This document shows, piece by piece, positions 1 to 64,000 of a DNA stretch of 64,000 bases. The notes below the pieces were generated by a model. The model was not told where the DNA came from. It worked only from the letters and a program-made list of their open reading frames with translations, and made no database searches. The stretch comes from Desulfomonilia bacterium. GTDB taxonomy: Bacteria > Desulfobacterota > Desulfomonilia > UBA1062. Both the position numbers and the translations under genes were made by a program. Every line of letters begins with the position of its first letter. Within the stretch, counting starts at the first letter, position 1. Location: NCBI GenBank assembly GCA_036567785.1, contig DATCTV010000021.1:1-64000 (forward strand), given 5' to 3'.

Positions 1-31
1 GCGCCGGGGTTTCCGGCGCCTCTTCTTTTTT
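1..31 (+). terminator. Rho-independent terminator at left edge
   Basis: A perfect 7-bp stem (GCGCCGG with CCGGCGC) is closed by a short loop and followed by CTCTTCTTTTTT. It would end a plus-strand transcript entering from the left. It lies just past the stop of the minus-strand porin gene, so it could act in both directions, but the T-tract needed for that would be outside the window. Confidence 0.75.
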
Positions 32-51
32 ACCTTGTGATTCAGTTCAGA

Positions 52-1761
52 TTAGAATGTAACTTTCGCAATCCAGCGCGCTGCGTAAGTGTCTTTGAGC
101 TCTTTACCGGTTCCATTCCAAGTGTTCACCTTGATAGTTTCAGGAATTGGCCGTCCTGTTATCGGATTTATCTGCATTGTAAGATACTTTGACCCTACTT
201 CCCTGAAGGCGTTTTCAACAAGCTCTTTGTAAAAGTTTCCAGGCTTGTAGTAGGCAAGGTCTATTCCGAATGAAAGGTTGTCCATCCACTGATAGTTCAG
301 GCGGCCTCTCACTTCCCAGCCGAGGTCCTTTGATACGCTTGATTGATAGGAAGTATCAGGGAGCACTCCCGGCATCATGCTTGGCATGCTTGGCCCGGCG
401 TATTCTAAATAAAGATTATTATCATCATCTGAATAATATCTAACGATCTTACTTTCAAGGCTTGTAGGTGCAACAGCATTGGCAAGTCCGTAAGTTGAAA
501 AATTATAGCTACCATCTTCATTAACGCTTGTAATAGCACTGTTTGCAGCATACCAGTTTTCGAGATACTTTGTATTTTCTTTCTGACCAATAACAAAGTT
601 TACATCAGCTTTCAGTTTGTCTGTGAATTTGTATGCAAGGTTAAGGCGGCCCAGTATGGCGTTTGTGAAGCTGTAATTGCCGTCAACGCGAGGATCGCCA
701 AGTGCTGCCTGTGTAGCATAGGTTTCAAATGCATATGCGTAAATATCATGGACATCGTTCATGAGCCATGTATCAAGGTTTTCGCCGTCATCAAGATATG
801 CAGATACGAACTGAGGTTTCTTTGCGCCAGGAAGATATGCGCCGTCTATCTGTATCGCAGCATTGCCAGGTGTGATTCCAAAGCCCAGCCATGCACCCCA
901 TACGTTATCGGCTTTCCAGTCAGTTTCTGTACCGATATATGATCCAACCGGAGAGCCGGTCTGCAGGAGAGGACCGTTTCCATATGCAAGTTTCATATTC
1001 ATTTTTACAAGGTCGTTGAACTTCTGGTTGAACCAGAGGTGAGGATAGATGATCCTGGTCTGTGCATGGCCTGGACCTGAATATTTATAGGCAAGCCTGA
1101 AGTCGAACAGGGTATTTGCATTTTCCAGTTTGGCGATACCTTCAAATTCATCCTGGTCACCAGTGTTGTGGCTATTCTTTGTTCCCATTGCAGTGCCAAG
1201 TTCCTGCTTCTTGTTCCAGACAACACCAAAGACCCAATCTTTTGCGGCCGGAACCTGGATGAACCAGCCGATACCCGTGAAGTCTTTTGTTTTACCGGCA
1301 ATGAACTTGCCTATGCCTGTTGTGACATCGGCATAGAGCTGGTCAACCGTGAATGTGTTGTACTGGCTGTACGGCTTGTAATTACGAGTATTGAGTTTTG
1401 ACCCGGTGTCTGACGGATCCACAATAGCGCCGGTCGGTACGAATTCACTGTAAGCCTGATAAATACCGTCCCAGTTGACTTCGTCATCCCTTGATATCTT
1501 GTTGTCGAAAACTTCAAGGTCACCAACAATTTTGATCTTGTCATTTACAATAATCTGCGGATAAAGATTGAAATAATGCTTCAAATACATGTCCGTGACA
1601 GGAAATGTCAGATTATCCGGAATGTCCATTATCATCGGATATGCATAATACCGGCCCTGAATTTCGTATTTGCCCCCCAGTTTAAAATCAACAGCCCATG
1701 CCGGCATTGCAAAGGCCATTGCAACAACTAAGAGCAGTACCCATTTTCCCCATTTACCCAT
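52..1761 (-). CDS. Porin-like outer-membrane beta-barrel protein
   Basis: This 569-aa exported protein probably forms an outer-membrane barrel. Residues 1-23 are a clear signal peptide: a Lys/Trp start, a hydrophobic core and an AWA cleavage site. The mature part is rich in alternating aromatic and polar strands, with many Tyr, Trp, Asn and Asp residues. It has no cytoplasmic motif and ends in VTF; a terminal Phe is the usual barrel-assembly signal. The start has a strong AAGGAGG about 8 bases upstream. It stands alone, with a possible promoter near 1875-1905. Function is inferred from barrel-like composition, not from a recognised family, and substrate cannot be read. It could also be a non-porin barrel such as an alginate-export-like protein. 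Confidence 0.75.
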   Translation of the reverse strand: MGKWGKWVLLLVVAMAFAMPAWAVDFKLGGKYEIQGRYYAYPMIMDIPDNLTFPVTDMYLKHYFNLYPQIIVNDKIKIVGDLEVFDNKISRDDEVNWDGIYQAYSEFVPTGAIVDPSDTGSKLNTRNYKPYSQYNTFTVDQLYADVTTGIGKFIAGKTKDFTGIGWFIQVPAAKDWVFGVVWNKKQELGTAMGTKNSHNTGDQDEFEGIAKLENANTLFDFRLAYKYSGPGHAQTRIIYPHLWFNQKFNDLVKMNMKLAYGNGPLLQTGSPVGSYIGTETDWKADNVWGAWLGFGITPGNAAIQIDGAYLPGAKKPQFVSAYLDDGENLDTWLMNDVHDIYAYAFETYATQAALGDPRVDGNYSFTNAILGRLNLAYKFTDKLKADVNFVIGQKENTKYLENWYAANSAITSVNEDGSYNFSTYGLANAVAPTSLESKIVRYYSDDDNNLYLEYAGPSMPSMMPGVLPDTSYQSSVSKDLGWEVRGRLNYQWMDNLSFGIDLAYYKPGNFYKELVENAFREVGSKYLTMQINPITGRPIPETIKVNTWNGTGKELKDTYAARWIAKVTF

Positions 1762-2174
1762 ACCCTTTCCTCCTTATGCTTTGTTTTTTATTTCCCCAAA
1801 TAAGGTTGTGGTTCTTGGATGAGTGCTCTGGGTGCGGTTCTCTAGTTGTTTATGCAATCTCTTTTTATATGCCCATTATTTAGACATATCCCTACCCAAT
1901 GTCAATACAACATACATGCCATTTTGTAAATAAATTGCCATAATTAGCATTTTGTAATGATGGCAGGTATCGGGCTGTGATATATGCTGAAATTAAGAAA
2001 CCAAGTATAATCAATATGATAAAATAATAATGTATGCTCTGCAGAGGCTTCAATAATTTCAGAAGACAGGTTTTCATGGCAGTTCGAAGGCCATTGACTA
2101 TTCGGGCATGTTGTAAGTATTCAACAGGTTTGTGTGTATTATTGCAAAGATGACACAGGATCCTCAGGAATATA
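1762..2174. other. Divergent intergenic region, porin / glycosyltransferase
   Basis: This stretch of about 410 bases is AT-rich and should hold the promoters of both flanking genes. A small minus-strand frame at 1892-2077 (61 aa, one hydrophobic segment) lacks a ribosome binding site and is not called. Apart from the TTGACA box noted separately, I see no repeats or RNA structure. Confidence 0.5.
1875..1905 (-). promoter_or_regulatory. Candidate sigma-70 promoter for the porin gene
   Basis: On the minus strand a perfect -35 box TTGACA (1900-1905) is followed either by TAAATA at 17-bp spacing or by AATAAT at 19-bp spacing. It would give a 5' leader of roughly 110 bases before the porin start. 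The -10 box is weak, so this is tentative. Confidence 0.35.
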
Positions 2175-2210
2175 TTGACAAAACAGGCTTGCAGTGTGAT
2201 TGGGTGTGAA

Positions 2211-3911
2211 ATGACAGAAGGTGCTTCAAAAATCTTAAAATGGCTTGTTCTGTTTATAATCCCGCTTCTGATATATATTGCCTCGTTGCCCGCGATTCCG
2301 CTTATTGAGCCTGATGAAGGTCGTTACAGCCTGATTCCTCAGGAGATGATTCAGACCGGAGACTATGTAACTCCGAGACTGAAGGGTGTCGATTACTTTG
2401 AAAAACCGGTCCTCGATTACTGGGCGACAGCTGTTTCATTTAAAATATTCGGGGAAAATGCCTTTGCCTCCAGGCTATTCGTGGCCCTTTGCGCCTGGGG
2501 CTGCATCATGCTTGCCTATAGGATCGGCAGACGTTTCCATGACGAAAAGACCGGGATTTTTGCTGCGGCTCTGCTTTCCACGACTATATATCATTTTGTA
2601 ATGGGCAGAGCCCATGTCCTTGACATGCCGCTTACATTCTTTGTCTCAATGGGCATATGGTCATGCTACAGGTTTTTTGAGGACGAACGCCGCAAACGGA
2701 TATGGCTTTATCTCGCGTATTTTTTTGCAGGACTGGCCTTTTTGTCAAAAGGCCTCATCGGTGTTGTTTTTCCTTTTACAATAGCCTTTTTCTGGCTTGT
2801 CTTCAGAAAACGATTCAGGGATATATTCAGGCTGATTTCTCCGGCAGGATTGATCATACTGTTGCTGGTGACCGGCCCGTGGCTTTACCTTGTACAGAAG
2901 GCTAATCCTGATTTTTTCAACTTCTTTTTTATTCATGAGCACCTGCAGAGATTTACAACAAAGATTCACAACAGGTATGAACCTTTCTGGTTCTTTATTC
3001 CTGTCCTGATTGGCGGCTTCATACCCTGGCTGGGTTATCTGCCCCAGGCGATCAAATATATGAGGCCCAGAATCGGTTTTATCTTTAAAAAGGATGAAAC
3101 AGCTTTTCTCCTTACATGGGCCGGATTTGTTTTCCTGTTCTTTTCAGCCTCCTCATCCAAGCTTGTGCCATACATTGCACCTGTTTTCATACCGCTTTCG
3201 GTTATGCTCGGGCATATATTCAGACAGGGGGACGATGCCCTGAGGCAAGGCAGTCATGTTACTACGGGCATAATAGCATCGTCTGCGGTCTGGCTGCAGT
3301 CAGCGGCCATAGGGACGGGGATAGTATTCCTGCCGCTCTTCGATAAGGGAAGCCTTATATCGATGAGCCGGTGGCTGCCATATGTAATTGTCCCTGTCAT
3401 CATGCTCCTGTGCCTGACTTTCCTGCCCTCAATGGTAAGGAAAAGACTGCGGCAGGGATGGTTTTTCAGCATTTATATTTTCTCGGCAGTGTTCTTTCTC
3501 TCGCTGCTTGTGCCTGCGGCAAAATATGTTACGCCGTACAAATCCGCCTTGCCTATTGTCGAGGCCATCAGGGAGCATGTACCCGAAGGCAGCGTTCCCG
3601 TTCAGTTCAAGATGAGCAATTACGGCATCGACTTTTATACGCGCATGAAAACGCCTGTAGTCGATGATTATGGCGAGCTTGATTATGGTGTAGCCAAGCT
3701 TTCGAATGAGGAGAAGATAAGACGCTTTCCGTCAAGCCGGGATTTCTTCGAACAGTATAAAAAATCAGGCGAAGAATGGTGCGTTACTGACGACATATAC
3801 AAGGTTGACATCCTGAAAGAGAAGTCTCCCGCCGCAGAAGTCCTCTGGCAGAACAGGGAATACTTCCTCATACATATGAAAAAAGGGACATCAATAGGCG
3901 GAAAACCATGA
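2211..3911 (+). CDS. ArnT/PMT-like membrane glycosyltransferase (GT-C)
   Basis: This integral membrane protein of about 566 aa resembles ArnT/PMT_2 enzymes, which move a sugar from an undecaprenyl-phosphate donor to a lipid or protein acceptor on the periplasmic face. The first loop after TM1 carries EPDEGRY, the acidic motif expected at the active site. Eleven or so hydrophobic segments follow, then a soluble C-terminal tail of about 120 residues. The frame is open from a TTG at 2175, with AGGAA only 4 bases upstream. I prefer the ATG at 2211 because it leaves a normal short cytoplasmic N-terminus before TM1. The MoxR-like gene follows 60 bases later. Acceptor and sugar cannot be told from sequence. 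Confidence 0.85.
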   Translation: MTEGASKILKWLVLFIIPLLIYIASLPAIPLIEPDEGRYSLIPQEMIQTGDYVTPRLKGVDYFEKPVLDYWATAVSFKIFGENAFASRLFVALCAWGCIMLAYRIGRRFHDEKTGIFAAALLSTTIYHFVMGRAHVLDMPLTFFVSMGIWSCYRFFEDERRKRIWLYLAYFFAGLAFLSKGLIGVVFPFTIAFFWLVFRKRFRDIFRLISPAGLIILLLVTGPWLYLVQKANPDFFNFFFIHEHLQRFTTKIHNRYEPFWFFIPVLIGGFIPWLGYLPQAIKYMRPRIGFIFKKDETAFLLTWAGFVFLFFSASSSKLVPYIAPVFIPLSVMLGHIFRQGDDALRQGSHVTTGIIASSAVWLQSAAIGTGIVFLPLFDKGSLISMSRWLPYVIVPVIMLLCLTFLPSMVRKRLRQGWFFSIYIFSAVFFLSLLVPAAKYVTPYKSALPIVEAIREHVPEGSVPVQFKMSNYGIDFYTRMKTPVVDDYGELDYGVAKLSNEEKIRRFPSSRDFFEQYKKSGEEWCVTDDIYKVDILKEKSPAAEVLWQNREYFLIHMKKGTSIGGKP

Positions 3912-3974
3912 TATTGAAACACCCCCTTATGTGTGTTATGCCGCATGAAATCAAAGTTCTGTATGGAGACAACG

Positions 3975-4808
3975 ATGGGAAAAGACTCATTTACCGGAAC
4001 AAAATCATATGTCCTTGATCCAGAACTTGCACGCATAGTCAATGCATCAATCAGGCTTGAGATGCCGCTACTCCTCAAAGGTGAACCCGGTACCGGCAAA
4101 ACACTGCTTGCATATGCCATTGCGGAAAATCTGGGCATGCCGCTTATCATCCTGAACGTTAAGTCGAGTATGAAGGCGGTCGAGGCGCTTTATCAGTACG
4201 ATACCCTGACGCGCCTCAATGACAGCCGTTTTGGTGATTCGTCACGTGATGTAAGCAGCATTGAGGACTATATAAAAATGGGAAAGATAGGACAGGCCTT
4301 TACAGCCGACAGCCGCGTCGTCCTGCTAATAGACGAGATCGACAAGGCCGATACAGACTTTCAGGATGACCTGCTGGATGTGCTTGACCAGATGAGTTTT
4401 GATATAATCGAAATCGACAGGACTATTAAAGCGAAAAACCGGCCTATCATTATCATTACATCCAACGCCAAGAAAGATCTTTCGGATCCGTTTCTCGGGC
4501 GATGCATCTTCCATCATATAGCGTTTCCAGATGCAGATATGATGAGAAAGATAGTGCTCGCACACTTCCCTTCAATCGAAAAAAAGATAAGCGAGGCATG
4601 CATAGAGGCTTTTTACAGGCTGAGGGAGGTAAAAGGCATCGAGAAAAAGCCCGCCACGCGCGAACTCATAAACTGGATACGCATCCTTCTCATGGATAAG
4701 GAATTCGATACACAGTACCTTGCAAAAAGGGATGTCCCGTACCTTGGCGTTCTGTTCAAGAAAAGCGAAGACCTGAAACTTGCCCAGAGGTACACGGGCG
4801 GGTACTAG
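3975..4808 (+). CDS. MoxR-family AAA+ ATPase
   Basis: This AAA+ ATPase of 277 aa has Walker A GEPGTGKT near the N-terminus and Walker B LLIDEIDKAD, followed by an arginine-bearing LGRC segment and a C-terminal lid. Family members act as chaperones that insert metals or remodel a VWA-domain partner. The partner is the very next gene, 5 bases downstream, and the two are almost certainly co-translated. The open frame begins at 3933, but the ATG at 3975 has GGAG at proper spacing and starts just before the conserved part. The substrate of the pair is unknown; no dehydrogenase or other obvious metalloenzyme client lies beside it. Confidence 0.9.
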   Translation: MGKDSFTGTKSYVLDPELARIVNASIRLEMPLLLKGEPGTGKTLLAYAIAENLGMPLIILNVKSSMKAVEALYQYDTLTRLNDSRFGDSSRDVSSIEDYIKMGKIGQAFTADSRVVLLIDEIDKADTDFQDDLLDVLDQMSFDIIEIDRTIKAKNRPIIIITSNAKKDLSDPFLGRCIFHHIAFPDADMMRKIVLAHFPSIEKKISEACIEAFYRLREVKGIEKKPATRELINWIRILLMDKEFDTQYLAKRDVPYLGVLFKKSEDLKLAQRYTGGY

Positions 4809-4813
4809 ATAAC

Positions 4814-6004
4814 GTGTTCTCGGAATTTTTCTATACGCTCAGAGACCGGGGCATACCGGTCGGTCCAACAGGGTTTCTGAGGCTTCAGGAGGCCCTTGAC
4901 AAAGGTCTTATACTGAGCCTTGACGACCTGTACTGCATCAGCCGCGCGGTCATGATCAAGAGCGAACGCTATTTCGACATGTATGACAGGGTGTTTGCAC
5001 ACCACTTCAAAGGGGCAGATCTCCCGGAAGACCTTGCCGACGAGATAGAAAAGGCAATAGCCGCGATGCTCGAAGAATGGCTGAAAGACCCGGTCAAAAT
5101 GGCGGAATTTCTGGGAATGAGCGTGGAAGACGTCAAGAAGCTTACGCCTCAGGAACTTGAGGAATACTTCAGGAAAAGACTTGAAGACCAGAAGGAGCGC
5201 CATGACGGAGGTAACCGCTGGATAGGCACGGGCGGGACATCACCTGTGGGCCATTCGGGATTTCATCCGGGCGGCATGCGCGTGGGCGGTGCATCACGAA
5301 ACCATTCCGCGGTAAAGGTAGCGCTTGAAAGGCGATATCGTGATTATACCCAGGATCAGCGCCTCGGGCCCGCACAGATTTCAGATGCATTGAAACGCCT
5401 GAGATATATGGTGCCTGCGGGTCCCAAGGACAGCCTTAATGTTGAAAAAACGATAAAGGAAACCATGAAGAATGCAGGCGAAATAGAGATAGTATTTGAT
5501 AGGAGACTCAAGGACAAACTCAAGGTCATTCTTATGATAGACAACGGCGGCTACTCTATGGACCCCTATGTAAACGTGGTGCAGGTACTGTTCAATCACG
5601 CCAAATCACAGTTCAAGGACGTGAAGTTTTATTTCTTCCACAACACCGTGTATTCACGTGTCTGGGCGGATCCCCAGCGAATGAGCAAGGCATTTGCTAT
5701 CGAGGACTTTGCACGGATGGACCCTGAGACCAGGCTAATCATGGTTGGAGATGCGTCAATGGCGCCATACGAACTTTACAGCCGCTACGGCAGCATCTAT
5801 TACGGTTCCCAGATGCAGCGACCAAGTATCGACAGCCTCGTATTTCTTGCAAAAACCTTCAGACATAGTGTATGGCTTAACCCCAAGCACGAATACACCT
5901 GGCCCGGCACTGAGACCATAATGGCGATTTCCGAGATATTCCCGATGTACGAACTGACGCTTGACGGTCTCGACGATGCCGTAGGCCATCTGATGAAGAA
6001 ATGA
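4814..6004 (+). CDS. CoxE-like VWA-domain protein, MoxR partner
   Basis: This 396-aa protein has an N-terminal helical region, a Gly/Arg/His-rich linker near residues 130-175, and a C-terminal von Willebrand A fold. It matches the CoxE-like VWA proteins that pair with MoxR ATPases. The metal-site motif is DNGGYS, not the classic DxSxS, so the MIDAS site is altered. As I recall, this variant is shared within one subfamily. Other VWA features are present: YFFHNTVY in a core strand and VGDASMAPYEL further on. Translation starts at GTG, 5 bases after the ATPase stop. A tRNA gene begins only 8 bases after the stop codon. Function in maturing a partner is inferred from the pairing. Confidence 0.85.
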   Translation: MFSEFFYTLRDRGIPVGPTGFLRLQEALDKGLILSLDDLYCISRAVMIKSERYFDMYDRVFAHHFKGADLPEDLADEIEKAIAAMLEEWLKDPVKMAEFLGMSVEDVKKLTPQELEEYFRKRLEDQKERHDGGNRWIGTGGTSPVGHSGFHPGGMRVGGASRNHSAVKVALERRYRDYTQDQRLGPAQISDALKRLRYMVPAGPKDSLNVEKTIKETMKNAGEIEIVFDRRLKDKLKVILMIDNGGYSMDPYVNVVQVLFNHAKSQFKDVKFYFFHNTVYSRVWADPQRMSKAFAIEDFARMDPETRLIMVGDASMAPYELYSRYGSIYYGSQMQRPSIDSLVFLAKTFRHSVWLNPKHEYTWPGTETIMAISEIFPMYELTLDGLDDAVGHLMKK

Positions 6005-6011
6005 CGGATAT

Positions 6012-6088
6012 GCGCTCGTAGCTCAGTTGGATAGAGCGTAGGCCTCCGGAGCCTAAGGTCGCAGGTTCGATCCCTGTCGAGCGCGCCA
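6012..6088 (+). tRNA. tRNA-Arg (anticodon CCG)
   Basis: A full cloverleaf can be drawn: acceptor GCGCTCG with CGAGCGC, D-stem GCTC/GAGC, anticodon stem TAGGC/GCCTA with loop CTCCGGA, T-arm TTCGATC, discriminator G and encoded CCA. The loop gives anticodon CCG, which reads CGG. It lies 8 bases after the VWA gene, too close for its own intergenic promoter, so its promoter is either inside that gene or it is processed from a read-through transcript. Confidence 0.97.
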
Positions 6089-6098
6089 GTTTCGATTA

Positions 6099-7220
6099 TC
6101 AGTCCAGTCGTTTATGGAACCTGAGAGTGGCGCTTGCAAAAAGGATCAGACCCAGTATGCCGAGTGCCAGAAACTGCTTCCATAGCACCTCAATTCCTAC
6201 ACCCTTTAAAAATATCCCCCTGATAATGACCAGGAAATACCGTAGAGGATTGAGATACGTGAGCCATTGAACGGGTTCCGGCATGTTGCTTATGGGAAAT
6301 ACAAAACCGGAAAGCATGAACACCGGCAGCACCACGAAAAATGTAGACATCATGGCCTGCTGCTGCGTCCTGCTGACCGTTGAAATAAAAAGACCCATTC
6401 CGAGCGAACTCAGAAGGAACAGGATCGATGCCGCGAAAAGAAGCCATGCGCTTCCCGCCATGGGGACGTCGAACCAGTATTTTGCAAAGGCAATGACTAT
6501 CCACATCTGTATGAGCGAGATAATTATAAAGGGTATGGTCTTTCCCATGATAAATTCGGAGGATTTTATCGGAGTTACTATCACCTGCTCCATCGTCCCG
6601 GATTCTTTTTCGCGGATGATGGCAATGGATGTAAACAGAAGACTCAGTAGCATGATAAGAAAGGCCACAATCCCGGGCACGAAGAAATGGCGGCTGTTGA
6701 TATTGGGGTTGTACCATTGCCTCAGGCGCATATCCACCTGCGCGAACTGCATATTCTGTGGATATATGCGCTTCATCATCATGCGGTTGTACTGGTCAAG
6801 GACCATTACCGTATAGGATATTCTGATAAATGCCATGTTGCTCATGCACCCGTCGGCGATTATCTGGACGTCTGCGGTATTCCCCTTTTTCATCTTTTCG
6901 CTCATATCAGGCGCGATATTAATCCCTATGTCCACCTTGTTGTCCATAACCAGCCTCCCGAGAGCCTTTTCACTCTCGGGAAAGTGAGTGATCCTGAATA
7001 TTTTATTGCTGCTGAATGCCTCGATGAATTCCCTGCTTTCATTTGTACGGGCCTGGTCGAATACGGCTACCTGAATATTGTTGATGTCGAAATTGACGAC
7101 ATAACCGAATACAAGGATCTGAACGAGCGGAGCTATTATCAGAAGCGGCCTGTTCTTTCTGTCACGGAAGAGCTCTATGAACTCCTTCCTTACAAGCTCC
7201 CTTATCCTGAGCCAGTTCAC
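6099..7220 (-). CDS. ABC-2 type export permease (YhhJ/YbhR-like)
   Basis: This 373-aa inner-membrane permease is the last gene of the export operon. It has one N-terminal membrane helix, a periplasmic domain of about 130 residues, and a five-helix ABC2_membrane block starting near FVPGIVAFL. The conserved REKESGTMEQ loop, which contacts the ATPase, is present. Its GTG start overlaps the stop of the upstream permease by 4 bp, with GGAGG just upstream. It should pair with the neighbouring permease to form the membrane channel of a tripartite exporter. It converges on tRNA-Arg, and I see no terminator in the 10 bases between. Confidence 0.92.
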   Translation of the reverse strand: MNWLRIRELVRKEFIELFRDRKNRPLLIIAPLVQILVFGYVVNFDINNIQVAVFDQARTNESREFIEAFSSNKIFRITHFPESEKALGRLVMDNKVDIGINIAPDMSEKMKKGNTADVQIIADGCMSNMAFIRISYTVMVLDQYNRMMMKRIYPQNMQFAQVDMRLRQWYNPNINSRHFFVPGIVAFLIMLLSLLFTSIAIIREKESGTMEQVIVTPIKSSEFIMGKTIPFIIISLIQMWIVIAFAKYWFDVPMAGSAWLLFAASILFLLSSLGMGLFISTVSRTQQQAMMSTFFVVLPVFMLSGFVFPISNMPEPVQWLTYLNPLRYFLVIIRGIFLKGVGIEVLWKQFLALGILGLILFASATLRFHKRLD

Positions 7221-8350
7221 AACCCCTCCTTTTTGAGAAGCAGATAATTGATCGAGGTTAATATTACAGGGATTGCAGCAAGGACTGCATAATCGGTCCA
7301 GACTGCAGAAAAGCCAACATCCCTTAGGAAGATGTCACTCAGAATGCTGATGTAATATTTTGCAGGCACAAAATATGTTATCAGCTGAAGGGCTTTCGGC
7401 ATATTGGTGATCGGAAATACAAAATTTGAAAGCAGGAACGAGGGGAGGTAGGTGATAAGTATGGCCGCCTGGTTTGCAACAAGCTGGTTCTTGATGGAGG
7501 TGGAAAGCAGCAGTCCTATCGATATAGCTACAAAGACATAAAGGGTTGATGCAAACATCATGATCCAGAAACTTTCCTTCATGACCACGTTGAACAGGAT
7601 CTGACCCATGAATATCGAAACCAGGACGTCGATAATGGCTATGAGATAATACGGGACAGCCTTTCCGATCATGAACTCCATTGCTCCAAGAGGAATGGAC
7701 TTTAACGTTTCCATCGTGCCGTTTTCGTATTCCCTTGCAACCACCAGGGATGTCAGCAGGGTCCCTGCGATGATAATTATTATGGCTATAATACCCGGGA
7801 TTATGAAATTTCTACTCAGGAGGTTCTCATTGAACCATACTCTCAGACATCCGTTTACAGGCGGGTCCATAGCCTCCAAACCAGACCTGTTAAGGAAGTC
7901 CGCCAGGATAACCTGGTTGTAGGCATTGATAAAACCATTCACGTATCCCTTGGAGATGTTGGCAAAATTGGGATCGCTGCCGTCGAGTATAACCTGCATT
8001 GGCGCCGGTCTGTCAGACCTCAGGTTTTTCGTGAAACCGGGCGGAATGACGAAGGCAAGAGATGCCCTGCCATGATCGAGATAATCGTCGATTTCACCGG
8101 AGGAATCGATCGATGCTGTTATGGTGAAATATCGTGAGGCCCCCAGTTCCCTGATGAAATCGCGACTGATGTCAGTCCTGTCCTGGTCGATCACTATTGT
8201 TTTTATATGCTCGACATCGAGACTCAGGGCATAGCCGAAGAGAAGTATCAGAAGAACAGGGATGGCGAATGCCATTGCCAGACTCCTGTAATCTCTTGCA
8301 AGATGCAGGAATTCATTCATCATTACGGCATTGATCTTTCTGATGTTCAT
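7217..8350 (-). CDS. ABC-2 type export permease (YbhS-like)
   Basis: This is the second 377-aa ABC-2 permease, paralogous to the following gene. It has the same layout: TM1 near residue 25, a large periplasmic loop, then a C-terminal membrane domain beginning IIPGIIAIIII. The ATPase-contact loop reads AREYENGTMETL. Its ATG overlaps the stop of the upstream ATPase gene by 4 bp (ATGA), which indicates translational coupling. Two distinct permeases beside two ATPases suggest a heterodimeric channel, as in the E. coli YbhFSR system. The exported compound is unknown; relatives move drugs or other amphiphiles. Confidence 0.92.
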   Translation of the reverse strand: MNIRKINAVMMNEFLHLARDYRSLAMAFAIPVLLILLFGYALSLDVEHIKTIVIDQDRTDISRDFIRELGASRYFTITASIDSSGEIDDYLDHGRASLAFVIPPGFTKNLRSDRPAPMQVILDGSDPNFANISKGYVNGFINAYNQVILADFLNRSGLEAMDPPVNGCLRVWFNENLLSRNFIIPGIIAIIIIIAGTLLTSLVVAREYENGTMETLKSIPLGAMEFMIGKAVPYYLIAIIDVLVSIFMGQILFNVVMKESFWIMMFASTLYVFVAISIGLLLSTSIKNQLVANQAAILITYLPSFLLSNFVFPITNMPKALQLITYFVPAKYYISILSDIFLRDVGFSAVWTDYAVLAAIPVILTSINYLLLKKEGL

Positions 8351-9102
8351 GAAGGGCCACCTGCCATAAGCCTTATGAATGCGTCGTTAAGCGTGGCCCC
8401 CGGCTTTTTAGGGCATGTCCTTTCTATTATCTCTTCCGGAGAGCCCTCCGCAACAATATTGCCCAGGTTTATCATGGCGATCCGCTCGCAGTTGAGGGCC
8501 TCGTCCATATAATGAGTGGTTACGAATACGGTGATGCCTTCTCCAGAAAGCTTGCGGATGAATTCCCAGAAATGCCTTCTTGTGATCGGATCAACCCCCG
8601 ATGTGGGCTCGTCCAGAAATATTATGCCCGGTTTGTGGAGCATGGCGCACCCCAGTGCGAGTCTCTGTTTGAAGCCTTGAGGCAGGTCTTTTGTCAGTCT
8701 GTTTCTGAACTCTGAAATCCTGGCCATGTCGAGGACCCATTGAGTTCTTTCCTTCCAGAGGCTTTCGGGAACATTATAGACGCCGAGGTAAAACCTGATG
8801 TTTTCAAAAGGGGTCATATTTTCATAAAGTGAAAACTTCTGCGACATGTAGCCTATCGAGCTTTTGATTTCATCCGGTTCCTTTATCACATCATATCCTG
8901 CTACACTGCCGCCTCCGGACGTGGGTTTCAGAATTCCGCAGAGCATGCGTATAGTTGTCGATTTGCCCGAACCGTTCGAGCCCAGGAAACCGAAAATTTC
9001 CCCCTTTCTGACTGAAAAACTTATGCGGTTTACGGCAATGAACTTGCCGAAACGCTTTTCAAGGCTGTTCACGACAATTGAATTATCTTCCGATGTCGTC
9101 AC
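8347..9102 (-). CDS. ABC transporter ATPase with degenerate signature motif
   Basis: This 251-aa nucleotide-binding subunit has Walker A GSNGSGKST, Walker B IIFLDEPTSGVDP and an H-loop TTHYMDEA. The signature motif reads LPQGFKQ where most ABC proteins have LSGGQ. The other ATPase in this operon has LSGGMKQ, so the pair is asymmetric. E. coli YbhF carries two ATPase halves in one chain; here the halves appear as separate genes. The ATG lies 20 bp inside the end of the upstream ATPase gene, which implies coupled translation. Confidence 0.93.
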   Translation of the reverse strand: MTTSEDNSIVVNSLEKRFGKFIAVNRISFSVRKGEIFGFLGSNGSGKSTTIRMLCGILKPTSGGGSVAGYDVIKEPDEIKSSIGYMSQKFSLYENMTPFENIRFYLGVYNVPESLWKERTQWVLDMARISEFRNRLTKDLPQGFKQRLALGCAMLHKPGIIFLDEPTSGVDPITRRHFWEFIRKLSGEGITVFVTTHYMDEALNCERIAMINLGNIVAEGSPEEIIERTCPKKPGATLNDAFIRLMAGGPS

Positions 9103-9850
9103 CGGCTATCTCCCCGTCGATTTCCGCTATACGCATTATCATGGCATCTTCCAGACTGGCATATCGGGCCTGGATATCCGCAGGCGTTGCAACTTGAAGG
9201 ACTTTTGACTTATGCATCATTGCAAGCGTGTCGCATTTTTCACCTTCATCGAGGTATGCGGTTGAAATAATTATGGTTTTACCCTGCCTTTTCATTTCAT
9301 TGAGAATGTCCCAGAATTCCTGTCTCGATACCGGATCGACACCGTTTGTAGGTTCATCGAGGATCAGCACATCAGGTTCGTGTACAAGCACGCATGCAAG
9401 GCCCAGTTTCTGCTTCATCCCGCCGGATAGATTGCCTGCCTGCCTGTCTAGATATGGCAGGAGATTGGAAAAGCCCAGATATTTTTCCATCCGGGATTTT
9501 CTTTCCTGACCTCTGATCCCGAAAATGTTCATGAAGAAATTAATGTTTTCAAGGACGGTCAGGTCCTGATAAAGACCGAAACGCTGGGGCATATAACCGA
9601 TTATCTCCTTTACTTTACGCTTGTCAGCAACAACATCGAGGCCGGCTATTTTCATCCTGCCTTCAGATGGTTTTATCATTGTTGCAAGCATGCGGAGCAG
9701 GGTCGATTTGCCGGCGCCGTCCGATCCAACAAGACCGAATACCGAACCCCTTGCGGCTTCAAGGCATGCATCATCCACGGCCTTGACCTCCCCGAAGCTC
9801 ATCGTTACATGCTCGATCTTGATATAGGAATCATCCATGATATCTGCCAT
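9083..9850 (-). CDS. ABC transporter ATPase (first of two)
   Basis: This ATPase subunit of about 255 aa has Walker A GSDGAGKST, signature LSGGMKQKLGL and Walker B VLILDEPTNGVDP. The H-loop position reads STAYLDEGE, so the usual His after the second Thr/Ser is replaced by Ala-Tyr, an uncommon switch region. The frame is open from a GTG at 9886, but the ATG codons at 9850 or 9838 fit the family N-terminus better. Either way the gene overlaps or abuts the hlyD-like stop at 9874. It probably forms a heterodimer with the next ATPase and powers the two downstream permeases. Confidence 0.9.
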   Translation of the reverse strand: MADIMDDSYIKIEHVTMSFGEVKAVDDACLEAARGSVFGLVGSDGAGKSTLLRMLATMIKPSEGRMKIAGLDVVADKRKVKEIIGYMPQRFGLYQDLTVLENINFFMNIFGIRGQERKSRMEKYLGFSNLLPYLDRQAGNLSGGMKQKLGLACVLVHEPDVLILDEPTNGVDPVSRQEFWDILNEMKRQGKTIIISTAYLDEGEKCDTLAMMHKSKVLQVATPADIQARYASLEDAMIMRIAEIDGEIAGDDIGR

Positions 9851-9873
9851 TTCTGCCTGTTTGTTATTCCTTA

Positions 9874-10884
9874 TTATTTCAGCCACGCATCTGCCGGAAG
9901 CCCCGGTTTTAATGCAAGGTCGGGATTAAAGATGGATATCTTAACAAGATATACGTATTTCACCCGCTCTTCCTTGGTCTGGATAATCTTGGGCGTGAAC
10001 TCGGCCACCTGAGAAATATAGGAAACATTGCCTTTGAAGACCCTGCCGGGCATGGAATCAATCTTTACCTCCGCAGGCTGTCCCGGCCTTACGTTGCCGA
10101 TGTCCGTCTCTCTGACATATATCTTGAGATATACCCTTGTGAGATCCGAAATCGTCATAACCTCCCGGCCCGGGTTTACCACTTCTCCGAGTTCTATATT
10201 GCGGCTGGTGATTATGCCATCAACTGGCGACAGGAGCCTGGTATAACCAAGTCTTATGGTTGCTTCGTCCAGAGCCGCCTTTGCGACAAGAACCTGGGCG
10301 CCTGCCTGGGCGATGTCTTTTTCCGTTGCATCAATCTTTCCGAGGTTGCTGTTTGCAGCCGTCAGTGCTGCTTCCGCCTGTAAATACCTGCTGCTGGCGT
10401 TGTCAAAGGCCAGTCTTACGTCATCACGTTCTTTTTCCGTGACCACACCTCTTTTATAAAGTTCAGAATATCTGACATAATTCTTTCTGGCGTTTTCCGT
10501 CACGTCCTTTGCGATGGAGAGTGCCGCCTGCGCCTGTCTTACATCGGCAGGAAGGGATTTTTTGTATATGTTAAGAACGTCAACTAGCTGTTCCCTGTTT
10601 TTTTGAGCGCGTTCAAGGTTGGATTTCGCCTGCTGAATCCGTGCCCGGTATTCCTCGGTGTCAAGTTCGGCAATCACTTCACCTTCTTTTACGCTTTGTC
10701 CTTCATCATAATTAATCCTGTTAACCCTGCCGGAGGTCTGAAATGATATGTTGGACTGGTGCGCATCTATCGTTCCCGAATACCATTGTTCAACGTGTTT
10801 GTTTTTTTGCTGCTCACGCCATACGGTGAATCCTACCGCCAGAACAAGAACAAGCAAGACTGCGACTATTACGCTCTTCTTCAT
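9874..10884 (-). CDS. HlyD-family periplasmic adaptor (YbhG-like)
   Basis: This 336-aa membrane-fusion protein should bridge the inner-membrane ABC permeases and the TolC channel. Residues 1-20 form an N-terminal membrane anchor or uncleaved signal. A lipoyl/barrel-sandwich half follows (GTIDAHQSNISFQTSG), then a long alpha-helical hairpin from about residue 75 to 205 rich in Ala, Gln, Arg and Glu, and then the second lipoyl half and beta-barrel. The hairpin is the part that docks onto TolC. The ATG overlaps the tolC-like stop by 4 bp. Context and architecture match YbhG of the E. coli YbhGFSR exporter. Confidence 0.93.
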   Translation of the reverse strand: MKKSVIVAVLLVLVLAVGFTVWREQQKNKHVEQWYSGTIDAHQSNISFQTSGRVNRINYDEGQSVKEGEVIAELDTEEYRARIQQAKSNLERAQKNREQLVDVLNIYKKSLPADVRQAQAALSIAKDVTENARKNYVRYSELYKRGVVTEKERDDVRLAFDNASSRYLQAEAALTAANSNLGKIDATEKDIAQAGAQVLVAKAALDEATIRLGYTRLLSPVDGIITSRNIELGEVVNPGREVMTISDLTRVYLKIYVRETDIGNVRPGQPAEVKIDSMPGRVFKGNVSYISQVAEFTPKIIQTKEERVKYVYLVKISIFNPDLALKPGLPADAWLK

Positions 10885-12239
10885 TTTATGCCTCCCGATT
10901 CATTACCTGTAATTCCGATTACCCTCTCAATCCTTGCCATAAGAATGTTGTAGTCACCGACAGCCCTTGCATAATCGGCCCGGGCCTTTGTCAGTAGGGA
11001 CTGGGCGTCAAGCACGTCAACAGCGGTACCCAGCTGTTCCTTATATCTTTCAGAACTCACCCTGAAGTTTTCCTCTGCACTCTTGATCATGGATTTGGTT
11101 ACGCTCACCTGTTTTTCAGCCTCCTTGAGGTCAAGCCATGCCCTTTTTACTTCAAGCGCTATACGGTCTCCTGTCTGAAGTATAGCATTATCGGCCTGGT
11201 TTACACGTGCCCTTCCTGCATCAACCCTGTTCTTGGTCTTTCCCCATTCCCAGAAATTCCATGTAGCTGCCGCGGATATATACCAGTCGTCCTGCTGTCT
11301 GTAGGGGCTGCCCTGGAGTTCCGGATGATCGCCGTATCGCTCCAATCGTCCGGTTGCCCCGATGACTGGGACAAAGCCTGCTTTTTCAACCTTGAGCAAA
11401 CTTTCCGATTGTTTCTGGCGTGCAACTGCAGCCTTCATTTCCGGCCTCATATTGATTGCCATGTTGATGCATTCATCAATCCCTCTGTCAAAAGGCACGA
11501 CCTCAAAGCTGTCGATAATATCCACAGGGGTATTTATTCCTCTTCTGAGGATTGTATTAAAATTTGCATTTGCTATCTCTATGGCATTTTCAGCGGCAAG
11601 GAGATTTCGCTGGGCGTTTGCAACTTCCACTTCCGCCCTTAAAAGGTCATTAAGCGGTACCAGATGGACATCATAATAGGCCTTTGCCATGTCTCTGTGC
11701 CCCTTAAGCATCTCAACAGATTTGACGGCGGCGTCCTTGACTTTTACAGCCTTTAATATTGAATAATAAGCAGTTTTGACCTCTTCGATCACGATGAGCA
11801 CGTTTTGACGTTTTTCCTGACTCGCTACATCTTCGCCGGTTTTGTTTGCAAGATAATTGTAGTATATAGCCCCGCCGGTAAAGATGGGCTGCTTGACTTC
11901 AAATGCGAGTGTGTAATTGTCTTTTGTACCCGTTGTAATTGTTGTAGCCGGCATGAACGGAGGATTTCCCGGAAAATCGACATAGGGGTCATCGCTGAGT
12001 CTGGTATAGTTGTAGGAAGCGCTGAACATGGGTAGGAAACCGGTTCCCGCCTCTTTCTTTTTAGCCCTGGCATAAGAAACACCTTCGTCTGCAGATTTGA
12101 TGAGGAGGCTGTTTTCGAGAGCGATATTTATTGAATCTGCAAGGCTTAATGGCTTGCCGTCGTTATCGGCGGAAACCGGCTGAGGTTGAATAATTATGAA
12201 TATAAGCATTAATGATAAACTAATCTTGAGTGTTTTCAT
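10881..12239 (-). CDS. TolC-family outer-membrane efflux channel
   Basis: This 452-aa outer-membrane factor has a signal peptide at residues 1-24 ending VSA. Two outer-membrane-efflux repeats follow, each with long coiled-coil helices (for example residues 150-250 and 330-440). It would form the trimeric exit duct of the export system encoded downstream. It is the first structural gene, 3 bases after the tetR-like stop. A dedicated TolC inside the operon makes this a self-sufficient tripartite exporter, unlike E. coli, where TolC is encoded elsewhere. Confidence 0.93.
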   Translation of the reverse strand: MKTLKISLSLMLIFIIIQPQPVSADNDGKPLSLADSINIALENSLLIKSADEGVSYARAKKKEAGTGFLPMFSASYNYTRLSDDPYVDFPGNPPFMPATTITTGTKDNYTLAFEVKQPIFTGGAIYYNYLANKTGEDVASQEKRQNVLIVIEEVKTAYYSILKAVKVKDAAVKSVEMLKGHRDMAKAYYDVHLVPLNDLLRAEVEVANAQRNLLAAENAIEIANANFNTILRRGINTPVDIIDSFEVVPFDRGIDECINMAINMRPEMKAAVARQKQSESLLKVEKAGFVPVIGATGRLERYGDHPELQGSPYRQQDDWYISAAATWNFWEWGKTKNRVDAGRARVNQADNAILQTGDRIALEVKRAWLDLKEAEKQVSVTKSMIKSAEENFRVSSERYKEQLGTAVDVLDAQSLLTKARADYARAVGDYNILMARIERVIGITGNESGGIK

Positions 12240-12242
12240 TTT

Positions 12243-12875
12243 TCACCCCCGTTTTGCATAAACAAGCACTGACCTCATTACGAGCCGTTCAATTTCCGAT
12301 GCAATATGTGAAGATGTCTTTTTACAGATATTCCTGATTTCTCCGGGTGCATTATTCTTCGAGTAAAGGAGCGGGAAAATAGTGTTTGTCGATATTATGC
12401 CTCCCATGACCATAACATGGACAAGCTCCGGAATGGTTTCGATAAATACTCCCGATTTTGTTCCGGCTTTGATCACACCTGTAATAATAGAAATAATCCT
12501 CAAGATGTCTTTAAAGAATATATCCGGGAGATTGTTACCGCCTGAGGCGATTTCCCGCATCATTATCCGGGGCATTTCGGGATTGCTTGCGATTGCCTTG
12601 TTGAAAACCGCTATATATGTTCTCAATTTATCCTCTGGTTTGTCCACCTTCTCGAGCTCCTTTTCTATCTGCTCGACGACATTTCCAATTATCGAATGCA
12701 ACACTTGGGCATACAATTCGTGTTTGTCTCCTATATGGTAGTAAAGCATAGCCTTGTTTACGCAAGCCTTGCGGGCGATTTCGTCGACACGAGCACCCTC
12801 AAAGCCCTTATCCGCAAACTCCTTTCTGGCTGCAGCAAGAATATTTTCAATGGCCACGCCTTTTTTTTCAGGCAT
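12243..12875 (-). CDS. TetR/AcrR-family repressor of the export operon
   Basis: This regulator of about 210 aa has an N-terminal helix-turn-helix (residues 10-55, KACVNKAMLYYHIGDKHELY) and a C-terminal ligand domain of the CecR-like type. It is the first gene of the operon and should control itself and all six downstream genes. The ATG at 12875 has AAGGTG at a good distance; a GTG 9 bases further upstream overlaps that site and is less likely. An imperfect palindrome centred at 12923/12924 sits within the predicted promoter and is the likely operator. The inducer is unknown. Confidence 0.92.
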   Translation of the reverse strand: MPEKKGVAIENILAAARKEFADKGFEGARVDEIARKACVNKAMLYYHIGDKHELYAQVLHSIIGNVVEQIEKELEKVDKPEDKLRTYIAVFNKAIASNPEMPRIMMREIASGGNNLPDIFFKDILRIISIITGVIKAGTKSGVFIETIPELVHVMVMGGIISTNTIFPLLYSKNNAPGEIRNICKKTSSHIASEIERLVMRSVLVYAKRG

Positions 12876-12904
12876 ATTTATCACCTTTTCTGCTTGTTAA
12901 CTAA

Positions 12905-12933
12905 ATAGTAGGTTAAACTAACCGGTTGGTTAA
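12905..12933 (-). promoter_or_regulatory. Promoter with embedded TetR-type operator
   Basis: On the minus strand TTAACC (12928-12933) and TACTAT (12905-12910) are spaced exactly 17 bp and each matches 4 of 6 consensus bases. A 20-bp imperfect palindrome with core AACTAACCGGTTGGTT (12916-12931) covers the -35 box and spacer. A repressor there would block RNA polymerase. A second inverted pair, TAAATAGT (12902-12909) and ACTATTTA (12935-12942), brackets it. Confidence 0.6.
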
Positions 12934-12965
12934 CACTATTTAAAAATAAAAACAAGATTTTTTTG

Positions 12966-13031
12966 AGACTCCTGCACGACTTAGGTTTTTGTCATTTCGA
13001 AAGGGCAGCCTGGGCAGTTGTGCAGGAGTCT
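12966..13031. repeat. Short element with 15-bp terminal inverted repeats
   Basis: AGACTCCTGCACGAC (12966-12980) and GTTGTGCAGGAGTCT (13017-13031) are inverted copies that differ at one position, enclosing 36 bases. The size (66 bp) and end-to-end arms look like a miniature inverted-repeat element or REP-like unit. It lies between the tetR-like promoter and the 3' end of the radical SAM gene. It could also be a terminator-like structure for that minus-strand gene's neighbours, but there is no T-tract directly after an arm apart from TTT. Confidence 0.5.
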
Positions 13032-13077
13032 TTAATGTATCCGCTGCGCTTGCGTTTTGGGGCAATATCCCAGGATA

Positions 13078-14343
13078 TCATTCGTATTCGCTTCCTGCCT
13101 CCAGTCTGCTCATATCCCTGAAATTATCAACTCCGGTAAAGAATTCCCTCATCATTATTACCCAGTAATAACGCCCTTTTTCAGTAAGCTGAAGGCTGTC
13201 GTGAGTGGTATTCAAAGCCCCGATGAGGGTAAAAAACAGGCATTCAAGAGGCAAAAGCGTCCATGGGTCTTTGCCAAACCTTTGAACGAACATGCTTCTT
13301 GGCACCTTTAATCCGAAAAGACCCATCAGAAACGCGTATCGGGCTAGTTCTTTTCTGGAGAATTTCTTTTTTGCATAAACCGGGAGCCTCCCTTCCCGGA
13401 TGTCTTTCATATATCGTCCTATCGAAAATGTGTTTGCATATATATAACCGCCTGACAGACCGAAAGCCCCGCTTCCTGCGCCGGCATAGTCTTCGTTTGA
13501 TGTGACATATTCGTCTATCATTGCATCAGAAAGGGAAAAACACCATGCGGATTGCGGATGATAATCGGTCGAAAGGTTTTTCGATATCAGTTCATTAAAG
13601 AGGCGCTCTTTCCTGAAACTGTGAGCCCCCATGATTTTCTTCATTTCTCGTATGGTTTCATCAGATACCATCAGGGGATAAAACGTTACCTGATCGGGCT
13701 TTATATTATTAAGTGTATATACATCATTAAGCAACTGGTCTCTGTTTTGAACCGGGAAATTGTAGATCATGTCAATATTCAAGGTTCTGACAATATTCTT
13801 CGCTTTTGATATTTTTTCTATCAGTTCATTACCACTGCCGTATTTTTCATATCTTCCGATCAGTTTGAGTATTTTATCATCAAAAGTCTGGACTCCTACC
13901 GACACCCTCCCTGCTCCCAGGTCGGACAAAACGGAAAGGGTCTCTCTGTTAAGCGAATCAGGGTTGGTTTCAACAGAAATGTCTTTTGGTTTAAACAGGC
14001 TGTTCAAGTGTTTCAGTGTTTTAACCAGTTCATCCATCAATATAGTCGGGGTTCCGCCGCCGATATAAATTTCTGAAAACCTGAAACCTTTTTGATGGTA
14101 TATATCGAGCTCTTTTCTGAGCGCCTGGAAATACGATCTTGTCAGGTCTTCTCTGAACACAACCCTGTGGAATGAACAATAAGGGCACAACACCCTGCAG
14201 AATGGAATATGCATATATAACTGAATATCCCGTGCTGGAGCATCAGGTGGTTCGCAATGGCCCAATTCGCTGAACGCCAGATAATCCTTTGTTTTAAACC
14301 GCATGAACCTGGAAATAAATGCATCGATTGTCATGCCGCACAT
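13078..14343 (-). CDS. HemW/HemN-like radical SAM protein
   Basis: This 421-aa radical SAM protein has the HemN-type cluster motif CRVLCPYC (CxxxCxxC) near residue 50, a glycine-rich SAM-binding segment EIYIGGGTPT, and a C-terminal HemN-like domain. Relatives include oxygen-independent coproporphyrinogen oxidase (HemN) and the haem chaperone HemW. The opening MHIPFC and the length are closer to HemW. No other haem gene is adjacent, so the exact role is open. The ribosome binding site is weak. The frame starts ATG TGC GGC ATG, and the second ATG is equally possible. Confidence 0.82.
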   Translation of the reverse strand: MCGMTIDAFISRFMRFKTKDYLAFSELGHCEPPDAPARDIQLYMHIPFCRVLCPYCSFHRVVFREDLTRSYFQALRKELDIYHQKGFRFSEIYIGGGTPTILMDELVKTLKHLNSLFKPKDISVETNPDSLNRETLSVLSDLGAGRVSVGVQTFDDKILKLIGRYEKYGSGNELIEKISKAKNIVRTLNIDMIYNFPVQNRDQLLNDVYTLNNIKPDQVTFYPLMVSDETIREMKKIMGAHSFRKERLFNELISKNLSTDYHPQSAWCFSLSDAMIDEYVTSNEDYAGAGSGAFGLSGGYIYANTFSIGRYMKDIREGRLPVYAKKKFSRKELARYAFLMGLFGLKVPRSMFVQRFGKDPWTLLPLECLFFTLIGALNTTHDSLQLTEKGRYYWVIMMREFFTGVDNFRDMSRLEAGSEYE

Positions 14344-14473
14344 ATTATTTCTTTAAGGGTTTATGTGTCCATACTTAACATCAGCTCATTTGCAAATTGC
14401 ATATCATATTGGTTGAACAGTGATTTCGTGTTACGGAGTGTCTAAAATAATTCAATGGAGGGCCTTACAGGCC

Positions 14474-15124
14474 GTGATACCGGTTAAGGACACTTCTTCA
14501 AAAGGATTTGCTGCGGTTACAATATTGATTATATGCGCTAATATTGCCATGTTTTTTGAAGAAGTCAGGACAGGCAGCGCCCTGTTTGATTTATATGGTA
14601 TAAGTCCGCATGACATCTGGCTCTACCTGACAAACGGAAGAGGCAACCTTCTCAGATTGAATCTGTCGATATTCGTATCCGGCTTTATGCATGGAGGATA
14701 TCTGCATCTTATGAGCAACATGCTTTTTCTGTACGTATTCGGGCCGTCAGTCGAAAAAGAGCTTGGCTGGATGAGGTATGTGGTGTTTTATGCAGTATCA
14801 ATTTTTGTCTCGTTTTATACTCACGCTCTGTTTTTTCATAATTCAGACATTATTGTCGTAGGTGCATCAGGTGCAATTGCAGCAGTAATGGGTATTTTTA
14901 TCGTCCTGAAACCCCGGGCTAAAATAACATCGATAATACCAGTCTTCTTTGTTATCAAAATCGTCCATATCCCGGCATTTATTTTTATATTGATATGGTT
15001 TGCCCTGCAGGGATTGAACGGATACTTTACTCTTGGCGAACAGACTTCTATAGCATGGTTTTCCCATATAGGCGGTTTTGTTATGGGTTTTGTGTATGGG
15101 GCAGTTTACAGGCTGAACAAGTAG
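14474..15124 (+). CDS. Rhomboid-family intramembrane serine protease
   Basis: This rhomboid protease of about 216 aa cleaves membrane substrates within the bilayer. It has six hydrophobic segments. The HGGYLHLMSNM motif marks the oxyanion region, the catalytic Ser is in GASGAIAAVMG, and the catalytic His is in SHIGGFVMG. The frame is open from GTG 14420, but the GTG at 14474 begins MIPVKDTSS, the usual N-terminus of this subfamily (M-I-P-x-[KR]-D). A GGAGG lies a little far upstream. It converges on the alpha/beta hydrolase gene with a 19-base gap. The substrate is unknown. Confidence 0.92.
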   Translation: MIPVKDTSSKGFAAVTILIICANIAMFFEEVRTGSALFDLYGISPHDIWLYLTNGRGNLLRLNLSIFVSGFMHGGYLHLMSNMLFLYVFGPSVEKELGWMRYVVFYAVSIFVSFYTHALFFHNSDIIVVGASGAIAAVMGIFIVLKPRAKITSIIPVFFVIKIVHIPAFIFILIWFALQGLNGYFTLGEQTSIAWFSHIGGFVMGFVYGAVYRLNK

Positions 15125-15143
15125 ATGAGCCTTTCTGTATCGA

Positions 15144-16178
15144 TTACGGCTTCTCCTCATTGAAAAAGGTGTATGATTTCCTGCCTGATATCTCATGACG
15201 GCCCTCGAATAGATCCACGCTGAAATTATCTTCCGCGCCAACCTCGCGGTATATCCTCGATATATGTTCTATGGCTGTCTGTACGCCCTTTCTCGGGAAT
15301 ATCATGTCCCTTGAGCCCGATTCGACAAGCAGCTTTCGGGGTGCAATCGCTGACGCGAAGTCGAATATCTCACCGGCAGCCAGGATTCCGGGGATGTAAT
15401 TATCGGGACAATGCCATACTGACATCACACTGTCTCGGAAAGTATTGATATAGCCGCTGACCACGGTGCGCTTGATGCGCTCGTCAAGACATGCGAAATA
15501 CAGCGCGACGAGCCCGCCGCCGGAAATGCCCATGCAGCCGATATCCTTGAAGCCCTTTGCCTCCAGCATATCCGTACACCTCATAGCCTGGTATATCCTG
15601 AGTGAGGCGGTGGTTAAGCCGTACATAAGTGTATGCAGCGAGATATCCCTGCAGGAATTGCTGTAGAAAGGCTTGAATCCGTCTTTGCGCTTACGCGCTT
15701 CACCGAAGCCTATCGGCTCGTAAGCAATTACGGTGTTGCCTCTTTTTACGAGTTCTATGGCGAAATTCTTCTGGTAATTATCCAGAAAATTGATTCTGCG
15801 TCGACTGCCGCGTTTGCCTTGACTTATTATCTGACGGCATCCGTAGCCATGTCCGCAGACCGCCACAACTGCGCTTCCTGATGGCAGTTTGGGAGTAAGC
15901 AGGTAACAGAGCGTATTCCAGCCATCACATAACTCAAGGGAAATGGTTTCCTGAATGAAACCTTCTCTGTCTTCAGTCTTTACGATCTCGGGTCTGAGGT
16001 TCTTGATCTGTGCGGGGATCCTTTCTATTGCAAGAATCTCCGCAAGCTGTCCGCGCAGGGCCTTGGAGACCTTCAGACATTCTTCCCTGCCTCTTACGTC
16101 CTTGTAGGGGGAACGGTATATCTGTCTGTAAAGGCTGTCCAGGTATTTGTCCGGTGAATATTTACGTTCTTTCATCAT
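15144..16178 (-). CDS. Alpha/beta hydrolase (dienelactone/acetyl-esterase-like)
   Basis: This 344-aa hydrolase lacks a signal peptide and is probably cytoplasmic. The fold is marked by CGHGYGC in the oxyanion region, nucleophile Ser in GISGGGLVALY, acid Asp in ESGSRDMIFP and His in EGRHEISG, so a complete catalytic triad can be assigned. It resembles the abhydrolase group that includes acetyl-xylan esterase-like and dienelactone hydrolase-like proteins. Substrate cannot be read. It is a single minus-strand gene with an AT-rich upstream region and no strong ribosome binding site. Confidence 0.87.
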   Translation of the reverse strand: MMKERKYSPDKYLDSLYRQIYRSPYKDVRGREECLKVSKALRGQLAEILAIERIPAQIKNLRPEIVKTEDREGFIQETISLELCDGWNTLCYLLTPKLPSGSAVVAVCGHGYGCRQIISQGKRGSRRRINFLDNYQKNFAIELVKRGNTVIAYEPIGFGEARKRKDGFKPFYSNSCRDISLHTLMYGLTTASLRIYQAMRCTDMLEAKGFKDIGCMGISGGGLVALYFACLDERIKRTVVSGYINTFRDSVMSVWHCPDNYIPGILAAGEIFDFASAIAPRKLLVESGSRDMIFPRKGVQTAIEHISRIYREVGAEDNFSVDLFEGRHEISGRKSYTFFNEEKP

Positions 16179-16352
16179 GTTTTTATGAAAATAAACTATT
16201 TGAAAAAATATAATTTTTCATCAATATTATAAAAAATAATGTAAAGTTTATTTTTTTGAATCCCGATAGGCTTGACATGAAAGATGAAGAATTAGTTCAT
16301 TCGGAGTCGATTTATAATGATAACTGCCTAATATTGGTTTATAATATACTTA

Positions 16353-16637
16353 ATGAATATACGGCGACTCATTATAACAGGCTTTATAATGATGGCGGCG
16401 CTAACGCTGATTTTTACAGTACCGGGCGAAAAAGGCCTTATTCAGACTTACAGATTGAAAAAGGAGCTTTTTATTCTGCAATCTCAGAATGCAGCCCTGA
16501 AACAGGAAAATCAGATGCTTGCTCAGGAGGCAAGCCTGCTGAAGGAAAGCCTTCCCTACATAGAACATATCATCACAAGAGAAATGAATATGGTAAGGCC
16601 GGGGGACACCATCGTAATAATAAAAAAGAAAAAGTAA
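16353..16637 (+). CDS. FtsB/DivIC-like septum-initiator family protein
   Basis: This 94-aa bitopic protein has a short N-terminus, one membrane helix (residues 5-24), a coiled coil (residues 33-65, with Gln/Glu/Leu heptads) and a tail with MVRPGDTIVII. This is the DivIC/FtsB layout, in which the coiled coil links FtsL and FtsQ at the division site. It sits 18 bases ahead of pilM and may be co-transcribed with the pilus genes. A longer frame in another phase (16256-16651) overlaps it and is judged spurious. There is no convincing ribosome binding site. Confidence 0.8.
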   Translation: MNIRRLIITGFIMMAALTLIFTVPGEKGLIQTYRLKKELFILQSQNAALKQENQMLAQEASLLKESLPYIEHIITREMNMVRPGDTIVIIKKKK

Positions 16638-16655
16638 TATTTGCGGGGTGAATGA

Positions 16656-17714
16656 ATGCTTTTCGGCAAAAAAACCTTGTTAGGATTGGACATCGGATCA
16701 CAAAGCATCAAGATGATAGATCTCGAGAAAACCCGGTCCGGATATGAATTAAAATCAATGGGAATTGCTATCGTGCCATCGGAATGTATTGTTGACAAAG
16801 ATATAATGGATTCGGAAACGGTCGTTGAGACAATACGGAACCTGAGGGATAATCTGAAAATTATTCCGAAAGGCACAGCGACAGCGGTTTCCGGTCATTC
16901 TGTAATTGTCAAGAAAGCCGAAATTTCAACAATGTCTAGGGCGGAACTTGAGCAGACGTTGATGATTGAGGCAGAGCAGTACATTCCTTTTGATATCAAT
17001 GATGTGTATCTGGATTTTCACATACTGGGAGAAAGCCTTGAAAGACAGGACATGATGGATGTCCTTTTTGTTGCATCGAAAAAAGAACTTGTGGATGATT
17101 ATTCTTCCATTATCAAAAATGCCGGTCTCAAGCCATTGATAGTTGATGTAGATGTCTTTGCAATCGAAAATATGTACCATTCCAATTATCCGGATGCCCC
17201 GGAAACCATTGTTGCCCTTGTGGATGTCGGCGCATCAATGATTAATATAAATGTGATGAGAGAAGGGACGTCGATTTTCGCAAGAGACATTTCAATGGGC
17301 GGCCGTCAGATGACCGAGCGCATACAAAGGGAATTCGGGGTCAGCTTTGAACGGGCGGAAAATATAAAATGCGGAGCAAGTATTGATGGAATTGATCTCG
17401 AGCGTGTAAATTATATTTTCAAAATGGCTTCAGAAACATTCGCTCAGGAAATCAAAAGGACACTGGATTTCTTCCTCTCCACGATGGTTAATGAAAATAT
17501 AGAAAAGATTTACATAAGCGGCGGTGGTGCAAGAATACCGGGATTGATATCTTTGCTGCAGAAACAGAATGAAGTACCAGTGGAGATTATAAATCCTTTC
17601 AATAATATTACATGGAATGAAAAGAACTTCGATCCAGCATATATGGCCTATATTGCTCCACAGATGGCAGTTGCTGTAGGCCTTGCGTTAAGGAGGGCGG
17701 ATTACAAATGGTAA
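16656..17714 (+). CDS. pilM: Type IV pilus inner-membrane platform protein PilM
   Basis: This 352-aa cytoplasmic actin-like protein binds the N-terminus of PilN and links the pilus motor to the alignment complex. The N-terminal phosphate-1 motif LLGLDIGSQSIKMIDL is clear. Other actin-fold signatures follow (VALVDVGASMININV and YISGGGARIPGL). It is the first gene of pilMNOPQ; the next gene starts 7 bp inside it. GGGGTGA precedes the ATG. Length and order match the family. Confidence 0.96.
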   Translation: MLFGKKTLLGLDIGSQSIKMIDLEKTRSGYELKSMGIAIVPSECIVDKDIMDSETVVETIRNLRDNLKIIPKGTATAVSGHSVIVKKAEISTMSRAELEQTLMIEAEQYIPFDINDVYLDFHILGESLERQDMMDVLFVASKKELVDDYSSIIKNAGLKPLIVDVDVFAIENMYHSNYPDAPETIVALVDVGASMININVMREGTSIFARDISMGGRQMTERIQREFGVSFERAENIKCGASIDGIDLERVNYIFKMASETFAQEIKRTLDFFLSTMVNENIEKIYISGGGARIPGLISLLQKQNEVPVEIINPFNNITWNEKNFDPAYMAYIAPQMAVAVGLALRRADYKW

Positions 17715-18244
17715 CGATCAATCTGCTTCCAGTAAAAGCTGAGTTAAGGCTGAATGCGATCATACAGCATGTCATTGTATTCGCAGTATGTGTCGGGATA
17801 ATTGTTGTTGGCCTGGGGATTCTTCAGGGAACCATGAAAAGAGAAAAGACATCGATTGAGAATGATATTCAAAAAACGCAGGTCCAGATTGCAGATCTGA
17901 AAGTCAAGGCTGAAGAAATTGAAAAGGTTAAAAAACGCAGGTTGGAACTTGAGAAGAAACTTCAGGTCATCAATGATTTGAGCATTCAGAAAACGGGCCC
18001 TGTTGAGGTACTGGATGAATTGAGCATGCTTATTCCTGAAAAGGCATGGATAAGTTCATTTACAAATACCGGTGAAAAGGTTGTGCTGGATGGTACTGCG
18101 GTTGATAATACGGTTATTGCCGAATTTATGAAAAGACTGCAGGGGTCGAAACATTACACTGATGTGGAACTCGTTCTTTCTGAACAGGAAGGGCTAAACC
18201 ATAAATTTGTAATTCAGTGTAAAATTCAAAAGATTCAGAATTGA
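17708..18244 (+). CDS. pilN: Type IV pilus assembly protein PilN
   Basis: This 178-aa bitopic protein has the conserved cytoplasmic start MVTINLLPVK, which binds PilM, then one membrane helix (residues 22-42), a coiled coil (50-85) and a periplasmic ferredoxin-like domain that pairs with PilO. It overlaps pilM by 7 bp. GGAGG stands about 12 bases ahead of the ATG. Confidence 0.96.
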   Translation: MVTINLLPVKAELRLNAIIQHVIVFAVCVGIIVVGLGILQGTMKREKTSIENDIQKTQVQIADLKVKAEEIEKVKKRRLELEKKLQVINDLSIQKTGPVEVLDELSMLIPEKAWISSFTNTGEKVVLDGTAVDNTVIAEFMKRLQGSKHYTDVELVLSEQEGLNHKFVIQCKIQKIQN

Positions 18245-18251
18245 GGTGGGC

Positions 18252-18842
18252 ATGAATATCAATAAAATAATAGATATTCTGTTGCATCAGAAGCCGGCAG
18301 TAAAGATGCTTTCTCTTCTGGCGTTCATTATTGTAATAGTGGGTCTGTACTGGTACTTTTTATATAGACCGATCAGTGATGAAATCAAAGTCCTTCAACC
18401 GGAACAGGCCAGGCTGAAAAGCGAACTTATGAAAGTTCAGGCAATTGTTGCTGAAAAGCCTAAGTATGATGCGATGCTCGAGCAGACAAAAATGGATCTT
18501 TTGATTGCACTGAGGCAGCTCCCTGATAAAAGTGAGATACCATCACTACTTGAAAATATTTCGTCACTGGGCAAATCTTCAGGACTTGAATTCCTGTTAT
18601 TCAAACCGAGGGTTGAGTCTCAGAAAAACTTTTATGCGGAGATCCCCGTTGATATAAGGGTTGAAGGAACCTTTAAAGACATTGTCGATTTCTTTGATAA
18701 GGTATCAAAAATGCCAAGAATTGTTAACATATCCGATATAACTATTGGTACCCCAAAGAGAGGATATGGTGGTTCTACCATTGTTGATACATCATGCGTT
18801 GCAACCACATACAAGTTTATTGAAGGGGTGAGCACGCAATGA
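18252..18842 (+). CDS. pilO: Type IV pilus assembly protein PilO
   Basis: This 196-aa inner-membrane protein has a membrane helix (about residues 18-38), a coiled coil, and a periplasmic domain containing FLLFKPRVE and DIVDFFDKVS segments typical of PilO. It forms a heterodimer with PilN in the alignment subcomplex. The ATG at 18252 is preferred over a GTG 6 bases earlier because GAGGTGGG would then be the ribosome binding site. The end overlaps pilP by 4 bp. Confidence 0.95.
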   Translation: MNINKIIDILLHQKPAVKMLSLLAFIIVIVGLYWYFLYRPISDEIKVLQPEQARLKSELMKVQAIVAEKPKYDAMLEQTKMDLLIALRQLPDKSEIPSLLENISSLGKSSGLEFLLFKPRVESQKNFYAEIPVDIRVEGTFKDIVDFFDKVSKMPRIVNISDITIGTPKRGYGGSTIVDTSCVATTYKFIEGVSTQ

Positions 18843-19351
18843 ACAGGGATATACTGATAGCGGTATTGATCGGGATAGTGCTGGTGTTTTCGGGCTGTTC
18901 AGGGAAAAAGGATACTACATCAGCTGACAACCTGTTGTCGGCAAAACCCAAGAGCGTTCAAAAACTGAAACCCGTAATCACTCAGGCACAGGAACCGAAA
19001 ACGGAATATACGGTTCAGGGTGTAAGAGACCCCTTCCAGCCGTATGAGATTATCAAACTGGATGATATGTCTAAGAAAATGACTGCCGCAGACATATTGC
19101 AGAATATAACGCTCGGTCAAATTACTCTGGTAGGCGTTATTCTTGATAAGGATCCCAAAGCCCTTGTCCAGGATGCAAGCAATACGGGTTATATTATCAA
19201 GGAAGGCATGCACATCGGAGAGAATTCAGGTATAGTAACAAAAATAAGCAGTGATGGTGTCACTGTAAAACAGCACTTCAAAGACTACATGGGAAAAGTC
19301 AACACCAGAGAAGTTGTATTGACGCTTAAGAAAGAAGAGGGGGAAAAGTAG
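18839..19351 (+). CDS. pilP: Type IV pilus lipoprotein PilP
   Basis: This 170-aa lipoprotein has a signal peptide with lipobox FSGC (acylated Cys20), a disordered Lys/Pro linker, the RDPFQPYE motif of PilP, and a small C-terminal beta domain. It links the PilN/PilO complex in the inner membrane to the PilQ secretin. The ATG overlaps the pilO stop by 4 bp, and pilQ follows after 1 base. Confidence 0.96.
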   Translation: MNRDILIAVLIGIVLVFSGCSGKKDTTSADNLLSAKPKSVQKLKPVITQAQEPKTEYTVQGVRDPFQPYEIIKLDDMSKKMTAADILQNITLGQITLVGVILDKDPKALVQDASNTGYIIKEGMHIGENSGIVTKISSDGVTVKQHFKDYMGKVNTREVVLTLKKEEGEK

Positions 19352-19352
19352 T

Positions 19353-21197
19353 ATGAAGAATAAAATCATACAGCTACTTGTAATAGGCATTATAGCCTTA
19401 CCTGCTTACTCATATGCATTAACTGTAAAAAGTGTTGACTTTATGAATGTTAAAAACAAGTCACGTATACAGATAGGGTTGGATGGTAAGGCAACTTATG
19501 ATGTTTCAAAAAATGGTGATTTGGTAACCCTAAAAATTGACGGGGCCAATATCCCATCTGATCTGGCAAGACCTTTTTTAACTTTCGATTTTGTCACACC
19601 TGTAGATAGATTTCTACCCAGGCAGGAAGGCAAGGATGTCATTTTTGAGATAACGATGAAAAAAATGTCTCCATATTTCATTACTCAGGACAAGAACCAG
19701 ATCCTTATGGATTTTGATATCCCGGCGGATATGAAGGAAACTAAGAAAATCAGCCGCAAGGATGTTCCCGAGGTTGCCTCTGGTCAATCCAAGAAAAAAG
19801 CTTCCGGTACTAAGGCTACAGCTGTTTCCAAGGCTGATGTGGATGACCTCTCGCCCGGCCCCAAACAGGCGGCGGTTCTGGACACATTCAAGCCTAAATA
19901 TAAGGGTCAGCCTATAACACTGGATTTCCAGAATGCAGATATTCAAAATGTGTTGAGGATAATAGCGGATGTAAGCGGGATGAATATTGTTACTTCTGAT
20001 GAAGTCAAGGGACAGATTACTATTCGTTTGAAAGACATCCCCTGGGATCAGGCGCTTGACGTTATTCTTGAGAGTAAAGACCTCTCAAAAATGCAGCTGG
20101 GCAATGTTGTAAGGATTGCCCCGGCTGATAAAATAAAGGCAGCCCAGGATAGGCTGATAGCCTCTCAGAAAACGGAAGAACAGTTGGAGCCTCTCTTTAC
20201 AAGTGTAATCCCGGTAAATTTCTCCAAGGCTACAGAAATGATTAATCTGCTGAAAGGTAAAGAAATTGGAATTCTGACTGAGAGGGGCAGTATAGTTGCC
20301 GATGCCAGAACCAATGTTCTTATCGTCAAGGACATACAAAAAAGTGTGGATGCAATTTCAGTAATGATTAAAAGACTTGATAAGCCGACACCACAGGTCC
20401 TTATCGCTTCAAGGATAGTACAGGCGGACGATGACTTTACAAAAGCCCTTGGAGTTGCATGGGGCGGCCAGTACAGATCACAGTCAGGCAAGTCGTTCTT
20501 CGGGTTGTCGGGAGTGAACAGCAGCTCTTCAGCAACAACCCTTTTTGATTCGACGACAGTTCCCGGCGGGAATCCTAACTGGTCATCCACTACACTTCCT
20601 GCTTCTTCAATGCTGGTTAATTTCCCTCAGGGACAGGCGGCAGGGCTTGGAATCACGCTGGGCAGACTGGCAGGAAGCATGTTCGATCTCGATCTAAGGC
20701 TTGATATCGGCGAAACGACAGGAGACGCCAAGGTCATTGCAAGGCCTAAAGTTGTTACACTTGACAACAAGAAAGCCACCATAAAGCAGGGTGAAAAATA
20801 TCCTTATGTAGTTCGAAACCAGGAAGGACAGCTTTCAACTGAACTTAAAGATATAGAGCTGGTACTTGAGGTAACTCCGAGGATAGCATTTGACGGAAGC
20901 ATAAACATGGAAGTTTCAGTCAAGAGAAACTCCATCGGCGCAACAAAAAATTCACTTGGTGACCCGAGCATTGCTTCGAGAGAAGTCCAGACCGAGGTAA
21001 TCGTAAGGGATGGAGAAACGGCGGTCATAGGAGGCATAATTGAAGAAGAGATACACAAAGATGTACAGAAGGTGCCATTCCTGGGCGATATTCCAGTAGT
21101 TGGATGGCTCTTCAAGGCCAAGAAGAATACAAAAACAAAGAAGGAACTGCTTATATTCATAAGTCCTCATGTTTTGCAGGATATTGCTTCAAATTAA
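19353..21197 (+). CDS. pilQ: Type IV pilus secretin PilQ (short form)
   Basis: This 614-aa outer-membrane secretin lets the pilus fibre through. It has a signal peptide (residues 1-22), one AMIN domain (about 25-125), a Lys/Ser-rich linker, an STN/N0 domain (about 190-260), secretin N1 and the C-terminal secretin ring (about 340-610) with the VPFLGDIPVVGWLFK signature. It has a single AMIN domain and is shorter than the PilQ proteins of Myxococcus or Neisseria. A strong terminator follows, so pilMNOPQ ends here. Pilin, PilB, PilT and PilC are not in the window. Confidence 0.96.
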   Translation: MKNKIIQLLVIGIIALPAYSYALTVKSVDFMNVKNKSRIQIGLDGKATYDVSKNGDLVTLKIDGANIPSDLARPFLTFDFVTPVDRFLPRQEGKDVIFEITMKKMSPYFITQDKNQILMDFDIPADMKETKKISRKDVPEVASGQSKKKASGTKATAVSKADVDDLSPGPKQAAVLDTFKPKYKGQPITLDFQNADIQNVLRIIADVSGMNIVTSDEVKGQITIRLKDIPWDQALDVILESKDLSKMQLGNVVRIAPADKIKAAQDRLIASQKTEEQLEPLFTSVIPVNFSKATEMINLLKGKEIGILTERGSIVADARTNVLIVKDIQKSVDAISVMIKRLDKPTPQVLIASRIVQADDDFTKALGVAWGGQYRSQSGKSFFGLSGVNSSSSATTLFDSTTVPGGNPNWSSTTLPASSMLVNFPQGQAAGLGITLGRLAGSMFDLDLRLDIGETTGDAKVIARPKVVTLDNKKATIKQGEKYPYVVRNQEGQLSTELKDIELVLEVTPRIAFDGSINMEVSVKRNSIGATKNSLGDPSIASREVQTEVIVRDGETAVIGGIIEEEIHKDVQKVPFLGDIPVVGWLFKAKKNTKTKKELLIFISPHVLQDIASN

Positions 21198-21224
21198 ACT
21201 TCATTAAGATAATATTGAAAGGGG

Positions 21225-21254
21225 ACCCCGGTTGAATAAGAACCGGGGTTTTTT
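21225..21254 (+). terminator. Terminator of the pilMNOPQ operon
   Basis: ACCCCGGTT (21225-21233) pairs perfectly with AACCGGGGT (21241-21249) around a 7-base loop and is followed by a run of T. It lies 28 bases after the pilQ stop. Confidence 0.93.
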
Positions 21255-21296
21255 GTTATGACTTATCCTCTTTTTTCTCGGTAAAGATAATCCACA

Positions 21297-21317
21297 TTGA
21301 CAGTTGTGGTGTATAAT
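21297..21317 (+). promoter_or_regulatory. Candidate promoter region for the TPR protein-ftsH operon
   Basis: TTGACA (21297-21302) lies just after the pilQ terminator. A perfect TATAAT (21312-21317) is only 9 bases away, too close to work with it, so the two may belong to overlapping promoters; TATAAG at 18-bp spacing is another -10 option. CCACA and TGTGG flank the TTGACA as a small inverted repeat. Confidence 0.4.
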
Positions 21318-21358
21318 TAATATAAGCTACAGGTACAACTCAGGAGGATAGAAGAAAG

Positions 21359-22072
21359 ATGGCTAATATAGATCGTAAAGAGCTTTTAAAAACACAGGAT
21401 TCCTTCATTACCGGTACCGGTGCTGTTGTACAATGGATAAAAAACAATCCGTTCAGATTTGGCTCTGCCATACTTATAGTGGTTTTTATCGCCGGTGGAA
21501 TTTCCGGCTTTCTCTACTGGAAAACATCCCGTGAGGACAAGGCGCTGAGCTATCTTGTTACTGCAGGGAATGACCCTAAGCAGATAGGCGAAATTGCGTC
21601 CAAATACACTGACACCAAGGCAGGTAAAATATCAAAGCTGAAGCTTGCAGGGCTTGCATATGACAAATCAGATTTTAAGGATGCTATCAAGAATGCAGAT
21701 GAATTCATAGATAATTGGGGAACTCAGGATGTTCTTTTTTATCAGGCGATGATGATACGTGCCATGTCATATATTGAGTTGAAGGATATGCCCAAGGCCT
21801 TGGAGTCGCTGGATAAATGCGAAAAAGGCGCCTCCGGTTCAATCAAAGATCAAGCGGTATTCCTAAAGGCAGTGGAATTGAATGCATCAGGGAAAAAAAG
21901 TGAGGCAATCAATTTGCTGAAGACAATATCGACAGAACAGCCGAAGGCTACCGGAGAGAAAAAGGCTGATATAATATCACAGGAAAAAGGCACTTCAAAT
22001 TACAGGGATCTGGCAAAAGTTGCTATATCGGATATCGTTTTTTCCGGGGGAGCCGGTGTCAATGCAAAATAA
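21359..22072 (+). CDS. TPR-containing single-pass membrane protein (YfgM-like layout)
   Basis: This 237-aa protein has a short cytoplasmic N-terminus, one membrane helix (about residues 35-55) and a C-terminal domain of helical TPR-like repeats. The layout matches YfgM, an ancillary SecYEG/periplasmic-chaperone factor, but sequence similarity is only general. The gene overlaps ftsH by 11 bp, and the ftsH ribosome binding site is inside it. In E. coli, YfgM is known as an FtsH substrate, which makes the coupling here suggestive. AGGAGGAT precedes the ATG. Confidence 0.75.
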
Positions 22073-23870
22073 ATCAGGAGCCAGCGGCTTTCTGAAGACT
22101 GCCGCTTTATGGATTGTAATAATTCTAATAATGGTAATGCTTTATCAGCTGTTTAATCAGACCAAAACGAAAACAACAAAATATGCCTACAGCGACTTTA
22201 TCCATATCCTCGACAGCGGGAAAGTAAAAGAGGTTAAGATACAGGGGCAGAATATAGAGGGGAAACTGACAAATGATGCTACCTTCGAAACATTCATACC
22301 GGACGACCCCAAACTTGTGGACAGACTCCTGACCAAGAATGTAAGGGTTTCTGTTGAGAACAAATCCTCTGACCCGTGGTACATGTCAGTCCTCATTTCA
22401 TGGATACCCATGCTGCTTCTAATAGGTATCTGGATCCTATTCATGAGACAGATGCAGACTGGCGGGAATAAGGCGATGAGTTTCGGCAGGAGCAAAGCCC
22501 GGCTCATGACTCAGGATAAAATGAAAGTAACCTTTGCCGATGTCGCCGGAGTCGACGAGGCCAAGGAGGAACTCTCCGAAATAATTGACTTTCTGAAGGA
22601 CCCCAAACAGTTTACAACACTCGGTGGAAGAATTCCTAAAGGTGTGTTGCTTTTAGGTCCTCCGGGAACAGGAAAGACATTGCTGGCTAAGGCCGTTGCA
22701 GGTGAAGCGGGAAGGCCGTTCTTCAGCATGTCAGGCTCCGACTTCGTAGAGATGTTCGTTGGTGTAGGTGCTTCACGTGTGAGGGACCTTTTTGCCCAGG
22801 GCAAACAACATGCGCCATGCATCATATTCATCGATGAAATTGATGCCGTCGGCAGACATAGGGGTGCCGGTCTCGGGGGCGGACACGACGAAAGAGAACA
22901 GACTCTCAATCAGCTCCTGGTTGAAATGGACGGATTCGAATCGAACGAAGGGGTCATACTTATGGCTGCCACGAACAGGCCTGACGTACTTGATCCTGCG
23001 CTTTTAAGGCCTGGAAGATTTGACAGGCAGGTCGTAGTCGCAAGTCCTGATGTCAAAGGCCGCGAAGGCATACTTGCAGTTCATTCGAGGAAGATACCCC
23101 TTTCCGAAAATGTGGATATCAAGATTCTTGCCAAATCCACCCCCGGTTTCTCAGGGGCGGACCTTGCCAATCTGGTTAACGAGGCGGCACTTCTGGCCGC
23201 AAGACAGAAAAAGACCAAGGTGGAAATGTCTGACCTGGAAAAAGCCAAGGACAAGGTTTTGATGGGGGTAGAGAGAAAAAGCCTCGTAATATCCGATGAG
23301 GAGAAAAGGACCACCGCATATCACGAGGCGGGTCACGCATTGGTGGCCAGGATGCTGCCGAATGCGGATCCAGTCTACAAGGTCAGCATTATTCCCAGGG
23401 GAAGGGCTTTGGGTGTTACGCAGCAATTGCCTATGGATGACAGGCATACATACAAGAAGGAATTCCTGCATGACACGATTGCGGTTTTTATGGGCGGCCG
23501 TGTAGCGGAGGAAATAGCTTTGAACAGCATGACTACAGGTGCAGGTAATGATATCGAGCGTGCAACCGAGATGGCCAGGCATATGGTTACCGAATGGGGT
23601 ATGAGTTCGCTCGGGCCGTTAAGCCTTGGAAGCGTAGAACAGGAGATGTTCCTCGGGCGTGAAATTTCCAAGAAGGTCGATTACAGCGAGATGACAGCCC
23701 AGAAAATCGATGCTGAAGTCAAGAACATCGTCATGGATGGCTACACCAGGGCCAGAAATATAGTGGAACAGAACAGGGACAAACTTGAAAATCTTGCCCA
23801 GAGGCTGCTTGAAAAGGAGGTTGTTGACAGTGTCGAACTCGACAGCATCCTCGGAAAGGCGGCAGCCTAA
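22062..23870 (+). CDS. ftsH: ATP-dependent zinc metalloprotease FtsH
   Basis: This 602-aa membrane-bound AAA+ protease degrades misfolded membrane proteins and regulatory targets. It has TM1 at about 12-30, a small periplasmic domain, TM2 at about 105-125, Walker A GPPGTGKT (199-206), Walker [12 protein letters not shown], the second region of homology [17 protein letters not shown], and zinc motif HEAGH (421-425). The frame is open upstream, but the ATG at 22062 has GGGGGAG about 10 bases ahead and gives the normal N-terminus. It overlaps the TPR gene by 11 bp, and folP starts inside its 3' end. Confidence 0.97.
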
Positions 23871-25047
23871 GGCAAGGCTGCTTTCTTTTCCTGATTATAA
23901 AGACCTCATTTCTTGCGGAATCGATCCGGGAGCGCTTCCCTATCTTGAACCCAAGCTATACCACAGGGTTGTTCTCCTGAAGGATGTAAGGCTTTTTGCA
24001 GCAAACATAATCAAGCAAACCATGCTTTCCATCGGAGGAGATGCCGCTGTACACCGTTCGGTCATATCGGGTAAAGTTGAGTATTCCGACTGCATTATCA
24101 TGGGGGATCTCAGGCATTATAAGAATCTTGTCGATAAGCTCAAGATCCAGCCGAATATGTCTGATATTGCCTGTATTATCAGTCAGCAGCTGAATCTGGA
24201 AGAAAGGAATTTAAGGCTCAATCTCTGCTCCCGAAAGCTTGAATGGGAAACACGCCCTCTTGTGATGGGGATCGTGAATGTGACGCCGGATTCCTTTTCG
24301 GACGGCGGCATGTACGACGAACCTGAAACGGCCATTGAACATGCCCTCGAATTGATCGGCCAGGGTGCGGATATTATAGATGTAGGAGGAGAATCTACTA
24401 GGCCAGGTGCATCTACGATAGATGAAAAGACGGAGATTAAAAGGATTCTCCCTGTAGTGAAGGGGATTGCGTTAAAAACGGAGGTGCCTGTAAGCATAGA
24501 TACGAGGAATGCCTCTGTTGCCGAGGCTGCAATGGATTCAGGCGCCTCCATCATAAATGATGTGAGCTCGATGACGCATGATAAGGATATGATAACTGTG
24601 GCAAAAAAAACAGGGGCGGGTATTGTCCTGATGCATATGAGAGGCTCACCGGCTGATATGCAGAGTGACACCATATATGCGGATATAGTTTCAGAGATAT
24701 ATGATTACATAGAGAAAAGGGTCGAGGTCTGTCTTGAGGCGGGCATTGATCCGCTGAGTATAATTATTGATCCGGGCATAGGTTTCGGGAAAAAACTTGA
24801 GGGGAACTTGAGTCTGATAAAACACATCAGGGAATTTTCATCGCTTGGGCTGCCCGTGATGCTGGGACATTCAAGGAAGTCGTTTATAGGAAAAGTACTT
24901 GATTCAGAGGTTCAGGATAGAGAAGAAGGCACGGATGCCGTGACCTCCTGGGCTGCAATGCAGAATGTCGATATCGTAAGGGTCCATAACGTAATGAGGG
25001 CAAAAAGAACAATCAGGATGATCAATTCAATTCTGAGGAGCGAATGA
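23830..25047 (+). CDS. folP: Dihydropteroate synthase with N-terminal extension
   Basis: This protein of about 405 aa condenses p-aminobenzoate with a pterin diphosphate in folate synthesis. The TIM-barrel core begins about residue 135 with [15 protein letters not shown], followed by [11 protein letters not shown] and a C-terminal MLGHSRKSF. The extra 130-residue N-terminal domain is absent from E. coli FolP but occurs in some deltaproteobacterial and archaeal versions. The start is inferred as GTG 23830: AAGGAGG (23814-23820) lies inside ftsH at a 9-base distance. It therefore overlaps ftsH by 41 bp. An ATG at 23785 lacks a good site. Confidence 0.93.
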
Positions 25048-25415
25048 TATCGGGAATCGGTATAGACATTGTCGAAATAGACAGAATCAGGAGCCTTATC
25101 AAAAGATATGGTGACAGGTTCGTTGAGAGGGTTTTTGCCCCGTGTGAAATATCATATTGCCGGAGTAAAAATGATCCGGCCGCGAATTTTGCCGCTAGGT
25201 TTGCCGTGAAGGAGGCCTTTGTCAAGGCACTGGGAACCGGAATGGTGAGCGGTATGAAATTCAGTGATGTCTTTCTCGAAAGTTCTGACAGGCCGGAAAT
25301 AAAATTGAACGGCATTGCCCGCTCAATCGCAGAATCAAAAGGAATAGCTTCGATGCATGCAAGCATTTCCCATGAAAAAGGTTATGCGATAGCCATAGTA
25401 ATCCTGGAGGTGTGA
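25044..25415 (+). CDS. acpS: Holo-[acyl-carrier-protein] synthase
   Basis: This 123-aa enzyme transfers 4'-phosphopantetheine from CoA to acyl carrier protein. The metal-binding N-terminal motif GIGIDIVEIDRI and the ARFAVKEAFVKALGTG motif are intact, and the length is typical. The ATG overlaps the folP stop by 4 bp, and nnr follows after 1 base. Confidence 0.96.
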   Translation: MISGIGIDIVEIDRIRSLIKRYGDRFVERVFAPCEISYCRSKNDPAANFAARFAVKEAFVKALGTGMVSGMKFSDVFLESSDRPEIKLNGIARSIAESKGIASMHASISHEKGYAIAIVILEV

Positions 25416-25416
25416 T

Positions 25417-26949
25417 ATGAAATGTCTCTTTGCTTCACAGATGAGAAGTGCGGATGCGGCGGCGATCGAAATGGGAATTCCCGCCATAGTTCTCATGGAA
25501 AATGCCGGGAGGTCTGTTTTTGACGAGATTGCCGGAAGATGGTCCAGAAAGGATGTTGATAGGGTTATAGTCATTGCCGGGAAGGGCAACAACGGCGGCG
25601 ACGGATTTGTAGCAGCCAGACACCTCTGGAATGCAGGCTATGATGTCAGCGTCTATCTTATCGGCAGGACATCCGAGGTAAAGGACCATGCAAGGGTGAA
25701 CCTCGATATCATTATAGCAATGGGATTGCCTATAAAGGTTGTGCTGGATGGCACAGATCTGGAATTGTTAAGGGCTGAACTCAGCTGCAGGAAGCCTTAT
25801 CTATGCATGGATGCCGTTTTCGGAACAGGGCTTTCAAAAGAGGTTAAAGGCATTAACCGTGCTGTCATCGAATGCATAAACGACAGCAAAATGCCTGTTA
25901 TATCCGTTGATATACCGTCGGGTCTGGACGCCGATTCCGGTCTGCCTCTCGGGATTGCCGTCAGGGCGACGTTGACTGTAACATTTGGCTATCCCAAGGT
26001 CGGACTGGTCCTGGCAAACGGCGTGCCGTATACTGGAGAACTAATTGTCAAGGATATATCGATCCCGAGAATTGTCGAGGACGACTCATGGAAGGTTAAG
26101 CTCATGAAACCCGATATCCTTGAGAATATTCCCATCAGAGGTCCGGAAGCCCACAAGGGTGATTTCGGCAGAGTCGCTGTTTATGCTGGTTCGCCTGGTT
26201 TTACCGGGGCGGCCTGTCTTTCCAGTGAGGCTGCGCTGAGGACAGGGGCGGGTCTTGTAACTTTATGCGTGCCGGCAGGGATTAATCCGATAATGGAAAT
26301 AAAACTTACAGAGGCGATGACAAGGCCTTTAGGCATAGCTACTGATTTTCATTTTTCGCCCTCAATGATTGTTGAAGCGATAGACTGTATGAACAAATCC
26401 GATGCAGTTGTTGTCGGTCCGGGCATTGGCACTTCGGAACAGGTATCCGAATTCGTATATGAACTTGTCAGGAATTGTGACAAACCTGTGGTGATTGATG
26501 CAGATGCGCTTTCAATTCTGGCGGCAAAGCCGATGGTGCTTAAAATTTCCGGTGTGCTCACGCCTCATCCGGGAGAGATGTCCCGGCTTATAGGCTGGGA
26601 TGTCCAGTCTATCAATCGCGACCGTATAGGAGCCGCTCTTGAATGTGCATCGAAATACAGAGCCGTTGTTGTCATGAAGGGATTCAGGTCGATAATTGCG
26701 TCTCCGGATGGGGGTGTTGCGATAAATCCTACGGGATCAAACAGCATGGCATCGGGCGGGATGGGAGATATCCTGTCCGGGATTATCGGTGCTTTCCTTG
26801 CGCAGGGGCTCTCAGGGTTTAATGCCGCTTGTCTCGGTGTGTATATTCACGGTATGGCGTCCGATATGGTCTCTGAGACAATGGCCAGAGGCCAGATAGC
26901 ATCGGACCTGCTGGTTAGGATTCCGCAAATCCTTAAGGCTTCAAGATGA
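25417..26949 (+). CDS. nnr: Bifunctional NAD(P)H-hydrate epimerase/dehydratase
   Basis: This 510-aa two-domain enzyme repairs damaged NAD(P)H hydrates. The N-terminal YjeF_N epimerase (about 1-215) carries GKGNNGGDGFVAARHL. The C-terminal ribokinase-like dehydratase (about 230-500) carries HKGDFGRVAVYAGS, LTPHPGEMSRL and the GGMGDILSG nucleotide motif. It overlaps tsaE by 4 bp. Its position beside acpS and tsaE is common in this lineage. Confidence 0.96.
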   Translation: MKCLFASQMRSADAAAIEMGIPAIVLMENAGRSVFDEIAGRWSRKDVDRVIVIAGKGNNGGDGFVAARHLWNAGYDVSVYLIGRTSEVKDHARVNLDIIIAMGLPIKVVLDGTDLELLRAELSCRKPYLCMDAVFGTGLSKEVKGINRAVIECINDSKMPVISVDIPSGLDADSGLPLGIAVRATLTVTFGYPKVGLVLANGVPYTGELIVKDISIPRIVEDDSWKVKLMKPDILENIPIRGPEAHKGDFGRVAVYAGSPGFTGAACLSSEAALRTGAGLVTLCVPAGINPIMEIKLTEAMTRPLGIATDFHFSPSMIVEAIDCMNKSDAVVVGPGIGTSEQVSEFVYELVRNCDKPVVIDADALSILAAKPMVLKISGVLTPHPGEMSRLIGWDVQSINRDRIGAALECASKYRAVVVMKGFRSIIASPDGGVAINPTGSNSMASGGMGDILSGIIGAFLAQGLSGFNAACLGVYIHGMASDMVSETMARGQIASDLLVRIPQILKASR

Positions 26950-27392
26950 CAAAGGAAATAATAACCGCTAGCCCCCGGGAGACATTCAACGTCGGGGAAA
27001 AAGTGGCTGTGTCTTTAAAAGGCGGCGAGACGATCCTTCTTACAGGTGATTTGGGCGCCGGCAAGACCATGTTTGCAAAAGGCGTTGCAATGGGGCTCGG
27101 GATAGATCCTTCGACACCAGTGGTGAGTCCGACATTCACGCTTATCAATATGTATAAGGCAAGGATTGATATTGTTCATGCCGATTTATACAGACTTGAA
27201 CCTGAAGGAATTTTAGATCTGGGGATTGAAGAGTACATGGACAATTCTCATGTCATCATGGTAGAATGGGCTGATATTTCGGAGGGATACTTCAAAGGGA
27301 ACCTTCTCAGGGTTAAAATTGAATATCTTGAGGAAAACAGAAGAAAGATAATCCTCAGCGGGGATATCATCAAAGAGGAGAACTGGAGGTAG
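26946..27392 (+). CDS. tsaE: tRNA t6A-modification ATPase TsaE
   Basis: This 148-aa P-loop ATPase works with TsaB and TsaD to make threonylcarbamoyladenosine at position 37 of ANN-decoding tRNAs. Walker A is GDLGAGKTMFAKG. The VVSPTFTLINMY and HADLYRLE motifs are conserved. The start overlaps the nnr stop (ATGA). Partners TsaB and TsaD are not in the window. Confidence 0.96.
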   Translation: MTKEIITASPRETFNVGEKVAVSLKGGETILLTGDLGAGKTMFAKGVAMGLGIDPSTPVVSPTFTLINMYKARIDIVHADLYRLEPEGILDLGIEEYMDNSHVIMVEWADISEGYFKGNLLRVKIEYLEENRRKIILSGDIIKEENWR

Positions 27393-27399
27393 GGTACAT

Positions 27400-28635
27400 A
27401 TGGCACTGGTAGTACAGAAGTATGGCGGAACATCGGTCGGCAGCATTGAAAAGATAAAGAATGTGGCCTCAAAGGTTGCAAAGTCTTATCGTGAAGGAAA
27501 CAGCGTAGCAGTTGTTGTTTCGGCCATGTCGGGGCAGACGGACAAACTCATTAACTTGGCCAGGGAGCTTTCACCCAGGCCTGATCCGAGAGAACTTGAT
27601 GTCATTGTCTCGACAGGCGAACAGGTAAGCATAGCCCTGCTGGCCATGGCGCTCAAGGATATAGGAGTGCCTGCACGTTCGGTGCTGGGTTTTCAGATAC
27701 CCATCATCACGGACAATGCCTATACGAAGGCAAGGATCGAATCCATAACGGACAAGTATTTCAGGAAGATTTTCGATGCTGGCGAAGTGGCGGTAGTGGC
27801 CGGGTTCCAGGGAATAACGGATGAAGGAGATATAACGACACTTGGCCGTGGAGGATCGGACACCTCTGCGGTTGCCTTGGCTGCCGCACTGAAGGCGGAT
27901 ATCTGCGAAATATATACAGATGTGGACGGTGTTTATACGAGCGATCCCAATATATGTGAAAAAGCGAGAAGGCTGGATAGGGTATCCTATGACGAAATGC
28001 TTGAGATGGCATCTTTAGGTGCGAAAGTCCTGCAGACCAGGTCTGTTGAATTTGCCAAAAAATATAACGTACCTGTAGTTGTAAAAAGTACCTTCACAAA
28101 CGAAGGCGGCACACTTGTAACCAAGGAGGACAGCGAAATGGAAAGGGAAGTAGTATCGGGAATAACCTATGACAGAAACGAAGCCAAAATATCTCTTCTT
28201 GCAATTCCGGACAGGCCTGGTGTTGCTGCCGAGATATTTACGGCCCTTGCTGAGAAGAATATCAATGTTGATATGATCATTCAGAACATCTCGGTTGACG
28301 GCAAGAGTGCGGACTTGAGTTTTACGGTGACCAAGAGTGATTTCCAGACCGCCATGGAAATAGTCAAGAATGAAAGCAAAAAACTAAAGGCAAAAGATAT
28401 CATAGGAGACACATCCATTGCCAAGATCTCGATCGTAGGGGTCGGGATGCGTTCTCATGCAGGTGTCGCCGCACGCATGTTCAATGCGCTCTCAAAGGTC
28501 GGTATAAATATACAGATGATATCCACATCAGAAATAAAGGTATCATGTGTTATTGATGAAAAATTCATCGAACTTGGTGTAAGGCAGCTTCACGAAGAAT
28601 TCTCTCTTGATAAACCGGGGGGAGTAGTTGAGTAA
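27400..28635 (+). CDS. lysC: Aspartate kinase
   Basis: This 411-aa enzyme phosphorylates aspartate, the first step to lysine, threonine and methionine. The N-terminal kinase domain opens with [11 protein letters not shown] and includes [19 protein letters not shown]. Two C-terminal ACT domains (about 265-400) bind effector amino acids and give feedback control. GAGGTAGG lies upstream of the ATG. The cimA start overlaps the 3' end, so carbon entry to two aspartate/pyruvate-derived families is co-expressed. Confidence 0.97.
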
Positions 28636-30199
28636 GATCGAGATATACGATACGACATTGAGGGATGGCGCCCAGTCGGAAGACATTGCGTTTTCATTTG
28701 ACGATAAATGCGCTATCCTTCAAAAATTGGACCAGCTGGGTGTAGATTTTATCGAGGCAGGATGGCCCGGTGCGAATCCGAAAGACGAAAGACTTTTTAA
28801 GGCAGTAAAAAAACTTGGAATACGAAACGCCAGAGTCCTGGCATTTGGCAGCACCTGCAGGCCCGGCGGTATCCCAGAAAATGATTCGATACTCAACGCC
28901 CTTCTCAATTCACACCCTGACGGCGTGACCATTTTCGGTAAATCATGGGATTTTCATGTAAGGAAAGGCCTGAGGTGCTCATTGAAGGAGAATCTCAGGA
29001 TCATCAAAGAATCAATTGCTTATTTAAAGAGTAAGTGTCCCCTTGTATTTTTTGATGCGGAACATTTCTTTGACGGTTTTAAAGCAAACAGGGAGTTTTC
29101 GCTTGCAACGCTCAAGGCGGCAGTCGATGGCGGGGCGGACAGGATTGTGCTTTGCGATACCAATGGCGGATCTCTGCCTTTTTATGTTTCCGATGTGATT
29201 GGAGAAGTAAAAAAGCATATGACAGCCGGTATTGGAATTCATTGCCATAATGATGGAGACCTCGCAGTAGCCAACTCGATAGCAGCCATAAATGCAGGCG
29301 CGTCACAGGTACATGGCACTATCAACGGCATTGGTGAAAGGTGTGGAAATGCAAATCTCTGCTCGCTTATACCCGCACTTTCTCTCAAAATGGGATATGA
29401 AACAATTCCGGGGGAAAACCTTGTACTGATAACGGAAGTATCACGCTTCTTTGAAGATATTGCCAACCTTTCCCACAACAAACATCAGCCTTATGTGGGG
29501 AAATCAGCATTTGCCCACAAGGGCGGAATGCATGTGAGCGCGATACTTAATGAACCGGAAAGTTATGAGCACATCGATCCTCTTTCTATCGGGAATCAGA
29601 GGAAGGTTCTTGTATCGGAGCTCTCCGGAAAAAGCAATATTCTGTTTAAGGCCAGGGAGTTTAATCTTGATTTGTCCAGCGACAAGACCGCTGCACAGGA
29701 GATAGTGAAAATAATCAAAGACCTCGAGGATTCCGGATTCCAGTTTGAAGGTGCGGATGCATCGCTTGAACTGCTTATGAAAAGGGCTATGGGAATGCAT
29801 ACGAGATACTTCAAGCTCAAAGGGTTCAGGGTGATAACCGACAAGCGCATGGAAGGAACCGAGCCGCTGTCCGAGGCTACAATAATGATTGATGTCGATG
29901 GCAATATTGAACATACGGCTGCATTGGGTAACGGTCCGGTCAACGCCCTCGACAATGCGCTGAGAAAGGCGCTCAAGAACTTCTACCCGAAGATAAAGGA
30001 AGTGAAACTCCTCGATTACAAGGTCAGGGTCGTCTCTTCCAAGCAGGGTACGGAGTCCGTAGTACGAGTGCTTATTGAATCCGGTGATAAAAGCGGCAAC
30101 TGGAATACTGTTGGAGTGTCAAGCAATATCATTGAGGCGTCATGGATGGCCCTGGTGGACAGCATGGATTATAAGCTGTTCAAGGATATGAAAAGCTGA
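28628..30199 (+). CDS. cimA: (R)-citramalate synthase
   Basis: This 523-aa enzyme joins pyruvate and acetyl-CoA to make citramalate, a threonine-independent entry to isoleucine. The HMGL-like TIM barrel opens with YDTTLRDGAQ and has the metal-binding GIHCHNDGDLAV. The C-terminal LeuA-type regulatory domain spans about 400-515. Length and the long C-terminus fit CimA better than 2-isopropylmalate synthase or homocitrate synthase. Translation starts at TTG 28628, overlapping lysC by 8 bp, with GGGGGGAG ahead. Confidence 0.92.
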   Translation: MSKIEIYDTTLRDGAQSEDIAFSFDDKCAILQKLDQLGVDFIEAGWPGANPKDERLFKAVKKLGIRNARVLAFGSTCRPGGIPENDSILNALLNSHPDGVTIFGKSWDFHVRKGLRCSLKENLRIIKESIAYLKSKCPLVFFDAEHFFDGFKANREFSLATLKAAVDGGADRIVLCDTNGGSLPFYVSDVIGEVKKHMTAGIGIHCHNDGDLAVANSIAAINAGASQVHGTINGIGERCGNANLCSLIPALSLKMGYETIPGENLVLITEVSRFFEDIANLSHNKHQPYVGKSAFAHKGGMHVSAILNEPESYEHIDPLSIGNQRKVLVSELSGKSNILFKAREFNLDLSSDKTAAQEIVKIIKDLEDSGFQFEGADASLELLMKRAMGMHTRYFKLKGFRVITDKRMEGTEPLSEATIMIDVDGNIEHTAALGNGPVNALDNALRKALKNFYPKIKEVKLLDYKVRVVSSKQGTESVVRVLIESGDKSGNWNTVGVSSNIIEASWMALVDSMDYKLFKDMKS

Positions 30200-30286
30200 T
30201 TTGCCAAAACTAAAGTCTAATCATTCCTGAGTTTTGTCCGATATGTTTGTTAAAAGAACTGGATAAAAAGGGGGGTTGCTAAGAAA

Positions 30287-30574
30287 ATGATGCAGACTGA
30301 AAGGCCGAAAGTTGAGTTCCAGGGTATGCGCAAATGGCTCAAGAAGGGGGAATACATCATTTCCACTATATCGGAGGATGGAACGATCTGGACATTTACA
30401 ACCGTCAGCATCCCGATATTCGATTTCAGGACAACAAAGATATTCCAGGCTCAGGAATCTGGCATGGCTGAAATAACAGGTGTGGAGCGAGGGGAAGAAT
30501 TCTTTTTCTCGATTCAGGGCATCAAGGTTTCCAAGGTGTATGATTTTTATATGCAGGACGATCACCCTGAATAA
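30287..30574 (+). CDS. Small conserved-looking protein of unknown function
   Basis: This 95-aa soluble protein is not recognised. It is rich in aromatic beta-strand residues (for example IWTFTTVSIPIFDF), has no signal peptide or membrane segment, and ends in an acidic tail. GGGGGG lies 12 or so bases before tandem ATG codons. It lies 87 bases after cimA and is followed by a clean terminator, so it may be the last gene of that operon. Confidence 0.65.
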   Translation: MMQTERPKVEFQGMRKWLKKGEYIISTISEDGTIWTFTTVSIPIFDFRTTKIFQAQESGMAEITGVERGEEFFFSIQGIKVSKVYDFYMQDDHPE

Positions 30575-30609
30575 AGCATCCGGGTTACGAACCGGTCAAA
30601 CATGGCAGT

Positions 30610-30631
30610 AAGGGGCTTGATGCCCCTTTTT
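30610..30631 (+). terminator. Terminator after the cimA operon
   Basis: AAGGGGC (30610-30616) pairs with GCCCCTT (30622-30628) and runs into TTTTT. It ends plus-strand transcription before the tRNA region. Confidence 0.85.
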
Positions 30632-30861
30632 CAATTTATAAGACTGATGACGATATTTGCTGAAACGGTTATAATCAATTCAATCATCACTAAAAATGGA
30701 AGACGGGATCTTTCCCTGGATTTCCTGATCATTATGGCCTCGTAAATAAAATAGCCCAGTAATATAAGCAGGCTGAAAACAAGAGAAAGGATATTAAGAT
30801 ACATCAGGGTGCTGTAGCTGAACCATACGCACAGAGGTATTAATATTATTATCCACCACAT
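30631..30861 (-). CDS. Possible small membrane protein
   Basis: This 76-aa frame would encode a protein of two or three hydrophobic segments separated by a basic loop (MIRKSRERSR). The strongly membrane-like composition supports it, but there is no ribosome binding site and no recognised family. It converges on the 95-aa gene across the terminator. It may be a chance frame in AT-rich DNA. Confidence 0.3.
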   Translation of the reverse strand: MWWIIILIPLCVWFSYSTLMYLNILSLVFSLLILLGYFIYEAIMIRKSRERSRLPFLVMIELIITVSANIVISLIN

Positions 30862-30938
30862 GATGGATATGAGGATAACACATAAAACAACTATGAGAAA
30901 GCAGGTATTTCCCCTATAAAATTGAGGGTATTTTAAAC

Positions 30939-30967
30939 TTGAAATTTTATATTAACCATGACATAGG
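30939..30967 (+). promoter_or_regulatory. Candidate promoter of the tRNA-Lys/tRNA-Glu unit
   Basis: TTGAAA (30939-30944) and CATAGG (30962-30967) are spaced 17 bp; the -10 match is poor (3 of 6). Transcription would start close to the first base of tRNA-Lys at 30979. Confidence 0.35.
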
Positions 30968-30978
30968 GAGTCTTCATC

Positions 30979-31051
30979 GAGCCAGTAGCTCAGTTGGTAG
31001 AGCACCTGACTTTTAATCCGGTGGTCGAGGGTTCGAATCCCTCCTGGCTCA
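30979..31051 (+). tRNA. tRNA-Lys (anticodon TTT)
   Basis: Acceptor GAGCCAG pairs with CTGGCTC, the D-stem is GCTC/GAGC, the anticodon loop is CTTTTAA and the T-arm is TTCGAAT. The discriminator is A and no CCA is encoded. The anticodon stem CCTGA/TCCGG has one T-C mismatch at its middle pair. tRNA-Glu follows after 12 bases, so the two are probably one transcript. Confidence 0.96.
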
Positions 31052-31063
31052 CTTGGACATTGT

Positions 31064-31141
31064 GTCCCTATCGTCTAGCCCGGCCTAGGACACCGGCCTT
31101 TCACGCCGGCAACAGGGGTTCGAATCCCCTTGGGGACGCCA
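31064..31141 (+). tRNA. tRNA-Glu (anticodon TTC), element target site
   Basis: Acceptor GTCCCTA pairs with TGGGGAC, the anticodon stem is CCGGC/GCCGG with loop CTTTCAC, the T-arm is TTCGAAT, the discriminator is G and CCA is encoded. The gene is complete. Its 3' half, from the anticodon stem through CCA plus one A, recurs exactly at 32649-32696, marking it as the attachment site of an integrated element. Confidence 0.97.
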
Positions 31142-31142
31142 A
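31095..31142 (+). repeat. Left attachment site (48-bp direct repeat, copy 1)
   Basis: This is the 3' part of tRNA-Glu, from the anticodon stem to one base past CCA. It is identical over 48 bp to 32649-32696, with a period of 1,554 bp. The flanking bases differ on both sides, so the repeat ends are defined. Confidence 0.95.
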
Positions 31143-31150
31143 GTAATAAC

Positions 31151-31183
31151 AATGGGTTAGATCAAAAGGTCTAACCCATTTAC
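31151..31183. terminator. Perfect hairpin just inside the element
   Basis: AATGGGTTAGA (31151-31161) pairs perfectly with TCTAACCCATT (31170-31180), followed by TTTACATTTT. It can end the tRNA-Glu transcript and, read on the other strand, the antitoxin transcript. It came with the element. Confidence 0.7.
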
Positions 31184-31312
31184 ATTTTAAGACATGCTGT
31201 CCCCACACTATTCTCCACTGCACTTCATGTCATGACTGATTTTGTCCAGGCGAAAGCGGGCCAGAATATCCCGCCTTGTCGGTCTGCAGAACCTATACCC
31301 TGAATGCTCGTG

Positions 31313-31615
31313 TCATGCGGCTTTATTTTTCGGTATTAATTCAATTTTCAACTTACATCCCACGGCTTCTGCATACTTTCTCAGTGTGGCTATGGACGGT
31401 GAATGTTTCTTGCTTCCACCGCCTGATTCTATCCTTGCTACAGCCGGGGCTTTAGTCCCCATGCGTTCTGCAACATCCGCTTGAGTAAGCCCTGCTTTAG
31501 TTCGTGCTTTAAGGCACTCATCAAGAAATATGAATTCCTCTTCAAGCGCTGCATATTCGGCCTTAACAGCCGGATTGCTCAACATCTTTTTAACAAATTT
31601 ATCATGAGTTAGCAT
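31313..31615 (-). CDS. HigA-like XRE antitoxin
   Basis: This 100-aa protein has a helix-turn-helix of the XRE type in its second half (about 40-65, TKAGLTQADVAERMGTKAPA). It should neutralise the toxin encoded just upstream and repress their shared promoter. The ATG overlaps the toxin gene by 14 bp, with GGAGGTG about 8 bases ahead inside the toxin gene. Toxin-first order is typical of HigBA modules. The gene appears intact. Confidence 0.88.
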   Translation of the reverse strand: MLTHDKFVKKMLSNPAVKAEYAALEEEFIFLDECLKARTKAGLTQADVAERMGTKAPAVARIESGGGSKKHSPSIATLRKYAEAVGCKLKIELIPKNKAA

Positions 31616-31937
31616 TCTGCTTCACCTCCATCATGCGGCGTTTTGCTGTCTCCAGTTCTTTCTTGGGAATTTTATCCGTTTTCTTTATAAAACAATGAAG
31701 CATGACAATCTTGTTTCCAATGACCGTACAATAAAGAACACGTGCAATCCCCTCTTTGCCTTTTAGCCTTAGCTCAAATAGACCATCTTCCAGTGCTTTT
31801 GTATGTGGCTCTTTCAGGTTCGCGCCATACACGAGCATCCTTTCGGATAGATGAATATAGCGAGCCTGAAGGCTTGCAGGAAGGGAATAAATATCTTCCT
31901 GTACCTTCCCGCTATAATATTCTATCGTCCAAGACAT
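31602..31937 (-). CDS. HigB/RelE-superfamily toxin (Gp49-like)
   Basis: This protein of about 111 aa belongs to the phage-derived Gp49-like/HigB group of RelE-fold toxins, which cut mRNA on the ribosome. The C-terminal half carries the family pattern FELRLKGKEGIARVLYC, then HCFIKKTDKIPKKELETA. The frame is open from a TTG at 31973, but the ATG at 31937 starts SWTIEYYS, the usual family start; neither has a clear ribosome binding site. The antitoxin follows with a 14-bp overlap. Activity is inferred from family and pairing. Confidence 0.85.
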   Translation of the reverse strand: MSWTIEYYSGKVQEDIYSLPASLQARYIHLSERMLVYGANLKEPHTKALEDGLFELRLKGKEGIARVLYCTVIGNKIVMLHCFIKKTDKIPKKELETAKRRMMEVKQNANS

Positions 31938-32015
31938 AGGAAGGTTATTAACATATTTGTTAAGATTTGACAAGAAAGTTAAATTTTTGTGGCTGTCTTT
32001 TTTGGAGGTTCTTCT

Positions 32016-32615
32016 TCATGCGCTCTTTGATGAGAATGCCTTGTCTATAATTTCCCCCACTATACCTGAAGCCTTCTTTAACGCCTCATCTCGCAGATGT
32101 GCATAACGCTGTGTCATTCTGAAATCCTTATGCGTCATAAGCTTCTGAAGGGTATAAACATCCACTTGTTCCGATGAAGCAAGCATTGAAGCATAGGCAT
32201 GCCTTAAACCATGCATGGGCCTAAGGTTCTTCGGCACGCCCGCCCCTGGGGCTTTAATCTTTATGAAGCCTGTGTTGAAATTTACATCATCACATTGCAA
32301 CTTAAGAAGTTCGCCGCGCCTCATGCCTGTGTTCAATGCCATGAGCATCATGTTTGCTACAATCCTGTTCGAGTCTGCTTCTATCGCTATTAATAGCCTT
32401 CTCAATTCATCAGGTGAAAGGTCTTCTGTAACAACATTATCAACACGGGGCTTCTGTACGGAAAGACCAAGGCCCACACACAGGCCTTTCTTACTGGTTA
32501 TCCTTCTTATCAGGTTAAGCACATGCCTGACCTTTTGTGGTTTGTGAGTCCTCCATAATTTAATGCGAAACCGGTCAATGTCAGCATTTAGCCTTTCTAT
32601 GGGGAGGTGAGGTAT
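32016..32615 (-). pseudogene. Decayed tyrosine site-specific recombinase (integrase)
   Basis: The readable frame runs from 32615 (just after an in-frame TAA) to the stop at 32016. The first part (PIERLNADIDRFRIK) matches the core-binding domain, but most of the N-terminus is missing. The catalytic domain keeps the first Arg (NTGMRRGEL), HGLRH, the second His (MTHKDF) and the Tyr (QRYAHL). Between IKIKAPGAG and VPKNLRPMHG, 50 or so residues normally present in this family, including the beta-hairpin Lys, are absent without loss of frame. A 168-aa frame from GTG 32522 exists but should be inactive. It is the presumed integrase of the element. Confidence 0.88.
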
Positions 32616-32648
32616 TTATAGGTAAATGTGAAAAAGGATGTTATAGTT

Positions 32649-32696
32649 GGCCTTTCACGCCGGCAACAGGGGTTCGAATCCCCTTGGGGACGCCAA
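32649..32696 (+). repeat. Right attachment site (48-bp direct repeat, copy 2)
   Basis: This is an exact copy of 31095-31142. It is not a complete tRNA: the acceptor 5' strand, D-arm and 5' side of the anticodon stem are missing. It marks the right end of the element and the original downstream edge of tRNA-Glu. Confidence 0.95.
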
Positions 32697-32706
32697 AACG
32701 ATATAG

Positions 32707-32735
32707 AGGGTCAGGTGAGCAGCCGACCCTTTTTT
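32707..32735 (+). terminator. Terminator, probably the original tRNA-Glu terminator
   Basis: AGGGTC (32707-32712) pairs with GACCCT (32725-32730) and is followed by TTTTTT. It starts 11 bases after the right repeat, where a terminator for the uninterrupted tRNA operon would be expected. The element now separates the two. Confidence 0.82.
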
Positions 32736-32782
32736 CTTATTCGGTCTTGCAATGTTTTCACAAAAGTACTTATGCTTTTGGA

Positions 32783-33919
32783 ATGAATACTAATCTTGGC
32801 AGGACTGCTTATTTCGATAATATCAGAATAGCCCTCATAATCCTTGTCCTTATGCATCATGTCGGCCAGGCGTACGGGCCCACCGGAGGATGGTGGGCAT
32901 ACCAGGAGCCTGAACGGACTAGGATACTGAACATATTTTTCGCAGTAAACCGCTCTTTCTTCATGAGCCTTTTTTTCTTTATTTCGGGATATTTCATGCC
33001 CGGTGCCTATGACAGGAAAGGCCCTGCTAAATTCCTCGCGGACAGGTTCAAACGTCTTGGCATACCACTTCTTGTCTTTTGCCTGGCGATAATTCCCGTA
33101 TTACACTACTGCTATTTCCTCAACTTCAGGCATTACGGCTATATCGGGTTTTTCGAGTATTACAGAAATTTCTGGTTGGGTCTCGGTGTAAAACCTGCGG
33201 ACTGGTCTGGTCCCGCATGGCCCGAGTTCAATTTTGCCCAGCTCTGGTTCATTGAACACCTCCTTATATTTACGTGCGTGTATACACTCTGGCGTATGAT
33301 AAGAAACAGTTCGCCAGGCCGCAAGATGGATGCGCCAATTCCCAAAACATGGCAGATAGTTACATTCTCGCTTATAGTCATGGCCGTATGCGCCGTTGTC
33401 AGGATCCCCTACCCCATAGATAAATGGATTGGCTTCCTGGGATTCATTCAGGTGGCCTTTGCCGATGTCCCGCGCGACCTCGGCTGGTTCATCATTGGCG
33501 TGCTGGCATACAGGAACAACTGGATAGAACGTTTTCCGGCAAGGTCCGGTTTTGCATGGCTTTGCGTGGGCATTGGCCTTTCCATTCTCTACAGCGTAAC
33601 GGCATGGTTCAAGGTGTTTCCCTATCCGTTATTCGTATTGTGGGAGACTTTCCTATGCACAGGTTTCTGCATAGGGTTTATGGTCCTTTTCAGGGAAAAA
33701 ATTAACGGTTCGAACAGGCTTAGTGTTGAAATGGGGCTGTGCACATACGGGGTCTATCTTTTCCATGTACCTGTTCTGGTAATCTTCCAGTACATGTTTG
33801 CCGGTGTGCATGCCGGGCCGCTTGTCAAATTCGCCGGCGTATCCGTTATAGCAACAGTTGTAACGTTTGCTTTCACGGCAGTCCTGAGGCGGCTGCCGCT
33901 TGCAAGAGAGATATTGTAA
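32783..33919 (+). CDS. Acyltransferase 3 family membrane protein
   Basis: This 379-aa protein has about ten membrane helices and belongs to the acyltransferase-3/OafA group, which moves acyl groups onto sugars or other cell-surface molecules. The N-terminal helix has YFDNIRIALIILVLMHHVG, with the conserved His near its end. The frame is open upstream to 32684, but that part runs through the attachment repeat and the terminator, so the ATG at 32783 is taken. GGA directly precedes it, a weak site. It converges on the metallo-hydrolase gene with only 4 bases between. Confidence 0.88.
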   Translation: MNTNLGRTAYFDNIRIALIILVLMHHVGQAYGPTGGWWAYQEPERTRILNIFFAVNRSFFMSLFFFISGYFMPGAYDRKGPAKFLADRFKRLGIPLLVFCLAIIPVLHYCYFLNFRHYGYIGFFEYYRNFWLGLGVKPADWSGPAWPEFNFAQLWFIEHLLIFTCVYTLWRMIRNSSPGRKMDAPIPKTWQIVTFSLIVMAVCAVVRIPYPIDKWIGFLGFIQVAFADVPRDLGWFIIGVLAYRNNWIERFPARSGFAWLCVGIGLSILYSVTAWFKVFPYPLFVLWETFLCTGFCIGFMVLFREKINGSNRLSVEMGLCTYGVYLFHVPVLVIFQYMFAGVHAGPLVKFAGVSVIATVVTFAFTAVLRRLPLAREIL

Positions 33920-33923
33920 ACTC

Positions 33924-35537
33924 TTATCCTGCCAGGATAGCCTCCATGTCTTCGCGGATAGCCTTGAGTCTGTCTATATCTTCGGGTGTTATGCGGCCTG
34001 ATGCCTCGCCCTCGACAATGGCTGCCTTCAGTCTTGAAAGTTCTGTTTCCACACTGCTTATAGCCTTCATCATTACAGGTGTTATATCGGCGGGCTCAGA
34101 GGACGGAACAGCCGTAATTTTACCTGCCCGTTCTCCTGCTGCAAGAATCAGCTTTTCCCTCCAGGCAGGCACCTGTGCATCGAGCCCCAGTTCATCTCTG
34201 ATAAGCCTTGCCAGCGTATCACTGGCAACAGGTTCACCGTGAACGACAAAGACCTGCGGTGCCGAAGACTTGAAATGTCCCACCCACTCCATGAGGCCCT
34301 TCTGGTCGGCATGGCTTGAAAAGCCGTTGATGCTGAAGATGCGCGCCCTGACAGAGATGTTTTCCCTCAAAACCCTTACCGAACGCCTGCCTTCGACAAG
34401 CATCCTGCCGGTTGAGCCCTGTGCCTGGAAGCCCACAATTACTATGCTGGCGCCGGGCCTCCATAGATTGTGCTTCAGGTGATGCTTTATGCGGCCTGCC
34501 GTGCACATGCCGTTTCCGGCAATCACTATGGCCGGGCCCTTCATTGTGTTGATCGCCATGGATTCCTTCATGTCATTGGTGAACTTAAGATTAGGCAGGT
34601 CAAGGGGGTCAATACCGCTATTGACTATGGCGAGTGCTTCTTCGTCGTATTCTTTTTTGTATTTTCTGAAAATATTGGTTGCTTTTATGGCCAGAGGGCT
34701 GTCAAGGAATACGGGGATGTCCGGTAGCTTACCGGAGCGGTTTAACTCTGATAAAATATATAAAATCTCCTGTGTCCGCTCAACCGCAAATGCCGGGATG
34801 AGTACTTTTTCACCGTTGCCGTATGCATATCTGACGGCATCCAGCAGTTCATCCTTGCTTGCGTCAATTGAACGGTGAAGCCGGTTTCCGTAAGTGGATT
34901 CGACAAAGAGAAAGTCGGCTTTATAAAGCTCCTGCGGTTCGCGCATGATGAGCTGATTTCTCTGTCCGATATCGCCTGAAAATACGATCTTTAACTCTCT
35001 GCCGTCATCTTTTATCCACATTTCTATAATGCACGATCCCAGGATATGGCCAGCATTCCTGAACCTGAACCTTATGGAATCATCAAGATTGGTAATTATC
35101 TCTCTCTGAACAGGTTCGAAATATTTAAAGCAGTTTTCCGCGTTTTCGATCGTATAAAGAGGTTCGACTGTCTTTCTGCCTTTGCGGTTGTTCTTCCTGT
35201 TCTGCCATTCGGTATCCGTTTCCTGTACATGGGCTGAATCCAGCAGCATTACCTGACAAAGATCTATTGTTGCAGGCGTTGCCATAATACGGCCCCTGAA
35301 GCCGTCTTTAACAAGTTTGGGTATCCGGCCGCTGTGGTCTATATGGGCATGCGTAAGGATGAGGGCGTCAATTTCACTCGGGTCGAAATCCCAGGACAGC
35401 CAGTTTCTAAACTCCATATCCACACCGCCCTGGAACATCCCGCAGTCAACAATATATTTTCTGCCGGCACCGGTCTCTATCAGGTAATTTGATCCTGTTA
35501 CGGTTCCTGCCGCTCCGAGACATGTGACCTTGACCAT
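33924..35537 (-). CDS. MBL-fold beta-CASP metallo-hydrolase (RNA exonuclease-like)
   Basis: This 537-aa protein is a metallo-beta-lactamase fold enzyme with a beta-CASP insert, like RNase J and CPSF-73 homologues. The zinc site THAHIDHSG contains His63, His65, Asp67 and His68; further ligands are in RNAGHILGSC and FSSHADQKG. Most bacterial relatives are about 460 aa. Here a C-terminal extension of about 70 residues, predicted helical and acidic, follows the catalytic part. The ribosome binding site is a run of nine G. The activity is probably RNA or nucleic-acid processing, but substrates for this subgroup are poorly known. Confidence 0.88.
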   Translation of the reverse strand: MVKVTCLGAAGTVTGSNYLIETGAGRKYIVDCGMFQGGVDMEFRNWLSWDFDPSEIDALILTHAHIDHSGRIPKLVKDGFRGRIMATPATIDLCQVMLLDSAHVQETDTEWQNRKNNRKGRKTVEPLYTIENAENCFKYFEPVQREIITNLDDSIRFRFRNAGHILGSCIIEMWIKDDGRELKIVFSGDIGQRNQLIMREPQELYKADFLFVESTYGNRLHRSIDASKDELLDAVRYAYGNGEKVLIPAFAVERTQEILYILSELNRSGKLPDIPVFLDSPLAIKATNIFRKYKKEYDEEALAIVNSGIDPLDLPNLKFTNDMKESMAINTMKGPAIVIAGNGMCTAGRIKHHLKHNLWRPGASIVIVGFQAQGSTGRMLVEGRRSVRVLRENISVRARIFSINGFSSHADQKGLMEWVGHFKSSAPQVFVVHGEPVASDTLARLIRDELGLDAQVPAWREKLILAAGERAGKITAVPSSEPADITPVMMKAISSVETELSRLKAAIVEGEASGRITPEDIDRLKAIREDMEAILAG

Positions 35538-35543
35538 TCAATT

Positions 35544-35552
35544 CCCCCCCCC
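35544..35552 (-). promoter_or_regulatory. Nine-G tract serving as ribosome binding site
   Basis: The minus strand has nine consecutive G bases ending 6 bases before the ATG of the metallo-hydrolase gene. It can serve as a Shine-Dalgarno site, and its length could slip during replication and tune translation. Confidence 0.5.
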
Positions 35553-35731
35553 TCTCGAAAGATACCTTATATGGCCACTTATCGGCATAATAGTTTGATT
35601 TCTGAGATTAAAATAATTTTTTAAATGGCACTTGCCTGCTAGTTATAGTATTTTATTATAGTCATTATAGTATTATGTTAATGAATCATTTAGTAATATA
35701 TTCAACAGTTGCAATATTTTTGGAGGAAAAA

Positions 35732-38242
35732 ATGTTTAACAAATTTGCTTTGTGTATTTGTATTTGTGCAGTAACCTTCTTTTCATCTCAGCTCAATGCG
35801 GCCGGTGTACTTGGCAGTACCAGCCAGAACAGTCTTGCTTCGGCAGTCAATTCAACAGGAGCGACGGATTATGTAATAGATTTGAATGTCAGGATTGATA
35901 TCCCTGATCAGTACCGGAGGCATGCCGATGAAAGTCCGGTTGAGTACATAGGCGATCAGAGTATTGGCAAGCTCAAGGGGGTCACGCTTTGGGGCACTCT
36001 GGTAAGGCCTAAGGACGACCCTGCGGATGTTGCTGCAGGCCGCATTACGAAAAGGCCAACAATCATCGTTGCAACATGCTACCGCCGTGAGTTCTGTATC
36101 ATTCCCTGGGGAGTTCCTCTGGTAAAGCACGGCTACAACGTGCTGGGAATAGACCTGAGGGGTTCTGCTTCGTCGGAAGGAAAGTGGGACATATTCACCT
36201 TTGAAGAGCAGTATGACGTAGCATATATAGTCGACCACTGGCTGCCGGGTGATAAGGAGGAAGGAGGCATCGAAAACGGCCAGCCATGGTCTGACGGTAC
36301 TTCCGGCATGATCGGGGCCTCATATATGGCCATTACGCAGCTGAATACGGCTGGCCTTTGCCGGCGGGACAAAAACGGAGAGCCTGAACACCTTAAGGCA
36401 CTTTTCACATATGTTCCCCAGAGCGATCCTTATAAGGAAACGCTCATGCAGAACGGAAATCTTGACGTATGGTTCATGGTGGGACTCTGGCTGCCCATGA
36501 CCGATATCCTAGCGATATTGCCTCCCTTGAGTATCCTGGGCGAAAAGGAATTTGTCCCGACAATGGATGAGCTTAACGATGCGGTATCCGCATGGAAAGA
36601 CCACATGGCCAACATACAAACGCATATCGATCTGGCTCAGGATCCAACACTGGAATATGACGGCGATTTTATAAACCAGCGTTCGAGCATGCAGTACTGG
36701 CCGGTTAAACCTGAAGGCGGATGGATGTATCTCGGCAATACCGTGGAAACGGAGAAGTTCAAAGGCCAGCCGATTCCGGAAGGAGAGCGAGTTATCCCCA
36801 GCAAGCTGCCCGTGTTCGTGCTTGGCGGATGGTTCTGCATATTCACAAAAGGGACGCTGAATCATTATGAATACGGGCTGTCCCGGCATAATACAGGCGA
36901 CAAGGCTCTTCTAATGGGCCCGTGGTATCATATGGACGGGAGCATGGGCCTCGGCCTGCCGGACCTTTACAAAACCCAGGCCATTGCCGCCCGCTGGTTT
37001 GACTGGAAGATAAAGGGCAAGGTCGATTCCTTCATGACCAAGTTTCCGGTGCTACTTTACGTAATGGGAGAAGACAGGTGGAGGGCTGAAAAGACCTGGC
37101 CGCTGCCTGCTTCGAGGGTTGAAAGGAAGAGGCTCTGGCTTTCGGGCAAAAAGGCCTCCGGAATCAGCGGGGATTCTTTCACGATAGGGGCTTTTTCAAA
37201 CGCAAGGAATAATTACAGCCTCACATGGCAAGTGGATTCTCTTGATTATACCACTAACAGCAGCACACCTGTGCTCAAGCACAGACCGGCTAAACTGCAT
37301 GGGGCATTGTCCAGGTCAATGGTAAGGTTCTATATAGGCGTGCCAGACATAGCAAACATCATTGCACGAGCGATCAGCGGAAAACCTGGGGCAGGAGACA
37401 ATGCACCCTGGGAAGATGAGCGTGACGATGAAAAGGGCGTGCTTACATTCACGACAGAACCTCTGGAAAAAGATGTTGAGATTACAGGGCCACTCAAGCT
37501 TACATTCTGGGCAAGCACAACTTTTGATACGATAGGATCAGATGCATGGGATAATGTTCTTGAACTCATAAAGAAATATTTTAATATTGATGAACCCAAT
37601 CTCCTGTTTAATCTGATGAACCGAAAGGACGTCCAGTGGGTCACGGAACTTAACGATGTCTTTGAAGACGGACGCGCAAAGAACATTACTTCAGGCTGGC
37701 TTGCGGCATCTCACAGACCCTATGACCCGGACGACACGAAGAAACTGGATAAGTCTTACAAGCCCTTTGATCCATTTTACTGTTATCCGGATCTGCATCC
37801 TGATATGATTGAAGAAAACATTCTTTATCCCTATGTCATCGAACTGTGGCCCACCTGCAATGTTTTCAAGAAAGGCCACCGGATACGGTTAAGCATTTCA
37901 GGGAGCGATTTCCCCCATTTCCTGCCAGTTCTCAGGCCCTCTGACAATACGTTTGTAATAGATGCAGCACACCCTGCAAATATTGAATTTGATGTGGTCA
38001 AATCAGACAATGAAGGCAAAACCTGGAAGTGGATCGGTTCTAAAAGCAAGTATCTTGCAAAGTACAGTGACGGGTGGAACGCCAATCAGGCGGCAAATGC
38101 CTATTTGATGGGGCCTGAACAAGGAGACGAGTCGGATAATGATGATTCTGACGATACCCAGAAGGCAAACACCGAGAATGCCGTATCTGACAGTGATTCA
38201 TCAGGCACCACCTTCTGCTTTATAAACACCGCAAGGATCTAA
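35732..38242 (+). CDS. Secreted CocE/NonD-type (S15-like) hydrolase
   Basis: This 836-aa exported hydrolase has a signal peptide at about 1-24 ending LNA. The alpha/beta hydrolase core has nucleophile Ser197 in GMIGASYMAITQ, a cap insertion, and a C-terminal jelly-roll PepX_C domain (KGHRIRLSISGSDFPHF). CocE and related enzymes cleave esters or amides. The nucleophile elbow GASY differs from the commoner GxSYxG. After the jelly-roll comes an Asp/Ser-rich tail of about 40 residues (DESDNDDSDD). The ATG at 35732 is chosen because TGGAGG lies just ahead; the longer frame start lacks one. Confidence 0.88.
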   Translation: MFNKFALCICICAVTFFSSQLNAAGVLGSTSQNSLASAVNSTGATDYVIDLNVRIDIPDQYRRHADESPVEYIGDQSIGKLKGVTLWGTLVRPKDDPADVAAGRITKRPTIIVATCYRREFCIIPWGVPLVKHGYNVLGIDLRGSASSEGKWDIFTFEEQYDVAYIVDHWLPGDKEEGGIENGQPWSDGTSGMIGASYMAITQLNTAGLCRRDKNGEPEHLKALFTYVPQSDPYKETLMQNGNLDVWFMVGLWLPMTDILAILPPLSILGEKEFVPTMDELNDAVSAWKDHMANIQTHIDLAQDPTLEYDGDFINQRSSMQYWPVKPEGGWMYLGNTVETEKFKGQPIPEGERVIPSKLPVFVLGGWFCIFTKGTLNHYEYGLSRHNTGDKALLMGPWYHMDGSMGLGLPDLYKTQAIAARWFDWKIKGKVDSFMTKFPVLLYVMGEDRWRAEKTWPLPASRVERKRLWLSGKKASGISGDSFTIGAFSNARNNYSLTWQVDSLDYTTNSSTPVLKHRPAKLHGALSRSMVRFYIGVPDIANIIARAISGKPGAGDNAPWEDERDDEKGVLTFTTEPLEKDVEITGPLKLTFWASTTFDTIGSDAWDNVLELIKKYFNIDEPNLLFNLMNRKDVQWVTELNDVFEDGRAKNITSGWLAASHRPYDPDDTKKLDKSYKPFDPFYCYPDLHPDMIEENILYPYVIELWPTCNVFKKGHRIRLSISGSDFPHFLPVLRPSDNTFVIDAAHPANIEFDVVKSDNEGKTWKWIGSKSKYLAKYSDGWNANQAANAYLMGPEQGDESDNDDSDDTQKANTENAVSDSDSSGTTFCFINTARI

Positions 38243-38364
38243 AATAATTCCGGGGCGGGCATCATGTCCGTCCCGATTACCTGAAGATATTATTTGGCTA
38301 AAGCGTTTTGTCCAAAATGACGAAATATCCAATAACAGCCAATATTTCTTGAAGGAGTCTTACC

Positions 38365-38736
38365 ATGAAAAAGACTGGCATTATCCTTATAGCAGCCGCA
38401 TTTCTTTTTTGTGCGGAAGCGTCTTTTGCGGCCGACAGAACCATTACAGACAGCGATGACTGGATAGACGTAGAAATGAATGTCGGGGATATCCTGACCG
38501 TCATTCTCAATGACAACCCTGATGACGGCTATGACTGGACAGTCGGCAGATATGATGACGATATTCTTGAGAGAATAAGCGGTCCCACTGCAATCCCCTC
38601 CAATGGAACCGCGGTCACACGGTTCAGGGTTACAGGGACAGGAACAACCGATCTCCTTTTAAGATACAATGATACCAGCGGCGCGGGTGTCAGCGATGTC
38701 ATGGCATTCCAGGTTACTGTTATCGTAAGAAACTGA
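38365..38736 (+). CDS. Secreted chagasin-like (I42) protease inhibitor, copy 1
   Basis: This 123-aa exported protein has a signal peptide at 1-23 ending SFA. The chagasin-type loop NPDDGYDW corresponds to the NPTTGY[HQ]W loop that enters the active site of papain-like cysteine proteases. A strand-rich remainder ends QVTVIVRN. The third inhibitory loop normally has RPW, but here the matching position reads LLRYNDTSG, so potency may be reduced. AAGGAG precedes the ATG. NUDIX and a second I42 gene follow closely. Confidence 0.82.
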   Translation: MKKTGIILIAAAFLFCAEASFAADRTITDSDDWIDVEMNVGDILTVILNDNPDDGYDWTVGRYDDDILERISGPTAIPSNGTAVTRFRVTGTGTTDLLLRYNDTSGAGVSDVMAFQVTVIVRN

Positions 38737-38739
38737 AAA

Positions 38740-39282
38740 ATGAAATCCGAATGGATTAAACTAGGCTCCCGGAAGATATATCAGAACAGGATAGTCGGTC
38801 TGAGAGAGGACACATATCATTTTATACCGAACGATATCAGAAAGGATTTTACAGTCTTCGAGTTCAGCGACTGGGTCAATGTAATACCGCTTACTGCAAG
38901 CGGCGATATAGTGATGATAAAACAGTTCCGGCACGGAACGGATTCGGTTACGCTTGAAATCCCTGGCGGACTTATTGAAAAAACGGACAGTGACCCTTCG
39001 GTTGCTGCATTAAGGGAGATGGAAGAGGAAACTGGGTATTTTTCAGAGCATATGATTCATATCGGCACCGTCGAACCGAACCCGGCAATACAGACAAACC
39101 GCTGCCATACGTTTCTGGCAAAAGATGCATATCTGAAGAGTCCGCAGAACTTTGACCCGACCGAATCAATTATGCTAGAACTTATTAATTCCGAAAAAGT
39201 TCTTGAAATGATTAAAACAGGTGACATTACTCACGGACTGGTAGTTGCGGCATTTGCCTTTTATATGCTTTGGCGGGGGTAA
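38740..39282 (+). CDS. NUDIX hydrolase, ADP-ribose pyrophosphatase-like
   Basis: This 180-aa cytoplasmic NUDIX enzyme probably hydrolyses a nucleoside-diphosphate-sugar such as ADP-ribose. The catalytic part of the box, REMEEETGY, is intact. The first Glu of the canonical GxxxxxE spacing is replaced: GGLIEKTDSDPSVAAL has Ser there. The N-terminal strand region (KLGSRKIYQNRI) is typical of ADP-ribose pyrophosphatases. It lies 3 bases after the first I42 gene and 9 bases before the second, so it is likely co-transcribed with them. Confidence 0.88.
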   Translation: MKSEWIKLGSRKIYQNRIVGLREDTYHFIPNDIRKDFTVFEFSDWVNVIPLTASGDIVMIKQFRHGTDSVTLEIPGGLIEKTDSDPSVAALREMEEETGYFSEHMIHIGTVEPNPAIQTNRCHTFLAKDAYLKSPQNFDPTESIMLELINSEKVLEMIKTGDITHGLVVAAFAFYMLWRG

Positions 39283-39291
39283 GGGAGGTAT

Positions 39292-39732
39292 ATGATGAAG
39301 GTGTTTTCAGGCATGGTTGTTGTCCTGGCAATATTCATGGTTTCAATGCCCCTTCAGGCAGCACAGAAAACAATAACATCAAAAGACGATGAAAAGCTGG
39401 TGACCCTGAACATAGGCGATAAGCTTGTGATAAAGCTGCCCGGCAATTACACGACGGGTTATCAGTGGGAAGTGATTAAGGGTTACGATGATGATATCAT
39501 AAGACAGGAAGGAAAAGGTGAATACAAGCCGGAAAAAACCGATAGAGTTGGTGCCGGAGGGACTGCAATATTTACCTTTACTGCTGTTGGGACAGGCCGG
39601 ACGGACCTTAATATGGAATACAAACGACCCTGGGAAAAAAACGGTGATGTCCCTGAAGACTTCGAAATAACGGTTCTGGTGAAGAAAAGTAAAAGCAAGG
39701 GCAAAAATACAGATATTGAGCAGGATGACTGA
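39292..39732 (+). CDS. Secreted chagasin-like (I42) protease inhibitor, copy 2
   Basis: This 146-aa exported inhibitor has a signal peptide at about 1-23 ending LQA. All three chagasin loops are recognisable: NYTTGYQW, VGAGGTAIF, and YKRPWEK. This makes it a more complete inhibitor than copy 1. The C-terminus is Lys/Ser-rich then acidic. AAGGGAGG precedes tandem ATG codons. No papain-family protease is present in the window, so the target may be host, environmental or elsewhere in the genome. Confidence 0.9.
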   Translation: MMKVFSGMVVVLAIFMVSMPLQAAQKTITSKDDEKLVTLNIGDKLVIKLPGNYTTGYQWEVIKGYDDDIIRQEGKGEYKPEKTDRVGAGGTAIFTFTAVGTGRTDLNMEYKRPWEKNGDVPEDFEITVLVKKSKSKGKNTDIEQDD

Positions 39733-39752
39733 CCGTGGCGTCATGAAAAATC

Positions 39753-39998
39753 ATGAGTCAGTTGAAATTTGATGTTTTCGGCAGGGAGGTTCTCGCAGTG
39801 AGGAAGGATGATAAGTGGTCCGTCTTTTATGTTGGAATGGATGGGAAAAGACTGCCAGCCGATGACATAATGATTCCACCAACTGCAAAAGAATCTGAGA
39901 TTGAGCGCTGGCTTGCCGATCTGTGCCATGAATGGTCCACGCAAAACCACCCGACTGTTAAAAGGCTGGGCAAAATTAAGTCAGAAAAGGATTCCTAG
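39753..39998 (+). CDS. Small conserved protein (DUF7661-like)
   Basis: This 81-aa soluble protein opens MSQLKFDVFGREV and contains HEWSTQNHP. The pattern KFxVFGR, WxVFYxGxxGKR, HExxTxxHP resembles the DUF7661 family as I recall it; function is unknown. The ribosome binding site is weak. It follows the second I42 gene and precedes the rnpB promoter. Confidence 0.7.
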   Translation: MSQLKFDVFGREVLAVRKDDKWSVFYVGMDGKRLPADDIMIPPTAKESEIERWLADLCHEWSTQNHPTVKRLGKIKSEKDS

Positions 39999-40036
39999 TC
40001 TGAAACCTTTGCTGAAACGCCGGCCTATAATCCTTC

Positions 40037-40065
40037 TTGAAACTAAGAGCCCCTTACGGTATGCA
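40037..40065 (+). promoter_or_regulatory. Candidate rnpB promoter
   Basis: TTGAAA (40037-40042) and TATGCA (40060-40065) are separated by 17 bp. The predicted start, around 40072-40076, coincides with the 5' end of the RNase P RNA. Confidence 0.55.
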
Positions 40066-40075
40066 AATATTACCG

Positions 40076-40448
40076 GGTCGAAGCAGAACAGGTGGCCGCC
40101 GGCGCTTTACGCGCGGGAGGAAAGTCCGGGCTCCACAGGGCAAGGGTGGTCGTTAACGGCGACCGGGGGTGACCCCAGGGAAAGTGCCACAGAAAACAAA
40201 CCGCCCGTCTATATGGCGGGTAAGGGTGAAACGGCGAGGTAAGAGCTCACCGGTTCCCCGGGTGACCGGGGAAGCCAGGTAAACCCCACCCGGAGCAAAA
40301 CCAATAGAGGGACATAAGGGGCTGCCCGTTCCGTTCCTGGGTAGGTTGCTCGAGGCGCCGGGCAACCGGCGTCCTAGATGAATGGCCACTATCCGCCGTC
40401 GGGTAACCGCAGGCGGAAACAGAACCCGGCTTATGAACTGCTTCGGCC
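40076..40448 (+). ncRNA. rnpB: RNase P RNA, bacterial class A
   Basis: This is the catalytic RNA that matures tRNA 5' ends. The universal core elements are present in order: GAGGAAAGTCCGGGCTCC, ACAGAAAACAAACCGCC, GGTGAAACGGCGAGGTAAGA, TAGATGAATGGCCACT and ACAGAACCCGGCTTAT. The ends pair to form helix P1: GGTCGAAGCAG (40076-40086) with CTGCTTCGGCC (40438-40448). ATTTTT follows and completes a terminator. Length (about 373 nt) is normal. Several frames drawn through it are spurious. Confidence 0.97.
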
Positions 40449-40483
40449 CATTTTTGATTCCATCTCAGGTGTCAGGGGGGTTA

Positions 40484-41545
40484 ATGAAGAAATCCAGATT
40501 CGAGCTGAGTCACATTGAAACGGTCAGGCGTTCCATATATGTTTTTCTGCGCGATGAACTGGAAAGAAAACTGAGGGCGATAGCTCTTGAAAATCCCTAC
40601 AGGGCCTGCCGGGACAAGATGTGCCTTGCATATCCTTATGTCGACCCCGGGGACATGAGACCCAAGAAAAAGGAATTCATGGCCGAATCCACGGTGATAA
40701 GACCCTTTATTATACTCTTCTGTGAAGAATCCATAGATTCCCAGCACATGAAATATATAAGATTCAATGACGACAACCGGGTACTTAAGGACACAATTTC
40801 AATGGTGCCCAGTGTAAACCTGAAAAAATCATTTACATCCGGGATCAAATTTTTTGAAAAAGAGGAATTTTTCGAATTGCTGGAAAATCTCATTGATGTC
40901 GATTATTGTCTTCTTATCCAGAGGGACGAGCGCTACAGGAAAAACAACAGCTATGCACTCACGCATTTTCATGTAAAGATCGACTGGCCTATCGCCGAAG
41001 CAGCCGAGAGCCTTGCAAAGGAGCTGAGATTCGTTTCTAAAAGCCTCTATGAGCAGGGCGAACGCTATGCCGAGATGCTGCAGCAGAAGCTCTTTGAATA
41101 TTACGGCTGCCACCATCAGTCAGTAGGCGGCAGGCGGACTGCGGCGCTTATTGCCGCTCAATACCTTAAGATGCTGCCGGGCCTTTCGACTGTATATGTT
41201 GCAAGCGAGGAGTCCCGCACTCTTACCCGCTATTCGGAAAAGGGAGTTGCCAGATATGCAATCATACAGCTCGAAAAGGAATACGCCTCGCAGATCAAAG
41301 ATGCTAACCGCATCAATTCCGAAACGTTCAAAAAATCATATGTCCTTGGCGAGAGCGAAAAATTTTACGATGTGATCCTTTTTGTAACGTACAAACACAC
41401 CGAGTGGGGTATGCCACCAGCCGACGGCAAGCTCAGAATGGTCAAGCCCGACTACAGCTGGATAGGTGTTGACAGGGAGCTGATACTGCCTCTTTCCAAC
41501 GCGCTCAGCGCGCGTCCTGTCAATGTAAAGCTGGTCTACAAATAA
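40484..41545 (+). CDS. Protein of unknown function, 353 aa
   Basis: I do not recognise this soluble protein. It has no signal peptide or membrane helix. Visible features are a Cys-containing segment CRDKMCLAYPYVDPGD (about 45-60), a possible coiled helix around residues 185-210, and YGCHHQSVGGRRTAAL. It reads as a folded cytoplasmic protein with many charged and aromatic residues. The frame is open back into rnpB, but the ATG at 40484 has AGGGGGG just ahead and lies past the rnpB terminator. It precedes folD by 21 bases and may be co-transcribed with the C1 genes. Confidence 0.8.
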   Translation: MKKSRFELSHIETVRRSIYVFLRDELERKLRAIALENPYRACRDKMCLAYPYVDPGDMRPKKKEFMAESTVIRPFIILFCEESIDSQHMKYIRFNDDNRVLKDTISMVPSVNLKKSFTSGIKFFEKEEFFELLENLIDVDYCLLIQRDERYRKNNSYALTHFHVKIDWPIAEAAESLAKELRFVSKSLYEQGERYAEMLQQKLFEYYGCHHQSVGGRRTAALIAAQYLKMLPGLSTVYVASEESRTLTRYSEKGVARYAIIQLEKEYASQIKDANRINSETFKKSYVLGESEKFYDVILFVTYKHTEWGMPPADGKLRMVKPDYSWIGVDRELILPLSNALSARPVNVKLVYK

Positions 41546-41566
41546 TTTTTAAGGGGAGGTTTTGTT

Positions 41567-42421
41567 TTGTCCAATATAATAAACGGGAAGGAGTTGTCAG
41601 AGAAGAAAAGAGCAGAAGTAGCCTTAAAGGCTGCTCGATTCACCGCTAGATTTAACAGGCAGCCCGGACTGGCGGTAGTCCTTGTAGGAAACGATCCTGC
41701 ATCGGCGATCTATGTCAGGAACAAGAAGCTTGCCTGTGAAAAGGCCGGCATCCGGTCATTTTCATATGCCCTTGATGAGAGCGCTTCACAGCAGGAAATA
41801 CTGGAACTAGTCAAAAAACTTAATGAGGACAGGGAGGTTGACGGGCTTCTCGTACAGCTTCCCCTGCCGCAAGGGTTCAATTCTCAGGAGATTCTTTTAA
41901 GCATCGATCCGGCAAAGGATGTCGACGGCCTCCACCCGTATAATCAGGGCAGGCTCCTGACAGGTGATCCGGCGCTGGTTTCATGCACGCCCGCAGGCGT
42001 CATGTACATGCTCAAAGAGTGCGGCGTTGAGCTCAAGGGAAAGGATGCAGTGGTAGTGGGCCGGAGCAACATGGTGGGAAAGCCGCAGGCGCTCTTGCTC
42101 ATGGCCGAGCATGCGACGGTAACCATCTGCCATTCAAGGACCAGAGACCTCGACAAGAAAGTGGGTGCCGCCGATGTGCTGGTTGCAGCAATCGGTAAAG
42201 CCGAAATGATCAGGGGTTCATGGATTAAAGAGGGCGCCGTGGTAATTGACGTGGGGATGAACAGGACGGAAGCGGGACTGAAGGGTGATGTTGAATTTGC
42301 AGAGGCAGTAAAAAAGGCAAGCCTTATAACCCCTGTTCCAGGAGGGGTAGGCCTCATGACTGTTGCTATGCTGCTGGAGAATACTGTGACAGCGGCGTAC
42401 GCGCATATGGGGGCCATATAA
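41567..42421 (+). CDS. folD: Methylenetetrahydrofolate dehydrogenase/cyclohydrolase
   Basis: This 284-aa bifunctional enzyme interconverts methylene-, methenyl- and formyl-tetrahydrofolate. It has the catalytic Lys in IYVRNKKLACEKAGI, GLLVQLPLPQG, the NADP-binding VVGRSNMVGKP, and PGGVGLMTVAML. The start is TTG at 41567 with AAGGGGAGG at a 7-base distance. The stop overlaps the gcvT start by one base (TAATG). Its place at the head of the glycine-cleavage genes links glycine-derived C1 units to the folate pool. Confidence 0.96.
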   Translation: MSNIINGKELSEKKRAEVALKAARFTARFNRQPGLAVVLVGNDPASAIYVRNKKLACEKAGIRSFSYALDESASQQEILELVKKLNEDREVDGLLVQLPLPQGFNSQEILLSIDPAKDVDGLHPYNQGRLLTGDPALVSCTPAGVMYMLKECGVELKGKDAVVVGRSNMVGKPQALLLMAEHATVTICHSRTRDLDKKVGAADVLVAAIGKAEMIRGSWIKEGAVVIDVGMNRTEAGLKGDVEFAEAVKKASLITPVPGGVGLMTVAMLLENTVTAAYAHMGAI

Positions 42422-43494
42422 TGCGGACCCCCCTTTATGACAGTCATGTAAAAATGGGTGCGCGAGTCATCGACTTCCATGGATGGGATATGCCTGTATG
42501 GTATTCAGGCATTAAGGAAGAGCACATGGCCACCAGGGGCGGAGCAGGCATTTTCGATGCAAGCCACATGGGGGAGATATGGGTGAGCGGTCCGGACTGC
42601 GCCGGATTTCTCAACAGGATCTTAACGGTTGATGTTGCGGTTCTGGAAGAAGGCAAGGTCAAATACACCTTCTTCCTCAATGAAGAGGCCGGGATAATAG
42701 ATGACATAATAGTGTACTGCACCAGACCAAAAGAGGAATACATGTTGTGCGTGAACTCATCGAATATCGAGAAAGATTTCGCATGGCTTAAGGCGCACAG
42801 GAAAGAGGGTGTGGAAATTGTGGACAAAAGCCCGGCCACAGCTATGATAGCACTTCAGGGACCTCTTGCAGGAGAAGTGCTGGAAAGGGTCATCAGCTTT
42901 GACTATGACGGCCTGAAAAGGTTTTATTTCCAGACTGCACATACTTCCTTCGGCAATCTCATAATCTCCCGTACAGGATATACCGGTTCTGACGGCGTCG
43001 AGATATTCATGAATGCGGAATATTCACCCGGGCTCTGGGCTGCCCTTATAGATAAAGGCGCAACACCATGCGGGCTGGGGGCAAGGGATACGCTGAGGCT
43101 TGAAATGGGCTATCCCCTTCACGGAAACGACCTTGATGAGACTACCACGCCACTGGAAGCTGGTCTAAAATTTGCCGTTGATATGAACAAGCCGGAATTC
43201 ATCGGCAGGCCGGTCCTTGAAAAACAGCTGGCCTCGGGTTTAAAGAAAAGGCTTGTGGGACTAGTCATGGAGGAAAAAGGTATCCCGAGGCAGGGCTATT
43301 CATGCGGGTCGGAAGGAGTCACCGGCAGCATTACTTCGGGCAGTATTTCACCCGTACTGGATACGGGCATTGCACTTGCGTATATGGATGCATCCGTAAA
43401 TTACGGAGATGCCGCATATGTTGTTATCAGGGACAAGAAACTGGCAGCAAGAATCAAAAAGCCGCCTTTTGTAAAAACAAATCTGACAAAATAA
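42421..43494 (+). CDS. gcvT: Glycine cleavage T protein (aminomethyltransferase)
   Basis: This 357-aa enzyme transfers the methylene group from the aminomethyl-lipoyl H protein to tetrahydrofolate, releasing ammonia. It has the N-terminal TPLYDSHVKMGARVIDFHGW, the folate-binding DASHMGEIWV, SRTGYTGSDGVEIF, and a C-terminal barrel. Length is normal. It is translationally coupled to folD, with gcvH 20 bases downstream. Confidence 0.96.
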   Translation: MRTPLYDSHVKMGARVIDFHGWDMPVWYSGIKEEHMATRGGAGIFDASHMGEIWVSGPDCAGFLNRILTVDVAVLEEGKVKYTFFLNEEAGIIDDIIVYCTRPKEEYMLCVNSSNIEKDFAWLKAHRKEGVEIVDKSPATAMIALQGPLAGEVLERVISFDYDGLKRFYFQTAHTSFGNLIISRTGYTGSDGVEIFMNAEYSPGLWAALIDKGATPCGLGARDTLRLEMGYPLHGNDLDETTTPLEAGLKFAVDMNKPEFIGRPVLEKQLASGLKKRLVGLVMEEKGIPRQGYSCGSEGVTGSITSGSISPVLDTGIALAYMDASVNYGDAAYVVIRDKKLAARIKKPPFVKTNLTK

Positions 43495-43514
43495 TTACCG
43501 GCAGGGGGAACAAT

Positions 43515-43904
43515 ATGAATATTCCGGATAATCTCAAATACACAAAAGACCATGAGTGGGGGAAAATAGAAAACGGCAGGTTGAGGGTCGGAATAACGGA
43601 TTATGCTCAGAAAGAACTTGGGGACATTGTATTTGTCGAGGTCAAGGCCGTTGGCACGAAACTTAAATCAGGCGATACGATAGGTACCATAGAATCGGTG
43701 AAGGCCGTATCCGACATATACACGCCGGTTTCGGGCGAGATAGTTGAAATAAACACAGCCCTGTCCGATACGCCCGAACTTGTTAACCAGGACTGCTACG
43801 GGTCAGCATGGATGGCCGTAATCTTGATGGATGAACCTGAGAAGGCGGGGACGCTTATGGATGCAGCGGCTTACGGAGAATATGTCAAATCAGAGGCAAA
43901 ATAA
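43515..43904 (+). CDS. gcvH: Glycine cleavage H protein
   Basis: This 129-aa lipoyl carrier shuttles the aminomethyl group between P, T and L proteins. KYTKDHEW at the N-terminus and the lipoylation site GTIESVKAVSDIYTP are intact. The frame is open far upstream inside gcvT, but the ATG at 43515 has GGGGGAA ahead and starts the conserved domain. The stop overlaps the gcvPA start. Confidence 0.97.
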   Translation: MNIPDNLKYTKDHEWGKIENGRLRVGITDYAQKELGDIVFVEVKAVGTKLKSGDTIGTIESVKAVSDIYTPVSGEIVEINTALSDTPELVNQDCYGSAWMAVILMDEPEKAGTLMDAAAYGEYVKSEAK

Positions 43905-45202
43905 TGTCATTCATACCGCACAGTATTGAAGAAAGAGCCCTGATGCTCAAAGCAATCGGAATCAGCGATGAGGAAGAGCTTTTCTCCATGATACCTGAAG
44001 AATTGCGTCTCAGGCAAAGGCTGAAAATACCGGGGCCGCTGGATGAGGAAACGATAAAACGGATTCCGCAGGGAAATTTCTCAAAGGCCTTGTTTGCCGG
44101 AGGGGGCATATACCGGCATCATATTCCTGCAATCGTCGATATGATCGCCTCCAGGCAGGAGATATATACCGCATATACGCCTTATCAGCCCGAGATAAGC
44201 CAGGGAACGCTCCAGATAATCTTTGAATACCAGAGCATGATGGCCTCCCTCACGGGAATGGATGTGGCGAACGCCTCCATGTACGACGGTGCTACCGCCC
44301 TTGCCGAGGCAGTAATGATGGCTGTCAGGGCAAAAGATGTCAAACGCATACTTGTTGCAAGGACTGTAAATCCTTCATACCGGGCCGTACTGAAAACATA
44401 CATGGCAAACTTCGAGGTCGTTATTGAAGAAGTCCCATACGATGCCGGATCAGGTCAGATTGACCTTCAGGCCCTTAAGGATATGTCGGGTAACGACTCG
44501 GCTTTTTTCATTCAGAATCCGAATTATTTCGGAATAATAGAGCCGATGGATGAGGTTTCATCAGTTGCAAAACATACGGCATTCTGGGGCATTGTGACGG
44601 GAGATGCCGTTTCCCTTGGACTTTTGAAAAAACCGGGCATCTGGGGTTGCGACGTTGTATCGGGAGATGCCCAATCCTTCGGCAATCCGACAAGCGGCGG
44701 CGGGCCGATGCTGGGATTTATGTGCGTGAAAAAGGACAATGTCCGGCGAATGCCCGGAAGGATTGTGGGGCTTACTGAGGATGCTGCGGGAAACCCAGCA
44801 TTCTGTCTCACCCTTTCAACCAGGGAGCAGCATATCCGGAGGGAAAAGGCCACATCCAACATATGCAGCAATCAGGCATTGTGTGCAACGCGCTCAGCCA
44901 TATACCTGGCAGCCATGGGGCCTGCCGGACTCAGGACCGTAGCAGTTCAAAGCGCAAGGGGGGCAAGGCTCCTGGCGGAAATTTTTGCCAGTAAAGGCTA
45001 TGGTGCTTTGTTCAGCGCTCCGTATTTCAACGAGTTTGTTATAAAAATGAGCGAGGAAAAGGTGATTGAGCTCGAAAATGCAGAGATAACACCCGGCATA
45101 CAAATACAGAGCTGTTATCCGGAAATGCCTGAAGCGGTTCTTGTAACGGTGACCGAAGCAAATTCAAAAGAGGAATTGCGATGCCTGATAGAAAATCTGT
45201 AA
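43904..45202 (+). CDS. gcvPA: Glycine dehydrogenase (decarboxylating) subunit 1
   Basis: This 432-aa protein is the N-terminal half of the two-chain P protein, found in many anaerobes and Gram-positives instead of the single long chain. It has MSFIPHS, YTPYQPEISQGTLQ, MYDGATALAEA and a PLP-fold core. It works with GcvPB to decarboxylate glycine and load the H protein. The ATG overlaps the gcvH stop, and gcvPB starts 22 bp inside its end. Confidence 0.97.
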   Translation: MSFIPHSIEERALMLKAIGISDEEELFSMIPEELRLRQRLKIPGPLDEETIKRIPQGNFSKALFAGGGIYRHHIPAIVDMIASRQEIYTAYTPYQPEISQGTLQIIFEYQSMMASLTGMDVANASMYDGATALAEAVMMAVRAKDVKRILVARTVNPSYRAVLKTYMANFEVVIEEVPYDAGSGQIDLQALKDMSGNDSAFFIQNPNYFGIIEPMDEVSSVAKHTAFWGIVTGDAVSLGLLKKPGIWGCDVVSGDAQSFGNPTSGGGPMLGFMCVKKDNVRRMPGRIVGLTEDAAGNPAFCLTLSTREQHIRREKATSNICSNQALCATRSAIYLAAMGPAGLRTVAVQSARGARLLAEIFASKGYGALFSAPYFNEFVIKMSEEKVIELENAEITPGIQIQSCYPEMPEAVLVTVTEANSKEELRCLIENL

Positions 45203-46665
45203 GCACTTTTCCGGAAATAACGGAACCGGTCCTGAAATTTATCAGTGCCCGTGGAAAAAACAAACGTGTCACACCGCAGCCTTTTGGTCAGGGGGTACCG
45301 GATGACCTTTCAGGTCTCATTGCACCGGAACAGCCCGAAATACCTGATGTTTCCGAGGTTGAGGCGGTGAGGCATTTTACAAGGCTCTCCCGCAGGAATT
45401 TCGGGGTCGACCAGGGCATGTATCCTCTAGGCTCCTGCACCATGAAATACAACCCCAAGATATCCGAGGCAATCGCACAAAGCATTGCAGAAAAGCACCC
45501 TGCCGACAGGTTTGCCATGAGCAATGTGCTCAGGGCGCTTGCCGCGCTCAAGCGCTATCTTACAGATATATGCGGGATGGAAGGCTGCAGCCTCTGGCCT
45601 GCGGCCGGCGCACACGGCGAGCTTACCGGGATGCTCATTATAAAAAAGGCAATTTCGTCAAAGGGTGAAAAGAGATCTCTTGTCCTCATCCCCGATACGG
45701 CGCATGGAACAAACCCGGCATCATGCGCCATTGCAGGTTTTCAGATAAAAAACATTCCTTCCGGGCCAAAAGGTTATCTTGAAGCGAAAACGCTCAAAGA
45801 GCACCTTACTCCCGAAGTCGCGGCGCTGATGATCACCAACCCTAACACGCTGGGAATATTCGAGCAGGAGATAAGAGAGATAGCAGACCTCCTGCATGCC
45901 AACGGTTCATATCTTTATATGGACGGTGCGAACCTGAACGCCATAATGGGTATGGCCAGACCCGGAGACATGGGTGTGGACTGCATGCATGTCAACCTTC
46001 ACAAGACCTTTTCAACGCCGCACGGAGGCGGAGGTCCCGGAGCGGGGCCAGTGCTTGTAAACGAGGAACTGGAGAAATTTCTCCCTGTGCCGAGAATCGT
46101 GCATGAACCGCATAAGCCTTTTGTCCTGAGCTATGACGCACCCGAATCAATCGGCAGGGTCCATTCGTTTCTGGGAAATGTAAGCGTGCTGATAAAGGCG
46201 CTTGTTTATATCGTCAGCATAGGCCCCGGCGGCATATGCGAGGCTTCGAGAACGGCGGTGCTCAATGCGAATTATCTTAAAAAGAAGCTTTCAGAAATAT
46301 TCGATCTGCCCTACGAAACGCCCACGCTGCATGAATTCGTACTCTCCGACAAGAATCAGAAGGACGCACATGTAAGCACAATGGATATGGCGAAGGCTCT
46401 TATGGATTACGGGTTCCACCCGCCTACCGTATATTTCCCGCTCGTCGTTCCCGGGGCGATAATGATCGAGCCTACCGAGACCGAGTCTCTTGCCGAACTC
46501 GACAGGTTTGCGGAAGCCATGAAGGAAATAGCGGAACTCGCAAAGACCGATCCGGAATCGTTCCATGCAAGACCACTTATGACGCCTGTTGCAAGGGTTG
46601 ACGAGGTGAAGGCCGCCCGCAGCCTGATACTTTCATGGAATGAAATTAAATCCAATTCCTTATAA
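45181..46665 (+). CDS. gcvPB: Glycine dehydrogenase (decarboxylating) subunit 2
   Basis: This 494-aa PLP-bearing half of the P protein has its Schiff-base Lys in NLHKTFSTPHGGGGPGAG. The N-terminus contains FTRLSRRNFGVDQGMYP and the core LIPDTAHGTNPASC. It completes the set folD-gcvT-gcvH-gcvPA-gcvPB; the L protein (lpd) is not in the window. The start lies within gcvPA, with AGAGGA ahead. The ECF sigma gene begins 11 bases later. Confidence 0.97.
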   Translation: MPDRKSVSTFPEITEPVLKFISARGKNKRVTPQPFGQGVPDDLSGLIAPEQPEIPDVSEVEAVRHFTRLSRRNFGVDQGMYPLGSCTMKYNPKISEAIAQSIAEKHPADRFAMSNVLRALAALKRYLTDICGMEGCSLWPAAGAHGELTGMLIIKKAISSKGEKRSLVLIPDTAHGTNPASCAIAGFQIKNIPSGPKGYLEAKTLKEHLTPEVAALMITNPNTLGIFEQEIREIADLLHANGSYLYMDGANLNAIMGMARPGDMGVDCMHVNLHKTFSTPHGGGGPGAGPVLVNEELEKFLPVPRIVHEPHKPFVLSYDAPESIGRVHSFLGNVSVLIKALVYIVSIGPGGICEASRTAVLNANYLKKKLSEIFDLPYETPTLHEFVLSDKNQKDAHVSTMDMAKALMDYGFHPPTVYFPLVVPGAIMIEPTETESLAELDRFAEAMKEIAELAKTDPESFHARPLMTPVARVDEVKAARSLILSWNEIKSNSL

Positions 46666-46676
46666 AAATTATCTAA

Positions 46677-47261
46677 ATGGGTAAGGCAAAAAACAAGATA
46701 AACGAAGCAGAACTCGTAAGGAGGATAAAGAGCGGTGACAATACCGCAGTGGAGGATTTTGTCAGGCAATACTCATCCAGGGTATACAGCCTTGCCTATC
46801 AGCTTACACGGAGCAGCAGCGCTGCGGAAGAGATCATGCAGGAGGTCTTCATTACCGTGATCTCAAAGATAGCGACCCTTGAGAACGAGAGTTATTTCTC
46901 GACCTGGCTTTACAGGGTGACGGCGAACGCGGCATACGGATATCTCAGAAAAGAAAAAAAACACAAGGACCTTGTGCCGGTTGACGATGTCGAGGCCGGC
47001 TCAGGTGTTTTGCAGGATCTGGCAGACCTGCCCGATGACATACTTTTATCCGACGAGAGCAGGGAGATAGTGAGGCAGGCAATAGACAGGCTGCCCGAGA
47101 CGCTTCGCACGATCGTGATCATGAAGGACGTGGAAGGGCTTCAGAACGAAGAGATCGCAGAGGCCATGAAACTTTCACTACCTGCGGTCAAATCGCGGCT
47201 CCACAGGGGAAGGCTTATGTTGAGGGATAAGCTTTCAAGGCATCTGAGGAGGTATTCGTGA
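46677..47261 (+). CDS. ECF-family RNA polymerase sigma factor
   Basis: This 194-aa group 4 sigma factor has sigma-2 at about 25-95 (SAAEEIMQEVFITVI, FSTWLYRVTANAAY) and sigma-4 at about 135-185 (LPETLRTIVIMKDVEGL, then a helix-turn-helix IAEAMKLSLPAVKSRLHRGR). It overlaps the zinc-finger gene by 4 bp, the standard sigma/anti-sigma pairing. It follows gcvPB by 11 bases, so it may be read from the glycine-cleavage operon as well as any promoter inside gcvPB. The target regulon is unknown. Confidence 0.94.
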   Translation: MGKAKNKINEAELVRRIKSGDNTAVEDFVRQYSSRVYSLAYQLTRSSSAAEEIMQEVFITVISKIATLENESYFSTWLYRVTANAAYGYLRKEKKHKDLVPVDDVEAGSGVLQDLADLPDDILLSDESREIVRQAIDRLPETLRTIVIMKDVEGLQNEEIAEAMKLSLPAVKSRLHRGRLMLRDKLSRHLRRYS

Positions 47262-47512
47262 AGGACGGAATAAAGAAATGCGAACACTATTTGAAACTAC
47301 TCTGTGAATATGTCGATTCCGAACTTTCCGAAGACCTTCACGAGGATTTCAAAAGACATATCGAATCATGTGAAGCATGCTGGAAGGCTTTCAGGACATA
47401 TAATATCACGGTCACACTCTCAAAAAAGACAAAAGTCATCCATACTGTATCCGCCGAACAGGTAGAAAGGCTTTGTTCAATAGTCAACAGCTGCCTGAAC
47501 TGCAAAAAATAA
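47258..47512 (+). CDS. Zinc-finger (zf-HC2) anti-sigma factor candidate
   Basis: This 84-aa protein has a zf-HC2 motif of the anti-sigma type: HIESCEAC gives His-x3-Cys-x2-Cys in the N-terminal half. It lacks a membrane helix, unlike most anti-sigma factors of this kind, so it should act in the cytoplasm, perhaps as a redox or metal sensor. A further Cys pair (SCLNCKK) lies at the C-terminus. The GTG start overlaps the sigma gene stop by 4 bp. Confidence 0.82.
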   Translation: MKDGIKKCEHYLKLLCEYVDSELSEDLHEDFKRHIESCEACWKAFRTYNITVTLSKKTKVIHTVSAEQVERLCSIVNSCLNCKK

Positions 47513-47522
47513 TTTTCCTTCC

Positions 47523-48248
47523 CTACCCGTCAAGGTCTTTAAGATATTTTTCCCTGTCCAGAAGGAAGTCCCTGTAAATTCTGTAATAATCGGTTTCCTC
47601 GTAATGAATGGGCTCAAGTTTCTCGCCGTCGAAGCTTATGATCTTAGCACCGGGACAGCTTAAAAGGATCGGAGAATGAGTTGCTATTACGAACTGGGCA
47701 TGGCCGTCGGCGCTCATCAGGGTAAGCAGCCTAAGGAATTCTATCTGTCTTTTGGGCGAAAGAGCCGTCTCCGGCTCATCGAGGAAATAAACACCTTCGA
47801 TCCTGTAGCGGGATTTGAAAAACGACATGAAGGATTCGCCGTGAGACTGTGTGATGAGAGATTTGCCGCCGAAATAATCAAGCAGGTCTGGGTCGCAGCT
47901 TGCCCAGTCGTCGATGATTGTTGCAAGATGCTCATAGGATTCCGCCGAAAAATAGGCGCCAGGTTTTTTACCGTCAGCCCATTCGATATCTATATAGCGG
48001 TAAAGCTCATCTTCGTATGGATTATAGTCGAACCGCGTCTTGCCGTATTCCTTCCATATATAGATACCGCATCTTTTTGTGACGGCCTTCAATAAAGTGG
48101 ACTTTCCCGAGCCGTTTTCACCGCAGAAAAACGTGATCTTCGTATCGAATTCGAGCGCAGGCGACATCTTGAAAACATCCAGGTTGAAGGGATAGATATC
48201 CTTTACCGGATAATCTTGAGGTCTCAATGTCAGTTTTTTCAGATGCAT
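47523..48248 (-). CDS. AAA-family ATPase, COG3910-like
   Basis: This 241-aa SMC/ABC-type ATPase has Walker A FCGENGSGKSTLLKA and, at the C-terminal side, the fused signature/Walker B YFLDEPETALSPKRQ, then ATHSPIL. It resembles the single-domain predicted ATPases of COG3910. It has no coiled coil and no nuclease partner next to it. It is a lone minus-strand gene, convergent with the anti-sigma gene 10 bases away. Function is unknown beyond ATP binding. Confidence 0.85.
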   Translation of the reverse strand: MHLKKLTLRPQDYPVKDIYPFNLDVFKMSPALEFDTKITFFCGENGSGKSTLLKAVTKRCGIYIWKEYGKTRFDYNPYEDELYRYIDIEWADGKKPGAYFSAESYEHLATIIDDWASCDPDLLDYFGGKSLITQSHGESFMSFFKSRYRIEGVYFLDEPETALSPKRQIEFLRLLTLMSADGHAQFVIATHSPILLSCPGAKIISFDGEKLEPIHYEETDYYRIYRDFLLDREKYLKDLDG

Positions 48249-48271
48249 GTATTTTATTTAGCACATCCTGA

Positions 48272-48298
48272 TTGACGATGCCTGCCTGAATTTATAAT
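48272..48298 (+). promoter_or_regulatory. Candidate promoter for acyl-CoA dehydrogenase
   Basis: TTGACG (48272-48277) and a perfect TATAAT (48293-48298) are spaced 15 bp, slightly short. AAGGGAGG follows 20 or so bases later, ahead of the ATG at 48334. Confidence 0.45.
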
Positions 48299-48333
48299 AA
48301 TGCACCTTCATATACTTATAAGGGAGGTATTCT

Positions 48334-50184
48334 ATGGCACAAATGATTCTTGATGAAAGGGATCAGCAGTTCATACTCTATGAAATGCTCGATGTGGAGA
48401 AGCTTTGTGAAAAGCCCAGGTTCGCCGACTTTTCAAAGGACATGTTCGACATGATGCTTGCAGAGGCCCAGAAGATGGCTGTCGAGGAGATTTTTCCGAC
48501 GCTTGCGGAAAGCGACAAGGAAGGATGCAGGCTTGAGAACGGGCAGGTTTATGTCCCCAAATGCTTTGAAAGGGTGTTCAAGCTCTTCTGCGAAGGCGGC
48601 TGGATAGGAATGAGCTTTCCGCCGGAAGAAGGCGGACAGGGCGTACCGGTAACGGTAAGGACTGCGGCAACGGAATGGTTTTTCCACAACTTTGCATTTA
48701 TCTGCTATCCGTTCGCCTGCGAAGGTGCGGCCCATCTGATCATGACCTACGGAACCGAGGAGCAGAAGCATAAATATATCCCCAAGATGCTTGCAGGCCA
48801 GTGGGGCGGTACCATGGTTCTGACCGAGCCCGGTGCGGGAACCGACCTCGGCAATATGACCACAAAGGCCATCCGCCAGCCTGACGGGACTTTCAGGATT
48901 CAGGGAACGAAAATATTCATAACCGCTGGCGATCAGAACCTTACGGAAAACATCATCCACCCTGTGCTTGCAAGGATCGAAGGCGACCCGGCGGGCACAA
49001 AGGGCATCTCGATATTCATAGTGCCGAAATACATACTGAACGAAGACGGTACCCCAGGCAAACGCAACGACTACCAGATCGCCAATATCGAAGAGAAAAT
49101 GGGTATCCACGGCAGCGCCACATGCCTAATAAATTTCGGCGACAACAACGAATGCTATGCCGAACTTCTGGGCGAAGAAAGGGAAGGCATGAAGATCATG
49201 TTCCAGATGATGAACGAGGCACGCCTTGCTGTCGGCATGCAGGGCATTGCAAGCGCGTCCATCGCATATCTCCATGCGCTTCAGTATGCCAAGGACAGGC
49301 TCCAGGGCTCTTCCCTGCTGGAAATGAAAAATCCTGAAGCCCCCAGGGTTCCGATCATCCAGCATGCCGATGTCAGGCGCAACCTCTTATGGATGAAATC
49401 GAATGTCGAGAGCATGAGGGCACTTGGCTATTTCATCGCATACTGTTTCGACAGGTGCCTTGTGGCCGAAAACGCCGAGGAAATGGATAAGTGGCTTGGG
49501 CTGGCCGAGGTCCTTACGCCGATCTGCAAGGCCTACTGTTCGGATGTGGCATTCAAGGTCACCGAGACCGCCATGCAGGTCTATGGCGGATACGGATACT
49601 GCGCCGAATACCCTGTGGAGCAGTTCCTCAGAGACGAAAAGATCGCCTCCATCTATGAAGGAGCAAACGGCATACAGGCGCTCGACCTGATCGGCCGCAA
49701 GCTCGGCATGAAAAAAGGCACGTATTTCATGGGGCTTCTGGGCGAGATGAACGCCACAATTGCAAAATTCAAGGATACGGAAGGCCTTAAGGACCTGGCC
49801 GATGACGTTCAGGCGGGTGTAAACACTCTGGCCGAGATGGCGATGTTCTTTGCAAAGTGCGGCAAAGAAGGCAAATTCCTCATTCCCGTCAATAATGCAT
49901 ACCCGTTCCTTATGCTCATGGGCAAGGTTGTCTCTGCATGGTTCATATTCTGGCAGGCGGGCATTGCAGAGAAGAAGCTCTCTGCTATCGCCGCCGAGAA
50001 GGGCGTTACAGATACGGCGCAGCTTGCCAAAATAAGCAAGGATGCGGCATTTTATATCGGCAAGATAAACGCCGCCAAATTCTTCATCAGGAATGTTCTG
50101 CCTGAAATCGAAGGCATTGTGAAAGGCATCAAGAAAGAAGACATGTCCAACCTGGAGATCCCTGAAGAAAGCTTTGCGTCATAA
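48334..50184 (+). CDS. Long-form acyl-CoA dehydrogenase
   Basis: This 616-aa flavoenzyme oxidises acyl-CoA thioesters (first step of beta-oxidation) and passes electrons to an electron-transfer flavoprotein. It has an N-terminal helical domain, FAD-contact motifs MVLTEPGAGTDLGNMT and IFITAGDQNLTENI, the catalytic region YGGYGYCAEYPVEQFLRD followed by IYEGANGIQALDL with the expected Glu, and an extra C-terminal helical domain of about 150 residues. That C-terminal domain makes it longer than the 380-aa classical enzymes and is typical of the group found in fatty-acid and aromatic-acid degraders. Substrate chain length cannot be told. Confidence 0.93.
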   Translation: MAQMILDERDQQFILYEMLDVEKLCEKPRFADFSKDMFDMMLAEAQKMAVEEIFPTLAESDKEGCRLENGQVYVPKCFERVFKLFCEGGWIGMSFPPEEGGQGVPVTVRTAATEWFFHNFAFICYPFACEGAAHLIMTYGTEEQKHKYIPKMLAGQWGGTMVLTEPGAGTDLGNMTTKAIRQPDGTFRIQGTKIFITAGDQNLTENIIHPVLARIEGDPAGTKGISIFIVPKYILNEDGTPGKRNDYQIANIEEKMGIHGSATCLINFGDNNECYAELLGEEREGMKIMFQMMNEARLAVGMQGIASASIAYLHALQYAKDRLQGSSLLEMKNPEAPRVPIIQHADVRRNLLWMKSNVESMRALGYFIAYCFDRCLVAENAEEMDKWLGLAEVLTPICKAYCSDVAFKVTETAMQVYGGYGYCAEYPVEQFLRDEKIASIYEGANGIQALDLIGRKLGMKKGTYFMGLLGEMNATIAKFKDTEGLKDLADDVQAGVNTLAEMAMFFAKCGKEGKFLIPVNNAYPFLMLMGKVVSAWFIFWQAGIAEKKLSAIAAEKGVTDTAQLAKISKDAAFYIGKINAAKFFIRNVLPEIEGIVKGIKKEDMSNLEIPEESFAS

Positions 50185-50198
50185 AGTTCGTCATACAA

Positions 50199-50246
50199 AG
50201 GCCTTAATTCCCGGCGCATCATCGGTGTGCCGGGGCTTTCAGGCCT
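50199..50246 (+). terminator. Nested hairpin after the acyl-CoA dehydrogenase gene
   Basis: CCCGGC (50210-50215) pairs with GCCGGG (50229-50234), and AGGCC/GGCCT arms (50199-50246) surround it. No T-tract follows, so it may stabilise the mRNA end or act as a weak terminator. Confidence 0.4.
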
Positions 50247-50326
50247 GATTCCCATTCTTATCATCTGTGCTCTTTTGTCTTATTGTGATAGTATAATCTG
50301 GAAGAATGCCTCTAAAGGAGGGTCTT

Positions 50327-51130
50327 ATGAAAAAGACAGTCAGCGTACTCGATGTTGTCCAGAGCAAAGGTAAAAAACGCATTGTCGTGGTGACATGCTA
50401 TGACTTCACTATGGCGCGCATTCTTAATTCGACCGATGTCGATATAATCCTTGTGGGCGATTCGGCAGGGGGCGTCATTGCGGGCTATGACAACACAATC
50501 CCTGTCACCATGGATCAGATGATATATCATACGAAGTGCGTTGCGGCTGCAAAACCCAAGGCGCTCATTGTGGGCGACATGCCTTTCATGTCTTATCAGG
50601 TAAGCGTCGAAGAGGCCCTCAGAAACGCCGGGAGGTTCCTTAAGGAAGGCGGCGCCGGCGCAATAAAGCTCGAGGGCGGCATCCGTGTGATCGAGCAGGT
50701 CAAGGCAATCATCAGGGCCGACATACCGGTCATGGGGCATCTGGGGCTGACGCCGCAGTCAGTCTATGCATTCGGCGGCCACAGGGTTCAGGGCCGAGGG
50801 GTTTCCGCCGTACAAAGGCTTATGGACGACGCCCTTGCGCTTGAGGACGCAGGCGCATTTGCCATAGTGCTCGAATGCGTGCCTGCGCCTGTTGCGAAAA
50901 AGGTCACGGAAAAGCTTTCCATCCCGACAATCGGCATAGGGGCAGGCGTTGCCTGCGACGGCCAGGTGCTGGTGATACAGGACATGCTCGGCATGAACAA
51001 GGAGTTCAAACCCAAGTTCGTAAAAAGATATATGGAACTTTGCGATACCATAGCGGACGCCGTAAACACCTATTCAGCGGAAGTCCGGGCTGGTACCTTC
51101 CCGGATGACGAACATTCTTTTCTGGAGTAG
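50327..51130 (+). CDS. panB: Ketopantoate hydroxymethyltransferase
   Basis: This 267-aa enzyme adds a hydroxymethyl group from methylenetetrahydrofolate to ketoisovalerate in pantothenate synthesis. It has [41 protein letters not shown] and [17 protein letters not shown]. The ATG at 50327 is preferred over 50306 because AAAGGAGGG lies 6 bases ahead. It has no panC neighbour. It draws on the same C1-folate pool as the gcv genes 4 kb away. Confidence 0.96.
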
Positions 51131-51224
51131 CAGCAACCGATTGGAAAAACTATCGGAGGAACTTATTGTAAAGAATCCTGCAGAATTGTGTAACAAAATC
51201 ACTTTCTGATCTAAAGGAGATCAT

Positions 51225-53480
51225 ATGAGAAAGACAATTATTTTTCTTACGATAGTATTTTTTCTGATCATTATCTCTGATGCCCAGGCAAAAAAAAGTC
51301 AGGTTCAGCACAATGAAGCCGAAAGCTATACCCTGGGTAATTTTATTGCGGTTTATCCGAGTGAAAATAACACACTTAAAATAATGCATGCCGCGAATCC
51401 GCAAAAAATTCTGTGGGAAAGCGCTTCCGGCGGGTTCATTTCCGCGGCTGTTGCTAGCGAGAAGATTACAGAATCAAGAGGCTCGGTCAGGCTTGATGAA
51501 AAGATATTGAAAAGGCTCAAACCTGCAGGAGACGAAAAAGCGGCATATGACGGTAGTGTGCTTACAATCAGTGGGCATCTGAAAGGAGACGGAATTGAAG
51601 CCCCCTTTGAGTTTTCATTAAGGCCTGTCTCTCAAAACCGGCTGGGTTTCGAAGTTAAGATCAGCGACGAAGCTAGCCAGTGCAACAGGCTCTTTCTGCA
51701 TTATGCATCAAGTTCTGATGAAAAGTTCTATGGTTTCGGGGAGCAGTTCACATACCTTAATCTCAAGGGCAGAAAATTTCCTGTCGTTTCTCAGGAGCAG
51801 GGGATAGGCAGAGGAGCCTTTCCTTTGACGTCTATTGTAAACTATGTAGCCCCGGGTTCGGGCGGCTCATGGTTTTCTACCTATACGGCTGTTCCGTTTT
51901 ACCTGACTACGAAATTAAGGGGCCTCTTTCTTGAAAACCATGAAATCACAATATTCGATCTCACAGATAACGATGAAGTTACAATCGAAAACTGGGGCAC
52001 CTGCTTTTCAGGCCAGATAATAAACGGTGATTCTTATTATAAGCTAATAGAGGAATTCACTGAATATGCAGGCCGCATGCCGAAGCTTCCAGACTGGATG
52101 AATGGAGGCGCCATAATAGGGATGCAGGGCGGGACTAAAGCTGTACTGGAAAAGTTCGAGGCCCTTAAAAAATCCGGTACTCCGATGGGCGGATTCTGGC
52201 TGCAGGACTGGGTCGGCAAAAGGAAGACATCTTTCGGCTCACAACTCTGGTGGAACTGGGAGCTTGATACGGTTCAATATCCCGATTGGGATAAAATGCG
52301 TGCCGCCCTTATGGCTGAAAAAGACCTGAGCGGTGACGGCAGGGGCATAAGGGTGCTCACATACATCAATCCCTTTCTGGCCGATGTCGAAGCAAAAAAG
52401 GATGCCTCCGGAATGGCATTGTATAAAAGGAATCTCTTCAAGGAAGCGGCCCTTAAAGGCTATCTGGTCAGAAACAGCTCAGGCGGAGCTTACATGATAA
52501 AAAATACCAGTTTCGACGCCGGACTTGTTGATATCACGAATCCCGAAGCAAGAAACTGGTTGAAGGGCATAATCAGGGATCAGGTAATCGGTGCGGGTGC
52601 ATCGGGATGGATGGCGGATTTCGGCGAGGCACTGCCGTTTGATGCAAAACTGCTTTCAGGTGTGTCTGCCATGAGTTATCACAATATGTACCCAGAAGAG
52701 TGGGCCAGGCTGAACAGGGAAGTGATCAGGGAAGCTGGGCTTGAAGGAGATACAGTTTTCTTCAGCAGGAGCGGGGCCACAAAGAGTCCCATGTACAGCA
52801 CGCTGTTCTGGCTGGGAGACCAGCTAGTAAGCTTTGACGGTGATGACGGGATGTATTCATCACTCAAGGGCATGCTTTCGGGCGGAATCTCCGGCTACAG
52901 CCTCAACCACAGCGACATTGGCGGCTACACTACATTGGGCCCGCTCTACAAGCGGTCAAAAGAGCTGCTTCTGAGATGGATGGAAATGAACGCCTTCACC
53001 GCTGTGTACCGGACCCATGAAGGAAATCAGCCTGACAACAATATCCAGTTTTACAGCGACGGTGAAACAATGGCCCATTTTGCAAAATTTGCTAGAGTTT
53101 ACAGGGCGCTTGCACCGTACAGGGAAACGCTCATGGATGAAGCCGGTAAAACCGGCAAACCTCTTGTGAGGCACCTCATGCTGGAATTTCCTGATGACCC
53201 GAAGGCAGTTGATATAGACAGCGAGTTCATGCTGGGTTCTGATTTTCTTATCGCCCCTGTGATGGATAAAGGAATAACGCTCAAAAAGGTATATCTGCCG
53301 GAAGGCTTCTGGGTTCATCTGTGGACAGGCAAGGTCTATGGCTCGATTATGTCGGGCGGGGAATGTTTTGTCGAGTCACCGATCGGCGAACCTCCTGTAT
53401 TCTATAAAAAGGGTTCAACGGCAGGTGAAAAACTGGCTCTGGAAATAAAAAAGGTTGTGAACGGTGATAACCAAAATTGA
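51225..53480 (+). CDS. Secreted GH31 glycosidase, YihQ-related
   Basis: This 751-aa exported retaining glycosidase has a signal peptide at about 1-22 ending AQA. Nucleophile Asp465 is in GWMADFGEALP, and the acid/base is probably Asp532 in LGDQLVSF. HSDIGGYTTL and MRWMEMNAF-like segments place it near YihQ (sulfoquinovosidase) within GH31. In YihQ an Arg and a Trp (R301, W304) bind the sulfonate; here the aligned stretch FGSQLWWNW has Gln340 and Trp343, so the Arg is missing. A role on neutral alpha-glycosides is therefore more likely. AAAGGAG precedes the ATG. No sulfoquinovose genes adjoin it. Confidence 0.9.
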   Translation: MRKTIIFLTIVFFLIIISDAQAKKSQVQHNEAESYTLGNFIAVYPSENNTLKIMHAANPQKILWESASGGFISAAVASEKITESRGSVRLDEKILKRLKPAGDEKAAYDGSVLTISGHLKGDGIEAPFEFSLRPVSQNRLGFEVKISDEASQCNRLFLHYASSSDEKFYGFGEQFTYLNLKGRKFPVVSQEQGIGRGAFPLTSIVNYVAPGSGGSWFSTYTAVPFYLTTKLRGLFLENHEITIFDLTDNDEVTIENWGTCFSGQIINGDSYYKLIEEFTEYAGRMPKLPDWMNGGAIIGMQGGTKAVLEKFEALKKSGTPMGGFWLQDWVGKRKTSFGSQLWWNWELDTVQYPDWDKMRAALMAEKDLSGDGRGIRVLTYINPFLADVEAKKDASGMALYKRNLFKEAALKGYLVRNSSGGAYMIKNTSFDAGLVDITNPEARNWLKGIIRDQVIGAGASGWMADFGEALPFDAKLLSGVSAMSYHNMYPEEWARLNREVIREAGLEGDTVFFSRSGATKSPMYSTLFWLGDQLVSFDGDDGMYSSLKGMLSGGISGYSLNHSDIGGYTTLGPLYKRSKELLLRWMEMNAFTAVYRTHEGNQPDNNIQFYSDGETMAHFAKFARVYRALAPYRETLMDEAGKTGKPLVRHLMLEFPDDPKAVDIDSEFMLGSDFLIAPVMDKGITLKKVYLPEGFWVHLWTGKVYGSIMSGGECFVESPIGEPPVFYKKGSTAGEKLALEIKKVVNGDNQN

Positions 53481-53520
53481 GCTGGTAACAACTTATTCTG
53501 AAAATTGATTATGAACTGAT

Positions 53521-54108
53521 ATGGATATGAAAAGAGAACGGGAAAAGATGGTGAGCGGAGAGCTTTATATTTCAAGCGATCCAGAACTTATTGCAGGGCG
53601 CAGGCGGGCGAGGCTCCTGATCGATAAGTTCAACGCCACGTCGGACGAACAGTGGGAAGAGCGTGCAAGGATCATAAAGGAACTCATACCGGAATCCGGA
53701 AAGGGCGTTTTCATTGAGCCGCCTTTTTTCTGTGACTACGGAAACAACATCAGGCTGGGCGAGACGGTATTCTTTAATTTCAACTGCGTAATACTGGACA
53801 GCGGCCCGCCAGTGATAATAGGCTCCAATGTGATGTTCGGCCCTGCTGTGCAGATATATGCCGCAACGCACCCCATGAGCGCGGCCATTCGCAGGAAAGG
53901 CCTGGAGTTCGGAAAGGGCATTGAGATAGGCGACGACGTCTGGGTGGGCGGCGGCGCGATAATCTGCCCGGGCGTGAAGATAGGCTCGAAAGCCGTGATC
54001 GGCGCAGGCAGCGTCGTTACAAGGGACATTCCGCCAAACGTCTTTGCAGCAGGCAACCCGTGCAGGGTTATCAGAGAGATAACGGAAAACTACGGCGATA
54101 TCGACTAA
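53521..54108 (+). CDS. Maltose/nodulation-type O-acetyltransferase
   Basis: This 195-aa left-handed beta-helix (hexapeptide-repeat) enzyme acetylates a sugar hydroxyl using acetyl-CoA. An N-terminal Mac domain (about 5-60) is followed by hexapeptide turns from about 65, with the catalytic His in YAATHPMS. The ending GAGSVVTRDIPPNVFAAGNP is typical of the maa/nodL/lacA group. It follows the GH31 gene by 40 bases, so both may act on the same saccharide. The sugar acceptor is unknown. Confidence 0.92.
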   Translation: MDMKREREKMVSGELYISSDPELIAGRRRARLLIDKFNATSDEQWEERARIIKELIPESGKGVFIEPPFFCDYGNNIRLGETVFFNFNCVILDSGPPVIIGSNVMFGPAVQIYAATHPMSAAIRRKGLEFGKGIEIGDDVWVGGGAIICPGVKIGSKAVIGAGSVVTRDIPPNVFAAGNPCRVIREITENYGDID

Positions 54109-54162
54109 AAGCCCATTTACTAACTAACGCAATTTCCGCAGGGATATTGGGTCCGTTTTTTG

Positions 54163-54183
54163 CCGCACATTACAACTGTGCGG
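54163..54183. other. Hairpin between convergent genes
   Basis: CCGCACA (54163-54169) pairs perfectly with TGTGCGG (54177-54183). It lies between the acetyltransferase and the beta-helix protein stop codons. There is no T-tract on the right, so it is a transcript-end structure of uncertain role. Confidence 0.4.
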
Positions 54184-54250
54184 AACAAACAGGCATCCCT
54201 GAGGCGGCAAAACAATCAAGCTTTATGCCGTTTAAAATTTGAACTGGACT

Positions 54251-56158
54251 TTAACTATCAAAGACCACCGCCGTAGTAATAAAGCACGAACATCCGCCGC
54301 CGCCACCGTCACTTTCTTCGGCCGATGCGGAATCATCTTCAGAACTTGTCGAGGGATCGTTCATGGTCGTGAAAGACCATATAGGAGATGCAATATATCC
54401 GGCTTCGGCGTCATTATACACGACCAGCCAGTTGTATACTGTCCCGTATTCAAGGCCGGCCGGTACGAATGATTCCACACGCAGGCCTGTTGCTGTTGCA
54501 CTTGAACATATGACACACGAATGTTCTTTGCCGTAAAAGATATACAGATCATATGTCCCCGAGCCCCCTTGCGAGACAGCACCCTGCCAGGAAAGTCTTA
54601 TCATTGCCGGATCGATGCCGACCGATCCTGAAACAGGCGAGGGATTCGCCGGCCCGGCAGCAAGCGCAGATGTCGACGATGAACAGTCTGACCTGAAGGA
54701 GTAAATGGTACCGTTTTCAAGAATCGGTATTTCAAAGGGCACCTCATCTCCACATCTGGCATTGATGTTCTCTAAACTCAGAACCGCCTTACTCCAAATG
54801 TTGAGCCCGGATACATTCTCGGTGTCACCCTTCAGTTCGACGTCGAAATTCGTTATCACCATTTCGCCTTCAAGCGAGCCCATTCTCGCCACGGCTTTTC
54901 CCAAAGCTTTAATGAAAAGATTATTTATCGAAACGTCAGCCATATTTAAAACTGTCACAAAGGCATTGGTTACATTAATTGAAACGTTGTTGCTGTAAAA
55001 TGTACCTTCTGAGATAGTTAATTCCGCCTTGCTGGGGGACCCATGAGAATATCCGCTGGAATTAATGCTCATGTTGTTGGTAGATGCTTCGCCGCCGGAG
55101 AAACACGTCTGAACCATACCGCCGTAATTTGCATTGATGTTGAAATTTCCGATGAACATATTGTCATGATTAATAAGTCTGACGATTCCCGACAATCCAT
55201 TGGCTATTGCTGAAAGATTCTTGAAACTGGATTTTTTTCTATTTTCGATCGTAGCGGATGGATAAACTCCTGAAGCATCGACTTGAGATTTTATATAACT
55301 ATTGGAAATTTCTAGAATCGAATCGTTTTCAAGAAGAAATCCTGCAATATATGATTCAACATTAAGATTTGAAATCATGAGTGAACCGTTGTTTATGAGT
55401 TTGGAACCCTTGAAAGTTCCGGTCTGAACAAAGTGTGCATTGCCGATAATGGTTTCTGCGCTGCTTGAGAATATAAGGGAAGATTTGACAAGCTCATACG
55501 AGACATCACCAGCATTGAAAGTACCGCCGGAAAGATAAAAAACAAGGGTATTCTTGTCAGGATTCGTTCCCGATACAGAAGCGGAAAGATTACATATGTT
55601 AAAATTCCCTGCCCGCTGTGAAAATGAAAACGCCCCGTCTTTGATGCAGTTGACCTTGAGTTGTCCGGTCGGGATATCTATTGTTCCCGAGTTGTTCAGG
55701 CTTATTTCGGAATTTTCCGAATCAGCTTCAAAGAAGGTTTTTCCCCCTCCGGCAAGAAAAACAAAGGTTATCTCGCCGTAATTATCAATCGTTATTCTGC
55801 CTGCCTCACCGGCAATGAAGGTCTGGCTTAAGTCAAGGCTGTTCATGATTATACCCTGGCTTTTATTTTTGATTTCAACTGAGCCGTATTCGCAAGTTAT
55901 TGTTGCGTCATCCATCAAAAGCTTGCCGCTGTTTTCTATAGAAAATGCAGGCTTGACATCAACGCTTCCTTTTACCGAAAGAGTTCCGCCGAGAATGGCC
56001 GTTTCACCTTCTTTTATGACAAGGCCATCGTCATTTTCGATTACCAGCGTTTGTCCCGGACCCGGAAGATCGGAAATATTCAGGGCAGAAGCTCTATCTG
56101 GAAACAATAAAATAACGCTGGCAACCAGGATTGGAAAAAGATTAAAGAATTTTGCCAT
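54251..56158 (-). CDS. Secreted beta-helix-like protein with truncated CFI-type tail
   Basis: This 635-aa exported protein has a signal peptide at about 1-25 ending ASA. Residues 40-500 are dense in Asn, Ser, Gly and Ile with repeated short strands (for example AILGGTLSVKGSVDV), as in right-handed beta-helices or adhesins. A fibronectin-like domain follows (about 515-605), then a Ser/Glu/Asp linker and GGGGGCSCFITTAVVFDS. The CFI part resembles the start of the CFI-box C-terminal sorting domain, but it stops 5 or so residues in. The ATG at 56158 has GAGGAGG ahead. Function is not known; surface adhesion is a guess. Confidence 0.75.
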   Translation of the reverse strand: MAKFFNLFPILVASVILLFPDRASALNISDLPGPGQTLVIENDDGLVIKEGETAILGGTLSVKGSVDVKPAFSIENSGKLLMDDATITCEYGSVEIKNKSQGIIMNSLDLSQTFIAGEAGRITIDNYGEITFVFLAGGGKTFFEADSENSEISLNNSGTIDIPTGQLKVNCIKDGAFSFSQRAGNFNICNLSASVSGTNPDKNTLVFYLSGGTFNAGDVSYELVKSSLIFSSSAETIIGNAHFVQTGTFKGSKLINNGSLMISNLNVESYIAGFLLENDSILEISNSYIKSQVDASGVYPSATIENRKKSSFKNLSAIANGLSGIVRLINHDNMFIGNFNINANYGGMVQTCFSGGEASTNNMSINSSGYSHGSPSKAELTISEGTFYSNNVSINVTNAFVTVLNMADVSINNLFIKALGKAVARMGSLEGEMVITNFDVELKGDTENVSGLNIWSKAVLSLENINARCGDEVPFEIPILENGTIYSFRSDCSSSTSALAAGPANPSPVSGSVGIDPAMIRLSWQGAVSQGGSGTYDLYIFYGKEHSCVICSSATATGLRVESFVPAGLEYGTVYNWLVVYNDAEAGYIASPIWSFTTMNDPSTSSEDDSASAEESDGGGGGCSCFITTAVVFDS

Positions 56159-56534
56159 GACCGCCTCCTCTTTCATTTTTTAGAAACCTGAGAGAAGCAC
56201 CGATAAAGACACTTGATATATTTTGAAAATAGTCATTGAACATGAATTATAAAAAAGAAAATGGTTTCAAAAAAATTATAAGTTTTACGGCGAATAAATC
56301 AAGCATTAGATTTTAATGTCACCGTATTTGCAATAGATAAAACCTGGTTCAGGGTATTTATCCTTGCCTGAATGAAGTTTTCAATTCCTTACCGTATGAG
56401 CTGTCGGACAGGTCGTTGCGCGCAAAGAGAGTGACTGCTGTTTTCATGTATATCGATATGAACTTCTGACCTGTCCTCGACATATGATCCCATATCCGGA
56501 GTTATTCAGATCAATACGCGCGGATGCTTGTTTA
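56159..56534. other. AT-rich spacer between two minus-strand genes
   Basis: This stretch of about 375 bases should hold the promoter of the beta-helix protein gene. It is AT-rich near 56200-56330 and has no clear -35/-10 pair, repeat or RNA fold that I can support. Confidence 0.4.
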
Positions 56535-57377
56535 TTATATATTTTCCCACCTGAACAGCACACTCAAGGCTTGATGATCCGACAGCTGGTTTCCTTTGCT
56601 GTCAACGAATGTGTCGGATTCATCCGAAGAAGCGAGTGGTGTCAGGAAAACCGTGCTGTTGCTCCGATAGAGGACCTTGTCAATCCTATCACCCGCAATA
56701 CCGAGTTCTATTCGCGCATCGCTGAGCCCTGTGCTTGAAATAAGTCTTGTCAGGTTGATGTTATCGTTAACATTTGAGTAGCTCATGTTGAAATCCCCGC
56801 AGACTATTACCGCCCGGCCTGCTGAGAAGGTATTTATTTTATCGATAAGCTGTTCAACCTGAACGATTCTGGCTTTATTGTCACCATCCGCTCCGCCGGC
56901 ATCCATGTGCAGGTCGTAAATATCCACGAATACGCCGCTGGATATTTCATAACGGGCGAACATGAAACCTTTGGGCGTCAGACAGTCATTGGCATAGCCG
57001 AAAACTCCATGGCATGCCTCCCAAGTAACCCTCTGGAGGTTGGTGAAACTGCAATAAGAGAACGAATTCAACCCATCGCCCACTGTTCCGTGGAAAGAAT
57101 CAAACTCGGATTCGTACGGATGACCGTCTCCATACCTGAGATTACAGTGATACGAAAAATCCTCCTGAACAAGGGCGATATCAAAAAGGTTCAGCTTCTG
57201 TCCTATCTGGGGCATGTTGACTATGGGATTGCTTGAAGAAATGCCCTGCGGCAATCCGGCGACATTGTATGACAGGATGGTGAATTCATTGTCATCGGTT
57301 ACTTTCTTATATGTGCCGGGAGCATTACAGGAAAAAAGGAAGACTGCGCAGACAATGATACCAAGGACATTTTTCAT
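56535..57377 (-). CDS. Exported EEP-family phosphodiesterase (sphingomyelinase-like)
   Basis: This 280-aa protein of the endonuclease/exonuclease/phosphatase fold probably hydrolyses phosphodiesters outside the cytoplasm. The lipobox-like LFSC at residues 14-17 suggests a lipoprotein, though Phe at -2 is unusual. Active-site motifs are in order: SYNVAG, LVQEDF, DLHMDAGG, CGDFNMS and LSDHQAL. The length and DLHMDAG form are closer to bacterial sphingomyelinase-like members than to DNases. GAGGAGGGG precedes the ATG. It is transcribed away from the C45 lipoprotein gene. Confidence 0.85.
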   Translation of the reverse strand: MKNVLGIIVCAVFLFSCNAPGTYKKVTDDNEFTILSYNVAGLPQGISSSNPIVNMPQIGQKLNLFDIALVQEDFSYHCNLRYGDGHPYESEFDSFHGTVGDGLNSFSYCSFTNLQRVTWEACHGVFGYANDCLTPKGFMFARYEISSGVFVDIYDLHMDAGGADGDNKARIVQVEQLIDKINTFSAGRAVIVCGDFNMSYSNVNDNINLTRLISSTGLSDARIELGIAGDRIDKVLYRSNSTVFLTPLASSDESDTFVDSKGNQLSDHQALSVLFRWENI

Positions 57378-57762
57378 AACCCCTCCTCAAAAACAATTAA
57401 TCCATAAAATATCACAAACCGGAATAAACATCAAAAAGAACAAGTCTTGTTTACATTCTTCATTGTTTCTTATTCTGGAAAAAGAGTTCCCTCCGGGAGG
57501 AAAAAAAAGTGCATTACAGCGCTGAATCAAATCCTAACGCCTTTACAATCAAATACTTATATGGTTAATTATGGGCATAGTATTTGCTTTTGGTTTTATA
57601 TATTTTGAAATGCCGGGAATATCCTAAAACGGGGAAATTCCTCAGGATTATTCAAGGTAATGTTGCTGGATCGTTTGCTTAAGTGAATCATAAGGGATTG
57701 ATTCCTTATAAATGCATTGTGATGCATATTGGGAAGATTAAAAGATAACTTAGGAGGTAGCA
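57378..57762. other. Divergent control region, EEP / C45 genes
   Basis: This stretch of about 385 bases separates divergent secreted-protein genes. It contains one well-formed sigma-54 promoter match for the plus strand (separate entry). I see no other repeat or RNA structure. Confidence 0.5.
57574..57588 (+). promoter_or_regulatory. Sigma-54 (RpoN) promoter candidate
   Basis: GGCA, six bases, TTGCT: the -24 GG (57574-57575) and -12 GC (57586-57587) have the exact 10-bp spacing required by RpoN. Only the base before GG (G for T) departs from the core consensus. The start would be near 57599, leaving a 164-base leader before the C45 gene. An enhancer-binding protein would be needed; none is encoded nearby. 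Confidence 0.6.
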
Positions 57763-59739
57763 ATGAGAAAACAATGGCTGTTAATCTTTCTCGTCATCGG
57801 AATGTTCCTGAGTGTTTCCGGGTGTGCTTCCAAAAGCGATGATGACAGCGTTTCGTCAACCGGGTCAGAACAGACAAAAATTACCACGTTGCAGGATATC
57901 ATGGCCGACCAGGGGCTGGAGTTGATTAAAGAAACGGAAGTGGGCGGTGACAGGGGTTACCTGATGAAGTACACTGGAAAATACTCCGAAGGTGTAAATT
58001 CCAAAGGAATATCAAGCGGACAGTTTCCCAAATATTGCATGGTGCTGACCGGCAGCGCCTACAACATGGGATATCAGGCCGCCACGCTGAGGCCTGAGCA
58101 GGGTTACAGCATGCTCACCGATTACATGAAAAGGGTGGCTCTGCAGCAATTCGGCATGCTGGGGATCAATCTGCCTCAGGAGGGTGATACTGCTAACGAA
58201 ATCTACAACATCATGTACGATACCATCCTCGACATAGTGGCCCTAATGAAAAAGGACATTCCGTCAAACCTGCGCAAGGAGATGCAGGGATTCGCCGACG
58301 GTATGCAGGCCGCCGGATATACGACAGACCCGAATACCGGCAGGAAAATCGATTATAACCATCTTCTCGTAATAAACGAGGCCGTCGACAGTACGTATTT
58401 CTTCCTGGCGGCTGTTCTGGGCTATGCCAAAGTGACCAATGAGAACAAGGCGGTAATCGCCGAGTGCCGCAACGCCTTTCTGAAGATACTGGTCAAAGCG
58501 AGCAACTCTTCTAGTAACGGGGATGAATCCGTAACCGAACTTATTGAGAAGGCGAATGAGAATTTTACATCAAGTGACAATCTGCTTCGCTACGGTTGCA
58601 ATGAATTAGTTGTCAGCGGTAACGCCACTGCAACCGGCGAAACCTATCACGGCCGTGACTTCATGTTTTCGACAGGGGACATATATCAGGATGCCGCCGC
58701 CATGGTTGTCTATCTGCCTGACGAGGGATATCCGTTCGTAACGGTTTCAGTTCCCGGATTCATAGGTCAGAGTGTAGGCCTCAATATCAAAGGACTTTCT
58801 GTCGGACAGGATGTGTGTCTGGTCTCGTTCATGGGTAAAACGCCAGGTGTAGGCAGCATGTTCATGGTGCGAGACATGGTGCAGAAGACCTCCAATATTT
58901 CGGAAGCAGTCGAGCTTGTCAGGAATACGACGCGCGGCGTTTCCTGGATATATTTCGTTGCCTCGGATGAAGCCGACATCCGTTACGGTCATGGCGCGGA
59001 ACTCAGTGCAGTATGTAACCAGCGCGATGATGAGATCGGCGACGGCATTGATACCCTTCCTCAATGGATAAAGCTGCTTTATTCGGGCTATACAAGCATA
59101 CTTGATAAACTGGATGCAGATGAGCTGACGGCCGGCGGAGATATAGACCGGGGTGTAATGGTCAGGGGCGAGGCGTATGAGTATCCGGCTGATGATAAAT
59201 TTGCTTCACCCGACTTCTCGCTTGATGATTACAGCTCATATAAGGACTATTACAACAAGGGCTTCAGGTTCACCGCGCAGAAAGAGGCTTATAAAGACGC
59301 CCTTGCAGCCACTAACCACTATATCACGCCGCGCATGCGCATGATGCAGTTCCAGCCTCTGATCGATCTTATCTATGCCGTAAGCGGGAACCTGGCGGAA
59401 TCTGTATGGCGATACGAGAACATGATCTCGGAAATCAACGAATACCATGGCAGCATCGAATACTTCGGAGATAATCCCGATGCCCCGGCAGTGGGTTCCG
59501 TAGGATGGATGATAGATTTCCTGAATACCCAGCGCAGCTATCCGTGGTTCTACCGGCATCAGACAAGCGAAGGAAATTATCAGTATCCTGTAAACACATG
59601 GGTTGATGGACACCATGCCGCCATGAATAATACCCGGCGAGAGATGAGGGCACTTTACGGATATATGACCGACCCGTGGGTGGGAATCAAACTTCAGCCT
59701 TTCGTCGACTGGTATTACGGGGCGGATAAGAAGTTCTGA
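57763..59739 (+). CDS. C45-type Ntn-hydrolase lipoprotein
   Basis: This 658-aa lipoprotein has a lipobox VSGC with acylated Cys21. The catalytic domain matches autoproteolytic acyltransferase/hydrolases of peptidase family C45 (phospholipase B-like): Cys279 in YGCNELVVSGNAT is the likely nucleophile exposed by self-cleavage, followed by GRDFMFSTGD and VSVPGFIGQSVGLN. The region before it (about 40-278) would be the released propeptide or a separate chain. Substrates in this family range from beta-lactam amides to lipids. AGGAGG precedes the ATG, and the promoter looks sigma-54 dependent. A strong hairpin follows. Confidence 0.87.
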   Translation: MRKQWLLIFLVIGMFLSVSGCASKSDDDSVSSTGSEQTKITTLQDIMADQGLELIKETEVGGDRGYLMKYTGKYSEGVNSKGISSGQFPKYCMVLTGSAYNMGYQAATLRPEQGYSMLTDYMKRVALQQFGMLGINLPQEGDTANEIYNIMYDTILDIVALMKKDIPSNLRKEMQGFADGMQAAGYTTDPNTGRKIDYNHLLVINEAVDSTYFFLAAVLGYAKVTNENKAVIAECRNAFLKILVKASNSSSNGDESVTELIEKANENFTSSDNLLRYGCNELVVSGNATATGETYHGRDFMFSTGDIYQDAAAMVVYLPDEGYPFVTVSVPGFIGQSVGLNIKGLSVGQDVCLVSFMGKTPGVGSMFMVRDMVQKTSNISEAVELVRNTTRGVSWIYFVASDEADIRYGHGAELSAVCNQRDDEIGDGIDTLPQWIKLLYSGYTSILDKLDADELTAGGDIDRGVMVRGEAYEYPADDKFASPDFSLDDYSSYKDYYNKGFRFTAQKEAYKDALAATNHYITPRMRMMQFQPLIDLIYAVSGNLAESVWRYENMISEINEYHGSIEYFGDNPDAPAVGSVGWMIDFLNTQRSYPWFYRHQTSEGNYQYPVNTWVDGHHAAMNNTRREMRALYGYMTDPWVGIKLQPFVDWYYGADKKF

Positions 59740-59776
59740 TTAAGAATGCTATACTGAACAAATCGTAAACATACGG

Positions 59777-59807
59777 GGCGCTGATAAGAATCTGGCTTAT
59801 CAGCGCC
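59777..59807 (+). terminator. Strong hairpin after the C45 lipoprotein gene
   Basis: GGCGCTGATAAG (59777-59788) pairs perfectly over 12 bp with CTTATCAGCGCC (59796-59807) around a 7-base loop. The following TTGCCGTTT is a poor T-tract, but the stem is strong and could serve both convergent genes. Confidence 0.75.
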
Positions 59808-59876
59808 TTGCCGTTTCAATAGTCAGTAATTTCACAGGCGGACAAAGTTCCTGCCGGATCTTTTAAGAGATCAACT

Positions 59877-61388
59877 CTATTGAGATGTTTTTTCCATATG
59901 GCGCTCGAATGCCGCTACATATTCCTCAAGGCCTGTGAATGGGGTTACCGGAATCTGCTCCGGATGCGAGCTGAATCTTTCTGCCAGCATCTTTGGTGAA
60001 ACTCCTTCATGTGCAGCTAAACCCAGTATGGCGGCGCCCAGGGCTGTGGCCTCGTTCAGGTCGGTGCACATGACAGGCGATTCCGGGAACAGGGCCGCTA
60101 TCAGACGGGTAAAGAGCGTGTTGTGCGAGAATCCGCCTGCAATAATGGCTCTTTTACCGGGCGCTATGCCTGCACGCAGCATGGCCTTTCGTGTATGCAG
60201 TGCCATGCTTAGCATCAGGATATTGTAAGTCCGCTCATAATCATTAATGAACGCAGGGCCCTGGCCTGAGAAAACCTGCTCCAGCGTAAAGATTTTATCT
60301 CCTTCGATGAAACGCGCTGGCGAGTGCATATACATGCCGAAAGGCACTATTGCAGGCAGGATGAACTCATTGCCCCGCTTCAAGATATCCTCGATGAGTT
60401 CAGGGTTGAAGTCGGGATGATCACGTCTGCCATGGGTTCCCTCCAGGAATCCCATGTACAGGTCAAATTCCAGCCCTGCAACAAAAAGAGCCGTTTTGAA
60501 AACGCCGCCGAAGCCGTCCAGGTTAAAATAAACCATTTCGCCGATTTCATCTTCGGTCAACCGGGGTTCAGGAACGGGATGCATGACCACGCACATGGAG
60601 CCGGTGGAAACGAGCACGAAATCATGAGGCTCCCTGATGAGAAATGGCACCATGGCGGCATTGGAGTCATGGACGCCCATGGTTACGATAACATCGTCGG
60701 ACAAGCCTGTCTGCCGGGCGATCTCCGGCTTGAGCGTACCCAGAATTTCCCAGGAATTGGAGACTTTTTGAGGTATCAGATCCTTTACGCCGAGGCTCTC
60801 CCTTACCTCTGAGAAGGTCATCTTTTCGAAGTCCCACAATCCCGTGTGCGTCCCAATATAAGTTATGTCCATTCCGGTTTTTCCGGTAAGGAGAAACCCG
60901 TAATATTGCGGCAGGCCGAGGATGGTTCTGGTACGGGCGAACCCTTCGTGATAGTGAGTCTTAACATAGTATATCCCGCGTGCGATCACGCTAAGGTACG
61001 GCATGCGGGGGGTGGCCATGCGGCGCTGGATGTTGCGCGGGTCGCCGATGAATGCGTCGAAATCGGTATGGAAGGCTTCGCCAGGGTCGGTCGAACCTGA
61101 GAGCGCAGGTACGGCCAGGTTACCGTTCTCGTCCAGACAGACGAAAGTGCCGCCGTAGGTCGATATGGAAATGACCTTGATGTTGTAGCGCTTGGCCATA
61201 TCTGTCAGCGAATCAAGAAAAAATCTTGTTACGGCCTCAACAGGTTCATGGTTTTCCGTCCCTTGTGACACATCATCGATGGTGGCAAAGACGCTGTCCA
61301 CCTGATTCAGGTTCATATCATAGATGAGAAGCTTCTTGTTTGTGCGGCCTACGTCAAGTACAGCAATACAGCTTGCATTCTTACTCAT
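59877..61388 (-). CDS. FGGY-family carbohydrate kinase
   Basis: This 503-aa sugar kinase opens IAVLDVGRTNKKLLIYD (phosphate-1) and has GVHDSNAAMVPF and, near the C-terminus, IIAGGFSHNTLFTRLIA. These are FGGY features; it is closest in feel to L-fuculo/L-rhamnulo kinases, but the sugar cannot be assigned. It lies 81 bases downstream of the IlvD-like dehydratase on the same strand. GGGGG precedes the ATG. Confidence 0.9.
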   Translation of the reverse strand: MSKNASCIAVLDVGRTNKKLLIYDMNLNQVDSVFATIDDVSQGTENHEPVEAVTRFFLDSLTDMAKRYNIKVISISTYGGTFVCLDENGNLAVPALSGSTDPGEAFHTDFDAFIGDPRNIQRRMATPRMPYLSVIARGIYYVKTHYHEGFARTRTILGLPQYYGFLLTGKTGMDITYIGTHTGLWDFEKMTFSEVRESLGVKDLIPQKVSNSWEILGTLKPEIARQTGLSDDVIVTMGVHDSNAAMVPFLIREPHDFVLVSTGSMCVVMHPVPEPRLTEDEIGEMVYFNLDGFGGVFKTALFVAGLEFDLYMGFLEGTHGRRDHPDFNPELIEDILKRGNEFILPAIVPFGMYMHSPARFIEGDKIFTLEQVFSGQGPAFINDYERTYNILMLSMALHTRKAMLRAGIAPGKRAIIAGGFSHNTLFTRLIAALFPESPVMCTDLNEATALGAAILGLAAHEGVSPKMLAERFSSHPEQIPVTPFTGLEEYVAAFERHMEKTSQ

Positions 61389-61469
61389 GAAATTCCCCCT
61401 TGTTTTTTCATGTCAGCTTAAGGCCTTGCTGTCTCACATGGCTGCCGCCCGGATGTGTCCCGGGATTTT

Positions 61470-63119
61470 CTACGATAAAATAGCGCCCTTTGAGGCCGAA
61501 CCCACATATTTTACATATCTGCGGATGTATCCCTCGGGCAGTTCCCGTCTGACGGGTTTCCACGCGGCCTTCCTGTTTTTCAGCTCTTCATCTGAGACAT
61601 GCAGTTCGAGCTTCCGGCCGGGGATGTCTATGGTTATCTCATCGCCGTCCTTCACAAGCGCAATCGGTCCCCCTTCATATGCCTCAGGCGACACATGGCC
61701 TATGCACGGTCCTTCGGTTCCGCCCGAAAAGCGGCCGTCCGTTATGATGGCCGCTTTCTTGATGCCGAGAGCCGAGAGTCCCATGGTCACGGCAAGCGTT
61801 TCCGGCATGCCGGGTCCGCCTTTCGGTCCCTCGTTCCTGATTACGAGGATCTCGTTCTCGCGGACATTATTTTCGCGCAGAGCCAGAAGGGCGTCATGCT
61901 CGGATTCGAACACCCGCGCAGGCGCGGTGAACTTCATCATGTCCTTTGCAACGGCCGACTGTTTGATGACCGAACCTTCTGGTGAAAGGTTGCCGTAAAG
62001 AACCGCGGTGCCACCCTCGGGATAGAACGGGTTTGTTTTATCAGGTATTACATCGGAATCCTTGACTTCAAAGAAAGGCATCAGATCGCCCCACGTCAGT
62101 CCGGAAACAGTCTTTGCGTCCTTATGGATGTTATCGGCCAGAACCTTGATGACGGCGGGCACGCCGCCTGCCATGAAGAAGTCTATCATCCCGTCGGGGC
62201 CGTTGGGCATTATTTTACACAGCGTTGGAATTTTTACATTGAAGTCGTTAAACTTGCTTATGGGGAAGTTAATACCGAGGTCATATGCTATGGCCGGAAT
62301 GTGAAGGGCGGCATTCGTGGAGCCGCCTATGGCGAGATTTACCATGAGCGCGTTTTCGAGCGCCTTCATATCCACGATCTTTCTTATCGTAAGCCCTTCT
62401 TCTACCATCGAAACGATCCGTTTGCCGGTATTTCTGGCAAAGAGCAGCTTCTTCGAATGGAAGCCGGGAACGCTGGATGAACCGGGGAGGGTTAGGCCCA
62501 AGGCTTCGGCGATGCTCTGCATCGTGTTGGCCGTCCCCATGACCTCGCACGACCCGCATGTGGCCACGGTAATAGTTTCCGCTTTGCAGAACGGGTCATC
62601 AAAATCCAGGTTGGATATGCTTTTCCTTTTTTTCTGTTCGGGATTGAACCTTATCTTCCAGGAACTCGGTCCTCCGGTCAAGACTATGGTGGGCAAATCA
62701 AGCCGGGACGCCGCCATGACCATGCCCGGGATGATTTTGTCGCAGCTCGCAATCAGAACCAGGGCATCATACTGCATGCTGCGGCAGTGGGTTTCGACAA
62801 TATCGGCAATCAGATCACGCTGGGCCAGGATGAAGCGCATCCCGCTGTTTCCCTCGGTCAGAACGTCGCAGGGTGCAGGTACATTGAATTCCATGGGTAT
62901 GCCGCCGCCGGCATAAACCCCTTCCTTTACCTTCTCCGCAAGATTTCTAAGGTGCATGTGTCCGGGGTTTATATCAGTCTGGGAATTTGCAATGCCTATG
63001 AGGGGTTTCTGTTTAAGGTCCTCCATTTCAAAACCCAGCCCTTCTATGCAGCCCAGACGCACAACGGAGATGGGGAAATCCTTTGTATCGAAAATAGGCT
63101 GACTCTTGGGTTTTTTCAT
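61470..63119 (-). CDS. IlvD/Edd-family sugar-acid dehydratase
   Basis: This 549-aa Fe-S dehydratase has the cluster Cys residues in VPAPCDVLTEGNSGM, IASCDKIIPGM and TCGSCEVMGTANTM. The PAPCD form replaces the usual CDG of dihydroxy-acid dehydratase, and the neighbours are a sugar kinase and a DHDPS-family aldolase. A role on a pentonate, hexonate or related aldonate, giving a 2-keto-3-deoxy acid, is therefore more likely than branched-chain amino-acid synthesis. AGGAGG precedes the ATG. The promoter box at 63140-63168 reads into it. Confidence 0.88.
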   Translation of the reverse strand: MKKPKSQPIFDTKDFPISVVRLGCIEGLGFEMEDLKQKPLIGIANSQTDINPGHMHLRNLAEKVKEGVYAGGGIPMEFNVPAPCDVLTEGNSGMRFILAQRDLIADIVETHCRSMQYDALVLIASCDKIIPGMVMAASRLDLPTIVLTGGPSSWKIRFNPEQKKRKSISNLDFDDPFCKAETITVATCGSCEVMGTANTMQSIAEALGLTLPGSSSVPGFHSKKLLFARNTGKRIVSMVEEGLTIRKIVDMKALENALMVNLAIGGSTNAALHIPAIAYDLGINFPISKFNDFNVKIPTLCKIMPNGPDGMIDFFMAGGVPAVIKVLADNIHKDAKTVSGLTWGDLMPFFEVKDSDVIPDKTNPFYPEGGTAVLYGNLSPEGSVIKQSAVAKDMMKFTAPARVFESEHDALLALRENNVRENEILVIRNEGPKGGPGMPETLAVTMGLSALGIKKAAIITDGRFSGGTEGPCIGHVSPEAYEGGPIALVKDGDEITIDIPGRKLELHVSDEELKNRKAAWKPVRRELPEGYIRRYVKYVGSASKGAILS

Positions 63120-63139
63120 TTTGATACCTCCTGAAATAA

Positions 63140-63168
63140 ATTTTGTTTTTTTGATATAATCCAGTCAA
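63140..63168 (-). promoter_or_regulatory. Promoter of the dehydratase-kinase operon
   Basis: On the minus strand TTGACT (63163-63168) and CAAAAT (63140-63145) are spaced 17 bp. Transcription would start close to 63133, immediately ahead of the AGGAGG site of the dehydratase gene. Confidence 0.6.
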
Positions 63169-63280
63169 ATCTCTGGCCTGTGCCGTCTTAAAAACCGCCG
63201 TGGCCGGGACATCTATGCCTTTTAATTTTTAGATGAAAAACCCGGTCAAGGATTCCTTCAGAGGAACCAACTGCCCGGAG

Positions 63281-63327
63281 ATATGACCCGACATCAGATA
63301 AGAAAGATATATGATTTTGGGTCATAT
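63281..63327. repeat. Inverted repeat, possible operator
   Basis: ATATGACCC (63281-63289) and GGGTCATAT (63319-63327) are perfect 9-bp inverted copies 29 bases apart. Spacing of about three helical turns would suit a dimeric or looped regulator such as a GntR or LacI protein. Confidence 0.45.
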
Positions 63328-63545
63328 GTATGCAAGCGTAAATTTGTCAGCAGCTTAATATTGCATGAGAAAACACTCACCATAAGCGTGAAGAACGCTG
63401 GCGGATGCGACCGGATTCGACTTGTGTTATATTACCCGGGACATTTGATAATTTCAACTGATTGAACAGCAGCCAGCAACCGGGAGATTCGGATGCATCA
63501 AGAAAGGCATCACAACAGATTTTCTATCGAGATAAGGAGGTAGCC

Positions 63546-64000
63546 ATGGTGTTTGAAGGGGTTTTTCCTGTTGTGCCGACTCCTCTTTTTGAGGATGAAC
63601 AGGTTGATCATAAAGGCCTGAAGCATCTGATCGAATACTATATTGCCGCCGGCTGTCACGGAGTGGTTGTCATGGGCAGCGGAGGAGAGTTTCCATATCT
63701 CAAACTCGAGGAGCGGCGAGACATTATCGCATCCGCAGCCGAGGCGAATGCCGGACGCGTGCCGCTTGTATCCGGATGCGGTTTCTACAGCCTGAAGGAA
63801 ACCCTTGCCTTCTTCACCGCCTGCAAGGGGCTGCCGCTCGACGGACTTCTGGTGGCGCTGCCGACATATTTTCCGCTCAAGTTCGATGATGTATATGCAT
63901 ATTATAAAGAGATCGCCGGACGTGCGCCCTGCCCAATACTCTATTATCACTTCCCGCAGATGACCGGCCTTTTTTTCGCCCCGGAACAGCTCGGGCGGAT
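63546..64000 (+). CDS. DHDPS/NAL-family aldolase (5' part)
   Basis: The first 151 codons are in the window and the frame is open at the edge. It opens FEGVFPVVPTPLFED, and VMGSGGEF occupies the GxxGE substrate-carboxylate loop. ILYYHFPQ carries the catalytic Tyr region. The Schiff-base Lys should lie just past the edge. The family cleaves or forms 2-keto acids, including 2-keto-3-deoxy sugar acids. Beside an IlvD/Edd dehydratase it probably cleaves the dehydratase product. AAGGAGG lies 7 bases before the ATG. Confidence 0.9.
   Translation, partial: MVFEGVFPVVPTPLFEDEQVDHKGLKHLIEYYIAAGCHGVVVMGSGGEFPYLKLEERRDIIASAAEANAGRVPLVSGCGFYSLKETLAFFTACKGLPLDGLLVALPTYFPLKFDDVYAYYKEIAGRAPCPILYYHFPQMTGLFFAPEQLGR

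Follow-up and report, generated by a model that had tools for sequence, protein, structure and literature searches.

The locus and its genes

The window, by which we mean the whole 64,000-nucleotide stretch of DNA analysed, carries a gene for a C45/IAT-like Ntn-hydrolase lipoprotein, which runs from an ATG at 57763 to 59739 on the forward strand and, according to model and alignment matches, encodes a precursor of 658 residues. Its N-terminus (MRK...FLSVSGC21) possesses a basic n-region, a hydrophobic stretch and a lipobox, V-S-G-C21, that is read directly from the sequence; the predicted lipoprotein signal peptide occupies 57763..57825 (+), and the column of Cys21 is invariant in nine of nine aligned members. 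Divergent from the hydrolase lies a gene for an EEP-fold lipoprotein (56535..57377, − strand; PF22669, 27.6 bits; PF03372, 26.2 bits) with a lipoprotein-type N-terminus of its own, LFS-C17. This is the exported neighbour that an earlier, sequence-only reading of the DNA had described, and it is real.

Downstream, an FGGY-kinase gene (59877-61388, − strand) converges on the hydrolase. Since the EEP gene diverges upstream and the kinase gene converges downstream, the hydrolase gene stands alone, and a 12-bp stem between the two convergent genes (59777..59807), terminator-like on the − strand, together with the divergent upstream gene, suggests that it is monocistronic. Elsewhere in the window, a class A RNase P RNA was found at 40080-40448 (+) with 305 bits.

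Family assignment of the hydrolase

The protein sits at the border of the existing family models, matching PF03417 with 23.2 bits, equal to the cut-off, and NF040521 with 80.4 bits, below the cut-off of 85; among seven relatives scanned with NF040521, four scored above 85 and three below. It belongs to a subfamily of which the genome encodes five members, beside at least one ordinary C45 protein; a single-protein search of the genome contigs returned no relative, and an alignment-based search returned five. A subfamily profile detected members in 6 of the 24 family genomes at an E-value of 1e-20, and at 1e-25 in 5 of 395 genomes drawn from the phylum, the source genome included. The more distant members L012 and L253 have no clear lipobox.

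In a profile-profile comparison, the subfamily matched ordinary C45 proteins with a probability of 99.9 and an E-value of 4e-36. When 11 ordinary C45 proteins and 6 of the subfamily were combined into a mixed profile of 17, it matched, among solved structures, the penicillin acyltransferase 2x1d (4.9e-16), NAAA (3.5e-8) and acid ceramidase (4.9e-6), with a weak match to choloylglycine hydrolases (0.0025), whereas the subfamily profile alone gave no relevant match to a solved structure. An AlphaFold2 model of the window protein built with six homologous sequences reached a mean pLDDT of 43, too poor for use. The earlier description of a self-processing hydrolase lipoprotein is in keeping with two features that can be read directly, the lipobox and a sequence signature typical of self-processing C45-like enzymes, and the protein probably has C45-like enzyme activity, though it belongs to a diverged subfamily.

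Isopenicillin N/acyl-CoA:6-APA acyltransferase (IAT; C45; 2x1c, 2x1d; PF03417; NF040521), which the mixed profile matches best among solved structures, resembles the window protein in plan, as both have a pro-domain followed by a nucleophilic Cys, together with the Asn and Arg motifs. The window protein differs in being about 300 residues longer than the 357-residue fungal IAT chain, in adding a signal peptide and lipobox, and in reading R-D-F-M where 2x1d reads Q-N-W-D, its residues having been mapped to IAT through the mixed-profile match. NAAA and acid ceramidase (6dxw, 5u81) are likewise Ntn-Cys amidases, acting on fatty acyl amides, and are matched by both the mixed and the ordinary C45 profiles; their match is weaker than that of IAT, and their conserved Asp is missing in the window protein. 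The C45 fold and the sigma-54 control of exterior genes are already known. On the other hand, the lipid-anchored R-D-F-M subfamily, with its partial sigma-54 control, is a variant absent from the limited collection of literature searched for C45 together with lipoprotein, sigma-54 or sphingomyelinase.

The promoter element and the predicted leader

Upstream of the hydrolase, a sigma-54 (RpoN) −24/−12 promoter element, GGCATAGTATTTGCT, is read directly at 57574..57588 (+): G57574-G57575 form the −24 GG and, after ten nucleotides, G57586-C57587 form the −12 GC, which gives an exact GG-N10-GC (from 57573 the DNA reads GGGCATAGTATTTGCT). The element, GGCAT-N5-TTGCT, ends up about 174-175 nt upstream of the ATG of the 658-residue lipoprotein. 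The sequence-only reading had reported GGCA-N6-TTGCT with exact RpoN spacing 165 bases before the gene; both word and spacing are present, and the distance agrees with a transcription start that the −24/−12 spacing would place near 57599, followed by a leader of about 164 nt. This predicted leader (57599..57762, +) includes an AGGAGG ribosome-binding site at 57752-57757. Its fold (57598-57790) is not unusual (z −1.5, with 15 of 200 shuffles equally good), no Rfam family matched at gathering score within 57599-57762, and the leaders of two sigma-54 paralogues gave no convincing alignment.

Sigma-54 promoters follow the consensus TGGCACG-N4-TTGCW, to which the window site has three mismatches. 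In the accessible part of PMC12316311 the consensus is given as TGGCAC-N5-7-TTGCT; the window site reads GGGCAT, so that the T before GG and the final C of TGGCAC are both missing. Among the 28 intergenic GGCAT sites of the genome, a G before GG is seen in two, including this one. A scoring matrix derived from 29 further sites in the genome, whose own scores range from 14.1 to 24.5 bits, assigns the element 16.0 bits, low within that range; because the training sites had themselves been picked by this word, such scores compare regions and are no proof of function.

A perfect inverted repeat, AACAAG-T-CTTGTT, lies at 57439..57451, preceding the −24 element by some 123-135 bases, and is a weak candidate for an activator site. 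The other promoters do not share it, and half of the upstream regions examined (17 of 34) contain a perfect 6-bp palindrome; a palindrome and k-mer comparison of these 34 regions revealed no common activator site, AT-rich words aside.

Sigma-54 sites in the window, the genome and its relatives

Within the window alone, sigma-54-like sites are at chance level. Allowing at most one mismatch, 45 sites were found against 36 expected, a number that 10 of 100 shuffles reach, and at most three mismatches to the longer consensus gave 91 against 89 expected, reached by 41 of 100 shuffles. The site before the hydrolase exceeds chance only once genome-wide and comparative evidence is added.

The genome encodes RpoN (one match, E 5.7e-63) and 14 strong central domains of enhancer-binding proteins, none of them on the contig of the window. 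It contains 123 GGCA-N6-TTGCW words, 45 of which begin with GGCAT. Genes were called here as longest open reading frames with a start rule, rather than taken from annotation. By these calls, 28 of the 45 GGCAT-N5-TTGCW sites are intergenic, and 23 are followed within 250 nt by a start on the same strand. The control GGCA[ACG]-N5-TTGCW was intergenic in only 7 of 68 sites (Fisher p 6e-9; 68 of 78 such sites were read). When the spacer of the GGCAT word was one base shorter (4) or longer (6), 1 of 13 and 2 of 33 sites were intergenic, respectively (46 of 57 read), so that right and wrong spacing differ in intergenic share by 28/45 versus 3/46 (p 1e-8). The raw word count shows no excess, with 45 at the right spacing versus 57 for both wrong spacings together, and support for the sites therefore lies in their position only. 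From a control rate of about 9% intergenic (10/114), we estimate that about 2 of the 28 intergenic GGCAT sites are false.

Of the 23 placed GGCAT sites, 19 lie 29-91 nt from the ATG, and the rest at 175, 185, 6 and 12 nt. The sites 6 and 12 nt from their starts are implausibly close and probably reflect start mis-calls, and the 175 nt of the window site and the 185 nt of the paralogue C30 are long among placed sites. By type, the 113 sites read comprise 28 intergenic GGCAT, 5 GGCAC, 1 GGCAA and 1 GGCAG, and GGCAT rather than the published GGCAC seems to be the favoured form of the −24 element in this genome. Across three further genomes of the family, 34 of 87 sites with the same word were read, and 17 of these proved intergenic.

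Recurrence of the element before C45-like genes

Eleven upstream regions of C45-like genes were scored with the matrix, one copy in genome G001 that starts at a contig edge being left out. Five fall at 13.9-21.6 bits, namely the window gene, the paralogue C30 (16.5), two genes in genome G004 (16.8 and 21.6) and one in G001 (13.9, just below the range of the 29 sites), and six fall at or below 5.5 bits. On the tree, the window protein falls in a clade of five rows (support 100/99), three of which carry the site. The carriers do not form a single clade, requiring four changes, and 500 of 500 shuffles were as low; as the carriers are not clustered, gains and losses of the site must have occurred. 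The highest-scoring G004 gene has ordinary R-x-x-D motifs, which means that sigma-54 control is not confined to the R-D-F-M subfamily.

Two of these loci are unusual in architecture. The product of the 21.6-bit gene (L079, G004:C249), whose sigma-54 site is the best among C45-like genes, is a lipoprotein of more than 1050 residues with two C45-type domains, bearing R-G-L-D and R-N-L-D motifs and split by a stretch that resembles calcium-binding repeats. In G001, three C45-like lipoprotein genes stand in tandem on a 4.8-kb contig whose ends truncate two of them (L054, G001:C140).

The foremost alternative is that the −24/−12 match is a chance word and that an ordinary sigma-70 promoter, not recognisable by consensus, drives the gene. 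The chance-level counts in the window, the low score and long leader of the site, and its absence from three of the five subfamily members in this genome all speak for such an account. Against it stand the genome-wide position and spacing tests with the few false sites they predict, a sigma-70 scan that reported zero sites in 57378-57762, the same site in the paralogue C30 at −200 from the start versus −190 for the window gene, and the site before three C45-like genes elsewhere. We regard a chance word as rather unlikely. The sigma-54-type promoter of the earlier reading instead gains support from the position and spacing tests, from the encoded RpoN and enhancer-binding proteins, and from recurrence upstream of some related genes.

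Genes behind the sigma-54 sites

A set of 31 genes has a same-strand site at most 300 nt upstream, GGCA[ACG] sites included. It comprises a type III glutamine synthetase (GS-III), two ammonium transporters (AmtB), MotA and a FadL-type porin, as well as a PI-PLC lipoprotein, a melibiase lipoprotein, a metallophosphoesterase and two C45-like lipoproteins; the site upstream of a FadL-type gene in this genome (G000) is of the GGCAC type and lies 118 nt away. Of the 31 products behind sites, 10 bear a lipobox, compared with 11 of the 236 encoded in control stretches (p 1.5e-5), where the control began at 120 residues and the site set becomes 9 of 29 without its two products under that length. This enrichment agrees with the role of sigma-54 at the bacterial exterior, lipoproteins among it, as described in the available part of PMC3162934.

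In known exterior regulons (PMC3162934 and PMC12316311, each seen in part), nitrogen, motility and envelope or lipoprotein genes similarly stand behind −24/−12 promoters. The present genome differs in that GGCAT dominates GGCAC (28 versus 5 intergenic, among 113 read) and that lipoproteins, some of them hydrolases, are prominent; the available parts of the two papers do not name a C45 gene.

The sigma-54-linked metallophosphoesterase of L085 has the C-terminal tail CFIATAGI. A similar tail, GGGGGCSCFITTAVVFDS, ends a 641-residue exported protein encoded in the window at 54251-56176 (−), for which no Pfam or NCBIfam match was found. The two tails look like a C-terminal sorting tag, the CFI-box.

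The predicted active site and its R-D-F-M motif

Alignments place the predicted nucleophile at Cys279 (codon 58597..58599, +), which aligns to C45 nucleophiles and would become the first residue after self-cleavage between Gly278 and Cys279. A pro-domain precedes it, and Gly278-Cys279 is invariant in nine of nine sequences of alignment A1; when a distant member is added (alignment A2), the Cys stays invariant and the preceding Gly does not. Asn341 (58783..58785, +) corresponds to the Asn of the G-x-N-x-x-G motif, Asn518 (59314..59316, +) to the second active-site Asn, within a T-N-H motif, and Arg550 (59410..59412, +) to the conserved C-terminal Arg. The latter three align with N252, N341 and R367 of the protein L027 and are invariant in both sets, and Cys279, Arg298, Asn341, Asn518 and Arg550 all have invariant counterparts in the ordinary C45 set.

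The departure lies in the motif R298-D299-F300-M301 (58654..58665, +), read directly in place of the usual R-x-x-D. All 15 subfamily motifs found have Met in place of the Asp (14 R-D-F-M and one R-S-F-M), whereas all 13 others have Asp; this count covers 28 rows, three of them (L014, L020 and L253) read by eye, and leaves out a second G008 copy (R-D-F-M) and the G004 double protein.

C59 bile salt hydrolases are not known to have a long pro-domain. On a mapping onto C59 numbering that we assume to be right, the window protein keeps likely equivalents of Cys2, Arg18, Asn82, Asn175 and Arg228, and it differs in having Met at the equivalent of Asp21, besides the weak profile match. In the accessible part of PMC3289653, those five residues form the active-site set of bile salt/choloylglycine hydrolases, and this Asp, together with Arg18, is said to tune the Cys. 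The same part describes a simulation in which neutralising Asp21/Arg18 changed the barrier little.

With Met in place of the active-site Asp, activity could be lost or altered. The protein might be Ntn-like without catalysis, a binding or structural lipoprotein, and the subfamily-wide loss of an Asp that tunes the nucleophile and is kept in the other C45 motifs fits such a fate. We consider it improbable, because a decayed site is unlikely to have kept the other active-site equivalents, including Cys279 and the preceding Gly, invariant in nine aligned members, and because neutralised Asp21 had little influence on the barrier in the simulation (PMC3289653, as far as available). An active but retuned enzyme is, in our view and on that same simulation, more likely than a dead one.

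Proposed function

Overall, we think it probable that the locus encodes a lipid-anchored, self-processing cysteine Ntn-hydrolase from an apparently monocistronic gene transcribed by sigma-54 RNA polymerase. In the mechanism that we propose, an enhancer-binding protein would respond to a nutrient or envelope signal and open the −24/−12 promoter at 57574-57588. The precursor would then undergo export and lipidation at Cys21, reach the outer membrane and afterwards cut itself between Gly278 and Cys279. The free α-amino group and thiol of Cys279 could attack an amide, most likely an N-acyl amide with a long chain or some other acyl amide, and fatty acid released in this way might enter through FadL-type porins.

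The substrate in this scheme is a guess. A fatty N-acyl amide is a fair first one, since the solved kin act on acyl amides and FadL-type genes lie nearby or are co-controlled; in genome G004, two FadL/OmpP1-type porin genes follow a C45-like gene on the same strand. The neighbours of other C45-like copies point elsewhere, namely the glycoside-hydrolase-like and autotransporter-like genes that are also downstream in G004, and the symporter and S15-peptidase-like genes beside copy C23.

The sequence-only reading had taken lipid breakdown to be hinted at by the EEP neighbour, and this hint finds little support. The EEP gene is divergent, no sigma-54 site was found in its upstream region (best score −0.9 bits), and searches for the protein gave no further match in this genome and no match at all in the other 23 family genomes covered; being present in 1 of 24 genomes, it cannot form a conserved pair with the hydrolase there, and we rejected it as evidence for a partnership. 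The idea of lipid breakdown rests instead on the FadL-type genes and on the fact that NAAA and acid ceramidase are distant relatives of the hydrolase. A sphingolipid-degrading pair, in which the EEP protein would serve as the sphingomyelinase-like phosphodiesterase and its C45-like neighbour as the ceramidase-like amidase, is highly improbable: although the best solved match of the EEP protein is sphingomyelin phosphodiesterase 2 (SMPD2; E 1.2e-4, the sum of two weak stretches) and the mixed C45 profile does match acid ceramidase (4.9e-6), each EEP stretch is insignificant by itself (i-E 0.47 and 4.2), the EEP protein was found in one of the 24 genomes, the divergent genes have a sigma-54 site at only one of them, and the mixed profile matches IAT best.

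Returning to the sigma-54-controlled, lipid-anchored hydrolase, we offer a broader and distinctly speculative extension, which we would not expect to hold in full: the main output of the sigma-54 regulon could be lipid-anchored hydrolases (C45-like amidases, PI-PLC and melibiase) that feed FadL uptake at the outer membrane, with C45-like enzymes of the R-D-F-M type tuning their thiolate without the canonical Asp. If this were true, one enhancer-binding protein would switch a scavenging coat on and off. A motif at chance level in the window becomes a testable regulon, in which sigma-54 of this uncultured lineage appears to drive lipoprotein genes beside classical nitrogen genes, and the natural R-D-F-M variant offers a way to examine what the conserved Asp does in cysteine Ntn-hydrolases.

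One further C45-like copy has a neighbourhood of its own kind (L072, G000:C11). Beside it lie three lipoproteins with an M[RK]PG[ED]-type motif (3152-4234, 7221-8393 and 8474-9754), one of which carries a receptor-L domain, and an exported protein of the beta-lactamase fold is encoded at 5324-6808.
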